NCBI RefSeq assembly: GCF_006716785.1
Contig: NZ_VFPQ01000001.1
Span: forward strand, 4,154,001-4,218,000
Source: Thermopolyspora flexuosa
GTDB taxonomy: Bacteria > Actinomycetota > Actinomycetes > Streptosporangiales > Streptosporangiaceae
DNA length: 64,000 nt
Direction of reading: 5' to 3'
Part shown: in pieces, positions 1 through 64,000 of the stretch
How the letters are laid out: each line of letters begins with the position of its first letter
Position numbering within the stretch: the stretch's first letter is position 1
The notes under the pieces: generated by a model
Seen by the model: only the letters and a program-made list of their open reading frames with translations
Told to the model about the DNA's origin: nothing
The model's database searches: none
Made by a program: the position numbers and the translations under genes

Positions 1-22
1 CTGGAGTCCCGGGACGCGCCGG

Positions 23-727
23 TCAGGTGATCTCCAGCAGGCGCTCGCGCACCGCGTAGACCACCGCCTCCATCCGGGAGTGGAGCTGGAGCTTCTCCAG
101 GATGTTGCGGACGTGGTTCTTCACCGTGTTCTCGGAGATGAACAGCTCCTTGGCGATCTCGCGGTTGTTCATGCCCTTCGCGACGAGCCGCAGGACCTCC
201 ATCTCGCGATCGGTGAGCCGGGGGGCGGGCACCTGCGGGGGACGCTCGGCCTCCTTGCGGCTCATCGCCGCGAACTCCTGGATGAGCTTGGTCGCCATCG
301 AGGGGTTGATCAGCGACTGCCCCTCGTACACGCTGCGCACCGCGTCGGGCACCTCGTCGATCTGCACGTCCTTGAGCAGGTAGCCCGTCGCGCCCGCCTT
401 GATGGCGTCGAAGAGGTCCTCCTCCTCGTCGCTCACCGTGAGCATGATGATCCGCGCGCTCGGCACGGCCTCCTTGATGCCGCGGGTCGCCTCGATGCCG
501 GTGCGCCGGGGCATGCGCACGTCCATGAGCACGACATCGGGCATGAGGCGGCCGGCGAGCTCGACCGCCTCCTCCCCGTCGCTCGCCTCACCGACCACTT
601 CGATGTCCGGCTCCGCGGTCAGCGCGAGCTCGAGGCTGCGGCGGATCAGCGCGTGATCGTCAACGATCAGCACGCGGATCGGCTCGCCGCCGTCGGCCGC
701 GCGGGCCGCCTCGTCGGGTCGGGTCAC
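23..727 (-). CDS. NarL/FixJ-family response regulator with LuxR-type HTH
   Basis: A 234-residue two-component response regulator that should bind DNA when phosphorylated. An N-terminal receiver domain (about residues 17-135) carries the acidic pair in VLIVDDH and a phospho-acceptor Asp69 in [11 protein letters not shown]-terminal LuxR-type helix-turn-helix (about 170-230) reads [15 protein letters not shown] then [13 protein letters not shown]. No sensor kinase lies beside it here, so its signal is unknown; the partner may be outside the window or it may be an orphan. It lies downstream of hpf on the same strand, as in Streptomyces, but a strong hairpin separates the two, so it is probably transcribed on its own. 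Family call is firm; the regulon is not known. Confidence 0.93.
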
Positions 728-817
728 GCCTCCTCCTAGAGGGCTGCCACAAAGCCGTAGGGAACGCCATCATTACACGGCTTTCTCCCGGTCGGAGCAG
801 TCGGAAGGGCCACCTCC

Positions 818-841
818 GGGTGGGGGCGGGCGCCCCCACCC
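818..841 (-). terminator. hairpin downstream of hpf
   Basis: An 11-bp GC-only inverted repeat (818-828 with 831-841) lies immediately after the hpf stop codon on the minus strand. There is no clear U-run, as is common for actinobacterial terminators. It would separate hpf from the downstream response regulator. Confidence 0.55.
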
Positions 842-846
842 CCGGC

Positions 847-1554
847 CTACTCCTCGATCAGCCGCAGCACGCCGTAGTGGTAGCCGCGGCGCCGGTACAC
901 GACGCTGGGCAGGCCGTTCTCCTTGTCGCGGAAGAGGTAGAAGTCGTGTCCGACCAGCTCCATCTCGAGCAACGCCTGGTCGACGGTCATCGGCTGGGCC
1001 TTGTGATACTTCTCACGGACGACGAGCGGGCCCTCGCCCTCCATGGGGATCGGGACGATCGGCTCCTCCTCGCCGCCGGCCTCCCGCCGCCGCGCCTCCT
1101 CCTGCTCCGCGGCGTAGGTGTCCTCGTACGTCTCCTCCTCGGCCTCGGCCGTGCTCCGCGCGGCCTGGCCGCCTTCCTGGGCACGCAACTCGTCGAGCCG
1201 GGCGAGCGCCGCCGTGATCTCGGCAACCGAGGGGGGGCACTGGCTGCCGTAGTGCACCTTGCGGCGGTCGGCGATCCGGCGCAGCCGGTTCTCCAGCTTG
1301 TCAAGGGCGAGGTCGAGGGCGGCGAAGCGATCGGCGGCCGACGCCTCGGCGCGGATGGCCGGGCCGCGGGAGTGGATGGTCAGCTCGACCCGCTCCCGCT
1401 GGTCCGCAAGACGCGGGTTACGCTCCTTGGACACCTCCACCGACACGCGGATCAGCCGGTTGTCGAGGCGCTCGATCCTGGCGAGCTTGCTCTTCACGTG
1501 ATCGCGGAAGCGATCGCTCACACCGGTGTGCCGACCCTTGACGATGATGTCCAC
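847..1554 (-). CDS. hpf: long-form ribosome hibernation promoting factor
   Basis: A 235-residue ribosome-associated stress protein of the long HPF/RaiA type, which binds the 30S decoding region and drives 70S dimerisation into 100S particles. The N-terminal S30AE domain (about residues 1-105) starts VDIIVKGRHTGVSDRFRDHV. An acidic linker rich in Glu follows, then the C-terminal dimerisation domain (about 175-235, with MTVDQALLEMELVGHDFYLF and VVYRRRGYHYGVLRL). A longer reading frame begins at 1593, but the GTG at 1554 is chosen: family members begin at this residue, and a G-run ribosome binding site lies just upstream. Confidence 0.93.
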   Translation of the reverse strand: MDIIVKGRHTGVSDRFRDHVKSKLARIERLDNRLIRVSVEVSKERNPRLADQRERVELTIHSRGPAIRAEASAADRFAALDLALDKLENRLRRIADRRKVHYGSQCPPSVAEITAALARLDELRAQEGGQAARSTAEAEEETYEDTYAAEQEEARRREAGGEEEPIVPIPMEGEGPLVVREKYHKAQPMTVDQALLEMELVGHDFYLFRDKENGLPSVVYRRRGYHYGVLRLIEE

Positions 1555-2091
1555 CTGGGCAGCCCCCCTTCGTCCGACGACTTTGGCGTGCAACAGGTGC
1601 GGACAGGAAATGGCACCCGTTCGGCCGACCTGGTCTTCGTCCCCACATCCGCCTGCTGAGGGGTTCGCGGCTCTTCTCCCGCCACTACTACCCTTCTCTT
1701 CGTACGGGGGACATCCGGACCCCCGGGAAGGCAGGACTTACCTCTAAGCCGCACCGTGATCGGTCGACGAAGAGTCGCCTTACGTGGGCCGTTTCGCCTG
1801 CGGCTGGCATCGGCTAGCCGGACCTGCCGTGCGGCAGGCCCGGCGCAACCACGGACCCGAACGGGTGCCATGCTGGAACGCTAGCCGGTAGCGCGCGGAA
1901 TGTCAGCCGGGCGTCTCGCGCCGTGGTCACGCACGGTGAGATCCGCGGCGGGGCCGGCCGCCCGAAAAAGTCCGATCCGGCAGGCCAAATCACCCAGGAA
2001 ACCGGCATCTCAGCGGCGCGATCAGCGGCGGCGTTCCGGTGGGGTGAGAGTTGTGTGACCAAGCGGACAGGGTCCGATTTTGCCCGGATCT
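1555..2091. other. 537-bp intergenic region upstream of hpf
   Basis: No supported gene lies here. The first part (about 1555-1700) should hold the hpf promoter. An inverted repeat (about 1819-1846, core 6-bp arms around a GTGC loop) may be a hairpin. Reading frames in this stretch lack recognisable protein features or ribosome binding sites. The comF stop lies at its far end. Confidence 0.6.
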
Positions 2092-2835
2092 TTACGCCGA
2101 GTGATCGTCACGGATGATTTTCCTTCGGCGTGTCGCGGCGATCGTGACCGCGAGCGAGGGCCGCACGCCCGCCTCGCGGAGCGCCCGCGCGGCCTCGGCG
2201 AGCGTCGCCCCGGTGGTGATCACGTCGTCCACGAGCACGCAGGCCCCGGGCGGGACCGGCCGTACGACGGCGAACGCGCGGTGCAGGTTCGCCGCCCGCC
2301 GCGCCGCGTCCAGCCCCGCCTGGTCGGCCACCCGGCGCCGCTGCCCGAGCACGGGCGCGACGACCACGGGCCGGTCCGGCCGGGCGAGCCGCCGGGCCGT
2401 GAGCGCCGCGAGCCGGCCGACCGGGTCGTGCCCGCGCGCCCGCCGCGCCGCCCGCGCGCTCGGCACCGGCACCAGCACCACCGGGCCCGTCCGGTACGGC
2501 ACCGCCGCGGCCGTGACCGCGGCGAGGCAGGCGGCGAGCGCGGGCGCGAGGGCGGTACGGCCGCGCTCCTTGTAGGCGAGGATCAGCCGCCGGGCCGCCC
2601 CCGCGTACGCCGTGGCCGTCCAGCACTCGGGCAGGCCCGCCGGGGCCGGACACGGCCGGTGCGGCCCCGGCCGCCCGGCCAGCCCGGCCGCACAGTCCAC
2701 GCAGAGCGGGCCCGCCGTGTCCCCGCAGCCCGCGCAGCGCTGCGGCAACAGCAGATCGAGCAGCGGGCCGAGCAGGCGGCCGGGCGCGAGACCGGGCAGG
2801 ATCCCGCGCGTGACGCCGGGCGACACCGTGCGCAT
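2092..2835 (-). CDS. ComF-family phosphoribosyltransferase-like protein
   Basis: A 247-residue member of the ComF/GntX family. A zinc-ribbon-like Cys cluster near the N-terminus (CAGCGDTAGPLCVDC) is followed by a type I phosphoribosyltransferase domain with the PRPP loop CVLVDDVITTGATL. Bacillus and Haemophilus relatives assist DNA uptake during competence; the role in actinobacteria is undefined and no substrate can be assigned. It lies directly downstream of lpqB on the same strand, the usual actinobacterial order mtrA-mtrB-lpqB-comF. The ATG at 2835 was chosen because an upstream extension to 2886 would give an atypical leader; the RBS is weak, so the start is uncertain. Confidence 0.85.
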   Translation of the reverse strand: MRTVSPGVTRGILPGLAPGRLLGPLLDLLLPQRCAGCGDTAGPLCVDCAAGLAGRPGPHRPCPAPAGLPECWTATAYAGAARRLILAYKERGRTALAPALAACLAAVTAAAVPYRTGPVVLVPVPSARAARRARGHDPVGRLAALTARRLARPDRPVVVAPVLGQRRRVADQAGLDAARRAANLHRAFAVVRPVPPGACVLVDDVITTGATLAEAARALREAGVRPSLAVTIAATRRRKIIRDDHSA

Positions 2836-2914
2836 GGGTCCACTATGCCCGGCCCCACCGACACTTTCCGTGACGCAGGGCCACACCCCGCGCGACCGAC
2901 GAGGGCGGCCCGGG

Positions 2915-4723
2915 TCAGCTCAGCGGGAAGGCCGGGGTGTCGGCCCCGCGCATGGCCGTGGCCATCCACTCCTTCTTCTTGTCCGGATCCCACATGAGGA
3001 TCTCGCCGTCGTCCCCGGTGCCGGCGAGCAGCCGGCCGTTCGGCGCCGCCGTGATCGTCCGGATCCGGGAGTCGGCCTTCAGGCCCGCCGAGGTGAGCTG
3101 GGTGCCGTCGGTGACGTCCCAGGCGGTGAGCTCCCGGTTCTGCTTGTTGTCCCGGGTGAGCACGAGCAGCGTCTGGGCGTCCTGCCAGGCGATGTCGACG
3201 ACCTCGACGCCCGACGCGGTCGCGTCCAGCGGCAGCAGGCCGTCGATGCGCCCGCCGTCCCGGTCGATCGCGCCGACGTACACCCGCTGGGCGAGCCCGT
3301 CGTCGGCGACCACCGCGACCCGGACCCCGTCCCGGGCCACCTTCAGCGCGCTCACGTGCTTGTTCTCCAGCTCGGGGGCCTGCACGTGGCGCTGCGTCGA
3401 GCCGTTGGAACGCCACACCCGCGACCGCTGCTCCCCGACGCGCTCCACGGTCCACACCTCGTCGTACCGGTCCCAGGACGGCGGGGTGAGGTCCCGGCCC
3501 CGGACCCAGCGCTGCCACTCGCCCTCGTCGGCGAGCGGGGCCACGTAGATCCCGTCGTCGCCGAGCGCGGCCACGTACGTGTTCGCGTTCCCGGAGATCG
3601 CCGGGCGTCGCACGGCACGGGTCTTCTTCCCGGCCACGCCCGGCGCCACGCCGGGGTCGCCGTTCCAGGTGAGCCGGTGCAGCCGGCCGTTCCGCATGAA
3701 GTAGGCCTCGGGCTGCTGGCCCAGCACGTTGGGGTCGTAACCGGCGTAACGGTCGAGCTCGATGCGCAGGCCGCCGCCCGGCCACGGCTCGCCGTTCACC
3801 AGCACCTCGACCGTCCGGCCGGAGGCGAGCCCGCGCAGCGTCCAGGCGAGCTGCGCCTCCATGGCGCGCTGCACGGTTTCGGAGGAGCGGGCCGAGAGGA
3901 TCTCGGCGCTGAAGTCGACGACGAGGGTGCCCTGCTCGGCGGCGGTGACCCGGTTGAGCCGGGTGCCGACCGGGATCGCGCTGCGCACCGCGCTGCCGAG
4001 CGCCGAGGTCGGCCCCTGCAGCAGCCGCTCCAGCAGGGACTCGATGAGGGTCTCCCGCGGGCTCACCGGGATCTGCACCCGGTCGACCACGAGGCCGGAC
4101 ATCTGCTGGTCCGGGAAGTACAGGTCGAGCGGCCGGTAGATGCGCCGGAAGTCGTCCAGGGAGAGCAGCAGCCCGGGGGGCGCGGACGAGATGCGCCAGC
4201 CCTGGGGGGTCTTCACCAGGGTGAAGGTCTTGTCCTCGGGGTCCTTGTCCTCCATGTCGCCGACGGCGGGCCGGTAGCGGCCGTCGTCGTCCACGGTCGC
4301 CACCACGTTCGCCTCGAGCACCAGGCGGGTCACGTTCTCGTCGTCGGGCGACGTCACCACCCGGATCTGCTTCTCCTGGTCGTACACGGTGACGCCGGCC
4401 CACGGGTTCCAGGTGCGCGCGGCCTCCCCGGTGAGGTACGAACGGGCCACGACGCGGGAGTCGTCGTCGCCCGCCATCGCGGCCTGGAAGCCCTTGAGGA
4501 TCTCGATCGGCGTCCCGCCCGGCTTCGGCGAGGGGGCGATCTTGCGATAGAACGGCCGGCTCAGCGAGTCGCCGGAGCCCGCCTCCTCCCCGGGCACGGG
4601 GTTGCCCCCCATCGGCACGAGGCTGCACCCGGCGAGCGCCAGCACCAGGGCGAGCAGCAGTGGCAGCACCGCGCCGCCCCGGCCCGGCCCGCGGCCGGTC
4701 CCCCGCGGCTCACCGGTCCGCAT
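2915..4723 (-). CDS. lpqB: LpqB lipoprotein, MtrAB accessory protein
   Basis: A 602-residue exported lipoprotein. The N-terminus has Arg residues, a hydrophobic stretch and the lipobox LALAGC with Cys33 as the lipidation site. The body contains a GerMN-like domain (about 200-330, including VDFSAEIL) and a C-terminal beta-propeller-like region (about 340-600) with repeated V-A-V and DG motifs. In mycobacteria LpqB binds the extracellular part of MtrB and tunes MtrA signalling. Here its start overlaps the end of mtrB by 14 bp, which implies translational coupling. Family and context agree, so confidence is high. Confidence 0.95.
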   Translation of the reverse strand: MRTGEPRGTGRGPGRGGAVLPLLLALVLALAGCSLVPMGGNPVPGEEAGSGDSLSRPFYRKIAPSPKPGGTPIEILKGFQAAMAGDDDSRVVARSYLTGEAARTWNPWAGVTVYDQEKQIRVVTSPDDENVTRLVLEANVVATVDDDGRYRPAVGDMEDKDPEDKTFTLVKTPQGWRISSAPPGLLLSLDDFRRIYRPLDLYFPDQQMSGLVVDRVQIPVSPRETLIESLLERLLQGPTSALGSAVRSAIPVGTRLNRVTAAEQGTLVVDFSAEILSARSSETVQRAMEAQLAWTLRGLASGRTVEVLVNGEPWPGGGLRIELDRYAGYDPNVLGQQPEAYFMRNGRLHRLTWNGDPGVAPGVAGKKTRAVRRPAISGNANTYVAALGDDGIYVAPLADEGEWQRWVRGRDLTPPSWDRYDEVWTVERVGEQRSRVWRSNGSTQRHVQAPELENKHVSALKVARDGVRVAVVADDGLAQRVYVGAIDRDGGRIDGLLPLDATASGVEVVDIAWQDAQTLLVLTRDNKQNRELTAWDVTDGTQLTSAGLKADSRIRTITAAPNGRLLAGTGDDGEILMWDPDKKKEWMATAMRGADTPAFPLS

Positions 4724-6830
4724 CGCCGCCTCCGCCGTCCCTCACCTCGGCGTCCCGCGCCGCGGCCTCCGTGCGGGGCGCGCCCGCGGCCCCGGAGTCC
4801 GGCGTGACACCCGCCCCGGAGTCCCCGGCGGTGCCCGTCGTGGCCCCGGCACCCGCCGCGGCCTCGGCCGCCGGGCCGTTCCCGGACGCCGGCGCGGAGC
4901 CGTTCCCGGAGCCCTTCGCAGCGCCGGAAACGGTGCCCGAACCGGTGCCCGCCGCCGTGCCGGACGCGGTGGCCGGGCCGGCGCCCCCGATGGAGGACGT
5001 CACCGAGGCGTGGCCGCGCCAGGTGCGGCGCATCTCCACCTCCGGCGGCACCAGCGGCAGCGGCGAGCCGCGCAGCTCGGCGCCCGCGACCCGGGGCAGG
5101 GAGAGGCGGAACTGCGCGCCCTCCCCGGGCGCGCCCCACGCCTGCAGCCAGCCGCCGTGCAGCATCGCGTCCTCGCGGGAGATCGCCAGGCCGAGCCCGG
5201 TGCCGCCGATGGTGCGCTTCCGCGACGGGTCGGCCCGCCAGAACCGGTCGAAGACGAGGTTCTCCTCCCCCGGCTTGAGCCCGACGCCGTGGTCGCGCAC
5301 CGCGACCGCCACCGCGTCCCGGTCCGCGCCGAGGGTGACGATGATGTCCTTGCCCTCGCCGTGCTCGATCGCGTTGAACAGCAGGTTGCGCAGGATGCGC
5401 TCGACCCGGCGGGTGTCCACCTCGGCCATGCACGGCTCGCTCGGCAGCCGCAGCTCGATCCGGGTCGAGTGCTTCTCGGCGAGCGCCTGGGAGTCGCCGA
5501 CCGCGCGCAGCACCACGTCGCGCATGTCCACCGTGTCGGCGACGAGGGTGGCCGCCCCCGCGTCGTGCCGGCTGATCTCCAGCAGGTCGTTGAGCATCGC
5601 CTCGAAGCGCTCGAGCTGGTTCTGCATGAGCTCGGCCGACCGGCGCACCGCGGGGTCGAAGTCCTCGCGGGCCTCGTACAGCAGGTCGGCCGCCATCCGC
5701 ACGGTGGTGAGCGGGGTGCGCAGCTCGTGCGACACGTCGGAGACGAACTGGCGCTGCACCTGGGAGAGCTCCTCCAACTGGCGGATCTTCTGCGCGAGGT
5801 TGGAGGCCATGTCGTTGAACGAGGTGCCGAGCCGGGCGAGGTCGTCCTCCCCGCGGACCTTGAGCCGCTCCTCCAGGTTGCCCGCGGCGAGGCGCTCGGC
5901 GGCCTGGCGGGCGAGCCGTACCGGGATGACGACCTGGCGGGTGACGAGCGAGGCGATCGCCGCGAGCAGCAGCACGAGCACGGCGCCGACCGCCACCACC
6001 ATCTGCCGGACGAGGGCGAGCGTCTCCTCCTCCTCGCGGAGCGGGAAGAAGTGGTAGATCTCGTACGTCCGGCCGGGCGGCCCCTCCACCCGGTGGCCGA
6101 TCACCAGCCCGGGCACCGCGGCGGCGCTGTTCTCGTAGTACAGCGGCGTGGTGAGGCGCTGCGGCGGATCCCCCGGGGTGATCTTCTGCACCTGCTTGCG
6201 CATGCGCGGAGGCAGGCTGCGCGGGTCGATGTCGCCGGTGACGTAGTCCTTACCGACGTCGGTCTCGCTGAGGATGATCACGTTGTACCGGTCGCTGGCC
6301 CGGTTGGCGAGCGCGTTCGCCGCGACCTCCACCGGGTCGCTCGGCAGCACGGGGGCGTCGCCCTGCCGGGTGGAGGACTGCTTGGCCGCCTCGCCGGGCT
6401 GCGCGGTGAGGTGCCCGACCGCCGTGGCGACGTTCGCCTGCGCCTCGGCGAGCCCGGCCCGGATCCGCGCGTCGATCATCGTCGTGGTGATCGACTGCAT
6501 GAGGAAGACCCCGAGCACGGCGACGACGACGATCGAGATGACCAGCGTGCTCGTGACCACCCGCAGCTGCAGGGAGCGCCGCCACAGCCGGCGTACCCGG
6601 CCGGCGGCGCGCCGCGCCCGCCTCCGGACGCCCCGCGCGATCTGCCGGAGCGTCCGGCGGCGCCGCTTCTTGGCGCTCTTCGCCGTGCTCTTCCCCTTGC
6701 GGGGGGCGTTCCGGCCCGGCGAGGTCCGGCCCGCACCGGGCCGGACCGGAGCGCCCTTGCGCTGCGCTCTCGTGCCCGGGGCGCCTCGGCCCTGGGCGCT
6801 CTCGCTCTGGGCGGCGGGCGACGGGGGCAT
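4710..6830 (-). CDS. mtrB: MtrB sensor histidine kinase
   Basis: A 706-residue membrane histidine kinase that phosphorylates MtrA. It has a basic disordered N-terminal tail (1-85), TM1 at about 91-112, an extracellular sensor region, TM2 at about 276-297 and a HAMP linker. The HisKA motif FVSDVSHELRTPL has phospho-acceptor His368. The ATPase N box (FNAIEHGEG, near 475) and G boxes (DHGVGL and GGTGLGLAIS) are intact. A low-complexity Gly/Ala/Ser/Pro tail of about 110 residues follows the catalytic domain. It lies 19 bp after mtrA and overlaps lpqB by 14 bp. MtrAB controls cell-wall remodelling and division, and in Streptomyces also development. Confidence 0.96.
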   Translation of the reverse strand: MPPSPAAQSESAQGRGAPGTRAQRKGAPVRPGAGRTSPGRNAPRKGKSTAKSAKKRRRRTLRQIARGVRRRARRAAGRVRRLWRRSLQLRVVTSTLVISIVVVAVLGVFLMQSITTTMIDARIRAGLAEAQANVATAVGHLTAQPGEAAKQSSTRQGDAPVLPSDPVEVAANALANRASDRYNVIILSETDVGKDYVTGDIDPRSLPPRMRKQVQKITPGDPPQRLTTPLYYENSAAAVPGLVIGHRVEGPPGRTYEIYHFFPLREEEETLALVRQMVVAVGAVLVLLLAAIASLVTRQVVIPVRLARQAAERLAAGNLEERLKVRGEDDLARLGTSFNDMASNLAQKIRQLEELSQVQRQFVSDVSHELRTPLTTVRMAADLLYEAREDFDPAVRRSAELMQNQLERFEAMLNDLLEISRHDAGAATLVADTVDMRDVVLRAVGDSQALAEKHSTRIELRLPSEPCMAEVDTRRVERILRNLLFNAIEHGEGKDIIVTLGADRDAVAVAVRDHGVGLKPGEENLVFDRFWRADPSRKRTIGGTGLGLAISREDAMLHGGWLQAWGAPGEGAQFRLSLPRVAGAELRGSPLPLVPPEVEMRRTWRGHASVTSSIGGAGPATASGTAAGTGSGTVSGAAKGSGNGSAPASGNGPAAEAAAGAGATTGTAGDSGAGVTPDSGAAGAPRTEAAARDAEVRDGGGGDADR

Positions 6831-6849
6831 GATGGGGGAATTCCGTCGG

Positions 6850-7527
6850 TCAGGCGGGGCCGGCCTTGTAGCCGACGCCGCGCACGGTCACCACGATCTC
6901 CGGGTGCTCCGGGTCCTTCTCGATCTTGGCGCGGAGCCGCTGCACGTGCACGTTGACCAGCCGGGTGTCGGCCGCGTGCCGGTAGCCCCACACCTGCTCC
7001 AGCAGCACCTCCCGGGTGAAGACCTGGCGGGGCTTGCGGGCCAGCGCCACCAGCAGGTCGAACTCCAGGGGGGTGAGGTTGATGGTCTGGTCGCCGCGCT
7101 TGACCGAGTGACCGGCCACATCGATGGTGATGTCGCCGATCTGCAGGATCTCCGGCGTCGGCTCGTCGGTACGGCGCAGCCGCGCGCGCACCCGGGCGAT
7201 GAGCTCCTTCGGCTTGAACGGCTTGATGATGTAGTCGTCCGCGCCGGACTCCAGCCCGAGCACGACGTCGATCGTGTCGCTCTTGGCGGTGAGCATGACG
7301 ATGGGCACGCCCGACTCCGCCCGGATCCGGCGGCAGACGTCGATGCCGTCGGCGCCGGGCAGCATCAGGTCGAGCAGCACGAGGTCCGGACGGGTCTCAC
7401 GGAACGCGTCGAGCGCCTTGTCCCCGTCGGAAACGAACGATGGCTCGAAGCCCTCCCCGCGCAGCACGATCCCGAGCATCTCGGCGAGAGCGGCGTCGTC
7501 ATCGACGACCAGCACGCGTCCTTTCAT
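6850..7527 (-). CDS. mtrA: MtrA response regulator
   Basis: A 225-residue OmpR/PhoB-type response regulator, the partner of MtrB. The receiver domain carries the acidic pocket VVDDD, phospho-acceptor Asp53 in LVLLDLMLPGADG and the conserved Lys in IKPF. The C-terminal winged helix (about 125-225) includes NLTPLEFDLLVALAR and RLVNVHVQRLRAKIEKD. It starts the minus-strand operon mtrA-mtrB-lpqB-comF; its promoter should lie in the divergent gap 7528-7847. Length and motifs match the family throughout. Confidence 0.97.
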   Translation of the reverse strand: MKGRVLVVDDDAALAEMLGIVLRGEGFEPSFVSDGDKALDAFRETRPDLVLLDLMLPGADGIDVCRRIRAESGVPIVMLTAKSDTIDVVLGLESGADDYIIKPFKPKELIARVRARLRRTDEPTPEILQIGDITIDVAGHSVKRGDQTINLTPLEFDLLVALARKPRQVFTREVLLEQVWGYRHAADTRLVNVHVQRLRAKIEKDPEHPEIVVTVRGVGYKAGPA

Positions 7528-7847
7528 GACCCCTCATTTGTCGTACCCAGCCTGTGAATTTTGCGAGCACCGCACGAAAGTAGAAGGTTACCGGTCCGGA
7601 ACGTGTGGGCGAGACTCCAAACGAACAACCGATCGCCGACCGCAAACCCCCAGTCCATACCGCGAGTCATCTGCAGGTCAGCCCTCATTGATCGTCGTTC
7701 GGTCGTCGCCGCGCGGGGTAGGGCCCGCCACATCCGGGAAAACCCGTGCGGTCGCCTTCCCAGTCTGCCCGGCGTCCGTCTGATCGTGCGAGTGCTCCGC
7801 GCGCCTTACGGATCCGCACCGGGCGGCGGCATGTCAGGATTGACATT
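7528..7847. promoter_or_regulatory. divergent promoter region mtrA / membrane operon
   Basis: A 320-bp gap between the mtrA start (minus) and the start of the MoxR-type membrane operon (plus). Both genes must be driven from here. The DNA is less GC-rich than its surroundings near the mtrA end. No operator repeat was convincing enough to list. Confidence 0.5.
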
Positions 7848-9116
7848 ATGTCGGAGGGTCACGATTCCTCAACGGATCAGCCAACACCGGGATCGCAGCC
7901 GCCACAGCCGGGGGGCTCGTCGTGGGCCGCTCCGGGGGGTGAACCGGCGCACCCGCAGGGCCCGGGCGGCGGGCCGTACCAGGGCGGTCCGCAGCCGCCA
8001 CCGCCCGGCGGGTACGGCGGCTACGGCGCCGGGGGCGGATATCCCGGGGCGCCCGGCGGTCCCGGCGGGTATCCCGGCGGAGGGTACGGCGCCAGCCGGC
8101 CCGAGATGCGGCCGGGCATCATCCCGCTGCGCCCGCTCGCCGTGGGCGAGATCCTCGACGGCGCGCTGCGGCTGATCCGGTCCAGCCCGCGGGCCGCGCT
8201 CGGCCTCGCCGCGGGGGCCGCGGTGATCGGCACCCTGCCGCTCGCGATCGTCCAGGCCCTCGAGGCGAACGAGGCGTTCTCCTCGCTGTTCGGCGAGGAC
8301 GCGAGCGTGCGGCCGCCCGCGGGGATCCTCCCGTCGGTCAGCGAAGTCATCGCCGACGCCGCCGGCGTGCTGGTGCAGTTCCTCCTCGTCACCGTCCTGA
8401 CCGGCGTGCTCACCCAGATCCTCGGCCGCGCGGTGTTCGGCGGGCGGATCACCGCCGGGGAGGCATGGCAGCGCAGCAAGGGACGGATCCCCGCGCTGCT
8501 CGGCACCGCCGTGCTGACCGGCCTCATCCTGGCGGCCCCGGCGCTGGTGCTGATCACGCTGATCTTCTTCGCGCTCGGCGCCGCCGAGATCGGGCTGTTC
8601 TTCCTGCTGAGCCTCGGGGGCACGGTCGCCCTCATCTGCTACGTGGCGTTCTTCGGGACCCGGCTGGCGCTCGCCGCGCCCGCCGTGGTGCTGGAACGCC
8701 TCGGCGTGATCGCCGCGCTGCGCAGGTCGTGGGAGCTCACCAGGGGCGCCTTCTGGCGCGTGTTCGGCGTCATCGTGCTCACCAACATCATCGTCGCCGT
8801 GGTCACCCTGGTGATCGGCATCCCGTTCGGGCTGATGGCCGGCGCGATCCTGTTCGCCACGGACGGCGGCTCCGGGGCGACCCCGGTGCTGGTGACGCTC
8901 AGCGTGCTGTCCGAGATGTGCGCGGCGATCATCACCTATCCGCTGCAGGCGGGCGTGCTGGGCCTGCTCTACACCGACCGCCGGATGCGGGCCGAGGCGT
9001 TCGACCTCGTGCTCCAGTCGGCGGCGGCGGACCAGTACCGGCTCGGCTGGGTGCCGGCGTCGGCCGACGAGCTGTGGCTGCGGCCCGCCGGCGGCGGCCC
9101 GCACGGGGGTGCGTGA
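7848..9116 (+). CDS. polytopic membrane protein, glycerophosphodiester phosphodiesterase membrane-domain-like
   Basis: A 422-residue membrane protein. Residues 1-85 are a Gly/Pro/Gln/Tyr-rich disordered tail, then RPLAVGEILDGALRLIRSSP leads into about six hydrophobic helices. This arrangement is typical of actinobacterial proteins annotated with the membrane domain of glycerophosphoryl diester phosphodiesterase. There is no phosphodiesterase catalytic domain, so enzyme activity is unlikely. The ATG at 7848 is favoured over an in-frame upstream start at 7746 because it directly precedes the typical MSEGHDSSTDQP tail. It is the first gene of an operon with DUF4129, DUF4350, MoxR and DUF58 genes. 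Confidence 0.8.
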   Translation: MSEGHDSSTDQPTPGSQPPQPGGSSWAAPGGEPAHPQGPGGGPYQGGPQPPPPGGYGGYGAGGGYPGAPGGPGGYPGGGYGASRPEMRPGIIPLRPLAVGEILDGALRLIRSSPRAALGLAAGAAVIGTLPLAIVQALEANEAFSSLFGEDASVRPPAGILPSVSEVIADAAGVLVQFLLVTVLTGVLTQILGRAVFGGRITAGEAWQRSKGRIPALLGTAVLTGLILAAPALVLITLIFFALGAAEIGLFFLLSLGGTVALICYVAFFGTRLALAAPAVVLERLGVIAALRRSWELTRGAFWRVFGVIVLTNIIVAVVTLVIGIPFGLMAGAILFATDGGSGATPVLVTLSVLSEMCAAIITYPLQAGVLGLLYTDRRMRAEAFDLVLQSAAADQYRLGWVPASADELWLRPAGGGPHGGA

Positions 9117-9768
9117 CGGCGTCGTGCCCATGATCGTGACGGCCCCGATCGGCGTCGATCGCGACCCGGCCCGGGAGCGGGCGCTCAACGAGCTGCTCGA
9201 TCCGCGATACGAGCACGAGCCGTGGCTCGACCGCCTCCGGCGCCAGTTCGACGAGTTCCTCGACCGGCTCAACGACGTGATCCACTCGGAGCAGACCGGG
9301 TGGCTCGCGGCCGCGGCGCTGCTGACGTTCATCGTCGCGCTCATCGCGCTGCCGCTGTGGCGGGCGCGGCGGCTCACGCGGCGGGCCGCGCTCGAGCGGA
9401 CGGCCGTGTTCACCGGGCGGGAGCGCACCGCGGCCGAGCATCGCGAGGAGGCCGAGCGCCTCGCCGCGGCGGGCGAGTGGGCGGAGGCGATCCGGGAGCG
9501 GCTGCGCGCCGTCGCCCGGGACCTGGAGGAGCGGGCGATCCTCGACCCGATGCCCGGCCGGACCGCCGCGGAGCTCGCCGCCGACGCCGGGCGGGAACTG
9601 CCCGGGCTCGCCGACGAGCTCGCCGCCGGCGCCCGGCTGTTCGAGGACGTGACCTACGGCGAGATGCCCGGCTCGGCCGAGGGGTACGCACGGCTCGTCC
9701 GGCTCGACGAGCAGGTGGCCGCGGCCCGGCCGCGGCCGTTGACCGCGGTCGGGGGTGAGCGCGGATGA
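9109..9768 (+). CDS. DUF4129 domain membrane protein
   Basis: A 219-residue protein with one transmembrane helix (about residues 66-85, LAAAALLTFIVALIALPLW). A cytoplasmic DUF4129-like region follows, containing EAERLAAAGEWAEAIRERL and GRTAAELAADAGRELP. DUF4129 proteins sit beside MoxR/DUF58 genes in actinobacteria, but their biochemical role is unknown. The annotated GTG overlaps the previous gene by 8 bp; an ATG at 9130 is a fair alternative start. The 3' end overlaps the next gene by ATGA, so the two are translationally coupled. Confidence 0.85.
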   Translation: MRDGVVPMIVTAPIGVDRDPARERALNELLDPRYEHEPWLDRLRRQFDEFLDRLNDVIHSEQTGWLAAAALLTFIVALIALPLWRARRLTRRAALERTAVFTGRERTAAEHREEAERLAAAGEWAEAIRERLRAVARDLEERAILDPMPGRTAAELAADAGRELPGLADELAAGARLFEDVTYGEMPGSAEGYARLVRLDEQVAAARPRPLTAVGGERG

Positions 9769-10961
9769 CGGCGCCGGCCCCCACGTCCGTCTCGCCCACC
9801 GCGCGCGACCTGTGGCGCCGCGGCCGGGGCGTGCTGCTCGTCGCCCTGCTCGTGCTGCTGGTCGCGGCGGCGACCGCGGTGTTCGTCCGGAACGACGAGA
9901 TACCGGAGCGGCGTTATCTCGACCCTTCCGACACGTCGCTGAGCGGCACGGCGGCACTCGCCGAGCTGCTCCGCGACGAGGGCGTCCGGGTGGTCCGGGT
10001 GACCTCGGTGGACGAGGCCGTCCGGCTCGCCACCCCGCGCTCGCAGCTGCTGCTCACGGCGCGCCGGGCCATCTCCGGCGAGGCGGACGCGCGGCGGATC
10101 GCGGCGCTGCCGTCCGACCTGCTGATCGTCGGCCGGCCGTACGAGCTCGGCATCCTCGCCCCCGCGGCGCGGCCGGGCGAGTGGGCCGACCCCCGGTCGC
10201 GGGAGCCCGGCTGCACGCTGCCCGAGGCGCGCCGGGCGGGCAGCGCCTACCTCGGCGGCGTGACCTACCGCGCGCCGCGCAACGCGGCCGGCTGCTACCC
10301 GAGCCAGGAGGGGCCGACCCTCGTCCGGTACTGGGACGGCCGGCGGACGATCACCCTGGTGGGCGACGCGGACTTCATGACCAACCTGCGCCTCGGCGAG
10401 GACGGCAACGCCGCGCTCGCGATGAACCTCGCCGGGCGGCAGCCGCTGCTGATCTGGCTCACCGACCCCGTCGAGGACGACCCCGGGTACGACGTGGCCA
10501 CGACGCGGCCCAGGAGCCTGCTCGACCTGGTCCCGGAGGGCGTGCGCTGGGCGGCGGTGCAGCTCGGCGTCGCGGTGCTGCTCACCGCGCTCTGGCAGGC
10601 CCGGCGGCTGGGGCCGGTCGTGGCCGAGCGGCTGCCGGTGGTGGTGCGGGCGTCCGAGACCGTCGAGGGCCGCGGCCGGCTCTACCGCGCCCGGCGGGCC
10701 CGGGACCGCGCGGCGGCCGCGCTGCGCGCCGGCTGCCTCGACCGGGTGACCCCGCGGCTCGGCCTGCCCCCGGGCGCGGGCCCGGATGAGATCATCTCCT
10801 CGCTGGCGGCCCGCACCGGTGAGGACCCGGCCGAGCTGCGCACCCTGCTGTACGGCCCCACCCCCGCCGACGACGCCGCCCTGGTCGCCCTCGCGGCCCG
10901 GCTCGAGGACGTGGAGGCCCTCCTCCGCCACGGGCCGCCGGCCGCATCCCCCGCGCCCTGA
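9765..10961 (+). CDS. DUF4350 domain membrane protein
   Basis: A 398-residue protein with an N-terminal helix (about residues 23-42) and a second helix near 265-282 (VQLGVAVLLTALW). Between them lies an extracytoplasmic DUF4350 domain, which resembles a glutamine-amidotransferase-like or ABC-associated fold. Visible stretches are SGTAALAELLRDEGVRVVRV and ITLVGDADFMTN. The start overlaps DUF4129 by ATGA. The set GPDPase-membrane/DUF4129/DUF4350/MoxR/DUF58 is a common actinobacterial membrane operon, inferred to assist assembly of some envelope complex. No specific function can be named. Confidence 0.85.
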   Translation: MTAPAPTSVSPTARDLWRRGRGVLLVALLVLLVAAATAVFVRNDEIPERRYLDPSDTSLSGTAALAELLRDEGVRVVRVTSVDEAVRLATPRSQLLLTARRAISGEADARRIAALPSDLLIVGRPYELGILAPAARPGEWADPRSREPGCTLPEARRAGSAYLGGVTYRAPRNAAGCYPSQEGPTLVRYWDGRRTITLVGDADFMTNLRLGEDGNAALAMNLAGRQPLLIWLTDPVEDDPGYDVATTRPRSLLDLVPEGVRWAAVQLGVAVLLTALWQARRLGPVVAERLPVVVRASETVEGRGRLYRARRARDRAAAALRAGCLDRVTPRLGLPPGAGPDEIISSLAARTGEDPAELRTLLYGPTPADDAALVALAARLEDVEALLRHGPPAASPAP

Positions 10962-11025
10962 CCGCGCGGTTCCACCCCGACCGCCGTCCCGACCGAGACG
11001 TGAAAGGAGGCAGCGCCATTCGCGG

Positions 11026-12113
<1,088 letters not shown>

Positions 12114-12114
<1 letters not shown>

Positions 12115-13442
12115 TGGCGCTCACCGGTCGTGCCGCTCTGCTGGCGGCCCTCTGCTCCCTGGTCGTGCCGTTCACGCCGCGCCCCGGCCTGACGGTGCTC
12201 GGTGCCTGGCTGCTGCTCGCCGTACTGGTCGCGGTGGACCTCGCGGCCGCGGGCGCGGTGCGGGTGCTGCGGTTCCGCCGGGACGGCGAGCGCCTGGTAC
12301 GGCTCGGCGGCACGGTGGCCGTCGGGCTGGTGGTGGAGAACCCGGGCCGGCGCCGGGTGCGCGCGGTGATCCGCGACGCCTGGCCGCCGTCGGCGCGGCC
12401 GTCGCCGCGCGCGCACCGGGTGACGGTGCCCGCGGGCGAGCGGCGGCGGCTGGTCACCGTGCTCGCCCCGGTGCGCCGCGGCGACCGGGAGGCGGTCGCG
12501 GTCACGGTGCGCTCGTTCGGTCCGCTCGGGCTCGCGGCCCGGCAGGGCACCCACCTGGTGCCGTGGACGGTGCGCGTGCTGCCGCCGTTCCACAGCCGCC
12601 GCCACCTGCCGTCCCGGCTCGCCCGGCTGCGCGAGCTGGAGGGCGGCAACCCGGTGCTGGTGCGCGGCCAGGGCACCGAGTTCGACTCGCTGCGCGAGTA
12701 CGTGGTCGGCGACGACGTGCGGTCGATCGACTGGCGCGCCACCGCCCGGCGCGGCGACGTGGTGGTGCGCACCTGGCGGCCGGAGCGGGACCGCCGGGTG
12801 GTGATCGTGCTCGACACCGGCCGCACCTCGGCGGGCCGGCTCGGCGTGAACCCCGCCGGGGCCGCGGCCGGGCCGTCCGGCTGGCCCCGCCTCGACTGGT
12901 CGATGGACGCCGCGCTGCTGCTCGCCGCGCTCGCGGCCCGCGCCGGGGACCGCGTCGACGTGCTCGCCTACGACCGCGCGGCGCGCATCTGGCTGAGCGG
13001 CGTGGCCCGCACCGAGCTGCTGTCGGCGATGGTGAACGCGTTCGCGCCGCTCGAGCCGGAGCTGGTCGAGACGGACTTCGCGGGCATGGCCGCCACCGTG
13101 CTCGCCCGCGCCAAGCGGCGCTGCCTCGTGGTGCTCCTCACCGACCTCAACGCCGCCGCCCTGGAGGAGGGGCTGCTGCCCGTGCTGCCCTCGCTGTCGG
13201 CCCGGCACCTCGTGCTCGTCGCGGCGGCCCGCGACTCCCGGGTGGCGGACCTCGCCGCCCGCCGGGGCGACGCCGAGTCGGTGTACGACGCGGCCGCGGC
13301 CGAGCGGCACATCGGGGAGCGCCGCGCCGTCACCGCGCGGCTGCGCCGCCTCGGCGTGGAGGTGGTCGACGCGCTCCCCGAGGACCTCGCGCCCGCCCTC
13401 GCCGACGCCTACATCGCGCTGAAGGCCGCGGGACGGCTCTGA
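12114..13442 (+). CDS. DUF58 domain protein (vWA-like), MoxR partner
   Basis: A 442-residue protein with two N-terminal membrane helices (about 5-42, including LTVLGAWLLLAVLVAVDLAA). A soluble domain contains the DUF58 signature FDSLREYVVGDDVRSIDWRA. A vWA-like fold then starts at VVIVLDTG (about 225) with a later RCLVVLLTDLN strand. DUF58 proteins are the standard partner of MoxR ATPases. Expression is coupled to moxR by a 1-bp stop/start overlap. The end converges on the SpoIIM-like gene with only 43 bp between them. Confidence 0.9.
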
Positions 13443-13485
13443 GGGGCGCGCCCGGCGGTACGGCGCAGCCGGGCGGTCCGCGGGG

Positions 13486-14481
13486 TCACCCGGAGGTGGG
13501 GGCGGCGTCCGGGGCGAGCTCGATGTCCCCGGTCTCGCCCTCCGCCGCGGCCCGGCGGCCGAAATACGCGACGTACCCGAGGAACGCGGCCTCGGCGAGC
13601 ACCCCGATGCCGACCCGGGCCCAGGTGGGCAGCGGGGACGGGGTGACGAGCGCCTCGATGAGGCCGCAGACGAGCAGCACGGCGACGAGGCCGATGGCGA
13701 CGGACGCGACCGCGCGGCCCTGCTCGGCGAGCACGTCGGCGCGGCGGCGCGGGCCCGGGGCGATCATCGTCCAGCCGAGCCGCAGCCCGGCGCCGGCGGC
13801 GAGGAAGAACGCGGTGAGCTCGGGCAGCCCGTGCGGGGTGATGAGGCCGAAGAACACGTCGGCCCTGTCGTTGGCGACCATCAGGCCGCCGATGAGGCCC
13901 ACGTTCTCGGCGTTGACCCACAGGATGTACGGGATGGGGGCGCCGAGCAGCACCGCGCTCGCGATCACCTGCGCCGACGCTATGGAGTTGTTCACCCACA
14001 CCTGGGCGGCGAACGAGGCGGCCGGGTTCTCCGAGTAGTAGTCCGCGAAGTCGTGCTCGACGAGCTCCTTGATCTCCTCGGGCGGGGCGATCGCGGCCTG
14101 CACCTCGGGACTGCCCGCCACCCACGCCCCGAGCGCGGTCGCCACGAGCAGGAACGCGGCGGCCACGCCCGCCCACCACCACCGCGCCCGGTAGGCCACG
14201 ACCGGGAACACCACGGTGACGAACCGCACCAGCTCCCGCACGGCGGGGGCGTGCGCCCCGGTGACCGCGGATCTGGCCCGGGCGACGAGGGCGGAGAGCC
14301 GGCCGACGAGCGGCGAGTGCGGCGCGTGGGAGCGCACGATCGACAGGTGGGTCGCCACCCGCTGGTAGAGGTCGACGAGCTCGTCCACCTCGACGCCGTC
14401 GAGTGACCGGCGCCGCCGTACCAGGTCCTCCAGCCGGTCCCACTGCGGCCGGTGCGCGGTCACGAAGGCGTCGATGTCCAC
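13486..14481 (-). CDS. SpoIIM (stage II sporulation protein M)-like membrane protein
   Basis: A 331-residue polytopic membrane protein of the SpoIIM/DUF95 family. A soluble N-terminal helical region (1-95, starting MDIDAFVTAHRPQWDRLEDL) is followed by about five or six helices. Typical family motifs are visible in the middle: AQVWVNNSIASAQVIASAVL and LITPHGLPELTAFFLAAGAG. In Bacillus SpoIIM aids septal peptidoglycan hydrolysis with SpoIID/P. The actinobacterial version is often next to RDD and MoxR/DUF58 genes, as here, and its role there is not established. It is divergent from the RDD gene across 140 bp. Confidence 0.88.
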   Translation of the reverse strand: MDIDAFVTAHRPQWDRLEDLVRRRRSLDGVEVDELVDLYQRVATHLSIVRSHAPHSPLVGRLSALVARARSAVTGAHAPAVRELVRFVTVVFPVVAYRARWWWAGVAAAFLLVATALGAWVAGSPEVQAAIAPPEEIKELVEHDFADYYSENPAASFAAQVWVNNSIASAQVIASAVLLGAPIPYILWVNAENVGLIGGLMVANDRADVFFGLITPHGLPELTAFFLAAGAGLRLGWTMIAPGPRRRADVLAEQGRAVASVAIGLVAVLLVCGLIEALVTPSPLPTWARVGIGVLAEAAFLGYVAYFGRRAAAEGETGDIELAPDAAPTSG

Positions 14482-14621
14482 GCGACGAGCCTACCGAGGC
14501 GGCCTGTGGCGCGCGCCTGGCTCGCCTTCGGGCTCCCGCGCATTTGGTGCGATTCGGGTCTTGGCGGCACAGGCGGGGCGTACGGCGCGCGGCGCCGACC
14601 GGCGGCGGGGAGAATTGACGC

Positions 14622-15536
14622 ATGTCCGATGTCGTCACCGGCGAGGCCGTCGTCGTCGAGGTGCGGGTCGCCCAGCTCCCGACGCGCGCGCTCGCGCTGC
14701 TCATCGACGTGGTGATCCAGCTCGCGCTCGTCATCGGGGCGAACTTCCTGCTGGGCCACGCCATGGCGGCCGCGGACCCGGCGCTCTGGGCCGCGCTCGC
14801 CATCGCGATGACGGCGCTGATCTTCCTCGGCTACCCGGTGGCGTTCGAGACGCTCACCCGGGGGCGCAGCCCGGGGAAGCTCGCGATGGGGCTGCGGGTG
14901 GTCGGTGACGACGGCGGACCCGTGCGGTTCCGGCAGGCGCTGTTCCGCGGGCTCGCCGCGCTCGTGGAGATCTGGGGGCTCTCCGGCGCGCCCGCCCTGA
15001 TCGCCTCGCTCCTGTCGAACCGCGGCAAACGGCTCGGCGACCTGTTCGCGGGCACGATCGTGATCTCCGAGCGGGCGCCGCAGGCCGCGCCACCGCCGCC
15101 GATGCCGCCGGAGCTCGCCGCCTGGGCGGCCACGCTCGAGCTGTCCCTGCTGCCCGAGGAGGTGGCGAACACCGCGCGGAACTACCTGTCCCGGGCGCCG
15201 CAGCTCTCCCCCGCGATCCGGCGGGAGCTCGGCGAGCGGATCGCGGGCCAGGTCGCCGCCTACGTCAGCCCGCCCCCGCCGCCGGGGGTGCCGCACGCGT
15301 CCTACCTCGCGGCCGTGCTCGCGGAGCGCCGCCGCCGCACCGAGGAGCGCCTGGCCGCCCGGGCGGCCCAGGCCGAGGCCCCGCGGTACGGCGAGCCGCG
15401 GCCGGCCGTACCGGGCGCGGCGTGGCCCGCCCCCGCGCCGCAGGCCCCGGCACCGCAGGCCGCCCCGCCGCAGGAACGAGTGGTGCCGCGGGGGACCGTG
15501 GGCCCCACGCCCGGCGGTTTCGTGCCGCCCGCGTGA
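14622..15536 (+). CDS. RDD family membrane protein
   Basis: A 304-residue protein with an RDD domain (residues about 12-145). The R and D positions fall in LPTRALALLIDVVIQLALV, and RGRSPGKLAMGLRVVGDDGG marks the family. Three membrane helices are visible. The C-terminal half (150-304) is soluble, helical, then Ala/Pro-rich and disordered. RDD proteins are of unknown function; some are Na+/H+ antiporters. It faces the SpoIIM-like gene divergently, and this gene pair is common in actinobacteria. Confidence 0.88.
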   Translation: MSDVVTGEAVVVEVRVAQLPTRALALLIDVVIQLALVIGANFLLGHAMAAADPALWAALAIAMTALIFLGYPVAFETLTRGRSPGKLAMGLRVVGDDGGPVRFRQALFRGLAALVEIWGLSGAPALIASLLSNRGKRLGDLFAGTIVISERAPQAAPPPPMPPELAAWAATLELSLLPEEVANTARNYLSRAPQLSPAIRRELGERIAGQVAAYVSPPPPPGVPHASYLAAVLAERRRRTEERLAARAAQAEAPRYGEPRPAVPGAAWPAPAPQAPAPQAAPPQERVVPRGTVGPTPGGFVPPA

Positions 15537-15687
15537 CCTGCGCGGCCGCGTCGTCCGGGAAATCCCCGCGGAACGCGAGGTTTCGCGGCCCGGCGCGGGC
15601 AGGAATGGCTACGGGCGGACCGGCGGCCCGCGGACGGCACGCCCGCGCGTGGGGAGGGTGCGCCCCGGTCGGCCGCCGGACCGCCCG

Positions 15688-18376
<2,689 letters not shown>

Positions 18377-18537
18377 CTGCTCTTCCTCTCCACCGTGTGG
18401 ACGTGCCGACAAGGGCTCGTCGGTGTCGGCCTATGGGTGTTTGCCTCTCGTGCTACGCGTGCGAGTCTAGGAGCCGGGCGCGGCCGGACGCACACCCGAC
18501 GGGCCGAATCTCACACGGAAATGTAAGAATTGCTGCC
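18377..18537. promoter_or_regulatory. divergent promoter region ahcY / merR
   Basis: A 161-bp gap between the ahcY start and a divergent MerR-type gene. The ahcY leader contains a possible stem (GCCGAC at one side, GTCGGC at the other, about 18409-18434). No SAH riboswitch consensus was recognised in the leader. MerR-type regulators often bind between divergent promoters, so regulation of ahcY by the neighbour is possible. Confidence 0.45.
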
Positions 18538-18870
18538 ATGCGTATCACGGAGGCGGCCAAGAGGCTCGGCATGTCCCCACGGATGCTGCGGTACCGGGAG
18601 TCGCTCGGCCTGTTGCCGCCCGTGCGTGAGAAGGGCGCGCACCGGCGCTTCGGCCCCGAGGAGCTCGCCGCGGTCACCCAGGCGACCGAGCTGGAGCGGC
18701 GGTTCGACGTCTCCCCGGCCGAGCTGGCGTTCGGGCTGCGGGTGCTGTGCGAGCCCGAGGTGATGCAGGCCGTACGCGACCTCGGGGTGCGCATCGGGCG
18801 CATCCCCGCGCCGCGGCGGGCGCTCGACTTCGAGAAGGAGAAGGCGCTGCGGCTGCTCGACGGCCGCTGA
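18538..18870 (+). CDS. MerR-family transcriptional regulator
   Basis: A short 110-residue regulator. The N-terminal winged helix of the MerR family is complete: MRITEAAKRLGMSPRMLRYR, SLGLLPPVREKGAHRRFG and EELAAVTQATELE. The dimerisation helix is short and there is no metal- or ligand-binding C-terminal domain, so it probably senses through a partner or not at all. The ATG at 18538 is used because the HTH starts immediately there. It is divergent from ahcY and convergent with the cation efflux gene. Confidence 0.88.
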   Translation: MRITEAAKRLGMSPRMLRYRESLGLLPPVREKGAHRRFGPEELAAVTQATELERRFDVSPAELAFGLRVLCEPEVMQAVRDLGVRIGRIPAPRRALDFEKEKALRLLDGR

Positions 18871-18930
18871 GCGGCGCCCCGCGCCGGAGGCACCGCCCGC
18901 GGCCGTGCCGTACGGCGGGCGTGCCGTACC

Positions 18931-19902
18931 TCAGGCGTGATGGTCGGCGGGGGCGGCCGAGGAGCCCGCGCCCCGCCCGCCCGCGGCCTTGTCCTCCCGG
19001 TACAGGTCGGGCTCGAGGTAGATGACGCGGGCGATCGGCACCGCCGCGCGCACCCGCTGCTCGGCCGCGTCGATCGCCGCGGCCACCTCGGCGGCGGTGT
19101 CGTCGTGGTCGATGGCGATCTTGGCGGCGACGAGGAGCTCCTCCGGGCCGAGGTGGAGGGTGCGCAGGTGGATCACCCGCGCGACGTCCTCGCCGGCCTC
19201 GAGCGCGGCGATGATCCGCTGCTCGTCCTCGGGGTTCGCGCCCTCGCCGATGAGCAGCGACTTGGTCTCCATGGCGAGGATCACCGCGATGATGCCGAGC
19301 AGCACGCCGATCATGACCGTGCCGACGCCGTCCCACACGCCGTTGCCGGTGATCACCGCCATGGTCACGCCGAACAGCGCGAAGATCAGGCCGAGCAGCG
19401 CGCCGAGGTCCTCAAGGAGCACCACGGGCAGCTCGGGGGCCTTGGCCCGGCGCACGAACTCCACCCAGGAGCGGCCGTTCCGGACCGCGTTCGCCTCCTG
19501 GATCGCGGTGCGGAACGAGTACGCCTCGGCGGCGATCGCGAAGATCAGCACGCCGAACGCCCAGCCCGGGGTCTCCACCGGGTGCGGGTCGGTGAGCTTG
19601 TGCACGCCCTCGTAGATGGAGAACAGCGCGCCGACGGTGAACAGCACCACGGCGACCACGAACGAGTAGAAGTACCGCTCGCGGCCGTAGCCGAACGGGT
19701 GCTCGCGGGTCCGCTTGCGCTCGGCGCGCTTGCCGCCGAGGAGCAGCAGCGCCTGGTTACCCGAGTCCGCGACCGAGTGCACCGACTCGGCGACCATCGA
19801 CGACGACCCGGTGAACAGGAACGCCACGAACTTCGCCGCGGCGATCGCCAGGTTCGCCGCCAGCGCCGCGATGATCGCCTTGGTACCGCCCCCTGCGCTC
19901 AC
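18931..19902 (-). CDS. cation diffusion facilitator (CDF) family transporter
   Basis: A 323-residue membrane protein of the CDF superfamily, which exports divalent metals such as Zn2+, Fe2+ or Mn2+ in exchange for protons. About six helices are visible. The metal-site motif MVAESVHSVADSGNQ (HxxxD) is in TM2, and a second acidic site LLEDLGALLGL lies in TM5. The cytoplasmic C-terminal domain (about 215-310) includes RVIHLRTLHLGPEELLVAAK. The basic loop KRAERKRTREHPFGYGRERY is family-typical. The GTG at 19902 is chosen for its GGAGAGGA ribosome binding site; the frame stays open upstream to 20004. Metal specificity is not decidable. Confidence 0.92.
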   Translation of the reverse strand: MSAGGGTKAIIAALAANLAIAAAKFVAFLFTGSSSMVAESVHSVADSGNQALLLLGGKRAERKRTREHPFGYGRERYFYSFVVAVVLFTVGALFSIYEGVHKLTDPHPVETPGWAFGVLIFAIAAEAYSFRTAIQEANAVRNGRSWVEFVRRAKAPELPVVLLEDLGALLGLIFALFGVTMAVITGNGVWDGVGTVMIGVLLGIIAVILAMETKSLLIGEGANPEDEQRIIAALEAGEDVARVIHLRTLHLGPEELLVAAKIAIDHDDTAAEVAAAIDAAEQRVRAAVPIARVIYLEPDLYREDKAAGGRGAGSSAAPADHHA

Positions 19903-19972
19903 GGTCCTCTCCGCTCCCTGTGTCGTCCCCCCTGCGGGACGCCTCGTCCCGCAAAATACGGCACGCGGGATC

Positions 19973-21088
19973 TTATTGGGTGGCGCCGGCCTGAAACTCG
20001 GCAATCGCTGCCATTCGTGCCGGATCCATCCCGTATCCGAGTGCCAGGTAGACGCTACCGAAGTCGCAGAGCCCGACGAGCACCGCCAGCCGCTCCAGCG
20101 GGTGCACCCCCTCGGCGTCGATCACGCTCACCGGCACGCCCCGCTCCTCCGCGATCCGCGTCGCGGCCTCGCGGCAGCGCACCGTGCGCGGGTTCTCGTC
20201 GGTGTCGCGCAGCAGGACCAGCCGCAGGGTACGGCCCGGCCCCTCGGCGAAGATGTCCTTCTCCGCCACCGGGCCGTCGAGCGTGGCGATCTGGGTGTGC
20301 CCGGCCTCGGGCAGCTCGCCCCAGATCGCCGGGTAGCGGGCGTGCGTGTGCAGCGCCCCGGCGAACCGGCGGGCCGCCGCGGCGGTGAGCGGGTAGGAGC
20401 CCCAGATCACCGGCACGGTGTCGGCGAGCTCGAGCGCGAGGCTCTTGCCCGGGTTGATGAACGACTCGCTCGCCGGGCGGCACCGGTGGGCGACCTCCTC
20501 CAGCCGCCGCGCCGCGGCCTCGCACGCCTCCGGCACGCCCCGCACCAGGCCGAGCGCGCCGGTCGCCACGACCAGCGGCACGGTGAGGTCCCACACCGTG
20601 GCGGGCGGGCCGTCGTAGGCGGGCACCGGCACGAAGATCCCCCGCGCCCGCAGGGTCACGTCCTCCAGCGGGGATCCCCTGCGGCCGACCGCGAGCAGGC
20701 CGCAGCCGCGGCGGCCCGCCTCGGCGGCGAGCGCCACGGTCTCCTCCTCGGCGCCGCTGCGGGAGACCGCCATCACCAGGTCGGCCGCGCCCACCCAGCC
20801 GGGCAGCACCGGCGAGCGCACGGTGGCGATCGCCACCGGAACGCCGTACCCGCAGACCGCGGCGAGCATGTCCCCGGCGAGCGCGCCGGGGCCCACGCCC
20901 GCCACCACGATCGCGCGGGGCCGCCCCTCCCGGGCGAGCCGGTCGACCCCGGCCTCGGCCGCCGCCCGCTGGGCCATGCGGACCCGCGCCGCGGACGAGG
21001 CGACCTCGCGCAGCACGCCGCCGGGGTCGGTGCGTTCCAGGTGGTCGACGTCGTCGAGCCGCTCCGGCTCGAATGCGAGGTCCGGCAC
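19973..21088 (-). CDS. SIS-domain phosphoglucose/phosphomannose isomerase
   Basis: A 371-residue sugar isomerase-domain protein of the bifunctional phosphoglucose/phosphomannose isomerase family. The two SIS halves are visible: ARAIVVAGVGPGALAGDMLA with ADLVMAVSRSGAEEETVALA, and SFINPGKSLALELADTVPVI with LHTHARYPAIWGELPEAGH. It should convert fructose-6-phosphate to mannose-6-phosphate, feeding the phosphomannomutase two genes upstream. GTG 21088 lies 2 bp after the Trm112-like stop, which fits an operon manB-Trm112-isomerase. This order is conserved in Streptomyces. Relative activity on glucose versus mannose is unknown. Confidence 0.87.
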   Translation of the reverse strand: MPDLAFEPERLDDVDHLERTDPGGVLREVASSAARVRMAQRAAAEAGVDRLAREGRPRAIVVAGVGPGALAGDMLAAVCGYGVPVAIATVRSPVLPGWVGAADLVMAVSRSGAEEETVALAAEAGRRGCGLLAVGRRGSPLEDVTLRARGIFVPVPAYDGPPATVWDLTVPLVVATGALGLVRGVPEACEAAARRLEEVAHRCRPASESFINPGKSLALELADTVPVIWGSYPLTAAAARRFAGALHTHARYPAIWGELPEAGHTQIATLDGPVAEKDIFAEGPGRTLRLVLLRDTDENPRTVRCREAATRIAEERGVPVSVIDAEGVHPLERLAVLVGLCDFGSVYLALGYGMDPARMAAIAEFQAGATQ

Positions 21089-21090
21089 GG

Positions 21091-21264
21091 CTACGGCTTG
21101 CGCGCCTCGTCGACCAGCAGGACCGGGATCTGGTCCCGCACCGGGTAGATCAGCCCGCACGACTCGCCGGTGCAGGCGAGCTCGTCGGTCTCGGTCTCGG
21201 CGCGCAGCGGGGACTTGCACGCCGGGCAGGCGAGAATCTCGAGCAGCCAGTCGTCGATCTTCAC
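21091..21264 (-). CDS. Trm112-family zinc-ribbon protein
   Basis: A 57-residue protein with start VKIDDWLLEILACPACKSPL and end LIYPVRDQIPVLLVDEARKP. A CxxC pair (ACPAC) and later single Cys residues form a zinc ribbon-like site. Eukaryotic and archaeal Trm112 activates several methyltransferases; bacterial members have unassigned partners. GTG 21264 has a GAGG sequence just upstream. It lies between manB and the isomerase gene and is only a few bases from each, so it is part of that operon. Confidence 0.88.
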   Translation of the reverse strand: MKIDDWLLEILACPACKSPLRAETETDELACTGESCGLIYPVRDQIPVLLVDEARKP

Positions 21265-21272
21265 TGTGTTCC

Positions 21273-22640
21273 TCAGCTCCTCACGATGGCGAGAACCGCG
21301 TCGCGGATGGCCGTCATGCTCTCCTCGTCGCGGGCCTCGGCGTTCAGCCGCAGCAGCGGCTCGGTGTTGGACGGCCGCAGGTTGAACCACCAGCCGGCCC
21401 CGGCCACGGTGAGGCCGTCGAGCTCGTCGATCCGCACGTCGTCGCGGCCGGCGTACGCCTCGCGCACCCGGGCGAGCACGGCAGCCTGGTCGGCGACCCG
21501 GCTGTTGATCTCGCCCGAGGCGACGTACCTGGTGTACCCGGCGAGCAGCTCCGACAGCGGCCGGGGCTGGGTGCCGAGCGCGGCGATCACGTGCAGCGCG
21601 GCGAGCATGCCGGAGTCGGCGAACCAGAAGTCGCGGAAGTAGTAGTGCGCGGAGTGCTCGCCGCCGAACACCGCGCCGGTGCGGGCCATCTCGGCCTTGA
21701 TGAACGAGTGGCCGACCCGGGTACGGACCGGCGTGCCGCCGTGCTCGGCGATGATCTCGGGCACCGCCATCGAGGTGATCAGGTTGTGGATGACGGTCGC
21801 GCCGGGGTGCCGGGCGAGCTCGCGGACGGCGACGAGCGCGGTGATCGCGGACGGGGAGACCGACTCGCCCCGCTCGTCCACCACCCAGCAGCGGTCGGCG
21901 TCGCCGTCGAAGGCGAGGCCGAGGTCGGCGCCCTCCGCCAGCACCGCCTTGCGCAGGTCGCGCAGGTTCTCCGGCTCCAGCGGGTTCGCCTCGTGGTTGG
22001 GGAAGGTGCCGTCGAGCTCGAAGTAGAGCGGGACCACCTCGATCGGCAGGTCCCCGGCGCCGAGTACGGCGGGCACGGTGTGCCCGGCCATGCCGTTCCC
22101 GGCGTCGACGACGATCTTGAGCGGCCGGAGCCCGGACAGGTCGACGAGCCCGCGCAGGTGCCGGGCGTAGCCGTCGAGCAGGTCGCGCCGCTCGATCCGG
22201 CCGGTCCGGCCCTCGGCCGTACCGAGGTCGCCGGAGGCGAGCAGCTTCTCGGCCCGGGCCCGGATCTCGGTCAGCCCGGTCTCGGCGCCGATCGGCACCG
22301 CGCCCGCACGGCACATCTTCATGCCGTTGTAGCGGGCCGGATTGTGGCTGGCGGTGAACATCACGCCGGGCAGGCCGAGGCTGCCGCTGGCGTAGTAGAG
22401 CAGGTCGGTCGACCCCAGCCCGGCGTCGATCACGTTCACGCCGCGGCCGGTCACCCCCCGGGCGAACGCCGCGGCGAGCGGCTCCGACGAGGTGCGCATG
22501 TCGCGCGCGATCACCACGGTCTCCGCGTCGCACACCTCCGCGAAGGCCGCGCCGATCGCCTCGGCCGCGGTCTCGTCCAGCTCGTCCGGCACGACGCCGC
22601 GGATGTCGTACGCCTTGAATATCTTGGCGAGGTCGCCCAC
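21273..22640 (-). CDS. manB: phosphomannomutase/phosphoglucomutase
   Basis: A 455-residue alpha-D-phosphohexomutase interconverting mannose-6-phosphate and mannose-1-phosphate, giving precursors for GDP-mannose and thereby PIMs and mannolipids. The start is VGDLAKIFKAYDIRGVVPDE. The catalytic phosphoserine loop FTASHNPARYNGMKM, the Mg2+ loop FDGDADR and sugar-binding GGEHSAHYYF are all present. GTG 22640 is chosen because homologues begin at this residue; the frame is open a few codons upstream (TTG 22658). A GDP-mannose-type pyrophosphorylase encoded at 35.6 kb could use its product. Confidence 0.94.
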   Translation of the reverse strand: MGDLAKIFKAYDIRGVVPDELDETAAEAIGAAFAEVCDAETVVIARDMRTSSEPLAAAFARGVTGRGVNVIDAGLGSTDLLYYASGSLGLPGVMFTASHNPARYNGMKMCRAGAVPIGAETGLTEIRARAEKLLASGDLGTAEGRTGRIERRDLLDGYARHLRGLVDLSGLRPLKIVVDAGNGMAGHTVPAVLGAGDLPIEVVPLYFELDGTFPNHEANPLEPENLRDLRKAVLAEGADLGLAFDGDADRCWVVDERGESVSPSAITALVAVRELARHPGATVIHNLITSMAVPEIIAEHGGTPVRTRVGHSFIKAEMARTGAVFGGEHSAHYYFRDFWFADSGMLAALHVIAALGTQPRPLSELLAGYTRYVASGEINSRVADQAAVLARVREAYAGRDDVRIDELDGLTVAGAGWWFNLRPSNTEPLLRLNAEARDEESMTAIRDAVLAIVRS

Positions 22641-22844
22641 TTTTGGTCCGCCCCTCAATCCGTTCCGATCTCTACGAGCCTAGTGGCCCGGCACGTGCCT
22701 ACGGCGAAAACGATCGCCGGTCAAGCACCGCGCGGCGGAGCGGAGCGGATCCGGTGCGGACGGTGACGTGTCGGTGGCAGACCGAAATGGCCGCCTGGCC
22801 GGGCCCCGGTGCGGGACCCGGCGCCGGGCCTGCCGCTCGAACCG

Positions 22845-23213
22845 TCACTGTTCGCGTTCGGGCTGCGCGGAGCGCAGCACGCGCAGATGACCTCGCCGGC
22901 CCACCTCCACGCCCTGGCCGACGGGCTCGGCGTGCTGCGCGGGGGCGGGCTTGGCGGCCTCGCGGACCGCGTTCGCGAGCGCCTCCAGGTCGTCGGCGCT
23001 GGGTTGACCCGCCTCCGCGGGCAGGCGCACCACCTCCCAGCCGCGGGGGGCGGTGAGCCGCTCGGCGTGTTCCGCGCAGAGGTCGTAACAGTGCGGTTCC
23101 ACGTACGTCGCGAGTGGGCCGAGAACGGCGGTCGAGTCGGCGTAGACGTACGTGAGTGTGAAGACGGCAGGCTGCCTGCAGGCGGTACGGGAACAGCTGC
23201 GGACGGGGCTCAC
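22845..23213 (-). CDS. DUF3499 family protein
   Basis: A 122-residue protein of the actinobacterial DUF3499 family. The conserved N-terminus MSPVRSCSRTACRQPAVFTL carries a Cys pair, and a second Cys/His group occurs in EPHCYDLCAEHAERLTAPRG, suggesting a metal site. The C-terminal third is variable. Its position between manB and the whiB locus is conserved across Streptomyces and relatives. Function is unknown. Confidence 0.9.
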   Translation of the reverse strand: MSPVRSCSRTACRQPAVFTLTYVYADSTAVLGPLATYVEPHCYDLCAEHAERLTAPRGWEVVRLPAEAGQPSADDLEALANAVREAAKPAPAQHAEPVGQGVEVGRRGHLRVLRSAQPEREQ

Positions 23214-23340
23214 GGAGGGACCGTATCCGTTCCGCGTTCACTTTGCCACCACCGCGCGGCTCTTAACTAACGTGTCGCCACAATCCGGACAGTCGCCGCT
23301 GGACACACCGTCCGTCCCTGGGTGCCCATACCCTTGGATC

Positions 23341-23814
23341 GTGAGTGCGTCATCGGGTGGTAGAGGACGTTCCACGGGCCCGGGCCGCCGGATCCGCCGC
23401 GACCGGCACGGTCGTGGCATGCGCGGCCCTCTGGCGCCTCCGCACGTGCCGATCTCGCGGACCCGCAGCGAGCGCTTCGACGACCTCGTGCTCGACGCCG
23501 TCGACCGGCTCAAGCCGCGCTGGGGCGAGCAGTTGTCCGCGGTGGAGTTCGCCGTCGAGGAGGTGCCGCCGGCCGACGAGCTCGTCGACGGTCCGGCGCG
23601 GCTGTCGTCCGATCCGATCCCGCTCGGCCGCGCCGAGCCCGCGGCGAGCGGCGAACCGCCCTCGGTCGTGATCTATCGCCGGCCCCTGGAGGCGCGGGCC
23701 CGCGATCGCGAGCAGCTCGGCGCGATCGTGCACGACGTCGTGGTGGAGCAGGTGGCCGATCTGCTCGGCCTGTCCCCGGAGACGATCGACCCAGGCTACG
23801 ACGAGCGACACTGA
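23341..23814 (+). CDS. zincin-like protein (metallopeptidase family) with degenerate active site
   Basis: A 157-residue protein of the actinobacterial metallopeptidase family (zincin_1, PF06262-like). The region RSERFDDLVLDAVDRLKPRW and EFAVEEVPPAD marks the family. Where active zincins carry HExxH, this one has IVHDVVVEQVADLLG, so the second metal histidine and the Glu pattern are lost; it may be non-catalytic. GTG 23341 is chosen because the basic RRDRHGRGMRGP leader is conserved in relatives; ATG 23419 is an alternative. It is divergent from DUF3499 and convergent with whiB, a conserved arrangement. Confidence 0.8.
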   Translation: MSASSGGRGRSTGPGRRIRRDRHGRGMRGPLAPPHVPISRTRSERFDDLVLDAVDRLKPRWGEQLSAVEFAVEEVPPADELVDGPARLSSDPIPLGRAEPAASGEPPSVVIYRRPLEARARDREQLGAIVHDVVVEQVADLLGLSPETIDPGYDERH

Positions 23815-23985
23815 GCCCGCGGCGGCGCGGCGGTACGTACGGCGACGGCGACGCGGAGACCGATACGGACGCCGCGCCGCGCGGCATGCCGCGGGCTTTG
23901 GCACGTTCCCAGAGGTGTCCGGCGTGCGTCTCGGCGGGTGTGGTGGCCGGTCACGGCCGGCCGGTTGGCACGGACGAGCGGGAGG

Positions 23986-24246
23986 TCAGCTCGCCTCGCG
24001 CTTGATCCGGCGGCGTTCCCGCTCGGAGAGGCCGCCCCAGATGCCGAACCGTTCGTCGTGTTCCAGGGCGTACTCGAGGCACTCGGCGCGCACCTCGCAG
24101 GCGCGGCACACCTTCTTGGCCTCTCGAGTCGACCCGCCCTTCTCCGGGAAGAACGCCTCCGGGTCGGTCTGCGCGCACAGCGCGCGCTCCTGCCACCCGA
24201 GCTCCTCTTCACCGCCGAGCGCCTGTGCGATGACCTTGTCGGTCAC
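23986..24246 (-). CDS. whiB: WhiB developmental iron-sulfur transcription factor
   Basis: An 86-residue Wbl protein. Four cysteines that ligate a [4Fe-4S] cluster are present (Cys24, Cys47, Cys50, Cys56), then the GIWGG turn and a basic C-terminus (ERERRRIKREAS). The stretch EELGWQERALCAQTDPEAFF is typical of WhiB proper rather than other Wbl paralogues. WhiB acts with WhiA to commit aerial hyphae to sporulation septation; in mycobacteria WhiB2 controls division. GTG 24246 has a strong GGGAGGTG site five to six bases upstream. Context (DUF3499, zincin, manB) matches the whiB locus of Streptomyces. Confidence 0.95.
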   Translation of the reverse strand: MTDKVIAQALGGEEELGWQERALCAQTDPEAFFPEKGGSTREAKKVCRACEVRAECLEYALEHDERFGIWGGLSERERRRIKREAS

Positions 24247-24346
24247 TGCACACCTCCCTGTCGCCCGCTCGTTTGCCCGCCTCACGAATACGGAGGCCCC
24301 CCAATGGACACGCCCCTCCCCATACCCACCTTGAGGACCGGGCCAA

Positions 24347-24389
24347 ACAACAATGTTGTAATTACACGCGTGTCTCACCTGTGACGTCA
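24347..24389 (-). promoter_or_regulatory. palindrome cluster upstream of whiB
   Basis: Three short palindromes lie 100-145 bp upstream of the whiB start: ACAACAATGTTGT (24347-24359), ACACGCGTGT (24364-24373) and TGACGTCA (24382-24389). The region is AT-richer than its surroundings. Streptomyces whiB is a known BldD and developmental target. The middle element resembles a BldD box (TNACNC-w-GNGTNA), but its half-site spacing differs by one base. Confidence 0.4.
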
Positions 24390-24539
24390 AGCGCATGACG
24401 CCATCCGGGGAAAGACACGCTCCCCCCGGTCCGGTCGGGCTGGATGATCAGAAGCGCTTTCGGCGGACGGAACGGTACCAGCGGCCACCCGGCGCCGCAG
24501 CATTCCCTACCTGATCACTGTGGACATCTTCCTCGATCA

Positions 24540-26606
24540 TTACCTGGGCGGAGGCCGGTCCGGCGTGTAGATCGCGGTCGGATCGATGGGCTCGTCGCGG
24601 TTTCGCGGGTCGTTGGGCGGCGTGGCGCCCTGCTGCTCTCCTCGGTGCTCTCCTTGGTGCTGGGTTGACTCCGGGTATCCCCCGGCCTGGAAGGTCACGG
24701 TCTGCTGGGAGCCGAGCCGGTCGCCGTGCCCGAGCAGCGGCTCGGGCGGCGGCACCGGACCGGTCGGGGTCGGCTGGTACGGCGAGGCCTGCGACACGCC
24801 GCCGAGCGAGCCGCCGAAGCCCTGCGCCGGGGCGCCGGCCCGCTGGTGGTCCGGCGGCCGCGGGTCCGACAGCGACGGCCGCTGCGGCGGGTTGTCGAGC
24901 GGCGACGGCTGGGGGCCGGACGGGTACGAGGTGTACCCGGACACCGGGTGCGGCCCGGAGATCGGCCCGGTGGGCAGGGGGTGCGGCCCCGAGACCGGCT
25001 CCGCGGGCTGCGGCTGCGGCCCGGACGGCCGGTCCGCCACCGGGTGCGGCCCCGACGGCTGCTCCAGCGGCGAGGGCTGGGGTCCCGACGGGTACGAGGT
25101 GTACTCCGGCAGCGGCCGGCTCGTGTCGAGCGGGTCGTCGATCCGCGGCCGCTGCTGCGGCCCGGTGGCGTACGTCCCGGTCTGGGCCTGTGCGCCGCCA
25201 CCCTGCCGGTAGCTCTGCGCCTGCTGGTAGGCCTGGAAGATCTGCTGCTGCCGCGGGTCGCCGAGGTCGCCGTACGGCTGCAGGGGGTGCGGTGCCGTCG
25301 GCTGGGCGGCCGGTTCGGCGGCCGGCGCCGCGGCGGCGGGGCGCCCGGGCTCCTGCTGCGGGGGGAAGGGGGTGCCGTAGCCGGAGTCCGGGGCCCCCGA
25401 GGCGAGGGGCGTGGGGTCGCGTGGTTCCTCCTGCGGCCCGTACGGCGAGGCGGGCGCGGCGGCCGAGGGCTGCTCGGCCGGGCGGGCGGTGCCGTACCGG
25501 GGGTCGGAGGGGGCGTCGATGGGGCCGTACTCGCCGGAGGTGTAGCCGCGGTAGCCGCCGGTCTGGTTCTGCGCGGCGTCGCCGCCCGGCCGCTCGGCCT
25601 CGCCGGTCCCGTACGGCCCAGGCGCGGGAGGCCGGACGCCCTGGCCGGCGGGCCGGACCACGGTGGTGGGGATGTTGTAGTCGTCCGCGGCCGGCGGGAC
25701 GTAGGTGGGCGCGGGCGGCCGCGGCACGTCGCGGGTGCTCGCGTGCTCGTCGTCGGTACGGCCGTGCCGTCCCTGGCGCGGGGCGGGCTGCTGGGTGGTG
25801 CCGGGGTCGCCGCCGTAGACCGGCGGGGCCTCGGCGGCGGCCGCCGCGGGCTGCTGCTCGGGTGCCTGGCCGGGGGCGGGCGGCTCGGCACCCGGCGCGT
25901 CGCCGGGGACCTGACCGGCCGGGGCGGCCTGCTCGCCCTGGTCGCCCGGCACCGGGGCCGCGGACGGCCCGGCCTCCAGCGCGGGACGCGGCGCGTCCTC
26001 CGGCCCTGCGGGCGCCCCGGGACCGGCAGGTGGGGGACCGGCCTGGGGCGGAGGCGGCGGGAACGGGCCGGCCTGGGGGTGACCGGCCTGCGGGACGAAC
26101 CCGCCCGGCGCGGCGGGGCCGGGGAACGGCGCCCCGGCGGGGCCACCCGGACCGAACGGCGCGGCCGGGGCGGCGGCCTGGGGCAGGGTCTTGAGCAGGT
26201 GGAGCCCGTAGAGGAGGGCGATGGCGAGCAGCGCCAGCTGCGGCAGCCCGAGCAGGAGCAGCTGCACCTTGGTCCCGGCCGAGAGGGCGCCGGCGAACAC
26301 CAGCGCGCCGAGGCCGAGGAGGCTGAACAGCGCGGCGAGCCCGAGCGTGCCGAGGGCGCCGAACAGCAGGAGCCGGGCGCGCGGGCTCACCGGGCCGAAG
26401 CGCGTGGCGAGCAGCACCGCGCCGAGCGCGAGCGCGGGCCTGATCGGGTGGCTGAGGTCGTCGAGCGCGGTGCCGGCGCGCACCCCGAAGCCTCCGGTGT
26501 CGCCGAACAGCACGTGCGCGACGAGCACGAGCACGGACACGGCCGCGGTGACGAGCATGGCCCAGGCAGCGGGCTCACGCAGGCGGCCCACCTCGACGTC
26601 GATCAC
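24540..26606 (-). CDS. membrane protein with long proline-rich C-terminal domain
   Basis: A 688-residue protein. Residues 1-155 contain about four hydrophobic helices, including WAMLVTAAVSVLVLVAHVLF and LLLLGLPQLALLAIALLYGL. Residues 156-688 are a low-complexity Pro/Gly/Gln/Ala-rich region rich in SGPQP, SGPHP and PYG repeats; EYTSYPSGPQPSPL occurs twice 56 residues apart. No enzymatic domain is visible. The N-terminus is predicted in or near the membrane with the tail probably cytoplasmic. It lies upstream of whiB on the same strand, a place occupied by similar Pro-rich proteins in Streptomyces. Function is unknown. Confidence 0.75.
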   Translation of the reverse strand: MIDVEVGRLREPAAWAMLVTAAVSVLVLVAHVLFGDTGGFGVRAGTALDDLSHPIRPALALGAVLLATRFGPVSPRARLLLFGALGTLGLAALFSLLGLGALVFAGALSAGTKVQLLLLGLPQLALLAIALLYGLHLLKTLPQAAAPAAPFGPGGPAGAPFPGPAAPGGFVPQAGHPQAGPFPPPPPQAGPPPAGPGAPAGPEDAPRPALEAGPSAAPVPGDQGEQAAPAGQVPGDAPGAEPPAPGQAPEQQPAAAAAEAPPVYGGDPGTTQQPAPRQGRHGRTDDEHASTRDVPRPPAPTYVPPAADDYNIPTTVVRPAGQGVRPPAPGPYGTGEAERPGGDAAQNQTGGYRGYTSGEYGPIDAPSDPRYGTARPAEQPSAAAPASPYGPQEEPRDPTPLASGAPDSGYGTPFPPQQEPGRPAAAAPAAEPAAQPTAPHPLQPYGDLGDPRQQQIFQAYQQAQSYRQGGGAQAQTGTYATGPQQRPRIDDPLDTSRPLPEYTSYPSGPQPSPLEQPSGPHPVADRPSGPQPQPAEPVSGPHPLPTGPISGPHPVSGYTSYPSGPQPSPLDNPPQRPSLSDPRPPDHQRAGAPAQGFGGSLGGVSQASPYQPTPTGPVPPPEPLLGHGDRLGSQQTVTFQAGGYPESTQHQGEHRGEQQGATPPNDPRNRDEPIDPTAIYTPDRPPPR
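24898..25113 (-). repeat. imperfect 48-bp direct repeats in the Pro-rich gene
   Basis: Copies at 24898-24945 and 25066-25113 are 168 bp apart and differ at few positions. Both encode the EYTSYPSGPQPSPL peptide in the same frame. Confidence 0.6.
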
Positions 26607-26953
26607 GACGCTCCCTCACCTCGGTGAACCACCCGGGCGGTGCGCCTCCTGCGCGGGCGGCCCGCTCTGTACTGCTCGTCCACGTCCTCACAACCCCCTG
26701 TGGCCACATGTGGCACCGGGGCAGTTTTGCACATCGGCGACATTCGCGTTGAGATACTGGGAATCCTCCGTGTCACAAAAAGGTTTCCTTTCTGGGACGC
26801 CGCCCCAGCTCAGCCCATTCGTCGCATCCGGACCGGCGGCATGCCCCGGTCTGCGCAGGACGAATGTCGTAGCCCCGGACCCGCGCGGAAGCGGGATTCC
26901 GTGACGCGGTGGTGCCCTCGGGTGAGGAACGGCCGAGGTGTCAGACTGGCGGC
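26607..26953. promoter_or_regulatory. divergent promoter region, Pro-rich gene / cofD
   Basis: A 347-bp gap separating the minus-strand proline-rich gene from cofD. It contains a GTGGCCAC palindrome followed by another TGTGGC copy (about 26699-26716) and a short A-rich run near 26776. Both promoters should be here. No gene was recognised. Confidence 0.45.
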
Positions 26954-27892
26954 ATGCGCATTGTGTCTCTCGCCGGCGGCATCGGGGGCGCGCGGTTCCT
27001 GCGCGGGCTCAAGGCGGCGGCGCCCGACGCCGAGATCACCGTGATCGGCAACACCGGGGACGACATCACCCTGTTCGGCCTGCGGGTCTGCCCCGACCTC
27101 GACACGGTCATGTACACGCTGGGCGGCGGCATCAACGAGGAGCAGGGCTGGGGCCGGGCGGACGAAACGTTCACGGTCAAGTCCGAGCTCGCCGCCTACG
27201 GGGTCGAGCCGCAGTGGTTCGGCCTGGGCGACCGCGACCTCGCCACGCACATCGTGCGCACCCAGATGCTCTCGGCGGGCTACCCGCTCTCCCAGGTCAC
27301 CGAGGCGCTGTGCACACGCTGGAACCCCGGCGTCCGGCTGATCCCGATGAGCGACGACCGGGTGGAGACCCACGTGGTGATCGAGGACGAGCAGGGCCGC
27401 CGCGCCATCCACTTCCAGGAGTGGTGGGTACGGCTGCGCGCCTCGGTCCCGGCGCAGCGGATCGTGCTCGTCGGCGCGGACGAGGCGAAGCCCGCCCCCG
27501 GCGTGCTGGAGGCGATCGCCGAGGCCGACGTGGTGATCCTGCCGCCGTCGAACCCGGTGGTGAGCATCGGCACGATCCTGCAGATCCGCGGCATCCGCGA
27601 GGCGCTCGAGCCGAAGCCGGTGGTCGGCGTCTCCCCGATCATCGGCGGCGCCCCGGTGCGCGGCATGGCCGACGCCTGCCTCACCGCGATCGGCGTGCCC
27701 ACCACCGCCCAGGCCGTGCTCGAGCTGTACGGCACGCCGCTGATCAACGGCTGGCTGGTCGCCGAGGAGGACCGGGACGTGGCCCTGGACGGCGTGCGCG
27801 TGGTGGCCCGCCCGCTGCTCATGACCGACCTGGAGGCGGCGGCCGACATCGCCCGCGCCGCGCTGCGCCTCGCCGAGGAGGTCGCCGCGTGA
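26954..27892 (+). CDS. cofD: 2-phospho-L-lactate transferase (CofD/FbiA)
   Basis: A 312-residue enzyme of coenzyme F420 biosynthesis. It joins a guanylylated three-carbon phosphate (phosphoenolpyruvyl- or lactyl-diphospho-guanosine) to the deazaflavin FO, forming (dehydro-)F420-0. The N-terminus [19 protein letters not shown] and [19 protein letters not shown] are the family nucleotide/phosphate sites; [17 protein letters not shown] is also conserved. ATG 26954 is chosen because the family starts there. It overlaps the next gene by GTGA, so cofD and cofE/fbiB are coupled. Confidence 0.95.
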
Positions 27893-29178
27893 GCACGCCC
27901 CGGTTCGAGGCGTACGGCCTGCCCGGCCTGCCGGAGATCACCCCGGGCACGGACCTCGCCGAGGTGATCGCCGCCGCCGAGCCGGGCCTCCGCGACGGCG
28001 ACATCGTCGTGGTGACCTCGAAGATCGTCAGCAAGGCGGAGGGCCGCATCCGGAAGGCGGCGAGCCGTACCGAGGCGATCGAGGAGGAGACCGTGCGGGT
28101 GGTGGCGCGGCGCGGGGAGACCGTGATCGCGCAGACCCGGCACGGCCTGGTGATGGCGGCGGCGGGCGTGGACGCCTCGAACACCGAGCCGGGCACGGTG
28201 CTGCTGCTGCCCGAGGACCCGGACGCCTCGGCCCGCCGCATCCGGCAGGGCCTGCGCGAGCGGCTCGGCGTGCAGGTCGGCGTGCTCGTCTCCGACACCT
28301 TCGGCCGCCCCTGGCGGGAGGGCCTGGTCGACGTGGCGATCGGCGCGGCGGGCGTGCGGCCGCTCGACGACCTGCGCGGCACCACCGACCCGTTCGGCAA
28401 CCCGCTGGTGGCGACGGTGACCGCGGTCGCCGACGAGATCGCGGCCGCGGCCGAGCTGGTGAAGGCGAAGACCGCGGGCGTCCCGGTCGCGGTGGTGCGC
28501 GGCCTCGCGTCCTGGGTGACCGCCGAGGACGGCCCCGGCGCCCGGGCCATGGTCCGCCCCGCCGACCAGGACATGTTCCGGTACGGCTCGGCCGACGTGG
28601 TGTTCGCCCGCCGTACCATCCGGGAGTTCACCGGCGAGCCGGTGGACCCGGCGGCGGTGCGCCGCGCGGTGGCCGCCGCGATCGCCGCCCCGGCGCCGCA
28701 CCACACCACGCCGTGGCGGTTCGTGCTGCTCGAGTCGGAGCAATCCCGCACCGAGCTGCTCGACGCGATGCGCGAGGCGTGGATCGCCGACCTGCGCGCC
28801 GACGGGCTCTCGGAGGAGGCGATCGCCCGCCGGGTGCGCCGCGGCGACGTGCTGCGCAACGCGCCGTACCTGGCGGTGCCGTGCCTGGTGATGACCGGCG
28901 CGCACCGCTACCCGGACGCGCGGCGGGCCACGGCCGAGCGGGAGATGTTCGTGGTCGCGGCAGGGGCCGGGGTGGAGAACTTCCTGGTCCAGCTCGCGGT
29001 GGAGGGCCTCGCCTCGGCCTGGGTGTCGTCGACGATGTTCTGCCGGGACGTGGTGCGCAAGGTGCTCGGCATCCCGGACGACTGGGACCCGATGGGCGCG
29101 GTCGCGATCGGGCACGCCGCGGCGCCGCCCCGGCCGCGTCCGCCGCGCCGCCCGGACGACTTCATCGTCACCCGCTGA
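27889..29178 (+). CDS. fbiB: coenzyme F420-0:L-glutamate ligase, bifunctional FbiB
   Basis: A 429-residue two-domain enzyme. Residues 1-240 are the CofE ligase that adds gamma-linked glutamates to F420-0: [32 protein letters not shown] and [18 protein letters not shown] are visible. Residues 245-429 form an FMN-dependent nitroreductase fold ([30 protein letters not shown]) as in mycobacterial FbiB, which reduces dehydro-F420-0 and supports long tail synthesis. The GTG start overlaps the cofD stop. The fusion is the standard actinobacterial form. Confidence 0.95.
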
Positions 29179-29221
29179 CCCGAGCGCCGGGCGCGTGGGC
29201 GGTCACGGGCCGGGCAAACGG

Positions 29222-29241
29222 TTGTCCACAGGTTGGCCACA
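29222..29241 (+). promoter_or_regulatory. pair of DnaA-box-like sequences
   Basis: TTGTCCACA at 29222-29230 is an exact match to the actinobacterial DnaA-box consensus; TTGGCCACA at 29233-29241 is a one-base variant. They are tandem, 11 bp apart, in the 180-bp gap before the glycosyltransferase gene. Two boxes are too few for a replication origin; they could bind DnaA as regulator or be coincidence. Confidence 0.35.
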
Positions 29242-29358
29242 ACGTGCGGCGTGGCCGTGTCAGGGCACAGTAGCCTTGGTCAACAGCCCGTCGGCGATCG
29301 TGCCGGCCTTGCCGAAACCTTGCCCGACAGCCCACGCCGAAGCAGTGAGACTGGGACG

Positions 29359-30255
29359 ATGGAAGACGCCAAGCCGTACGTGACGATAGTCCTCCCCTGC
29401 TACAACGAGCAAGATCACGTAGTGCTGGAGGTCGACCGCATCTGCAAGGCGATGGACTCCAGCGGCTACAGCTACGAGCTGCTCGCCATCGACGACTGCT
29501 CGACCGACGGGACGCTCGACCGGCTGCGGGAGGCCGCGCCCCAGTACCCGCACATGCGGGTGATCGCGTTCCACCGCAACGGCGGCTCCGGCACGGTGCG
29601 GCGCATCGGCACCCAGGAGGCCCGCGGCGAGATCGTCGTGTGGACCGACGCCGACATGACCTACCCGAACGAGCGCATCCCCGAGCTCGTCGCGATCCTG
29701 GAGAAGGACTCCACGATCGACCAGGTGGTGGGCGCGCGGACCAGCGAGCAGGGCTCGCACAAGCTGCTGCGGGTGCCGGCCAAGTGGTTCATCCGCAAGG
29801 TCGCCGAGCTGCTCGCCGGGCAGGAGATCCCCGACCTCAACTCCGGCATGCGGGCGTTCCGCCGATCGGTGGCCTTGCCGTACCTGCGGCTGCTGCCGCC
29901 CGGGTTCTCCTGCGTCACCACGATCACGCTGGCGTTCCTGTCGAACCAGCACGGCGTCCACTACGTGCCGATCGAGTACAGCAAGCGGGCCGGGAAGTCG
30001 AAGTTCAACTTCGTCTCCGACGCCTACCGCTACATCCTCCAGGTGTTGCGGATGGTGATGTACTTCAACCCGCTCAAGGTGCTCATGCCGCCGTCGCTCG
30101 TGCTGCTCGGCGTGGCGCTGGTGAAGGGCGTGGTGGACATGGTCCGGCACCCGTTCTACTTCCCGGCGAGCACCGTGATGGTGTTCCTGACCAGCCTCAT
30201 CATCGGCTCGCTCGCGCTGCTCGCCGACCTCATCGTGCGCTCGCGCGGAGACTAG
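29359..30255 (+). CDS. family 2 glycosyltransferase with C-terminal membrane helices
   Basis: A 298-residue GT-A enzyme. The start YVTIVLPCYNEQDHV, the nucleotide-binding LLAIDDCSTDGTLDRL, the metal-binding WTDADMTYP and GMRAFRRSVALPYL motifs resemble dolichyl/polyprenyl-phosphate mannosyl- or glucosyltransferases. Two membrane helices occupy the C-terminus (about 235-292). It probably transfers a sugar to a polyprenyl phosphate at the cytoplasmic face of the membrane. ATG 29359 is used; an upstream in-frame extension is not GT-like. It is 7 bp from the next glycosyltransferase gene, forming an operon. Confidence 0.88.
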   Translation: MEDAKPYVTIVLPCYNEQDHVVLEVDRICKAMDSSGYSYELLAIDDCSTDGTLDRLREAAPQYPHMRVIAFHRNGGSGTVRRIGTQEARGEIVVWTDADMTYPNERIPELVAILEKDSTIDQVVGARTSEQGSHKLLRVPAKWFIRKVAELLAGQEIPDLNSGMRAFRRSVALPYLRLLPPGFSCVTTITLAFLSNQHGVHYVPIEYSKRAGKSKFNFVSDAYRYILQVLRMVMYFNPLKVLMPPSLVLLGVALVKGVVDMVRHPFYFPASTVMVFLTSLIIGSLALLADLIVRSRGD

Positions 30256-30262
30256 GAGCACC

Positions 30263-31366
30263 GTGAAGATCGTCCTGGTCGGCCCGACCTACCCGTACAA
30301 GGGCGGCGGCGCCCAGCACACCACCGAGCTCGCCCACCGCCTCGCCGCCGCGGGCCACGACGTGGTGATCGAGTCGTGGCGGGCGCAGTACCCGTCGTTC
30401 CTCTACCCGGGGCAGCAGACGATCGACGCGCCCGAGGGCGAGCCGTTCGGCAACGTACGGCGCGAGCTCGACTGGCGCCGCCCCGACGGCTGGCTGCGCG
30501 CGGGCCGCCGCCTGCGCTCCGCCGACCTGGTGGTGCTGGCCGTGCTCAGCCCGGTGCAGGTCCCGCCGTACCTCGGCATCCTGTACGGCCTCGGCGCCCG
30601 CCGCCGCCCCGGCGCCACGCCCCGGGTGGTGGCCCTGTGCCACAACGTGCTGCCGCACGAGCGCAGGCCGTACGACCGCCCGCTGATGAAGGCCCTGCTG
30701 CGCCGCGTCCACCTGGTGCTCACCCACAGCGACCAGCAGTCCGCCCTCGCCGCCGACCTCGCCCCGACCCCGCGCCGGGTCGCCGTCATGCCACCCCACC
30801 TGCCTGCCCGCCGCGACGCGACGGGTGTCTCGGAGGAGCCGCCGAGGGTCCGCAACCGCCTCCTCTTCTTCGGCCTCGTCCGCCCGTACAAGGGCCTCGA
30901 CATCCTGCTCCGCGCCCTCGCCGCGGGCCCGCCGCAGGTCTCGCTGACGGTCGCCGGCGAGTTCTGGGGCGGCCTGGAGGAGACCCGCGAGCTGATCGCC
31001 GAACTCGGCCTGACCGACCGCGTCGAGCTGCGCCCCGGCTACGTCCCCGCCGACCAGGTCCCCGCCCTCTTCGAGCAGGCCGACGCCCTCGTCCTGCCGT
31101 ACCGCTCGGCCACCGCCAGCCAGAACGTCTGGCTCGGCCACGAGCACGGCGTCCCCGTCATCGCCACCCGCGTCGGCGCCCTCGCCGACCACATCACCGA
31201 CGGCGTCGACGGCCTCCTCGTCGAACCCGGCTCCGTCGAGGCCCTCACCGACGCCCTCAACCGCTTCTACGCCCCCGGCGAGCCGGAACGCCTGCGCGCG
31301 GGTGTGAAGGCCGTCGACCCCGACCCCTACTGGGCGCGTTACGTGGAGACGCTGCTCGCCCCCTGA
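30263..31366 (+). CDS. family 4 (GT-B) glycosyltransferase
   Basis: A 367-residue GT-B fold glycosyltransferase. The N-terminal acceptor half starts VKIVLVGPTYPYKGGGAQHT. The C-terminal donor half has LLFFGLVRPYKGLDILLRAL, ADALVLPYRSATASQNVWLG and the EHGVPVIATRVGALADHI donor-binding region. Sugar specificity cannot be read. It is co-transcribed with the preceding GT2 gene. Third-position GC rises sharply in its last third, but no break in homology is seen. Confidence 0.88.
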   Translation: MKIVLVGPTYPYKGGGAQHTTELAHRLAAAGHDVVIESWRAQYPSFLYPGQQTIDAPEGEPFGNVRRELDWRRPDGWLRAGRRLRSADLVVLAVLSPVQVPPYLGILYGLGARRRPGATPRVVALCHNVLPHERRPYDRPLMKALLRRVHLVLTHSDQQSALAADLAPTPRRVAVMPPHLPARRDATGVSEEPPRVRNRLLFFGLVRPYKGLDILLRALAAGPPQVSLTVAGEFWGGLEETRELIAELGLTDRVELRPGYVPADQVPALFEQADALVLPYRSATASQNVWLGHEHGVPVIATRVGALADHITDGVDGLLVEPGSVEALTDALNRFYAPGEPERLRAGVKAVDPDPYWARYVETLLAP

Positions 31367-31411
31367 CCGGGCTCCGGCTGCGCTCGCGGCGGGGGGCGAG
31401 GCGGCGGAACG

Positions 31412-31448
31412 AAAAAGGTCTGCCGAGCCCGTGCAGGGCCCGGCAGAC
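31412..31448 (-). terminator. intrinsic terminator of the EF-hand-like gene
   Basis: On the minus strand a GC-rich stem (31418-31430 paired with 31436-31448) is followed by a run of five U (A on the plus strand, 31412-31416). It lies about 80 bp after the stop of the 31529-31930 gene and also sits beyond the convergent glycosyltransferase. Confidence 0.75.
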
Positions 31449-31528
31449 GCGGCATATCCCTTTATCGTCCCTTATTGCGGGATCCCGAGAAGTCCCGTGG
31501 CACCGAAATCACTCCGGTACGGGGAGTC

Positions 31529-31930
31529 TCACTTGCAGTACTTCCTCAGGTACGCGCGCAGGTCCTCCGGAGCGATAACGCCGTCCTTCTTGCTGCGCGG
31601 GGCCGCGTTGTCGAGCCTGTCGAACCACCTCTTGTGCATCTTCCGGGTGAGCATGGTGGCCGCGCCCTTGAGGTCGCCGGAGGCGTTGACCTTGCCGTTC
31701 TTGACGGCCACCAGGTCCTTGAAGGTGAACAGGCCGTCGCGGATGCCGGACCTCGCCGAGTCCAGCACGTGGAAGTCGGTCAGGAGAACGCGGGTGTAGA
31801 AGCACTTGAGCTTCTGGGTGCTGGACACCTGGGCGGTGGCCGCCGAGGCCTGGGCCGGGGCGGCCGCGAGACCGATGGCCATGATTCCGGCGGTGGCCGC
31901 GGTGGCGGCGGCGGCGAGGAACTTGCGCAT
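31529..31930 (-). CDS. small secreted protein with EF-hand-like repeats (copy A)
   Basis: A 133-residue exported protein. The signal peptide is MRKFLAAAATAATAGIMAIG ending near APAQA (residue 28). The mature part has two degenerate EF-hand-like loops: VLDSARSGIRDGLFTFKDL and LDNAAPRSKKDGVIAPEDL. Two Cys (in KLKCFY and RKYCK) could pair outside the cell. ATG 31930 has a GGGAGA site upstream. A paralogue (32325-32735) stands 395 bp away on the same strand with a closely matching upstream region. Calcium binding is inferred only from motif shape. Family not recognised. Confidence 0.8.
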   Translation of the reverse strand: MRKFLAAAATAATAGIMAIGLAAAPAQASAATAQVSSTQKLKCFYTRVLLTDFHVLDSARSGIRDGLFTFKDLVAVKNGKVNASGDLKGAATMLTRKMHKRWFDRLDNAAPRSKKDGVIAPEDLRAYLRKYCK

Positions 31931-31985
31931 TTCGATGTCTCCCTTTCCGGTGTCGCCAACGTTTCCCGTTGCGCGTATCCATGCC

Positions 31986-32100
31986 TTCGATGCGGTGACG
32001 ACATCTCGGGTTCGACCAAAAAATGCGACATAGACCACAGAACTCGTCCTGCCCAGAACGTGTCCTCATATAGAATGCGCCCGGACATCCGCCGGGCGAT
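31986..32100 (-). repeat. duplicated leader/promoter block, copy A
   Basis: About 115 bp nearly identical to 32790-32905, with an exact shared core (AATGCGACATAGACCACAGA). It begins 56 bp upstream of the copy A start; the second copy begins 55 bp upstream of the copy B start. The conservation of noncoding DNA implies promoter or 5'-leader function, or a recent duplication. Confidence 0.75.
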
Positions 32101-32242
32101 CCGCCCCTGAAACATTCAGCCTATTGTGAAACATTCACTCTCTACGGGTGCCTCGCTTCCGCACACCGCTCGTCCGGCGATTCATCCGCCGGAAATTCAA
32201 CGCGAACGTCACAGTGAGAGTCGGCCTGCGGCTCGGGAAAAC

Positions 32243-32280
32243 AAAAAGGTCTGCCGTGCCGGTAACGGCCCGGCAGACCT
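32243..32280 (-). terminator. intrinsic terminator of the second EF-hand-like gene
   Basis: A stem formed by 32248-32262 and 32266-32280 is followed on the minus strand by five U residues. Its sequence (GTCTGCCG arms) closely resembles the terminator of copy A at 31412-31448, so terminator, gene and leader were all duplicated. Confidence 0.75.
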
Positions 32281-32324
32281 CGAACGCATCGCCTCGTCAG
32301 CGATGCCCCGGCGGCGGCCTTACG

Positions 32325-32735
32325 TCAGCCGCCGCAATACTGCTTCAGGTACGCCTTGAGGTCGTCCCGCGAGACCAGCCCGTCCGGGTTGTCCTTCGCG
32401 CCCTTGTACGCCGTGTCGAGCCGGCTCCACCAGTGCACATTGTCCCGGGCCGGCTGCAGAAGCAGAGTGACCGCGGCCTTCAGGTCGCCGGAGGCGTTGA
32501 CCTTGCCGTCCCTTACCATCCGTGCGTCGTCGAGACCGAACAGACCGTCGTGCTTACCGGACAGCGCCGAGTCGAGCACGTGGAAATCGGCCAGGAAGAC
32601 CCTGGTCTCGAAGCATCGGAGCCGGTCGGCGCCGGACGAGGTCTGGGTCGCGCTCGCCGCGGCCTGAGCCGGGCCGGCGGCAATACCCATGGCCATAACG
32701 CCGGCGACGGCCGCGGCAGCGAACAATTTCCGCAC
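32325..32735 (-). CDS. small secreted protein with EF-hand-like repeats (copy B)
   Basis: A 136-residue paralogue of the 31529-31930 product. The signal peptide VRKLFAAAAVAGVMAMGIAA ends near GPAQA. The mature protein contains LRCFETRVFLADFHVLDSA, the loops SALSGKHDGLFGLDDAR and KGAKDNPDGLVSRDDLKAYL, and a C-terminal Cys (KQYCGG). Spacing of Cys residues and loops matches copy A. GTG 32735 is preceded by AGGGAGA at good spacing; a longer frame upstream to 33020 overlaps the shared leader and is not coding. Role is unknown; secretion and Ca2+ binding are inferences. Confidence 0.8.
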   Translation of the reverse strand: MRKLFAAAAVAGVMAMGIAAGPAQAAASATQTSSGADRLRCFETRVFLADFHVLDSALSGKHDGLFGLDDARMVRDGKVNASGDLKAAVTLLLQPARDNVHWWSRLDTAYKGAKDNPDGLVSRDDLKAYLKQYCGG

Positions 32736-32789
32736 GGAATCTCCCTTGCGTGTCGTTGTCGTTGAACCGCACTGTGCGGTTCTGGGTGG

Positions 32790-32905
32790 TTCGATGCGCT
32801 GACGACACCTCGAGTTCGGCCAAGAAATGCGACATAGACCACAGAACCCATCCCACCCAGAACGCGTCCTTATGCAGAACGCGCCCGGGCACCCGGCGGC
32901 GGGCG
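32790..32905 (-). repeat. duplicated leader/promoter block, copy B
   Basis: Second copy of the approximately 115-bp block upstream of the twin secreted-protein genes. Differences from copy A are mostly single-base substitutions. Confidence 0.75.
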
Positions 32906-33120
32906 AACCGCCCCGCCCGGCCGGCTCCGGCCCCCACGCCGGGATCACCGCACGCACAGCGCGGAGTGTGCCGCCGGCCGCCGCCGTCGTGGCGTGCAAC
33001 CGGATCTCCTGCGTCCACATCGGTTCGCCGCTGCCGGACCGGCGGGAGGATTACGACGTGGCCGCCTACCCGGTCGTCGACCCGCCGGACGGGCACCGCC
33101 CGCCTGCGACGCCTATCTGA

Positions 33121-33354
33121 AGCACCTCGGACGGCGAGTTCTACGTCTGGCCGACGGGCTCCGGCCCGGACGGCTGGACGGTGACGCAGGGCGGGCCGTA
33201 CCGGCTGTGGGACCGTGTCGAGGCGAGCGTGCGGGCCTGGCGGGAGGCGGGAGCACCGAGTCAGGACCGCTTCACGATCGGCATCACCGAGAAACGGCAG
33301 GTCGTCGCCTGTCCCGATCATCCCGGGCTCGTCTGGGAGCCGCCCGGTTCGTGA
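33121..33354 (+). pseudogene. remnant of a methyltransferase-like C-terminal domain
   Basis: A 77-codon stretch open from a TGA at 33118-33120 to a TGA at 33352. It reads SDGEFYVWPTGSGPDGWTVT, then YRLWDRVEASVRAWREAG and PSQDRFTIGITEKRQVV. The L-W-D-x-V-E-x-W-x-x-A-G pattern resembles the C-terminal tail of actinobacterial isoaspartate-type methyltransferases found with ATP-grasp peptide-modification systems. There is no start codon with a ribosome binding site and no SAM-binding domain, so it appears to be a decayed gene end. A possible upstream part in another frame (about 33001-33120) is not recognisable. Confidence 0.35.
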
Positions 33355-33456
33355 CCGTGCGCACAGGACGGTTGGGCGCACTGTGGTCACCCGCGGGAAA
33401 CGGTTCGATCGCCAGAGGCCTGCCGGTAGGGCCGAAGGTCGGTAACGTTGGGCGGC

Positions 33457-34311
33457 GTGGGTAGGGAACGCACCGCGCAGCTCGAGTACTCCGAGATACA
33501 GAGCGCCATGCTCGACGAGGCGAAGCGCCGGCGGAAGGCCGCGAAGATCATCGCGGTTCTCGGGCACTTCCTCGGGCGTGAGTCCGGCGATGGCGGTAAG
33601 GGTGTGCTCGACGGGATGACCGTGGCCGACATCGGGTGTTCGGCCGGGTTCATCGCGGACGAGCTGGTCAACGCGGGGGCGAGCCGTACCCTCGGGGTGG
33701 ACATCGACGTGCCGGGGTTACGGCGCGCCGCGGCCCGGTTCGGGGACCGGGTGGTGTTCCTGTGCGGGGACGGTACGGCACTGCCGTTCCCGGACAACTC
33801 GGTGGACGTGCTCGTGTTCAACCACATCTACGAGCACGTGGTGGACCCGGACGCCGTGGTGAAGGAGATGCACCGGGTGCTCGCCGACGACGGCGTGCTC
33901 TACCTCGGGCTGGGCAACCGTCTCGGCGTGATGGAGCCGCACTACAAGCTGCCGTTCCTCTCCTACCTGCCGCCGGCGCTCGCCGACTGGTACGTGCGGC
34001 TGTTCGGGAAGGCGGACCGCTACCACGAGCGGTTCCGCACTCGGCGCGGGCTGCGGCGCATGCTCCGGGACTTCTACGTGTGGGACTACACGCTCCCGGT
34101 GCTCGTCACCCCGGACCGCTTCGCCGGGTCGGAGCTGTTCGCCGGGCTGCCCGGCCGGTTCGCCCGGGCGGTGCTGGACCGCATGCCCGGGTTCCTGCTG
34201 CGGGCGCTGCTGCCGCTGGTGCCGACCTATCTGTGGGTCGCCACCAAGAAGCCGCGCTATCCCGCCGGGGAACGGCTGCCGCGTCCGCCCGAGTTCGTAC
34301 GGACCCCATGA
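33457..34311 (+). CDS. class I SAM-dependent methyltransferase
   Basis: A 284-residue methyltransferase. The SAM-binding motif I is TVADIGCSAGFIADELV, with motif II TLGVDID and the acidic LPFPDNSVDVLVFNHIYEHV typical of Methyltransf_11. Residues 150-284 are hydrophobic in parts (LLRALLPLVPTYLWVATKK), suggesting membrane association. The substrate is likely a lipid-linked sugar or lipid, judged from neighbouring glycosyltransferase, flippase-like and NDP-sugar genes. GTG 33457 is used; a TTG at 33448 is an alternative and neither has a strong ribosome binding site. Confidence 0.85.
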   Translation: MGRERTAQLEYSEIQSAMLDEAKRRRKAAKIIAVLGHFLGRESGDGGKGVLDGMTVADIGCSAGFIADELVNAGASRTLGVDIDVPGLRRAAARFGDRVVFLCGDGTALPFPDNSVDVLVFNHIYEHVVDPDAVVKEMHRVLADDGVLYLGLGNRLGVMEPHYKLPFLSYLPPALADWYVRLFGKADRYHERFRTRRGLRRMLRDFYVWDYTLPVLVTPDRFAGSELFAGLPGRFARAVLDRMPGFLLRALLPLVPTYLWVATKKPRYPAGERLPRPPEFVRTP

Positions 34312-34342
34312 TCAAGCCCGGTACGGCCGAGCGGGGGTGGCG

Positions 34343-35398
34343 ATGAGCCGGACCGTGCTGCGCCGCGTGCTGCGGTGGGGCTTCCTGCTCGTCGCGCTCG
34401 GCTTCGGGATCTGGGCGGTGGCCGGGCAGTGGCGGGCGGTCGCCGACGGGCTGGGGCGGCTGTCGTGGCCGCTGCTCGCCGGGTCGCTCGGGGCGACGCT
34501 CGCCGCGCTCGGCGCCGGGATGATGATGTGGCGGGCGCTGCTCGCCGACCTGGGGTCGCCGCTGCACGTGGTCGACGCGGCGAAGGTGTTCTTCGTCGGC
34601 CAGCTCGGCAAGTACATCCCGGGCTCGGTCTGGCCGGTGCTCGCCCAGATGGAGCTCGCCTGCGACCTGGGGGTGCCGCGGCCGCGCAGCGCGGCGGCGT
34701 TCTTCCTCACCTACCCGGTGTACCTGGCGACCGGGCTGCTCGTGGCGGGCGCGACGCTGCCGGTGCTCGCCGGGGAGTCGGTGGCCCGGTACGCCTGGCT
34801 GGTGGTGCTGCTGCCGCTGCTTCTGGCCGGGCTGCACCCGCGGGTGGTGAACGCCGTGCTCAACCTGGGGCTGCGGCTCATCCGCCGCCCGCCGCTGGAG
34901 CGGCCGCTGTCCCGCCGGGGCGTGGTGACCTCGGCGGCCTGGGCGCTCGCGGGCTGGGTCGCGTACGGCGTGCACCTGTGGCTGCTCGTGCACGGGCTGG
35001 GCGCGACGGGACCGGCGGCCGCGGTGCTCTCGCTCGGGGCGTTCGCGCTCGCCTGGTGCCTGGGCTTCCTCGTGGTGATCGCGCCCGCGGGCGCCGGGGT
35101 GCGGGAGGTCGCGATGGTGGCGGCGCTCGCCCCGGTGCTCGACCAGGGCCCGGCGATCGCGGCGGCGCTCGTCTCCCGGCTCATCGTCTCGGTCGGCGAT
35201 CTGGTCTGCGCGGCGCTCGCCGGGGCCGCGGCCAAGGCGGCGCTCCGGTGGAACGGGCAGGGCGGCGCGGACCGGCCCGGCGACGGCGCGCCGAACCCGA
35301 AGCCCGGCACCGACGACGAGCGGCACCCGGTACGGCCCGGCGCGGACCGCGATCGCGGCACGTCCCGTGGCGACGGTCCGGGGCCGGCGGCGCCGTAG
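34343..35398 (+). CDS. lysylphosphatidylglycerol synthetase TM-region-like / UPF0104 membrane protein
   Basis: A 351-residue protein with about eight hydrophobic helices (10-300) and a disordered, charged Pro/Gly/Asp-rich tail (305-351). The region AKVFFVGQLGKYIPGSVWPV and LAWCLGFLVVIAPAGAGVRE are hallmarks of the UPF0104/AglD-like family found in glycan and lipid export loci. It may act as a flippase or flippase partner for the lipid-linked sugar made nearby. ATG 34343 has a GGGGG run at proper distance; GTG 34337 would be too close to it. Confidence 0.83.
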   Translation: MSRTVLRRVLRWGFLLVALGFGIWAVAGQWRAVADGLGRLSWPLLAGSLGATLAALGAGMMMWRALLADLGSPLHVVDAAKVFFVGQLGKYIPGSVWPVLAQMELACDLGVPRPRSAAAFFLTYPVYLATGLLVAGATLPVLAGESVARYAWLVVLLPLLLAGLHPRVVNAVLNLGLRLIRRPPLERPLSRRGVVTSAAWALAGWVAYGVHLWLLVHGLGATGPAAAVLSLGAFALAWCLGFLVVIAPAGAGVREVAMVAALAPVLDQGPAIAAALVSRLIVSVGDLVCAALAGAAAKAALRWNGQGGADRPGDGAPNPKPGTDDERHPVRPGADRDRGTSRGDGPGPAAP

Positions 35399-35611
35399 CG
35401 CAGCCGCGACACGGTTCACGCAAAGGTTTACACGCAGGCGGTCAGAACGGTTAGCCTATTGGTCAACGTGTCGGTTCATGACGGCGTCCCGTGACGTCGG
35501 GGATGCCCGTACGGCCGCGGGGGCGTCGCGAAGGCCGCCCGGAACCTCGCCGATACCCGGTCGTGTCCACTCCGGCGAGTTACCGGTCGGTCGGCTAGCC
35601 TCACCTCTGTG

Positions 35612-36709
35612 ATGGAATCTTCGCCGGATATCGGACATCTGCAGGCCATTCTTCTCGTCGGTGGCCAGGGAACGCGGTTACGCCCGCTCACGCTCGGAAC
35701 CCCCAAACCGCTACTGCCGACCGCCGGGGTCCCCTTCCTCGCGCACCAGCTCGCGCGGGCGAAGTCGTTCGGGGTCGAGCGCATCGTGTTCGCCACCTCC
35801 TACCGGGCGTCGATGTTCCGCGAGGCGTTCGGCGACGGGTCGGCGTTCGGGCTCCGGCTCGAGTACATGACGGAGGAGACCCCGCTCGGCACGGGTGGAG
35901 CGATCCGCAACGCCGCGCAGGCGCTCACCTGCGGGCCGGACGACCCGGTGCTCGTGCTCAACGGCGACATCCTCTCCGGGCACGACATCCACGCCCAGGT
36001 GCGGCTGCACCAATCGCGCGGGGCCGCGGTCACGCTCCACCTCACCGAGGTGGAGGACCCGTCGCGCTTCGGCTGCGTGCCCACCGACGAGAACGGCCGG
36101 GTCACGGCCTTCCTGGAGAAGACGCCGTATCCGGTGACGAACAGGATCAACGCCGGCTGCTACGTGTTCCGCCGGTCGGTGATCGACACGATCCCCGAGG
36201 GCCGGGTCGTCTCGGTGGAGCGGGAGACCTTCCCCGGCCTGATCGAGGCCGGCGAGCTCGTCCTCGGCTACATCGAGACCGCGTACTGGCTCGACGTGGG
36301 CACCCCCGCCGCGTACATCCAGGGCTCGCGCGACCTCGTGCTCGGCCGGCTGCGGTCGCCCGCGATGCCCGGCCCGTGCGGCGAGTACCTCGCGCTGCCC
36401 GACTCGATCGTGTCCCCGGAGGCGAAGGTGTCCGGCGGCTCGGTGGTCGGGCACGGGGCCATCGTCGAGGCCGGGGCCACGGTGAGCGGCAGCATCCTGC
36501 TCGACGGCTGCGTGGTCGGCCCCGGTGCCACGGTGATCGACTCGGTGGTCGGCCCGGGCGCCCGCGTCGAGGGCGGGGCGGTGCTGTCCGACGTGGTGGT
36601 CGGGGACAACGCCGTGGTCGGCGCGCGCAACGAGCTGCTCGCCGGGGCCCGGCTGTGGCCCGGCGTGGTCCTCCCGGAGTCCTCGGTCCGGTTCTCCAGT
36701 GACGTGTAG
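35612..36709 (+). CDS. NDP-sugar pyrophosphorylase (mannose-1-phosphate guanylyltransferase type)
   Basis: A 365-residue nucleotidyltransferase. The N-terminal Rossmann-like domain has the signature QAILLVGGQGTRLRPLTLGT plus KPLLPTAGVPFL; the metal-site motif LVLNGDILSG and YWLDVGTPAAYIQG follow. Residues 260-365 form a left-handed beta-helix with hexad repeats (SGGSVVGHGAIVEAGATVSG). This layout matches actinobacterial GDP-mannose pyrophosphorylase and could use mannose-1-phosphate from manB. UDP- or dTDP-sugar specificity cannot be excluded. ATG 35612 is preferred over an adjacent GTG. Confidence 0.87.
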   Translation: MESSPDIGHLQAILLVGGQGTRLRPLTLGTPKPLLPTAGVPFLAHQLARAKSFGVERIVFATSYRASMFREAFGDGSAFGLRLEYMTEETPLGTGGAIRNAAQALTCGPDDPVLVLNGDILSGHDIHAQVRLHQSRGAAVTLHLTEVEDPSRFGCVPTDENGRVTAFLEKTPYPVTNRINAGCYVFRRSVIDTIPEGRVVSVERETFPGLIEAGELVLGYIETAYWLDVGTPAAYIQGSRDLVLGRLRSPAMPGPCGEYLALPDSIVSPEAKVSGGSVVGHGAIVEAGATVSGSILLDGCVVGPGATVIDSVVGPGARVEGGAVLSDVVVGDNAVVGARNELLAGARLWPGVVLPESSVRFSSDV

Positions 36710-36712
36710 CCG

Positions 36713-37678
36713 GTGGGTGACGCCGTGACCCGGGTGGCCACTCCGCTCGAGCGCCGCTGGCGGCCGGACGGGCCGCTGGACGTGACGCTCACGCTCTCCC
36801 CGCTGCGCCGCGGCGCGCACGACCCCACGTGGCGGGCCGAGGGCGGCGCGGTGTGGCGCACCTGCCGCACGCCGTACGGCCCTGGAACGCTCCGCGTCAC
36901 CGTGGACGCGCGGGAGGGGGCGGTCCGGGGGCAGGCGTGGGGGCCGGGCGCGGAGTGGCTGCTGGAGACGCTCCCGGCGATGCTCGGCGCGGACGACGAC
37001 GCCGCCGCGTTCCCGGCGCTCGCCAGAAACGCCGGGAACGGCGCCGAGGTGGTGCTGCGGGCCCACCGCAGCCATCCGGGTCTGCGGATCGGCCGCACCA
37101 TGCGGGCCTTCGAGGCGCTCGTGCCCGCCGTTCTCGAGCAGAAGGTGGTGGGCCGGGAGGCCTGGCGGGCCTGGCGGTGGCTGCTGCGCCGGTACGGCGA
37201 GCCCGCCCCGGGCCCGGCGCCCGAGGGCATGCGGGTGTTCCCCGAGCCCGAGGTGTGGCGGAAAATCCCCTCCTGGGACTGGCATCGTGCGGGCGCCGAG
37301 GCGGTACGCGCCCGCACGATCGTCAATGCGGCCCGGCACGCCGACAAGCTGGAGGCGACCGCCGAGGCGGGCCGGGACGGCAGCGCGGCGGCGGACCGGC
37401 TGCTGCGCGCGCTGCCCGGCATCGGCGTGTGGACCTCGGCGGAGATCCGGCAGCGCGCGCACGGCGACCCGGACGCGGTCTCCGTCGGCGACTACCACAT
37501 CCCGGGCATCGTGGGCTGGGCGCTGACCGGGCGGCGCACCGACGACGAGGGGATGCTCGCCCTGCTCGCCCCCTACCGCGGCCACCGGTACCGGGTCACC
37601 CGGCTGCTCGAGATCGCAGGTCACCGGCCGCCGCCGCGCGGCCCGCGCATGCCCGCCCGCGACTACCGCTCCTTCTAA
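36713..37678 (+). CDS. DNA-3-methyladenine glycosylase (AlkA-like HhH-GPD)
   Basis: A 321-residue base-excision repair enzyme that removes alkylated purines. The N-terminal domain (1-120) resembles the AlkA_N fold; the C-terminal HhH-GPD domain has the core [13 protein letters not shown]-like segment ([18 protein letters not shown]), hairpin [19 protein letters not shown] and the catalytic Asp in [11 protein letters not shown]. It starts 3 bp after the pyrophosphorylase stop. Its position beside glycan and F420 genes is conserved in Streptomyces but has no obvious functional link. Confidence 0.87.
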
Positions 37679-37763
37679 ATCGGGTGCGCGATCGCCCCGA
37701 TATTGGTCATCAGGCGAGGCCCTGGCTGAAACCCGGCAAACCGGCGGACGTAGTCTGCGAAAC

Positions 37764-40367
37764 ATGACTCAGGCCTCCCCGAGTGCACACGCCCTGCGTC
37801 GGGCTCTCGCCCGCGCGCGTGACGGAAAGCAGCTCAACCTCGACGAAGCCGTCGTGCTCCTGCAGGCGCGCGGCGACGCGCTCGACGCGCTCCTGGAGCA
37901 CGCGTCCCGGGTGCGGGACTCCGGGCTGGAGGCGGCCGGACGGCCGGGCGTGATCACCTACAGCCGGAAGGTGTTCATCCCGCTCACCCGGCTGTGCCGG
38001 GACCGCTGCGGCTACTGCACCTTCGCCACCGCCCCCGCCAAGCTGCCGGCGCCGTACCTCTCCCCCGACGAGGTGCTCGAGATCGCCCGGCAGGGTGCGG
38101 CGCTGGGGTGCAAGGAGGCGCTGTTCACCCTCGGCGACCGGCCCGAGGACCGCTGGCACCAGGCCCGCGAGTGGCTGGACGCGCACGGGTACGACGACAC
38201 GCTCTCCTACGTGCGCGCGATGGCGATCCGGGTGCTGGAGGAGACCGGCCTGCTGCCGCACCTCAACCCGGGCGTGATGAGCTGGCGCGACCTGCAGCGG
38301 CTCAAGCCGGTCGCGCCGTCGATGGGGATGATGCTGGAGACGACCTCGCGGCGGCTCTTCGAGGAGAAGGGCGGGCCGCACTACGGCTCGCCGGACAAGG
38401 ACCCCGCGGTACGGCTCCGCGTGCTGGAGGACGCCGGGCGGGTGGCCGTGCCGTTCACCACGGGCATCCTCATCGGGATCGGCGAGACCCTCGAGGAGCG
38501 GGCCGAGTCGATCTTCGCGATCCGCAAGGTGGCGCGCGAGTACGGCGGCATCCAGGAGGTGATCGTCCAGAACTTCCGCGCCAAGCCGGACACCGCGATG
38601 CGCGGCATGCCCGACGCCGACCTGCACGACCTCGCCGCCACGATCGCGGTGGCCCGGCTCGTGCTCGGCCCGAAGATGCGGGTGCAGGCGCCGCCGAACC
38701 TGGTCGACGAGGAGTACGCGCTCATGCTGCGCGCGGGCATCGACGACTGGGGCGGGGTGTCGCCGCTCACCCCGGACCACGTCAACCCGGAGCGGCCCTG
38801 GCCGCAGATCGAGGAGCTGGCCGCGCGGACCGCGGAGGCCGGGTTCGAGCTGCGCGAGCGGCTCACCGTGTACCCGGAGTACGTGCTCGCCGGGGAGCCG
38901 TGGATCGACCCGCGGGTGCGCGCGCACGTGGCCGCGCTCGCCGACCCGGCCACCGGGCTCGCCCGGCCGGACGCCGAGATCGTGGGGCGGCCGTGGCAGG
39001 AGCCGGACGGCGGGTTCGCCGCGGCCGGCCGTACCGACCTGCACGTGGAGATCGACACCGTGGGCCGCACCAGCGACCGGCGGGACGACTTCGACCACGT
39101 CTACGGCGACTGGGACGCGCTGCGCGAGCGGCTCGCCGAGGCGGGCGACGGCCCGGCGGTGCTCGTCGGCGAGCTGGGCGCGGCGCTGCGCAAGGCCGCC
39201 GAGGACCCGGCCGGGCTCACCGAGGAGGAGGCCCTGACCCTGCTCGGCGCGGCCGGCGACCGGTACGGCAGGGGCGCGGACGACGCGGCGCTCGACGAGA
39301 TGGCCCGGATCGCCGACGACCTGCGGCGCGAGGCGGTCGGCGACGACGTCACCTACATCGTCAACCGGAACATCAACTTCACCAACGTCTGCTACACCGG
39401 CTGCCGGTTCTGCGCGTTCGCCCAGCGGCGCAACGACGCCGACGCGTTCACCCTGTCCCTGGAGCAGATCGCGGAGCGGGCGCGCGAGGCGTGGGAGGCC
39501 GGGGCGACCGAGGTGTGCATGCAGGGCGGCATCCACCCCGACATGCCGGGCACCGCGTACTTCGACATCGCCCGGGCGGTCAAGCAGGCCTGCCCGGAGA
39601 TGCACGTGCACGCGTTCTCCCCGATGGAGGTGGTGAACGGGGCGAGCCGTACCAATATGTCGATCGAGGAGTGGCTGGTCGCGGCGCGCGAGGCCGGGGT
39701 GGACTCGCTGCCCGGCACCGCGGCGGAGATCCTCGACGACGAGGTGCGCTGGGTGCTCACCAAGGGCAAGCTGCCCACCAGCGAGTGGATCGAGGTGATC
39801 ACCACGGCCCACCGGGTCGGCATCCCCACCACCGCGACGATCATGTACGGGCACGTGGACACCCCGCGGCACTGGGTGCGGCACATCCGGCTCATCCGGA
39901 GCATCCAGGAGGAGACCGGCGGATTCACCGAGTTCGTGCTGCTGCCGTTCGTGCACACGAACGCGCCGATCTACCTCGCGGGTGTGGCCCGGCCGGGCCC
40001 GACCGCGCGGGAGAACCGGGCGCTGCACGCGCTCGCCCGCATCCTGCTGCACGGTGCGATCCGTAACATCCAGTGCTCGTGGGTGAAGCTCGGCGACGAG
40101 CTGTGCCGGAAGATCCTCCAGGGCGGGGCGAACGACCTCGGCGGCACGCTCATGGAGGAGACGATCAGCCGGATGGCCGGGTCGGACAACGGCTCGTACA
40201 AGACGATCAGCGAGATCGCCGCGATGGTCGCCCCGACCGGGCGCCCGCTGCGCCAGCGCACCACCTCGTACGGCACGCCGAGCGAGGAGCGCCTCGCCGC
40301 GGCCCGGGCGAGCGACGGGGTGTGCCGGAGCGTGCGCCGGCCGGTGCTGCCCGTGCTCGCCGACTGA
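37764..40367 (+). CDS. fbiC: FO synthase, fused CofG-CofH (FbiC)
   Basis: An 867-residue double radical-SAM enzyme that makes the deazaflavin FO from tyrosine and 5-amino-6-ribitylaminouracil. The CofG half has the 4Fe-4S motif [11 protein letters not shown] (Cys78, Cys82, Cys85). The CofH half has [11 protein letters not shown] (Cys543, Cys547, Cys550). Glycine-rich SAM-binding segments and [13 protein letters not shown] occur in the second half. The fused form is characteristic of actinobacteria. With cofD and fbiB the window encodes most F420 steps; the guanylyltransferase CofC/FbiD is not seen here. Confidence 0.97.
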
Positions 40368-40447
40368 CCGGGACCCTGCCGGGCGCGGGCGCGGGTGCGG
40401 CGCGGGCTCGATGATCATCCGCTTTGTGACGGAACGCTGCTGCGAAA

Positions 40448-40482
40448 GTGATCAACTCTGGGACAGGATCACGGTGATCAAC
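40448..40482 (+). promoter_or_regulatory. repeated TGATC operator-like motifs before secreted SRPBCC gene
   Basis: GTGATCAAC occurs twice (40448-40456 and 40474-40482), one start 26 bp after the other. The second overlaps a perfect palindrome GATCACGGTGATC (40467-40479). The cluster ends 26 bp before the ATG of the secreted protein gene, so it could be a repressor site overlapping the promoter. Confidence 0.5.
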
Positions 40483-40508
40483 CCACCCATATCCCCTCAG
40501 AGGTAGTC

Positions 40509-41153
40509 ATGACAAAGCTGCTTCGAGTCCTCGCCGCACCGGTGATCGCCATGGTCGCCCTGCTCGCGGCGGTCGTGACGCCCGCGCAGGCCGCCTCGGA
40601 GCCGAGCGACGCCGATCTCGCGGCGGAGTGGTGGGAGGCGTGGAACACCCACAAGTTCTACCTGAACATCCCGCCCGCCCCCGACTCCGGCAAGAGCCGG
40701 GTGACCACGAGCATCTCGATCGACATCGACGCGCCCGCCATGCGCGTGTTCAAGGCCTACTCCGACATGCGCAACCACATCGGGCGGGCCGCGTTCCTCA
40801 AGCGGGTCGTGGTGCACGCCGAGCACAAGGTGGGCCCGGCGCGGCACATCAACCTCACCGCCGTCGAGGAGGTGCCGTACGAGGGGCAGACGGTGCTGCT
40901 CAACACGCACGCCCAGCAGCGCGTTTACAAGCACCGGCTGTACTACGAGACCGACACCTGGTCGCTGCCGGGCGTCGTCACCCACCAGAAGATCGTGTTC
41001 ACCAAGGTCGGCCCGCACAAGACCCGGGTGACCGAGCACCTCACCTTCGACGCCGACAGCACGCTGATCGACTTCGTCGTGGCGAACGGCGTCGCCTCGC
41101 ACCAGCAGACCCAGGCCGCGCTCAAGCAGGCGATCGAGAGCGGCCAGCTCTGA
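40509..41153 (+). CDS. secreted SRPBCC-like protein
   Basis: A 214-residue exported protein. The signal peptide MTKLLRVLAAPVIAMVALLA ends at TPAQA-A (cleavage after residue 28). The mature part has a START/SRPBCC-like pattern: SISIDIDAPAMRVFKAYSDM (helix after the first strand), then alternating strands with HINLTAVEEVPYEGQTVLL and TRVTEHLTFDAD, and a long C-terminal helix. SRPBCC folds bind hydrophobic ligands; an extracellular member is less usual. No neighbour hints at a ligand. The ATG has AGAGGT upstream. A strong hairpin follows. Confidence 0.78.
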   Translation: MTKLLRVLAAPVIAMVALLAAVVTPAQAASEPSDADLAAEWWEAWNTHKFYLNIPPAPDSGKSRVTTSISIDIDAPAMRVFKAYSDMRNHIGRAAFLKRVVVHAEHKVGPARHINLTAVEEVPYEGQTVLLNTHAQQRVYKHRLYYETDTWSLPGVVTHQKIVFTKVGPHKTRVTEHLTFDADSTLIDFVVANGVASHQQTQAALKQAIESGQL

Positions 41154-41172
41154 CCTGGGCGTGACGCCCCCG

Positions 41173-41207
41173 CGAGGGCGGGACCGGCCCGGCCGGTCCC
41201 GCCCTCG
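41173..41207 (+). terminator. perfect long hairpin after secreted SRPBCC gene
   Basis: Arms 41173-41189 and 41191-41207 are exact inverted repeats of 17 bp, extremely GC-rich, with no U-run. It lies about 20 bp past the stop codon and should end the transcript. Confidence 0.65.
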
Positions 41208-41370
41208 CCGTCTCCCGGCCCGTTCCAGCGCGTTTCATCGGACGTTGCAGGAGCGGGCCGGAGGCGTCTCCGGGGCCGATGCCCGGCGCCGTGCCGGGCG
41301 CGGGCGTCCGCCCCCGTCCAAGGGTTTCCATACGGCTTGACGGAGGGCTTGCGTGTCTGGTCGGATTTGG

Positions 41371-41390
41371 TTCTGCAAACCTTTGCAGAA
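41371..41390 (+). promoter_or_regulatory. LacI-type operator upstream of glucuronate operon
   Basis: TTCTGCAAA-CC-TTTGCAGAA: a perfect inverted repeat with 9-bp arms and a 2-bp centre, ending 8 bp before the uxaC ATG. The CTGCAAA..TTTGCAG core and the linked LacI-family gene make this the probable repressor binding site. Confidence 0.75.
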
Positions 41391-41398
41391 GGGGTGCG

Positions 41399-42796
41399 AT
41401 GGGCGACTACCTCTTCCCGGCCGAGCCCCGGGTGCGCGCGATCGCGCGGGAGCTGTACGAGCACGTCCGCGCGCTGCCGATCGTCAGCCCGCACGGGCAC
41501 GTGGACCCGGCGACGCTCGCCGACGACCGGCCGTTCCCGGACCCGGCGCGGCTGCTGATCGTGCCGGACCACTACGTGACCCGGCTGCTGGTGAGCCAGG
41601 GCGTCACGCCGGAGCGGCTGGGGGTGGCGCCCCGCGACGGCGGGCCGTACGAGACCGACGGCCGCGCGATCTGGCGGCTGCTCGCCGAGCACTGGCACGC
41701 GTTCCGCGGCACCCCGTCCCGGATGTGGCTCGAGCTCACCTTCCGCGACGTGTTCGGCCTCGGCGAGGTACGGCTCGGCCCGGACACCGCCGACGAGGTG
41801 TACGACGCGGTCGCGGCGCGGCTCGCCGAGCCGGGCTTCCGGCCCAGGGCGCTGTTCGACCGGTTCGGCATCGAGGTGCTCGCCACCACCGAGTCGCCCC
41901 TCGACCCGCTCGCCCACCACGACCGGCTCGCCGCCGACGGCTGGGGCCGCAAGGTGATCACCACGTTCCGGCCGGACGACGTGGTCGACATGGACCGCCC
42001 TGACTGGGCGGACAACGTGCGGCGGCTCGGCGAGCTCACCGGCGAGGACACCGAGGGCTTCGACGGTTACCTCGCCGCGCTGCGGGCCCGCCGCGCGTAC
42101 TTCAAGGCCCGCGGCGCCACCGCGACCGACCACGGCCACCCCACCGCGCGCACCGCCGAGCTCGCCCACGAGGAGGCGGCCCGGCTGTTCAAGCGCCGCC
42201 TCGCCGGGCCGGTGCCCGCGGCCGACGCCGAGGCGTTCCGCGCCCACATGCTGGTGGAGTTCGCCCGCATGTCGCTCGACGACGGCCTGGTGATGCAGCT
42301 GCACCCCGGGCCGTACCGGGACCACGACGCCTGGCTGCACGCGCGCTTCGGCAAGGACGTGGGCGGCGACATCCCGACCGCGACCGAGTACACCCGGGCG
42401 CTCAAGCCGCTGCTCGACCGGTTCGGCCACGAGCCGGGCTTCCGCCTGGTGGTGTTCACCCTCGACGAGTCGACTTTCACCCGCGAGCTCGCCCCGCTCG
42501 CCGGCGTCTACCCGGCGCTCTACCTCGGCGCGCCGTGGTGGTTCCTCGACAGCCCGGAGGGGCTGCGCCGGTTCCGTGAAACGGTCACCGAGACCGCCGG
42601 GTTCTACAACACCGCCGGGTTCGTCGACGACACCCGCGCGTTCTGCTCGATCCCGGTCCGCCACCAGGTGGCGCGGCGCATCGACGCCGCGTTCCTCGCC
42701 CGGCTCGTCGCCGAGGACCGGCTGCCGCTCGACGAGGCCGCCGAGACCGCCGCCGACCTGGCCTACCACCTTGCCAAGCGCGTCTATAACCTGTGA
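41399..42796 (+). CDS. uxaC: uronate (glucuronate) isomerase
   Basis: A 465-residue member of the amidohydrolase-superfamily uronate isomerases, converting D-glucuronate to D-fructuronate. The zinc-binding start [20 protein letters not shown] is clear. Family motifs include [40 protein letters not shown] and [12 protein letters not shown]. The ATG at 41399 has AGAAGGGGTG upstream. It is the first gene of a catabolic set; all other genes follow on the same strand. A uxaC-uxuB-manD order suggests growth on glucuronate from plant or animal polysaccharides. Confidence 0.93.
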
Positions 42797-42810
42797 AAAG
42801 GTTTGCAGTT
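42791..42810 (+). promoter_or_regulatory. second operator-like site in front of the LacI gene
   Basis: The right arm TTTGCAGTT matches the first operator's arm at 7 of 9 positions; the left arm is degenerate. The site spans the uxaC stop codon and ends 22 bp before the lacI-type start, so it could permit autoregulation. Confidence 0.45.
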
Positions 42811-42832
42811 CCGTCCCAAGGAAGGTCGCACC

Positions 42833-43858
42833 ATGGCGGTGACGATCCAGGACGTGGCGCGGGCGGCGGGGGTGTCGGCGTCCACGGTATCCCGGGCGCT
42901 GTCCAGTCCCGAGATGGTCCGCCCGGAGACGCGCATGCGGGTGCAGGCGGTGGCCGAGAGCCTCGGCTACCGGCCGAACCCGGCCGCCCGGGGCCTCATC
43001 ACCGGCCGGACCACGAACCTCGGCGTGATCGTTCCCGACCTCACCAACCCGTTCTTCCCCAGCATGCTGCGCGGCCTGCAGGCCCGGGCGCGGGAGGCCG
43101 GGCACGCGGTGTTCCTCGCCGACTGCGACGAGGACGGCGCCGCCGAGGCGGCGCTGGTGCACGCGATGGCGAAGCAGGTCGACGGGGTGATCCTCTGCTC
43201 GTCGCGGATGACCCCGGCGATGCTGGAGAAGGTGCTCGGGCTCGTCCCCATCGTGTTCCTCAACCGGGTCGTGCCCGGCCATCCCGCGGTGATCATGGAC
43301 GGCGCGGGCGGCATGCGGCAGACGGTCGACCACCTCGACGCGCTCGGCCACAGGCACATCGCGTACCTCAACGGCCCGCGCGACTCGTGGACCAACCGGG
43401 AGCGGGTCAAGGGGCTGCGGCGGGCCGAGCGGCACCGCATCAAGGTGAGCCGGTTCGGGCCGTTCGCGCCCCGGTTCGAGTCCGGGCTGCAGGCCGCCGA
43501 CCTCGTTCTCGCCAGCGGCGCGACCGCGGTGATCGCGTACAACGACGTGATGGCGCTGGGCGTGCTCGCCCGGCTCGCCGAGCGGGGCGTGCCGGTGCCG
43601 GGCCGGATCAGCGTGGCCGGGTTCGACAACATCACCTTCGCCGCGATGGCCACCCCCGCGCTCACCACGGTGGACCTGGGCGGCGAGCGCGCCGGCCGGG
43701 CCGCGGTCGACACCATGCTCGCGGTGCTCGCGGACCGGGACGCCGACGCACCCCGCCAGGTCCTCGACTCGGCGCTGATCGTCCGGGCCTCCACCGGACC
43801 GGCCCCCGACGCCGGGCCGGACGCCGCGGGTCCCGGCGGACCGCAAGGAGAACCATGA
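42833..43858 (+). CDS. LacI-family transcriptional regulator of glucuronate operon
   Basis: A 341-residue LacI/GalR repressor. The N-terminal HTH with hinge is [20 protein letters not shown] through [20 protein letters not shown]. The ligand-binding domain follows ([34 protein letters not shown]). It is inside the uronate operon, overlapping manD by ATGA, and near two operator-like palindromes, so it most likely represses these genes until glucuronate or a derivative binds. ATG 42833 has AAGGAAGG upstream. The C-terminus has a short Ala/Gly/Pro extension. Confidence 0.92.
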
Positions 43859-45066
43859 AGATCGCAGACGTCCGCGTGATCGTCACCTGCCCGGGCCGCA
43901 ACTTCGTCACCCTCAAGATCACCACGGAGAGCGGCCTCACCGGCGTCGGCGACGCCACGCTCAACGGCCGCGAGCTGGCCGTGGCGAGCTACCTCAACGA
44001 CCACGTCCGCGGCCTGCTGCTCGGCCGCGACGCCTCCCAGATCAACGACATCTGGCAGTACCTGTACAAGGGCGCCTACTGGCGGCGCGGCCCGGTCACC
44101 ATGACCGCGATCGCCGCCGTGGACACCGCGCTGTGGGACATCAAGGGCAAGGCCGCGGGCATGCCGGTCTACCAGCTCCTCGGCGGCAAGGCCCGCGACG
44201 GGGTGCTGGTGTACGGCCACGCCAACGGCGCCACCCTCGACGAGGCGGTCGCCGAGGTCGGCCGGTACCTCGACCGCGGCTACCGGGCGGTCCGGGTGCA
44301 GTGCGGCGTCCCCGGCCTCGCCACCACCTACGGGGTGGGCAAGGACCGCGACTTCTACGAGCCGGCCACCGCCGGGCCCCGCCCCGAGGAGGCGGTGTGG
44401 GCCACCGAGAAGTACCTCGACTTCGCGCCGAAGCTGTTCGACGCGGTCCGCGAGGCCCACGGCTTCGGCTTCCACCTGCTGCACGACGTGCACCACCGGC
44501 TCACCCCGATCGAGGCGGCCCGGCTGGGCAGGGCGGCCGAGCCGTACCGGCTGTTCTGGCTGGAGGATCCGATCAGCGAGGAGCTGCAGGAGGGCTTCCG
44601 GCTGATCCGGCAGCACACCGTCACCCCGATCGCGGTGGGCGAGGTGTACAACTCGATCTGGGACTGCCACCGGCTCATCACCGAGCAGCTCATCGACTAC
44701 ATCCGCACCACCGTGGTGCACGCGGGCGGCATCACCCATCTGCGGCGCATCTTCGACCTCGCCGCGCTCTACCACGTGAAGACCGGATCCCACGGGGCGA
44801 CCGACCTCTCCCCCGTGTGCATGGCCGCCGCCCTCCACCTCGACATCTCCGTGCCGAACTTCGGCATCCAGGAGTACATGCCGCACACCCCGGAGACCGA
44901 CGCGGTCTTCCCGCACTCCTACCGGTTCGAGGACGGCATGCTCATCCCCGGCGACGAGCCCGGCCTCGGCGTCGACATCGACGAGGAGCTCGCCGCCCGG
45001 TACCCGTACCGCCAGGCGTACCTGCCGGTCAACCGCCTGGAGGACGGCACCATGCACGACTGGTGA
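43855..45066 (+). CDS. manD: D-mannonate dehydratase, enolase superfamily (ManD)
   Basis: A 403-residue enolase-superfamily enzyme related to mannonate dehydratase/RspA. The start [20 protein letters not shown] leads to the capping domain; the barrel has the metal ligands in [19 protein letters not shown] and [12 protein letters not shown], and the late stretch [20 protein letters not shown]. It dehydrates D-mannonate to 2-keto-3-deoxygluconate, replacing the unrelated UxuA. The ATG overlaps the LacI stop as ATGA. ManD homologues vary in activity; the linked uxaC and uxuB genes support the high-efficiency mannonate role. Confidence 0.9.
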
Positions 45067-45141
45067 CCGGCATTCCCCAGGCACGACGTCGGCGGGCCGT
45101 ACCCGGTGCGGCCCCGCCCCGACCCTCAGGGAGCAGCGCCC

Positions 45142-46464
45142 ATGACCGACCGCCCCCTGCTCGGCCTCGGCACGCTGGACCGCGTGCCCGCCGCGTCCCG
45201 GCCCCTGATCGACCCCGCGAAGACCGAGGTGGGCGTGCTCCACCTCGGCCTCGGCGTGTTCCACCGCGCCCACCAGGTCGTCTACACCGAGGAGGCGATG
45301 GCGGCCACCGGCGAGACCCGCTGGGGCATCTGCGCGGCGGGCATGCGCTCCCGGGCCACCGCCGACGCGGTCGCCGCCCAGGACGGCCTGTTCTCCGTGC
45401 TCGCCCGCGACGGCGGGCCCGCGCCGGTCGAGCTGCGCGTGTACGGCGCGCTGCGGGAGACCCGGTTCGGCGCCGAGGTGGCCGAACGGCTCGCCGACCC
45501 GCGCATCACCGTCGTCACCCTCACCGTGACCGAGAAGGGCTACCTGCCCGGCTCCGACGCGATCGCCTGGCTGGTGGCCGGCCTGGCACGCCGGGCCGCC
45601 GCGGGCGCCGGCCCGGTCACCGTCCTCTCCTGCGACAACATCCCGCACAACGGCCGCGTGCTCGCCGACGCCGTCCTGGCCGCGGCCGGGCACCTGCGCG
45701 GCTGGATCGAGGAGAACGTCGCCTTCCCCTCCTCGATGGTCGACCGCATGGTCCCCTACGCCCGCCCCGAGGACCCGGAGCAGGTCGCCGCCGCCCTCGG
45801 CGTGACCGACCGCGCCGCCGTCGCCACCGAGCCGTTCCGCCAGTGGGTGATCGAGGACCGCTTCGCCGCCGGCCGCCCCGCCTGGGAGAAGGCCGGCGCG
45901 CTGCTCGTCCCCGACGTCGCGCCGTACGAGCTGATGAAGCTCCGCCTGCTCAACGGCGGCCACTCCCTCATCGCCTACCTGGGCCTGCTGCACGGCTGCG
46001 AGACCATCGCCGAGGCGGTCTCCCGCGACGACATCGCCGCCGCCGTACGGGCCCTCATGGACGAGGACGTCACCCCCACGCTCCCCGTCCCCGAGGGCTT
46101 CGACCTCGCCGCCTACAAGCACACCCTGATGCGGCGCTTCGCCAACCCGGCCCTACGCCACCAAACCCTGAAGGTCGCCGAGGACGGCTCCCTCAAGCTC
46201 CCCGTCCGCCTCGTCCCCGTCCTCCAGGAACGCCTCGCCGCAGGCGCCACCCCGGCCCACGCCGCCCTCGCCATCGCCGCCTGGATGCGCTGGGTCAGCA
46301 TCGCCCCCCGCCTCGACGACCCACTCGCCGACAAACTCCGCGCGGCCGCTGCCACGGCGACCGACCCGCGCTCCCTGGTCGAGGCCCTGCTCCCCTTCAT
46401 CGCCCCCGACGCACCCCCGGAGGCCACCGACCTCATCACCGACCGTCTCGCCGCCCTCTGGTGA
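45142..46464 (+). CDS. uxuB: fructuronate reductase / mannitol dehydrogenase family
   Basis: A 440-residue NAD-dependent polyol dehydrogenase of the mannitol dehydrogenase family. The N-terminal nucleotide-binding loop is VLHLGLGVFHRAHQVVYTEE. The catalytic region has LSCDNIPHNGRVL, SMVDRMVPYA and ELMKLRLLNGGHSLIAYLG with the active Lys and His. In this operon it should reduce D-fructuronate to D-mannonate, bridging UxaC and ManD. Mannitol- or arabinitol-specific activity is a less likely alternative. ATG 45142 has a CAGGGAG site. It ends the operon; KDG kinase and aldolase genes are not adjacent. Confidence 0.9.
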   Translation: MTDRPLLGLGTLDRVPAASRPLIDPAKTEVGVLHLGLGVFHRAHQVVYTEEAMAATGETRWGICAAGMRSRATADAVAAQDGLFSVLARDGGPAPVELRVYGALRETRFGAEVAERLADPRITVVTLTVTEKGYLPGSDAIAWLVAGLARRAAAGAGPVTVLSCDNIPHNGRVLADAVLAAAGHLRGWIEENVAFPSSMVDRMVPYARPEDPEQVAAALGVTDRAAVATEPFRQWVIEDRFAAGRPAWEKAGALLVPDVAPYELMKLRLLNGGHSLIAYLGLLHGCETIAEAVSRDDIAAAVRALMDEDVTPTLPVPEGFDLAAYKHTLMRRFANPALRHQTLKVAEDGSLKLPVRLVPVLQERLAAGATPAHAALAIAAWMRWVSIAPRLDDPLADKLRAAAATATDPRSLVEALLPFIAPDAPPEATDLITDRLAALW

Positions 46465-46783
46465 CTGCCGCCATCGGCTCGGCTGACGGCCAGCGGTTAG
46501 CCACCGATACCCGGACGTACGACCCCCGCTGTCCACGGCCCTAACCCGGGATGCGGTAGTAGGCCTAGGACGTCGTCACACCGTTCGGCTCCCTTGCTAC
46601 GCAGCCGTCACGCGACGACCAAGTCGCAAGGGGATCGGCTACGTCGCGTCTGCGCGTCCAGACCTGCTTGCGGCCTTCTATGGCGTGATTTTCGATCCCG
46701 ACACCGCCAACACTGGCAGGTGGCCCACCGGCAGCACCGAGTGCCAGACCGCAAGGCTGGCTGATCTCGAGTGGCGCGTATGG
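46465..46783. other. 319-bp convergent intergenic region
   Basis: Lies between the uxuB end (plus) and the XRE regulator end (minus). Codon-like bias is weaker than in neighbouring genes. No intact gene, terminator U-run or repeat was found. It marks the start of a short accessory patch. Confidence 0.5.
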
Positions 46784-48106
46784 TCAGGCGGCTGCCGGGG
46801 ACACCAGCGCCCGCAGCTCACGGGCTGCGGGCAAGGCTCGGACCTTTTCCGGAAGGTTGTCCAGGATGTCCCCGACGATTCGGCGACGTGTCGGGGTGAC
46901 GGGCAGCGATTGGGTGACCTGAACTGCGCGGTCGAGTCCTTCCTTCACCTCACCCTCCTGGATGGCGCACCACATTTGCAGAAGGATGAGGTTGGCCTTG
47001 GCACCTACCCTCTCCGTGGCGGTTGCCGCAAGCGCCTGTTCCAGGAGCGATGTCGCCCGGCCGACGTCGCCGATTCTGGTCAGCACCCAGCCCTCTACCC
47101 ACAGGACTTCCGTCAGCGGCTTGCCCCAGACAGAAACGCGGTCGCTGGTCACCTGCGCGGGAAGCGTTGCGTACGCGTCTTTGAACTCGCCGAGCGCCCG
47201 ACGGGCGGCATCGGCCTGCCCCTGAGCGGCGAGCATGCGGCTGCGAGCACTGAGCGCGTTGACCATGCCGAGGCAGGGTCGGCCACCGGCGAGTTCGATT
47301 GCCTCGGCGACAAGGTTCTCGGCCGCAGGCCCCAGACGCTGCATGTAATAGGACTCGGTCGCCTCCCGAGCCCGCACCCACACAGCGAGGTCGTGGTCGC
47401 CCGACGCGTCGGCAGCGGCACGGGCGGCCGACCACGCACGCCAGCAGGCGCGCGGGCCTGCGATCAGCGGGAGATCGAGTGCAAGGAACGCCGACAACTG
47501 CGCGTACACCCGCAGCAGAGCCGCACGCTCGGCGTCGTCGGATGTCCTGGTTAGATGGCGGGACAGGTCGTGGATGTCGGCAGCGAGGTCGGCGGACCTC
47601 GACCCGGACAGATCGGTCCACACGGCCTGCGCGTAGTCCCAGGCGACCTGCTCCCAGTCGTCGACGTCACGGTCGGCCGGCTCTCCAGTGATCTGTTGGA
47701 GGCCGACGTGGACGGCGTCAATCGTGGAGGCGGAGATGGCCGCGCCGGGACCGAGCACCGACAGCAGGCGAAGAAGGGAGCGACGCTGCATGTCGTCCTC
47801 GTCAGGAATCGGCGGATTTGCTGAGGACGTACCCGCCTGCAAAACCCTCGACTCCCATTCGGTAAGGACCTTGTCGCGGGCGAGCAATTCGCTCAGCCGG
47901 ATCAGGACGCCCTCGGCGTTGTAGGCGGTATCCAGGAGCGGGACCAGATCGGGCGGGACGGGTTGGTCACCACGTTCGATCCTGGCCAGGTGGCCCCAAG
48001 AGACCGGGAGCCGGGCGGCCATCTCGCGCAGGCCTGTGCGGCGGAAGGCGCGGAGGACCGCGCCGAAGAGCTGGGCGGAGGAGGGTTGGGGGGTTTGTCC
48101 GCTCAT
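46784..48106 (-). CDS. XRE-family regulator with TPR-like C-terminal domain
   Basis: A 440-residue protein. A helix-turn-helix occupies about residues 12-70 (LREMAARLPVSWGHLARIER then GDQPVPPDLVPLLDTAYNAE). Residues 120-440 are all-helical with TPR-like repeats such as LAVWVRAREATESYYMQRLG and VLTRIGDVGRATSLLEQALA. Such regulators are numerous in Streptomyces and relatives and may sense a peptide or be controlled by a linked partner. No partner gene is recognised beside it. An inverted repeat upstream could be its operator. Base composition is slightly less GC-extreme than neighbouring core genes. Confidence 0.83.
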   Translation of the reverse strand: MSGQTPQPSSAQLFGAVLRAFRRTGLREMAARLPVSWGHLARIERGDQPVPPDLVPLLDTAYNAEGVLIRLSELLARDKVLTEWESRVLQAGTSSANPPIPDEDDMQRRSLLRLLSVLGPGAAISASTIDAVHVGLQQITGEPADRDVDDWEQVAWDYAQAVWTDLSGSRSADLAADIHDLSRHLTRTSDDAERAALLRVYAQLSAFLALDLPLIAGPRACWRAWSAARAAADASGDHDLAVWVRAREATESYYMQRLGPAAENLVAEAIELAGGRPCLGMVNALSARSRMLAAQGQADAARRALGEFKDAYATLPAQVTSDRVSVWGKPLTEVLWVEGWVLTRIGDVGRATSLLEQALAATATERVGAKANLILLQMWCAIQEGEVKEGLDRAVQVTQSLPVTPTRRRIVGDILDNLPEKVRALPAARELRALVSPAAA

Positions 48107-48129
48107 GCCGCCTCTCCATGGGTGACGGT

Positions 48130-48152
48130 CGCGTGACGCGCGTGGTCACGCG
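48130..48152 (-). promoter_or_regulatory. inverted repeat upstream of XRE regulator
   Basis: Perfect 8-bp arms CGCGTGAC (48130-48137) and GTCACGCG (48145-48152) with a 7-bp spacer. Further GTGAC copies occur at about 48122 and 48162. It lies 24-46 bp upstream of the regulator start and may mediate autoregulation. Confidence 0.5.
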
Positions 48153-48241
48153 ATTTCACTGCGTGACATTACAGAGCGTCTCCATGATGTCACTCACAAC
48201 ACCCTTTGTGGTCGCGAACAGCGACTATCGTGGGGCGGCAC

Positions 48242-48824
48242 CTACAGGCCCTCGGCGAGGATCACCACACCGATGCCGATCAGGACCAGCGGAAGCAGCA
48301 CGTCTCCCCACCGGCTGAGCGCCCTTGGCGATCAACGGCCGGGTGGCGAAGAACCGCCCGGCCAGGCACAACACGGCGACCAGGACGAGGAAGACCACCA
48401 CATAGACAGCAGCACCGGCGGTGGCGAACACCGGCACGTACACCCCGATGTTGTCGCCGCCGTTGGCGAACATGACAGCGGCGACCGCCAGCACGCCCGG
48501 ACCGCCCCGCACCTCCCGGTTCACATCATCGCCGCCATCGCCACGCCGCTCCTGCCACGCCTCCCAGGCCTCCTTCAGACCGAGCGCGATCGGCAGCAGC
48601 CCCAGGTACGGGATCGCTGATTCGGGCAGGAAGCTCGCCCCGAACGCGGCCGTCACAGCCACGACCAGGATGGCGATGAACCCGAGGTACTGACCGGCGA
48701 CAATCCGCACCACCGATCCGCGGTGGCCGGCGGCCTGGGCGAAGAACAACGCCAGGATCACGATGTCGTCGATGTTGGTGACGGCGAACAGCCCCACCGC
48801 CTGCCCGATAATGCCCAGATTCAC
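48242..48824 (-). pseudogene. CadD-like cadmium resistance/LysE-superfamily transporter, frameshifted
   Basis: The first about 166 codons encode a normal multi-helix transporter: the start MNLGIIGQAVGLFAVTNIDD, the helix VLALFFAQAAG-like region (DIVILALFFAQAAGHRGS), and NGGDNIGVYVPVFATAG are diagnostic of CadD-type cadmium resistance proteins. After RPLIAK the frame reads basic nonsense and runs to a stop at 48225. Removing one base of the CCC run at 48322-48324 restores ALSRWGDVLLPLVLIGIGVV and ILAEGL, with a TAG at 48242-48244. So a +1 insertion truncates the last helix. It may be a true mutation or a sequencing error. Confidence 0.82.
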
Positions 48825-48911
48825 TGACGTGGTCCGCGTTCCAAGGAGGTTTTTCGATCAGCCCGATGGGCGCGCGTGTCGAAATGGGCACCGTAATAAC
48901 GCGTGTCCCAC

Positions 48912-48935
48912 CGCCCCGCGCCGGGCGGCGGGGCG
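48912..48935 (-). terminator. hairpin between small unknown gene and cadD-like gene
   Basis: Eight-base arms CGCCCCGC (48912-48919) and GCGGGGCG (48928-48935) with an 8-nt loop, just after the stop of the 48941-49288 gene on the minus strand. No U-run is present. Confidence 0.45.
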
Positions 48936-48940
48936 CGCGT

Positions 48941-49288
48941 TCACCGCGCCAATTCGCTGCGGCCTACCTCCGGGTCCCGGCCCTGGATGATTTGGCCAGT
49001 GCCCTTGAGGAGCACGTTCACACCGAGCGCGTCGTGGTCGTTCGGCCGCTCAGCCGGGACAACGCGCAGCCCTGCCGCAGCGAGAGCCTTGGCGACGAAC
49101 TCGGCGGCGGCGGGGTGCTGCCCGTCGGGGACATCGAGGTAGATACGGACGCAGCCGTGTTGTTCGAAGAGACATGTGCGCCAGCGCCCGTCGTTGCCGG
49201 GCGGGAGGTGGTCGGTGGTTTCGACGAGCTCGATCTCGGGCAGCGATAGAGCGGACCGAGCGGTTTCCAGAATATCGCGAGTATTCAT
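48941..49288 (-). CDS. unknown 115-residue protein
   Basis: A soluble protein not recognised. It starts MNTRDILETARSALSLPEIE and contains RWRTCLFEQHGCVRIYLDVP and AAEFVAKALAAAGLRVVPAE, an alternating strand/helix pattern like a small alpha/beta fold. ATG 49288 has AAAGGAAG in ideal position. The preceding small gene ends 13 bp upstream, so the two may be an operon. No signal peptide or membrane helix is seen. Confidence 0.65.
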   Translation of the reverse strand: MNTRDILETARSALSLPEIELVETTDHLPPGNDGRWRTCLFEQHGCVRIYLDVPDGQHPAAAEFVAKALAAAGLRVVPAERPNDHDALGVNVLLKGTGQIIQGRDPEVGRSELAR

Positions 49289-49301
49289 TCGCTTCCTTTC
49301 A

Positions 49302-49583
49302 TCAAAAGGCGATCTCTTTGCAATTAAGAGTAGAGAAAAATTCTTCGGCATTTGTAATGCCAAGGCGCTCAGGCGGTCGTCCAGATTTTCCGATCCACTG
49401 CATTCGAACCGGCTGGCTGATATACCAGGCGACCACCACGCGGCCCGCCCAGTGCCACGTTTGCAACGTCCGCGTGAGAGGGCGGGCGACATGCCCGACC
49501 ACCCAGCCGCGAACGGCAGGCCGAACCGAGCGGGCGGCCTGACCCGCACGCGACCGTGCGCCCGGTTTCTCCCACGAGGTCAT
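49302..49583 (-). CDS. unknown 93-residue basic protein
   Basis: A small protein not recognised, translated from ATG 49583 (MTSWEKPGARSRAG). It is Arg-rich in the first half and has a hydrophobic-aromatic middle (WHWAGRVVVAWYISQPVRM). The last third (PPERLGITNAEEFFSTLNCK) is encoded by notably lower-GC DNA. No clear ribosome binding site precedes the start. Evidence that it is coding: frame stays open, it sits 13 bp before a gene with a strong site, and the C-terminus looks protein-like. It could be a short membrane-associated or leader protein. Confidence 0.45.
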   Translation of the reverse strand: MTSWEKPGARSRAGQAARSVRPAVRGWVVGHVARPLTRTLQTWHWAGRVVVAWYISQPVRMQWIGKSGRPPERLGITNAEEFFSTLNCKEIAF

Positions 49584-49650
49584 AGCTGGATAAAAGTGGG
49601 GAGAAGCGTGTGAATCCACTCAGCGAGCCGTCTCCCTTTCAAGACAGGCC

Positions 49651-52020
49651 CTAGGTCGGTACGGCGAGCCACACGTCGATCCACAGTCGCCAAGTGCCAT
49701 CTGGCGGCGTGACCAGAGAGCGTTCGTCTTGGCGGGTGCGCAGGGACAGCGCGTGTACCGGCTTGCCGTACCCGGCGAGCTGGCCCTGTTCGGCGGCGAG
49801 GAGGACCGGGACGCGGCCTGCGGAGCGGACCCGGGTGGCGAGGCGGGTGACGTCGGCGGGGGCGGCGAGGTCGGTGCCGGGGACCACGGCCACGCGGGCG
49901 GTGGGGACGGCGCACATGCCGCGGACCACCTGGGTGAAGCGGTCGCCGGTGACGCGTTCCACGATGAGGACGGAGGCGTTGCGGGGGATCGCGCGGCACA
50001 GGGCGGCGACCGCGGCGGCCTCGCCGCGGCCGACCGGGGTGAAGGCGGTGCCGATCGAGGTGACCGCGGGGGGCACGAGGAGCAGGAGGGCGCCGGCGAC
50101 GAGGAGGGCGCGCTGGCGGGGGCGGCCGTGGCCGGCCTCGCGGTAGCGGGCGAGGGCCCAGCGCATGCCCCAGGCGGCGAGCAGGATCACGCCGGGGATG
50201 ATGATCGGCACGAGGCGCCGGGAGGCGAACGGGTGGTCGGGGGTGATGGCGGGCCGCCACAGGGTGGTGACCGTGGTCCAGCCGATGATCGCCAGCGGGA
50301 GCAGCCAGACGAAGGCGCGGCCCTGGGCGAGGCGGCGGGCGAGCATGGCGGCGGCCATCGTGGCGAGCACGAGGGCCGGGACGCCGACGTACCAGAGGAC
50401 CCAGTAGAGCGAGTCCTCGTAGTACAGGCGGGTGCCGTCCACGGGCAGGCCGTTCGCGGCCTGGGCCTTGGCGATGAACTCGGCGGTGAGCAGGTCCTCG
50501 GCCGTGGTCGGGGTGCGGTGCACGGTGTGCACCCAGGGCCGGAGGGCGAAGCCCGCCACCACGGCGACCACGAGCCCGGCGGCGAGGCCGGGCAGCACCC
50601 GGGCCACGCCGCCGCCGGGGCGGCGTACCAGGCGGGAGGCCGCCCGGCCCAGGCGCGGGGCGAAGGCGATGCCGAGCAGGGTCGCCGCGGCCACCGCGGC
50701 GCAGATCGCCAGCAGCGGGCGCAGCGAGTCCTCCAGGTCGGCGAGGTACGGCCGGGCGAGCAGGTACGCGGCGACGCCGCTGACCGTGCCCCCGGCGAGC
50801 AGGCCGCCGAGCAGCGGGCGGCCGAGGCGTCCGGCCGGGCCGAGGTAGCCACGGCCCAGGATGGCGCGGCGGTGGCGGTGGATGGCGATGAGCAGCCCGG
50901 CGTACGCGAGCACGGGCAGCACGTCGCGCAGCGCGTCGATGCGGACGAGCAGGGCGAGCCCGAAGATCAGCCCGGCGAGCGCGGCGACCACCGTGGCGTC
51001 CACCGCCTGGATCGAGCGGGTGCGCGCGAGACTGTGCACCAGCCCGGCGGGCGACCCCTCCCTGGCCGGCGGCTCGGGCGCGGCGGGCAGGAAGCCGACG
51101 CCGAGCAGGCTCGCCCGCATCCGGTGCCGGGCGTCGAGCAGCAGGTTCACCGCGCCGAACAGCAGGATCAGCGAGCAGGTCTCACTGAACGGGGCCCGCG
51201 AGGTGTACAGCAGGGGCATGCTCACCGCGAGCGCGGCGGCGGCGAGCACCGACCACCGGGTGCCGACCAGGCGGGCCACGGTGCCGCCGAAGGTGAGCAC
51301 CGCGAGCGCGCCGAGCACCGCGGGCATGAGCAGCAGGCCGGGCACGCCGCCCATCCAGTGCCCGAACGCGAGGACGATCGGCGTGCCGGGCATGAACTGC
51401 GGCACCACCTCGGGCGGTAAGGGCTGCGCCGCCCGGTCCTGCCCGCCGGTGTCGGGGACCGGCACCATGTACGCGGGCCCGGCGGCGGGGTGCTCGTCCG
51501 CGGTGTTCTCCAGGGGATAGGGGTTCGGGCCGGTGGCGGCCGCGCGGTCCCCGCCCGAGCCGCCGGCGTCCGCCCGGTAGAAGCCCACGCTGTCGAAGCG
51601 CAGCGCCGGGTCGGGGCCGCCGAACGCCGCGGTGTCGGTGGTGATCGGCAGCGTGCCCTCGGTGGCGAGCCAGATCGCGTACTGGGCGTACGTGGCCGGG
51701 TCGCGGCGCACGATGAGCTGCTCGCCGTGGAGCACGCCGTTGAACACCCCGAAGGCGAGCGCGATGCCGAGCAGCGCGGCCGTCTGCCGCGCGGTGGCCT
51801 CCACGGTCTCCGGCATGCGCCGCAGGCCGTACCGGCCGAGCAGGAACGCCAGGGCCACGCCGAGCAGGATCGTCTGCACCGGGCCGAAACGGCCGAGCAG
51901 CAGCAGCGTCACCCCGGCGAGCAGCCACCCGGCGAGCACGAGCGCAGGGGCGGCCGAGGCCACGGCGAGCACCTGGCCCGCCGACGGCCACCCCACGCGT
52001 GCGCCCCACGTCCCCTTCAT
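49651..52020 (-). CDS. large polytopic membrane protein, ArnT/GT39-like glycosyltransferase
   Basis: A 789-residue protein with roughly 12-14 hydrophobic helices. The first periplasmic loop has VRRDPATYAQYAIWLATEGT, and an acidic motif after the first helices (HGEQLIVRRDPATY) resembles the metal-binding D/E site of C-family (GT-C) glycosyltransferases. Residues 215-330 have PQFMPGTPIVLAFGHWMGGV and SRAPFSETCSLILLFGAVNL, typical of dolichol-phosphate-mannose-dependent or ArnT-like enzymes. It should use a polyprenyl-phosphate sugar on the outer membrane face. The acceptor is unknown. A second GT-C-like gene is divergent upstream. Confidence 0.75.
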   Translation of the reverse strand: MKGTWGARVGWPSAGQVLAVASAAPALVLAGWLLAGVTLLLLGRFGPVQTILLGVALAFLLGRYGLRRMPETVEATARQTAALLGIALAFGVFNGVLHGEQLIVRRDPATYAQYAIWLATEGTLPITTDTAAFGGPDPALRFDSVGFYRADAGGSGGDRAAATGPNPYPLENTADEHPAAGPAYMVPVPDTGGQDRAAQPLPPEVVPQFMPGTPIVLAFGHWMGGVPGLLLMPAVLGALAVLTFGGTVARLVGTRWSVLAAAALAVSMPLLYTSRAPFSETCSLILLFGAVNLLLDARHRMRASLLGVGFLPAAPEPPAREGSPAGLVHSLARTRSIQAVDATVVAALAGLIFGLALLVRIDALRDVLPVLAYAGLLIAIHRHRRAILGRGYLGPAGRLGRPLLGGLLAGGTVSGVAAYLLARPYLADLEDSLRPLLAICAAVAAATLLGIAFAPRLGRAASRLVRRPGGGVARVLPGLAAGLVVAVVAGFALRPWVHTVHRTPTTAEDLLTAEFIAKAQAANGLPVDGTRLYYEDSLYWVLWYVGVPALVLATMAAAMLARRLAQGRAFVWLLPLAIIGWTTVTTLWRPAITPDHPFASRRLVPIIIPGVILLAAWGMRWALARYREAGHGRPRQRALLVAGALLLLVPPAVTSIGTAFTPVGRGEAAAVAALCRAIPRNASVLIVERVTGDRFTQVVRGMCAVPTARVAVVPGTDLAAPADVTRLATRVRSAGRVPVLLAAEQGQLAGYGKPVHALSLRTRQDERSLVTPPDGTWRLWIDVWLAVPT

Positions 52021-52264
52021 CTGGCCGGGAGCCTAACGCCCCGGGCCGACCGATCCGGTGCCCGCAGGCGAAAGCGCCGGTGAATCCGGTACCGTGCCCT
52101 GGGATCGGGGCCGCCCGGTACGGCCGTGCGACGTGGGCCGACCGGCGCGGACGCGGTACGGCACGGCCGTGGTCGGCCGCGACAGGCCGCCCGGCGAGCG
52201 CCGTGGCCGAGGCGGGCCACGGCGGCGGCCCGATGCGGATGTGGACGGCCAGGGAGGGGGCGGG

Positions 52265-53752
52265 GTGGACAGGACCCGGGAGGGCCCGGCGCGCGCCCCC
52301 GGCACGGCCGCCTCCGGCCGGTCCGCGGCCCTGGCCACGGCGCGGCGGGCGGGCCTGCGCGCACGGCTGCGGCGGCACCGGTGGTTCGTCACGGTGCTCG
52401 CCGTGGCGGCGGCGCTGCGGGTGACCGCGATGCTCGGCTACCGGCCCGCGCTGTGGTTCCCGGACTCCTATACCTATGTGGTGACCGCGCTGCGGCCGAG
52501 CCCCGACCTGGTGCGGCCCGCCGGGTACTCGATGTTCCTCTGGCTGCTGGAGCCGTTCCACAGCTTCGCCGTGGTGGCGTTCGCCCAGCACCTGCTCGGG
52601 CTCGCGCTCGGCGTGATCGTCTACCTGGCGGCGCGGCGGGTGGTGCCGCGCGGCCTCGCCACGGTGGCGGCGGCCCCGGTGCTGCTCGACGCCTACCAGA
52701 TCCAGCTCGAGCACCTGCTCGTCAGCGACGTGCTGTTCGCGCTGCTCATCCTCGCCGCGGTGGTGGTGGCCACCCGCCGGGAGCCGGGCACGGGAACCGG
52801 CGTGGCGGTAGGGCTGCTGCTCGCCGCCGCCGCGCTCACCCGGACCGTCGGGCTGCCGCTGCTCGCGGTCTTCGCCGCCTGGTTCCTGGTGCGGGCGCGC
52901 CGGAACCGGGGGCGGCGCGGGCGGTTCCGGCCGCTCGCGGCCCTGCTCGTCGCGGCGCTGGTGCCGATCGGCGGGTACGCGGCCTGGTTCTGGCAGACCC
53001 ACCACCGGATCGGGATCGTCGGGGCGAACGGGGTGTTCCTCTACGCCCGCACGATGTCGTTCGCCGACTGCGCGGTGATGCGGCCGCCGGGCGACCTCGC
53101 CGTGCTGTGCGACCCGCGCCCGCCCGCGCTCCGGCCGCCCTCCCAGGAGTACATCTGGGACGACGACTCGCCGCTGGTCCGGCTGCCCGGCATCACGTTC
53201 CGGGCGAGCACCGACGCGCTCGCCGCCCGGTTCGCCGTGCTCGCCATCCGCAGCCAGCCGCTCGACTACCTCGCCTCGGTCGCCACCGAGCTCGGCCGCT
53301 CGTTCACCTGGGAGCGGCAGGTGTACCCGACCCGGGAGATCTACGACCTGTACGAGTTCCCGGCGCGATCGCCCGAGCCGCCCACCCGGCACCCGGCGAC
53401 CGTCGGGTACCGGCTCGCCGAACAGGAGTACGAGCGCGGCCCGATCCGCACCGTGGTCGCCGAGCCGTACGCGGGGGTGCTGCGCGCCTACCAGGGCGTG
53501 GCCCGGCTGCCGGGCACGGTGCTGCTCGCCGTGCTGCTCGTGCCGCCCGTCGCGGCCGGGGTGCGGCGGCTGACCGGCGGCCCCCGGTACGGCACGGCCG
53601 GCTGGGCGCTGCCGTGGACGGCCGCGCTGGTGCTGCTCACGGTCCCGGCGGCCACCGCCGAGTACGACCACCGGTACGTGCTGCCGGCCGTACCGCTCGC
53701 CTTCCTCGCCGCGGCCGTGGCGCTCCGCGGGCCGTCCGAGCGGCGACCGTAG
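52265..53752 (+). CDS. polytopic membrane protein, GT-C glycosyltransferase-like
   Basis: A 495-residue membrane protein with about ten helices. The first loop motif ALWFPDSYTYVVTALRPSPD and YSMFLWLLEPFHSFAVVAFA fit the Dol-P-sugar-dependent GT39/GT-C group. A soluble loop follows (residues about 260-390). GTG 52265 is chosen because AGGGAGGGGG lies upstream and the preceding in-frame residues (from 52058) are low-quality coding. The gene is divergent from the 789-residue homologue across about 245 bp, so the two may act on the same glycan. Confidence 0.78.
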   Translation: MDRTREGPARAPGTAASGRSAALATARRAGLRARLRRHRWFVTVLAVAAALRVTAMLGYRPALWFPDSYTYVVTALRPSPDLVRPAGYSMFLWLLEPFHSFAVVAFAQHLLGLALGVIVYLAARRVVPRGLATVAAAPVLLDAYQIQLEHLLVSDVLFALLILAAVVVATRREPGTGTGVAVGLLLAAAALTRTVGLPLLAVFAAWFLVRARRNRGRRGRFRPLAALLVAALVPIGGYAAWFWQTHHRIGIVGANGVFLYARTMSFADCAVMRPPGDLAVLCDPRPPALRPPSQEYIWDDDSPLVRLPGITFRASTDALAARFAVLAIRSQPLDYLASVATELGRSFTWERQVYPTREIYDLYEFPARSPEPPTRHPATVGYRLAEQEYERGPIRTVVAEPYAGVLRAYQGVARLPGTVLLAVLLVPPVAAGVRRLTGGPRYGTAGWALPWTAALVLLTVPAATAEYDHRYVLPAVPLAFLAAAVALRGPSERRP

Positions 53753-53922
53753 CTGGACGATTGCTGGCAATAGGTAACGGCGCGATGGAACTCCCCACGC
53801 CAATTGTCCGTATCTCGGTATGCTGACCTGCGGATCATCGGCGCTGTCATCGTCCTCGGCGGCGCCCAGCCTCCCGATCGGCCGTCCCCGAGCAAGCTCG
53901 GTGGCCTAACCTCAGGGGCACA

Positions 53923-55866
53923 ATGAGCGAGCACCGACACGCTCCCCTGCCCGGTCATGCGCCCAGGGAACACGGGGCGCCGCCGCCGGTCAGGGGCCGA
54001 AGAGCACGCCACCCCGGAGGAGAGGTTCCCTCTCCCGGGGCCGAGCCCTTCGGTGGTCCGCAGCGGCCGGGTACGCCCCCGCCGCCGCGGCCTGTCGGCG
54101 CGCCCGCTCCCGGGCCGGGTCCGCGCCGTGCCGCGCGCCCCGGTGGCCGTTACGGCGGCCCGGAGGAGCCGGGCGGCTTCGTGCCCCAGTCCGGCCCGCA
54201 TCCGGTCGGCGCCCATCCGGCCGGGCCGTACCCGGGAGGTCCGCAAGCGGCCGCGTCGCCCGCGGGCGCGACCCGGGCCACGGTCACGCTCGACCGGCAC
54301 CGGGAGGGTCCCGCGGCCGAGCCGGACGGCGGCGACGACGACCCTCCGAAACGACGCCGCCGCTCGGGCCGGGGCGGCCCGCCGCAGCAGCAGGGCGGCA
54401 AGCGCCAGCGTGTGCTCGCGTACGTCAGCGTGGTGCTCACCGCCGTGCTGGTGATGGCCACGCTCGGGGCGTACAAGTTCTACCGGGACGCGCTGGCGTT
54501 CAACCGCACTGAGGTCCACAAGGCGCTCGGGAAGAACCGGCCGAAGAACACCACCGGCGCGCTCAACGTGCTGCTCGTCGGCTCCGACGCCCGGACCGGG
54601 GAGAACAAGCGGTACGGGCCGAAGACCGTGGGTGAGCGCACGGACACCATCATCCTGCTGCACATCTCCCCCCGGCGGGACAAGGCGATGCTGCTGAGCC
54701 TGCCGCGGGACTCGATGGTGCAGCACCCCGAGTGCACCAACCCGGCCACCGGGGCCCGCATCCCGCCTCGCGTGGAGATGATCAACGCCGCGTTCAACGA
54801 CGGCGGGATCGTCTGCACGATCAAGACGATCGAGGCGAACACCAAGATCCGCATCGATCACTACATCAAGGTCGACTTCACCGGCTTCAAGAAGATCGTC
54901 GACGCGCTCGGCGGCATCGAGATCTGCCTGCCGCAGCCGGTCAACGACAAGAAGGCGAAGCTCAACCTGCCCGCGGGCCGCCAGGTCGTGATGGGCGAGG
55001 AGGCGCTCGGCTACGTACGGCTGCGCAACCTGGGCGACGGCAGCGACATCAGCCGGATCAAGCGGCAGCAGATCTTCCTCAACCAGGTGGTGAAGAAGGC
55101 GGCGAGCGGCGACCTGCTCACCAACCCGGGCAAGCTCACGAACTTCCTCCATGCCGTCCGCGACTCGGTGGAGACGGACGAGAACCTCAACACCGAGGCC
55201 CTGCTGCAGATCGCGCAGAGCGGCCGGAAGATCGTCGCGGGCGGCATCAAGTTCGTCACGATTCCCTGGGAGCCGTACGAGAAGGACAAGAACCGGGTCC
55301 AGTGGAAGCAGCCGGACGCCGACCGGCTGTTCCAGGCGATCCGCAGCGACGTCGACCTGCCCACGCCGACGCCGTCCGCGAAGAGCTCGAGCGGCACGAG
55401 CACGCCGAAGCCGACGATCAAGCCGAGCCAGATCCGCATCCAGGTGCTCAACGGCACCTCGATGCCGGGCAAGGCGAAGGAGGCCGCCGAGGCGCTCGCC
55501 GAGCAGGGCTTCAACGTCGTCGAGGTCGGCAACGCGCTGCAGGCCGACGGCACCGAGTTCCCGAACACCAAGGTGCTCTACCCGGCGAAGGCCGCCAACG
55601 GCGCGGACTACGCCAACCCCGTGGTCGGCAAGCTGCTGACCAAGGGCGTCAAGGCCGAGGCGGGCCTGGTGCGGCCGAGCGGCACCACCACCCCGTTCAC
55701 CCCGCCCGGGGCCACCCCCGGCGCCGGCACCGCCACCCAGGGGGCGAAGGGCCCGCTGATCCAGCTCATCATCGGCAAGGACTGGGACGGCGTGAAGATC
55801 CCGGTCACCAAGCTCCCCGACACCGCCCGGGTCGTGGACAACAAGACCAACGTCTGCGCCGCCTAG
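53923..55866 (+). CDS. LytR-CpsA-Psr (LCP) family cell-wall glycopolymer ligase
   Basis: A 647-residue protein. Residues 1-160 are a Pro/Gly/Arg-rich cytoplasmic tail, then one transmembrane helix (about 166-187, VLAYVSVVLTAVLVMATLGA). The LCP domain (about 205-415) has the pyrophosphate-binding Arg and Asp residues in LLVGSDARTGENKRYGPK, ERTDTIILLHISP and LSLPRDSMV, and VDFTGFKKIVDALGGIEIC. A C-terminal LytR_C domain (about 500-600) starts IRIQVLNGTSMPGKAKEAAE. LCP enzymes attach glycopolymers such as arabinogalactan or teichoic acids to peptidoglycan. Confidence 0.92.
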   Translation: MSEHRHAPLPGHAPREHGAPPPVRGRRARHPGGEVPSPGAEPFGGPQRPGTPPPPRPVGAPAPGPGPRRAARPGGRYGGPEEPGGFVPQSGPHPVGAHPAGPYPGGPQAAASPAGATRATVTLDRHREGPAAEPDGGDDDPPKRRRRSGRGGPPQQQGGKRQRVLAYVSVVLTAVLVMATLGAYKFYRDALAFNRTEVHKALGKNRPKNTTGALNVLLVGSDARTGENKRYGPKTVGERTDTIILLHISPRRDKAMLLSLPRDSMVQHPECTNPATGARIPPRVEMINAAFNDGGIVCTIKTIEANTKIRIDHYIKVDFTGFKKIVDALGGIEICLPQPVNDKKAKLNLPAGRQVVMGEEALGYVRLRNLGDGSDISRIKRQQIFLNQVVKKAASGDLLTNPGKLTNFLHAVRDSVETDENLNTEALLQIAQSGRKIVAGGIKFVTIPWEPYEKDKNRVQWKQPDADRLFQAIRSDVDLPTPTPSAKSSSGTSTPKPTIKPSQIRIQVLNGTSMPGKAKEAAEALAEQGFNVVEVGNALQADGTEFPNTKVLYPAKAANGADYANPVVGKLLTKGVKAEAGLVRPSGTTTPFTPPGATPGAGTATQGAKGPLIQLIIGKDWDGVKIPVTKLPDTARVVDNKTNVCAA

Positions 55867-56123
55867 AGCCCGCCGGAAACCCTGTGAGAGAAGCCGAAGA
55901 TGCCGAGGAGAACGGCCGGTCCACGGTCCCGGGGCACCAGCCTCGGGGCCGTGTCCCGCGTGTCCCAAATCGGCCGCCACCATCGGGCGGTCCGCACGAC
56001 AGGATCGCGAGTGAGCGTTAAGGTGAGTGGATCTGGCGGGCTCGCCTACCGCTTCGGTCGCCTGACTCGGGCCGGCGTTCTCGCCCATGTCTCCGTCGTC
56101 GACAGATAGCTGAGCGTTCCCCA

Positions 56124-58361
56124 GTGAGCGACACCCGATCGTCCTTTCACTCACCGGTTCCGCGCACGGACAAGGGGGATCCCCCCGATATCGACCAGGA
56201 CGCGCCGACCAGTCAGATGGACCGGGTGCCCGCCTGGCCGGATCCGGCGGATCAGGCGGACCGGCCCCGGTCTGACGGGCCGTCCGGCGCTTCCCGGCCG
56301 CCGCTGCCCGCGGTGCCGCCCATCCCGCACGTCGAGTCGTCCCCGGACGACAACTGGTCGTTCTTCGAGCGGCCGAAGAGGCCCTCCCGTCCCCCGGCGC
56401 CGCCGCAGGACGCCTCGCCGGACCCCGCCGCCTCGCGGCCCGGCGGGTCCGCGGCCGCGTGGGACGCGGGCCCGTCCGGCCCCTCCGCGGGCTCCTCCGG
56501 CCCGTCCACCCGTGACTCCGCACCGAAGGCCCCGTCGGACGCCTCCGCGTCCGGGGGTCCGCTGCCGCGCCGTACGCCCGGGGCGACCCGGGCGAACGTG
56601 GGCGGCGACGCGGCGTCGCTGTTCACCCCGCCGCCGCGGCAGCAGGCCGCCTCGCCGTACGGCGGCTCGCCCTCCGGTCCCGCATGGGACGACGACATCG
56701 GGGGCGCACCGACCTCGGCCATGCCCCCGGTCGACATGGGCGCGCCGCCCGCCGCCCCGCAGCCGCCGGGCTCGGGGTACGGCGCCGCGCCGCGGCCTGC
56801 CGAGCCGTCCGGCCCGGCCGGGCCGCCCGGTCGCGGTGCGCCGCGGCCGCCGTACGGGCCCGAGGGGTTCTCGTCGCCGTACGGCTCCGGCCCCGGGCAG
56901 GCGGGGCCTGCGCCGGGTCGTGCGCCCGGCGGCCCTGGGTCCGGCACGGCCACGCCTCCAGGCCCGGTTCCGGGCGCGATGCCCGGTTCCGCGCCCGGGG
57001 GACTGCCGGGTGGCGCACCGGCCGCCGGGTTCGAGGGCGGCCGTCCCGCCGCCCCGGCGGCGCCCGCCGCGTCCCCGGGCGGGCAAGCCGACGCCGACTT
57101 CTGGGCGCCGTTCCCGGACGAGCGGAAGGCCGACGCCGACTTCTGGGCACCGTTCCCGGACGAGCGGAAGGCCGCCGCGCCCGCGGCACCGGCCCCCGCG
57201 CAGGCGGCCCCGGCCGCCGGGCAGGCGGGCGGCACGGGCGGCACGGCCGCGCCCGAGGGGCCGGCCCCGGCCCGGACCGCCACCGCCGCCACGCCCGCGG
57301 CGCCGAAGAAGAAGCGGCGCGACCCCTACCTCGACAACGCCAAGTTCCTGCTGATCTGGCTCGTGATCCTCGGGCACTCGCTCGTGCCCACGCTGGCCGC
57401 GCACTCGGCGAAGTCGGCGTACCTGTACATCTACGTGTTCCACATGCCGCTGTTCGTGATGATCAGCGGCTACCTGAGCCGGACGTTCTGGAACTCGAAC
57501 GCCAAGACCAACAAGCTCGTCGACACCTTCCTGGTGCCGTACGTGATCGTGGAGTGCCTCTTCGCCGTGCTGCGCTACGCGCTCGGCGAGAAGTGGAGCC
57601 TCACGATCATCGACCCGGCGTGGCTCAACTGGTACCTGGTGGCGCTGCTGCTCTGGCGACTCAGCACGCCGGTGTGGAAACGCATGCGCTACCCGGTCAC
57701 GTTGTCGATCATCGTCTACCTGCTGGCGGGCCTCGCCGACCTGCCCGGCGACCTGAGCATCGACCGGTTCTTCGGGCTCATGCCGTTCTTCGTGATCGGC
57801 CTCGTGCTCCGCGAGGAGCACCTGGAGATGCTCAACCGCACCTGGGTGAAGATCGCGGGCGTGTTCGTGCTCGCCGGGGGCGCGGTGGCGGCGATCCTCA
57901 TCGCGCCGTACGTCAAGCTCGCGCCCATCTACTACAAGCACAGCTACGAGCACATGCACATGTCGTGGTGGATGGGCATGGGCGTGCGCGTCGGCCTGCT
58001 CATCGCCGCGCTGCTCATGTCCGCGGCGATCATGGCGCTCGTGCCGCGCCGTACCACCTGGTTCTCCGACCTCGGCACCCGCACCCTGTACGCCTACATC
58101 CTGCACGGCGTGGTGGTGCTGATCGCGAAGAAGATGGGCTGGCTGAGCTTCCCGTGGCTGTTCGGGCCGCTCGGCGTGGCGGCGATCGCCACCAGCTCGT
58201 TCGCCCTCGCGATCATCCTGTGCCTGCCGGAGACCCGGAAGCTGTTCAGCTGGATGCTCGAGCCGAAGCTGCGCTGGCTCTACCGGGTCGGCACCCGGCC
58301 CGCCCCCGACCGGCAGCCGGCGGCCGCCGCGGCCGGCGAGCAGCAGCAGGTCAGGCAGTAG
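56124..58361 (+). CDS. acyltransferase-3-like membrane protein with long disordered N-terminus
   Basis: A 745-residue protein. Residues 1-392 are Pro/Gly/Ala/Ser-rich and presumably disordered. The membrane half (about 395-745) starts DPYLDNAKFLLIWLVILGHS and is typical of acyltransferase_3/fucose 4-O-acetylase-like proteins, with about ten helices. PLFVMISGYLSRTFW is the usual core. The family moves acetyl or succinyl groups onto extracellular sugars. The GTG at 56124 is uncertain. ADADFWAPFPDERK is repeated in tandem near residue 322. It is adjacent to the LCP gene and may modify the same polymer. Confidence 0.83.
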   Translation: MSDTRSSFHSPVPRTDKGDPPDIDQDAPTSQMDRVPAWPDPADQADRPRSDGPSGASRPPLPAVPPIPHVESSPDDNWSFFERPKRPSRPPAPPQDASPDPAASRPGGSAAAWDAGPSGPSAGSSGPSTRDSAPKAPSDASASGGPLPRRTPGATRANVGGDAASLFTPPPRQQAASPYGGSPSGPAWDDDIGGAPTSAMPPVDMGAPPAAPQPPGSGYGAAPRPAEPSGPAGPPGRGAPRPPYGPEGFSSPYGSGPGQAGPAPGRAPGGPGSGTATPPGPVPGAMPGSAPGGLPGGAPAAGFEGGRPAAPAAPAASPGGQADADFWAPFPDERKADADFWAPFPDERKAAAPAAPAPAQAAPAAGQAGGTGGTAAPEGPAPARTATAATPAAPKKKRRDPYLDNAKFLLIWLVILGHSLVPTLAAHSAKSAYLYIYVFHMPLFVMISGYLSRTFWNSNAKTNKLVDTFLVPYVIVECLFAVLRYALGEKWSLTIIDPAWLNWYLVALLLWRLSTPVWKRMRYPVTLSIIVYLLAGLADLPGDLSIDRFFGLMPFFVIGLVLREEHLEMLNRTWVKIAGVFVLAGGAVAAILIAPYVKLAPIYYKHSYEHMHMSWWMGMGVRVGLLIAALLMSAAIMALVPRRTTWFSDLGTRTLYAYILHGVVVLIAKKMGWLSFPWLFGPLGVAAIATSSFALAIILCLPETRKLFSWMLEPKLRWLYRVGTRPAPDRQPAAAAAGEQQQVRQ
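57087..57170 (+). repeat. tandem 42-bp in-frame duplication
   Basis: Two adjoining 42-bp units (57087-57128, 57129-57170), nearly identical, encode ADADFWAPFPDERK twice within the disordered N-terminal region of the acyltransferase. Confidence 0.85.
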
Positions 58362-58557
58362 GCGTCGGCGGCGGATCCCGCGGGACCCGCCGCGCGTGTG
58401 CCCCGATGACGGCGGTGCCGCCACGGCCCCACGAGGCCGGTGCGGCGCCGCCGTCGCCGTCTCGGCGGACGTCCGGCCCGCCCTCCGGAAGGCGCGATCG
58501 GCGTCTCACCCCGGCATCTCGGTGACACAAGGCGGCACGGCGTGGTTGCCTGGGGTT

Positions 58558-59367
58558 ATGGCACGCCACATCATCCAGGGGCGCGAGATCAACCTGCCCG
58601 TGGAGATCCGGGACGCGACCGCCTGCCTCGCCGCCTACCTGGTGCGGGCGGACGCCGCGCGCGCCGTGCTGGCGTACTCCGGCATGGACGTCACCGAGGT
58701 GCTCCCCGGCAAGGCGATCTGCGTTCTCGGGTTCATCCGATATCACGACGGCGATCTCGGCGCCTACAACGAGTTCTGCGTCGCCTTCCTGGTCCGCCCG
58801 CCGGAGGGCGGCCCGCCGCCCCGGCGCGGCCTGCTCGCCGGGCCGCGCGACCTGCGCCGGGTGGGCGCGGGCGCGTTCGTGCACTGGCTCCCCGTCGACC
58901 AGGGCTTCACCCTGGAGGCGGGCCGTACCCTCTGGGGCTTCCCCAAGGAGCTCGCCGACATCGAGCTGCGGCTCGCCTCGCCGTACAAGCGGTGCATCGT
59001 GCGCCGCGACGGGCGGCTCGTGCTCGACATGCTCATCAAGCCGGGCGTCCCGCTGCCGCCGCCGTCGGCCCTGGCACCCGCGCGGCTCGCCTCCTCGGTG
59101 CTGTCCGGCGCCGGGCCCGAGGCGGTCGCGCTCCCGCGCGTCGACGCGTTCACCCACCTGGAGGGGGTGAGAAGGCGCGTGCCGTGGCGGGTGCACGCCT
59201 CGGGCATCCGGCTGCGGCCGGGCGGCGCGCTGATCCGGCTCGGCAACCACCCGATCGCCAAGGAGCTGAGCGAGCTCGGCCTGCCCACGACCGCCCTGCT
59301 GTCCGGCACGGTACGGCACGCCCGCATGGCGCTCGACGCCGCCGTGTACCCGCCGGACGGCCCCTGA
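58558..59367 (+). CDS. acetoacetate decarboxylase family protein
   Basis: A 269-residue protein starting MARHIIQGREINLPVEIRDA. The segment LEAGRTLWGFPKELADIELR with a central Lys and the surrounding strands match the acetoacetate decarboxylase (ADC)/MppR-like superfamily. True ADC forms a Schiff base on a Lys next to another Lys; here the Lys is in GFPKE, and the neighbouring Lys is absent. Decarboxylase activity is therefore not assured; aldolase or dehydratase-type chemistry is possible. It is a lone plus-strand gene, convergent with the next glycosyltransferase gene. Confidence 0.75.
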   Translation: MARHIIQGREINLPVEIRDATACLAAYLVRADAARAVLAYSGMDVTEVLPGKAICVLGFIRYHDGDLGAYNEFCVAFLVRPPEGGPPPRRGLLAGPRDLRRVGAGAFVHWLPVDQGFTLEAGRTLWGFPKELADIELRLASPYKRCIVRRDGRLVLDMLIKPGVPLPPPSALAPARLASSVLSGAGPEAVALPRVDAFTHLEGVRRRVPWRVHASGIRLRPGGALIRLGNHPIAKELSELGLPTTALLSGTVRHARMALDAAVYPPDGP

Positions 59368-59374
59368 CCGGCGG

Positions 59375-60286
59375 CTAGACGATCGGGGGCCGGCCCAGGC
59401 GCAGCATCCGCCACGCGGTGCGCCAGGTCATCGGGCGACGCTCACCCGCGGGCTCGCGCAGCCCCTCGAAGAAGCCCTTGAACCACGCCTTGAGCGCGGA
59501 CAGGGACCGCTCCCGGATCAGCGTGAGCACGATCCAGTTGACCAGGTACGGCACGGCGAGCACCCACGGCAGGTTGCGGCGGGCCAGCCACACCCGGTTA
59601 CGCGCGTTGAGCCGGTAGAAGTCCGGGTGCCGGGTCGGCGGCACCTGCGGGTGGTACATCACCGTCTCGGCGTCGTACTCGATGCGGTAGCCCTCGCCGA
59701 GCAGCCGCCAGGCCAGGTCGGTCTCCTCGTGGGCGTAGAAGAACTTCTCCGGCAGGCCGCCCACCTGGAGGAACGCGGAGCGCCGTACCGCGCTCGCGCC
59801 GCCGAGGAAGGTGGTGACCTCGGAGGACCGCGCCGGGTCGCCGGCACGCAGCCGCGGCACGTGCCGCCGCTGGCCGGCGCCGCCGTCGGGGTCCATCACC
59901 CGCAGCGAGATCACGGCGAGGTCGGGCTCGGTCGCGAACCGCTCCCGGATGTGGGCCGCCACCTTGGAGTTGGCGTACCACCCGTCGTCGTCGAGGAAGA
60001 GCACCACGTCACCGGTGCACTCCTGCACCCCGCGATTGCGGCCCTCGGGGATGCCGACGTTCTCCGGAAGGCGGATCGTCTTGATCGTCGCCTTCGACCC
60101 GGGCGGAATCTGCGCCGTGATCGGCGGTACGTCGGCGCCGTTGCCGACGATCACTATCTCTATGTCACCATCGGCCTGGTTCAGCGCGGACTCGACCGCC
60201 CGGTTCAACTCCGCGACCCGGTTGCCCATGGTGAGAATGACACATGAGAGCTTCAACGCGTCATCGTCCTGACGCATGGAAGGCAC
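59375..60286 (-). CDS. family 2 glycosyltransferase (rhamnosyltransferase-like)
   Basis: A 303-residue GT-A enzyme. Typical parts are LSCVILTMGNRVAELNRAVE, the metal-binding motif VVLFLDDDGWYAN, the acceptor helix FLGGASAVRRSAFLQVGGLP, and catalytic EETDLAWRLLGEGYRIEY. The C-terminus has a hydrophobic segment (VLAVPYLVNWIVLTLI) near the membrane. Donor and acceptor are not known. The GTG at 60286 or ATG at 60277 could start it. It lies at the downstream end of a polyol-phosphate gene group, behind a hairpin. Confidence 0.87.
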   Translation of the reverse strand: MPSMRQDDDALKLSCVILTMGNRVAELNRAVESALNQADGDIEIVIVGNGADVPPITAQIPPGSKATIKTIRLPENVGIPEGRNRGVQECTGDVVLFLDDDGWYANSKVAAHIRERFATEPDLAVISLRVMDPDGGAGQRRHVPRLRAGDPARSSEVTTFLGGASAVRRSAFLQVGGLPEKFFYAHEETDLAWRLLGEGYRIEYDAETVMYHPQVPPTRHPDFYRLNARNRVWLARRNLPWVLAVPYLVNWIVLTLIRERSLSALKAWFKGFFEGLREPAGERRPMTWRTAWRMLRLGRPPIV

Positions 60287-60380
60287 ATGCTTTCATGATC
60301 ACCAAGTCTGTGAGCGTGCATCTCGGGTCTGCGGAGTTCGTTGGGCAACAAGGGTAGCGAAACCCCGGGCGAACAGCCGC

Positions 60381-60405
60381 CAAACGGCGGGTGTACACCC
60401 GTTTG
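60381..60405 (-). terminator. hairpin between CDP-alcohol phosphotransferase and glycosyltransferase genes
   Basis: CAAACGG and CCGTTTG arms enclose a GGTGTACACC palindrome with one bulged base. It lies between genes of the same strand and may reduce readthrough rather than end transcription. Confidence 0.45.
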
Positions 60406-60439
60406 ACGTTCCACGCCCCTACCGGGTTCCGGTTACCGA

Positions 60440-61207
60440 TCACGTTAGCCGCCGTGACGCGAGAATGCTCACCAAGTGAAGAATCATTTGCACAGCCGCG
60501 ACGATCGCACAAGCCACGACGAGCCAGCGGGTGACGAACGGTTCGCCGAGGAACCTGTCGGCCACCGCCGCCACCAGCGCGACGAGGCTCAGCTCGACGG
60601 CCTGCACGAGCCGGTGGAACCGCAGCGCCGCCGCGATCCGGCGCGCCCGCGCCAGACCTGACGAGCGGAACTGGCCCGCCGACTCCTCGGTCGCCGCCAC
60701 GAGCCCGGAGCGGGCCCGCGCCACGTCGACCAGGTCCGTCTCGGCCTTGATCAGTATGGCACCGAGCGCGGCCGCGAAGCCCAGCACGGTGTACCAGTCG
60801 GGCCACGTCTCCGAGGCGCGGAAGCCCAGCCCGATGAGCAGGGCCGCCTCGGCGAAGTAGTGCCCTACCCGGTCGAGGTAGACGCCGGCGATCGAGGTCC
60901 GCCCGGTGTACCGGGCGAGCTCGCCGTCCGAGCAGTCGAGCAGCAGGTACACCTGGATGAGCAGGGCCGCGCCGAACGCCGCCGCCACGCCGGGCAGCGC
61001 GAGCACCACGCCCGCCAGCACGCCGCACACGATCATCAGGCCGGTGACCTGGTTGGGCGTGATCGGCGTGCGGGCGAGCGCGTACGTCACGTAGATCGAC
61101 AGCCTGCGCATGTAGAGCAGGCCCGCCCAGTGCTCGCCGCTGCGCCGGTCGAGCGTGGCAGGCGGCTGGGCGATCCGCCGGAACTCAGCCAGCGACGGCA
61201 TCGACAT
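60440..61207 (-). CDS. CDP-alcohol phosphotransferase-like membrane protein
   Basis: A 255-residue integral membrane protein. It contains the CDP-OH-P-transferase signature DCSDGELARYTG, then G and D (GVYLDRVGHY), so D-x2-D-G-x2-A-R-x8-G-x3-D is intact. The final, usually aspartate, position is His. About six helices surround it, including VTGLMIVCGVLAGVVLALPG. The family couples a CDP-activated alcohol with another alcohol, e.g. making phosphatidylinositol-type lipids. It overlaps the G1PDH-like gene by 23 bp and is probably translated with it. Confidence 0.85.
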   Translation of the reverse strand: MSMPSLAEFRRIAQPPATLDRRSGEHWAGLLYMRRLSIYVTYALARTPITPNQVTGLMIVCGVLAGVVLALPGVAAAFGAALLIQVYLLLDCSDGELARYTGRTSIAGVYLDRVGHYFAEAALLIGLGFRASETWPDWYTVLGFAAALGAILIKAETDLVDVARARSGLVAATEESAGQFRSSGLARARRIAAALRFHRLVQAVELSLVALVAAVADRFLGEPFVTRWLVVACAIVAAVQMILHLVSILASRRLT

Positions 61208-62243
61208 AACGTTCCACCCGGTCGCGAATCTCGGACTCCGACAGGCCCAGGTGCTCCAGGATCGTGTACCGGCCCGGCCGCGTGGACGGGGCGAGCAGCA
61301 CCGCCTCGGTGAACTGCTCGGCGGACAGGCCGACGTCCTGCGGGGTCACCGGCAGGTTGTGCCGGCGCAGGCACTCGACCACCTGCCCCAGCCGCGCCTC
61401 GTCCTCACGCAGGAAGAAGCAGAAGGCCGTGCCGATCCCGGCGAGCTCCCCGTGGTTGGACGTGCCCGGGAAGAGCTGGTCGACGGCGTGCAGGATCTCG
61501 TGGTCCCCGCCGCTCGACGGCCGCGACGACCCGGCGACCACCATCGCCATGCCGGAGAGGATCAGCGACTCGGCGAGCACGGTGAGGAACGCGTCCGACT
61601 CGACGGAGTCCTCCCGGTTGACCACGGCCTCGGCCGCGGTGCGGGCCATGGACACCGCCAGCCCGTCGATCGGCTCGCCGTGCTCGGCGTTGCCGAGCTG
61701 CCAGTCCTCGATCGCCGACAGGTTGCTGATCACGTCGCCGACGCCCGCCCGGACCAGCTTCGGCGGCGCCTTGTGCACGAAGTCGAGGTCGACGAGGATC
61801 GCCAGCGGCATCGTCACCCCGAACGACCCCTTGCCGCCCTCGTGCTCCAGCGACGAGACCGGCGAGCAGATGCCGTCGTGCGACAGGTTGGTCGCCACCG
61901 CCACCATCGGGATGCCGGCGAGCGAGGCGGCGTACTTGGTGACGTCGATCGTCTTGCCGCCGCCGATGCCGACCACCGCCTCGTAGGCGCCCTTGCGCAG
62001 GTCGGCGCCGAGGGACACCGCCGCGTCGACCGACCCGTCGGGCACGTGGAACACCTTGGCATCGCACAGCGTGGGCTCGATGATCTTGGCGATCTGGTCG
62101 CCCTGGCCTGCGCCGACCGCGACCGCGATCCGGCCCGACGTCGCCACCCGGCTGTCCGACAGCAGGGCGCCGAGGTCGGCGACGGCGCCGCGCCGTACCT
62201 GCACGGTGAGCGGCGCGGTGAGCATGCGTGCTAACAGCGGCAT
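61185..62243 (-). CDS. sn-glycerol-1-phosphate dehydrogenase-like protein
   Basis: A 352-residue iron/zinc-type polyol dehydrogenase. NAD(P)-binding glycine motif AVVGIGGGKTIDVTKYAASL, the SHDGICSPVSSL signature typical of archaeal G1P dehydrogenase/EgsA, and metal-binding Asp/His region RAGVGDVISN, GGDHEILHAVDQLF and GTSNHGELAG are all visible. Such enzymes reduce dihydroxyacetone phosphate to sn-glycerol-1-phosphate. ATG 62243 is preferred because GAAAGGGGT lies upstream. The gene is between the nucleotidyltransferase and the CDP-alcohol phosphotransferase genes, which suggests one pathway. Substrate identity is an inference. Confidence 0.85.
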   Translation of the reverse strand: MPLLARMLTAPLTVQVRRGAVADLGALLSDSRVATSGRIAVAVGAGQGDQIAKIIEPTLCDAKVFHVPDGSVDAAVSLGADLRKGAYEAVVGIGGGKTIDVTKYAASLAGIPMVAVATNLSHDGICSPVSSLEHEGGKGSFGVTMPLAILVDLDFVHKAPPKLVRAGVGDVISNLSAIEDWQLGNAEHGEPIDGLAVSMARTAAEAVVNREDSVESDAFLTVLAESLILSGMAMVVAGSSRPSSGGDHEILHAVDQLFPGTSNHGELAGIGTAFCFFLREDEARLGQVVECLRRHNLPVTPQDVGLSAEQFTEAVLLAPSTRPGRYTILEHLGLSESEIRDRVERYVDAVAG

Positions 62244-62286
62244 GGCCACCCCTTTCGCACAGGGATGCGGTGGAGCGCGGCGCGGA

Positions 62287-63036
62287 TCATGAGACCGGCT
62301 CCGTGTACCGGGCGGCGATCCGCCGGGCCTTGGCGAGGTCGTTGTGGTCGTCCACCTCGACCCAGTCCACCGTGCCGATCGGCGCGACCCCGATCTTCTC
62401 GCCCCGGGCCACCATCTCGGCGTAGCCGTCCTCGTAGTAGAGCTGCGGGTCCCGCTCGAAGGTGGCCTTGAGCGCGTCGGCGAGCCGCTCGGCCGCGCCG
62501 GGGCGGATCAGGGTGGCGCCGATGTACTCGCCGTACGCCCGCGCCGGGTCCATCAGCTTGGTGATCTCGCGAAGGTACCCGTCCTCGGTGAGGGTGACCT
62601 TCATCTCCTCCTCGCCGAGCGTCTTGACGTCGTCCACGGCGAGCAGGATGTCGGTGGTCGCGGGGGCGGACAGCAGGGTCTGTTCCACCGACACCGGGTG
62701 CACGGTGTCGCCGTTGACCAGCAGCGCACCCTGCCCGAAGTACTCCCGCGCGCACCACAGCGAGTAGGCGTTGTTCCACTCCTCGGCCTTGTCGTTGTGC
62801 ACGAGGGTGAGCCGCACGCCGTGCCTGCGCTCCAGGTCCGCCTTGCGGTCGTGTACGGCCTGCGCCGCGTAGCCGACGATCACCACCACGTCGCGTAGGT
62901 CCACCGCCGCGAGGTTGCGCAGCGCGATGTCGAGGATCGTCGTCTCGCCGTCAACCGGCACGAGCGCCTTGGGCAGCGTGTCGGTGTACGGCCGGAGCCG
63001 TCGACCGGCCCCGGCGGCCAGCACCATTCCGAGCAA
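62287..63036 (-). CDS. sugar/polyol-phosphate nucleotidyltransferase
   Basis: A 249-residue nucleotidyltransferase of the NTP_transferase family. The signature MVLAAGAGRRLRPYTDTLPK with nearby ALVPVDG, then LLVNGDTVHP (metal site) and TVDWVEVDDHNDLAKAR, resembles LicC-type or inositol-1-phosphate cytidylyltransferases, so CTP is a plausible donor. Translation probably starts at TTG 63036, since AGGAG lies seven bases upstream; ATG 63027 is an alternative. It precedes the G1PDH-like gene by 43 bp on the same strand. Substrate could be glycerol-1-phosphate, inositol-phosphate or choline-phosphate. Confidence 0.87.
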   Translation of the reverse strand: MLGMVLAAGAGRRLRPYTDTLPKALVPVDGETTILDIALRNLAAVDLRDVVVIVGYAAQAVHDRKADLERRHGVRLTLVHNDKAEEWNNAYSLWCAREYFGQGALLVNGDTVHPVSVEQTLLSAPATTDILLAVDDVKTLGEEEMKVTLTEDGYLREITKLMDPARAYGEYIGATLIRPGAAERLADALKATFERDPQLYYEDGYAEMVARGEKIGVAPIGTVDWVEVDDHNDLAKARRIAARYTEPVS

Positions 63037-63130
63037 GGTGCACTCCTGATGTCCGAGCGGTTCCTATGTAGGCCAAAAGGGTAGTTGCCTGACAGTGGTG
63101 ATCGTGTAATCGGGAGTTCACCACCGTGCC

Positions 63131-63150
63131 CACACGGTAAGAACCGTGTG
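63131..63150 (-). terminator. hairpin downstream of DUF5941-like gene
   Basis: Perfect 8-bp arms CACACGGT and ACCGTGTG with an AAGA loop, 6 bp after the DUF5941-like stop. It separates that gene from the nucleotidyltransferase and could act as terminator or attenuator. Confidence 0.5.
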
Positions 63151-63155
63151 AAGGC

Positions 63156-63773
63156 TCACTCCCCGGCATCCGCCGGGACGGCCGCCTCGTCGGAGTCCGT
63201 GGCGGCCGCCCAGCAGGTGACGCTCTCCCACAGGAACACGCCCCACAGGTAGATCGCGAGCAGCAGGACGAGCGCGGGTACCGCGCCCACGAGCGCGACG
63301 ACCAGCATGCGGCCCTCCCAGCCGAGGCCGGCCGTGCCAAGCCAGCGCGGCGGGTAGACCCGCTGCCGCATGCGCTGCACAAGATCATAGTGGTGGAACA
63401 GGACCGCTCCGAGCAGCGCGAACACCACCGGCCACGGCACCGCCCAGGCGAGCGCGACGGCGAGGACGAAGCCGTACTCCATCAGCCGCAGCACCGGCAC
63501 GGTCAGCCAGTCGAGCCGGCCGTCGTGCGCGTGCGAGCTGCCCGGCCCGGCGAGCAGCACCGCCACCACCGGCACGAAGATCGACAGCGTGGGCGACTTC
63601 GCCACCCCGACCGCGAGCAGCACGCCGCCCACGAACGCCCCGGCGATCGCGGGCGGCAGCGGCGGGAGCTGCCCGGCGACCACCGCCCCCATCGTGCGGG
63701 CGAGGCCGCCGTCGTCCCGGTAGGCGATGATCGGGGAACGGGGCACGGGCACCATGTGCACGGTCACGGACAT
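63156..63773 (-). CDS. DUF5941-like membrane protein
   Basis: A 205-residue integral membrane protein from ATG 63773 (MSVTVHMVPVPRSP). Hydrophobic helices include AGAFVGGVLLAVGVAKSP, SIFVPVVAVLLAG and LMEYGFVLAVALAWAVPW. A conserved charged loop FHHYDLVQRMRQRVYPPRW lies in the middle. It resembles the DUF5941 region found fused to nucleotidyl- or phosphotransferase domains in Streptomyces; here it is a separate protein. The start overlaps the previous stop (TGATG) by 1 bp. GGAGGGGTG precedes the start. The tail is acidic. Confidence 0.68.
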   Translation of the reverse strand: MSVTVHMVPVPRSPIIAYRDDGGLARTMGAVVAGQLPPLPPAIAGAFVGGVLLAVGVAKSPTLSIFVPVVAVLLAGPGSSHAHDGRLDWLTVPVLRLMEYGFVLAVALAWAVPWPVVFALLGAVLFHHYDLVQRMRQRVYPPRWLGTAGLGWEGRMLVVALVGAVPALVLLLAIYLWGVFLWESVTCWAAATDSDEAAVPADAGE

Positions 63774-64000
63774 CACCCCTCCGCCGCACGCACGGACCGC
63801 AGGACGCGGCCCGCCAGCATGTAGAGCGTCGCCACCCCGCCCCAGGCGAGCAGGGTGAGGAACGTCACCCTGGCCTGGAACAGGGGGGCGGTGACGCAGA
63901 TGAGCGCGGTCCGCTCGCCGATCGGGAGCACCACCATGCGCCGCGCCCACACCAGCCGCGGCGCCCGCCGCGCCCGGCCTGCGGTGCCGCGCCGCCCGCC
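63773..64000 (-). CDS. C-terminal end of CDP-alcohol phosphotransferase-like protein (partial)
   Basis: The 5' part is beyond the window. The last 75 codons read RLVWARRMVVLPIGERTALI, then hydrophobic FLTLLAWGGVATLYMLAG and end VLRSVRAAEG. This resembles the C-terminal helices of CDP-alcohol phosphotransferase proteins that are linked with DUF5941 in relatives. The stop overlaps the next start (TGATG), so it is the upstream gene of the same operon. Family call is an inference from a short tail. Confidence 0.5.
   Translation of the reverse strand, partial: GGRRGTAGRARRAPRLVWARRMVVLPIGERTALICVTAPLFQARVTFLTLLAWGGVATLYMLAGRVLRSVRAAEG

What the first reader, a model, noticed from the sequence alone, without database searches (positions are those of the whole stretch)
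31412..32905. Duplicated small secreted EF-hand-like proteins with duplicated leader and terminator
Copies A and B share signal-peptide style, loops and cysteines, and have near-identical 115-bp noncoding upstream blocks at equal distance (55-56 bp) from the start, plus matching terminators. The noncoding similarity looks stronger than the protein similarity. This suggests either recent duplication with diverging proteins or selection on a shared regulatory leader, perhaps a structured 5' UTR. Motifs DGLF and DGL(V/I) with following D/E-D-L resemble degenerate EF-hands.
Basis: partly seen in the sequence, partly recalled or inferred. Interest (0 to 1): 0.6.

Follow-up and report, generated by a model that had tools for sequence, protein, structure and literature searches.

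The report
Tandem pair of orphan secreted-protein genes
Two neighbouring copies of a gene for a small, probably exported bacterial protein sit on an extra 2,000-base stretch of one actinobacterial genome, with a shared control region preserved better than the genes themselves; our searches found no relatives of the protein and its job is unknown.

Summary
Two minus-strand genes, A (31529-31930, 133 aa) and B (32325-32735, 136 aa), encode 55% identical proteins with signal-peptide-like starts. Each has its own upstream block (93 of 110 nt identical), ribosome site and terminator, so whole monocistronic units were duplicated. The block is better kept than fourfold-degenerate sites (28 of 44) or the adjoining spacer (30 of 59 columns), which suggests selection on it.

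The block gives no structured-RNA signal (fold z-scores near 0); it looks more like promoter/operator DNA with three TTCT-core repeats 17 and 16 nt apart. Canonical EF-hands are not supported: none of four aligned DG loops fits Dx[DN]xDG and the profile matches are below cut-off.

New here: A and B lie on about 2.0 kb inserted between a glycosyltransferase and a methyltransferase gene; the one same-genus genome held has about 170 bp there. The stretch also carries the decayed C-terminus of a RiPP-type methyltransferase. No convincing homologue was found in 338 family, 384 class (own genome counted in both) or 295 Streptomyces-like genomes.

Best reading: an acquired, tandemly duplicated, co-regulated pair of orphan secreted proteins. 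Real, modestly interesting, function untested.

The parts
31529..31930 (-). gene A: 133-aa protein, signal-peptide-like N-terminus (AxA site), two cysteines in the mature part
   Evidence: translation; GGGAG ribosome site 8 nt before ATG (sequence)
32325..32735 (-). gene B: 136-aa paralogue, GTG start
   Evidence: translation; 55% identity to A; GGGAG 5 nt before GTG (sequence)
31986..32095 (-). conserved upstream block of A (probable promoter/operator)
   Evidence: 93 of 110 nt identical to the B block
32790..32899 (-). conserved upstream block of B
   Evidence: only two copies in the own genome
32039..32075 (-). three TTCT-core repeats in the A block, first bases at 32075, 32058, 32042 (17 and 16 nt apart)
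   Evidence: GTTCTG-N10-GTTCTG occurs only at the two blocks in the own genome (control 0)
32843..32879 (-). the same three TTCT-core repeats in the B block, first bases at 32879, 32862, 32846; B has a further TTCT at 32826 that A lacks
32764..32782 (-). palindrome with perfect 9-bp arms, GAACCGCAC-A-GTGCGGTTC, in the B spacer; A has only a shorter CAACG/CGTTG pair there
   Evidence: sequence
31418..31448 (-). intrinsic terminator of A (13-bp stem, T run)
32249..32278 (-). intrinsic terminator of B, same stem ends as A
31371..33377 (.). about 2.0 kb present here and absent at this place from the same-genus genome G001; carries A, B and a gene remnant
   Evidence: DNA homology to G001 stops at 31370 and resumes at 33378 (95 unmatched bp in G001)
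33121..33354 (+). decayed C-terminal remnant (77-aa frame, in-frame stop at 33118-33120) of a RiPP-type methyltransferase
   Evidence: TIGR04188 E 8e-14, 51.8 bits (whole-protein cut-off 380), model positions 318-361 of 363; no Pfam match; relatives match with their C-terminal ends

Best explanation
A single transcription unit (promoter/operator block, short leader, gene for a small exported protein, terminator) was duplicated in tandem, inside or together with a ~2-kb stretch of DNA that this lineage gained between a glycosyltransferase and a methyltransferase gene. Both copies were kept. The upstream block is held by selection as double-stranded control DNA: a promoter plus a regulator-binding array of three TTCT-core repeats. 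Both proteins are therefore probably made under the same condition. The proteins are probably exported by Sec, cleaved at AxA, and fold as small helical proteins closed by one disulphide (C43-C132), with helix-loop-helix units that resemble EF-hands without the full calcium ligand set. The mature surfaces diverge quickly, as for proteins whose partner or target differs. Shown: duplication, unit anatomy, block conservation, absence from the sister genome at this place. Inferred: selection as its cause, gain rather than loss, export, disulphide, fold, regulator. Not shown: expression, partner, activity.
For: Unit duplication with block, gene and terminator. Block 93/110 against fourfold sites 28/44 (p 0.008), third positions 83/130 (p 0.0004), adjoining spacer 30/59 columns and the stretch upstream 59/126 columns. 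Repeats at the same 17/16 spacing in both copies. Ribosome-binding sites and paired terminators. Insertion: in same-genus G001 the glycosyltransferase and methyltransferase are about 170 bp apart, and of 22 loci around this glycosyltransferase (own included) only the own one encodes A/B. Insert G+C is 67.1% against a sliding-window mean of 73.3%; 6 of 580 windows outside it are as low. All-helical models.
Against: The dN/dS interval includes 1, so protein function is not proved by it. No sigma-70-type promoter matched; no known operator was recognised. Models have low confidence (mean pLDDT 65 and 55) and A's model has no helix before its second DG loop. G001 is 78% complete, so A/B elsewhere in that species is not excluded. 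Only two sequences exist, so every conservation claim rests on one pair; local gene conversion of the block would look similar.
Confidence: 0.6

Rival explanations
1. The upstream block is a structured RNA leader (riboswitch, attenuator or thermosensor) controlling both genes after transcription starts.
For: 110 nt is long for a core promoter; it lies at nearly equal distance (55 and 54 nt) from both starts; 15 of 17 differences are transitions, which tolerate G-U pairing, against 7 of 16 at fourfold sites.
Against: Folding no better than shuffles in 4 of 4 stretches (z -0.11, 0.03, 0.78, -0.21), and the two copies fold differently alone; 0 of 39 consensus pairs compensatory; no Rfam match at threshold.
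Confidence: 0.12
2. The block is similar because of local gene conversion or mutation-rate differences, not selection.
For: Sharp edges of the conserved block; the coding sequence also has islands of identical codons, once eight in a row.
Against: The block differs at 17 of 110 sites, so conversion would not be very recent; both terminators are also kept while the DNA between them and the genes is not.
Confidence: 0.2
3. A and B are true EF-hand (calmodulin-like or dockerin-like) calcium-binding secreted proteins.
For: Two loops DG-x-hydrophobic-xxx-D at aligned positions in both; two or more such motifs in 0 of 200,000 shuffles of A and a fraction 9e-05 for B (motif chosen after seeing the sequence); dockerin_GC E 0.0019 for B; EF-hand_6 E 0.065 for A; in the models helices flank loop 1 in both and loop 2 in B.
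Against: Ligand positions 1 and 3 are S/I, R/K, S/K and K/N; 0 of 4 loops match Dx[DN]xDG; all profile scores below cut-off.
Confidence: 0.12
4. A and B are decaying junk brought in with the insert, like the methyltransferase remnant beside them.
For: The insert holds a broken gene; the dN/dS interval includes 1.
Against: Both frames are open with start, ribosome site, signal-like peptide, cysteines and terminator; block conserved beyond synonymous sites.
Confidence: 0.1

Closest known systems
EF-hand proteins, e.g. periplasmic CaBP of Caulobacter vibrioides (PMC13171946; abstract and section 18 read)
   Same: 133 aa, N-terminal Sec signal reported there and signal-like start here; DG loops
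   Different: CaBP's three loops are reported to keep Asp1, Asp5 and Glu12; here positions 1 and 3 lack acidic ligands and position 12 is Asp
dockerin_GC (NCBIfam NF041540)
   Same: weak profile match over the last loop and helix of B (residues 109-134, E 0.0019)
   Different: 18.5 bits against a cut-off of 29
ATP-grasp peptide maturase system methyltransferase (TIGR04188)
   Same: the 77-aa remnant at 33121-33354 matches its C-terminus
   Different: only the last part is left, and it is a neighbour of A/B, not a relative

Membership tests
EF-hand calcium-binding domain | loop pattern Dx[DN]xDG (PMC3123361, passages read) | tested here: not met
   loops SGIRDG, RSKKDG (A) and SGKHDG, KDNPDG (B): 0 of 4 (sequences)
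EF-hand calcium-binding domain | profile match above Pfam gathering score | tested here: not met
   EF-hand_6 13.5 bits for mature A, cut-off 25; none for B
EF-hand calcium-binding domain | helix-loop-helix pair fold | tested here: inconclusive
   models of mean pLDDT 65 and 55: helices flank loop 1 in both and loop 2 in B, but no helix precedes loop 2 in A
EF-hand calcium-binding domain | binds Ca2+ | not testable with these tools
   needs purified protein
GC-type dockerin | NCBIfam NF041540 score at or above 29 bits | tested here: not met
   14.6 bits (A), 18.5 bits (B)
structured cis-regulatory RNA | folding better than shuffled sequence | tested here: not met
   z -0.11, 0.03, 0.78, -0.21
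structured cis-regulatory RNA | compensatory base changes | tested here: inconclusive
   0 of 39 pairs, but only two sequences exist
known Rfam family | match at gathering score | tested here: not met
   in 31300-33500 two matches of 15 and 14.5 bits (gathering 90 and 100), both over B's terminator
Sec-exported protein | n-region, hydrophobic core, AxA site | tested here: inconclusive
   seen by eye; no signal predictor was at hand

The most novel reading that the evidence does not exclude
A and B found a new, lineage-restricted family of small secreted proteins with a degenerate EF-hand-like, disulphide-closed helical fold whose surfaces diversify after tandem duplication while a 110-bp control array is frozen: an extracellular effector, inhibitor or signal pair that keeps identical timing but changes target.
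Probability: 0.25. Interest if true: 0.5.

Novelty: new member of a known kind. Interest (0 to 1): 0.3.

Why it matters
Orphan genes in recently gained DNA are common but rarely come with internal evidence of selection. Here the duplicate offers some: control DNA kept, protein changing. If expressed, the pair is a compact case for asking how a new secreted protein family starts, and the 110-bp block could lead to the regulator that adopted it.

Tried and rejected
Homologues. P0002 in 60 relatives: own genome only, two places. Profile A1 in 341 family genomes: 53, own included, at E 0.1 or better; most matches cover only the signal-peptide positions (best outside the own genome E 5.1e-4 over positions 1-45), a third weak place in the own genome (E 0.058, positions 9-37) among them; ten places in other genomes reach beyond position 60. 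Of those loci I read only L028, where no start-to-stop ORF of 80 aa or more covers the match in its frame; the other nine were not read. With the mature-part profile A4 only the own genome of 338 remained at E 0.01. A4 in 384 class genomes: own plus two weak matches (E 0.002 and 0.004), judged chance after their forward open frames of more than 120 residues were read. These searches score only about 12-16 candidates a genome, so distant relatives can be missed. No relative from two genome-contig scans and one viral-contig scan, which reach close relatives only, or from plasmids and phages. The B block as DNA in 394 class genomes: 224 had some match at E 0.1 or better, but besides the own two the best is E 1.9e-5 over 29 nt, and the listed ones (the list is cut) are short pieces, mostly of its G+C-rich upstream end.

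Rejected family names. QRPTase_C (E 0.012; 0.026 for mature B; weak PDB echoes), below cut-off and taken as chance. DUF7599 (E 0.057 at best): in 60 relatives over cut-off in none, with sub-threshold matches in 8 of 60 and in 7 of 14 control genomes. PHROGs: E 1.9 and 0.13 over the signal-like start; PADLOC none. Fold search with the model of A: best Foldseek E 3.2, no EF-hand in its list; VIA-align best Z 4.1, rmsd 4.8, 76 aligned, no EF-hand among the rows; for a weak helical model neither shows anything. The model of B was not searched. A resemblance of the repeated unit to FxxLDTAxxGGxxDGxISxxDL modules of other bacterial proteins is recalled and comes from no call; internal repeat alignment is weak to moderate (shuffles reaching the score: 123, 49, 19 and 22 of 3000). 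No sigma-70-like promoter in 31300-33500, no tRNA in the window. Papers: six searches showed nothing on this protein pair in their listings; passages of PMC3123361 and PMC4196763 and parts of PMC13171946 were read. I make no wider claim about print.

Full report
What is there. On the minus strand of the window two genes lie head to tail: B (32325-32735) and, downstream, A (31529-31930). Both have an open frame, a GGGAG ribosome site and a signal-peptide-like start ending in AxA. The proteins are 55% identical, the mature parts 52%. Each has its own intrinsic terminator with the same stem ends, and a 110-nt block ends 55 or 54 nt before the start. So the duplicated object is a whole transcription unit. 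In the own genome (5.77 Mb, 3 contigs) no third copy of the block or of the protein was found at E 0.001.

Is the block under selection? Between the copies the block keeps 93 of 110 bases (15 transitions, 2 transversions). The coding sequence keeps 263 of 390, third positions 83 of 130, fourfold sites 28 of 44 (7 transitions and 9 transversions among the 16 changes). Fisher tests give p 0.008 (fourfold) and 0.0004 (third positions). The spacer between block and start keeps 30 of 59 aligned columns and the stretch upstream of the block 59 of 126, so the conserved piece has sharp edges. With one pair only, selection is the likeliest reason but local gene conversion cannot be excluded. Paralogue dN/dS is 0.76 (bootstrap 95% 0.49-1.21), 0.58 (0.27-1.15) in the central part and 1.08 (0.48-2.39) in the C-terminal part.

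RNA or DNA signal? Four stretches of the upstream regions folded as RNA gave z-scores of -0.11, 0.03, 0.78 and -0.21. The consensus structure has 39 pairs, none with compensatory change. Rfam gave two hits far below threshold, both over B's terminator. The block instead holds three TTCT-core repeats at identical spacing (17, 16 nt) in both copies; GTTCTG-N10-GTTCTG was found nowhere else in the genome. I read this as promoter plus operator array (inference); which regulator or sigma factor uses it is not known, and no sigma-70-like site was found.

The proteins. Pfam, NCBIfam, PHROGs and PADLOC gave nothing or only weak matches, below the curated cut-offs where there are any. Two or more such motifs occur in 0 of 200,000 shuffles of A and in a fraction 9e-05 for B, but the motif was chosen after the fact. 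Measured against the published EF-hand loop pattern Dx[DN]xDG (PMC3123361, passages), 0 of 4 loops fit: positions 1 and 3 are not acidic. AlphaFold models made from two sequences are all-helical, with mean pLDDT 65 (A) and 55 (B); helices flank the first loop in both and the second loop in B, but not in A. That is too weak for a fold call. An EF-hand-like fold without canonical calcium sites is possible; calcium binding should not be assumed. Caulobacter CaBP (PMC13171946, abstract and section 18) is of the same size and also exported, but its loops are reported to keep the ligands.

Where they come from. The glycosyltransferase next door (30263-31366) was found in 22 of 41 genomes, own included, at E 1e-40 or better. 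In the one same-genus genome, G001, glycosyltransferase and methyltransferase are about 170 bp apart; DNA identity (93% on both sides) stops at window 31370 and resumes at 33378. In G010, of another genus, the two genes are also about 110 bp apart. Of the 22 loci only the own one encodes A/B. About 2.0 kb is therefore extra in this lineage, most simply by gain. It has 67.1% G+C against a sliding-window mean of 73.3%. Its far end carries the C-terminal remnant of a TIGR04188-type methyltransferase (E 8e-14, below the whole-protein cut-off as a fragment must be) with an in-frame stop just upstream; relatives with long frames match it mainly with their last 55-75 residues. The own genome holds no other match to it at E 1e-6. 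No tRNA was found in the window; I did not search for transposases. No donor was found; see Tried and rejected for the counts and their limits.

Verdict. It is ordinary in kind. The conservation pattern makes it worth a transcript map and a secretome check, not more, until expression is shown.

Noticed in passing
window 33121-33354 (+): Remnant of the C-terminus of an ATP-grasp-type RiPP methyltransferase (TIGR04188, E 8e-14) beside the A/B pair, with an in-frame stop just upstream; matches in long open frames occur in other genomes of the family (14 of 40 other genomes at E 1e-6).
   Followed up: partly
window 32764-32782: Palindrome with perfect 9-bp arms in the spacer between B's block and start; copy A has only CAACG/CGTTG there. 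A possible second operator private to B.
   Followed up: no
window 26909-29178 and 37764-40367: Open frames that look like F420 biosynthesis genes (fbiA/cofD, fbiB, fbiC) by recall; not tested with profiles.
   Followed up: no
L044, L045, L046, L048, L049 (loci around the glycosyltransferase): In these five genomes the flippase-like gene lies between glycosyltransferase and methyltransferase in the opposite orientation, so this junction is rearranged across the family.
   Followed up: partly
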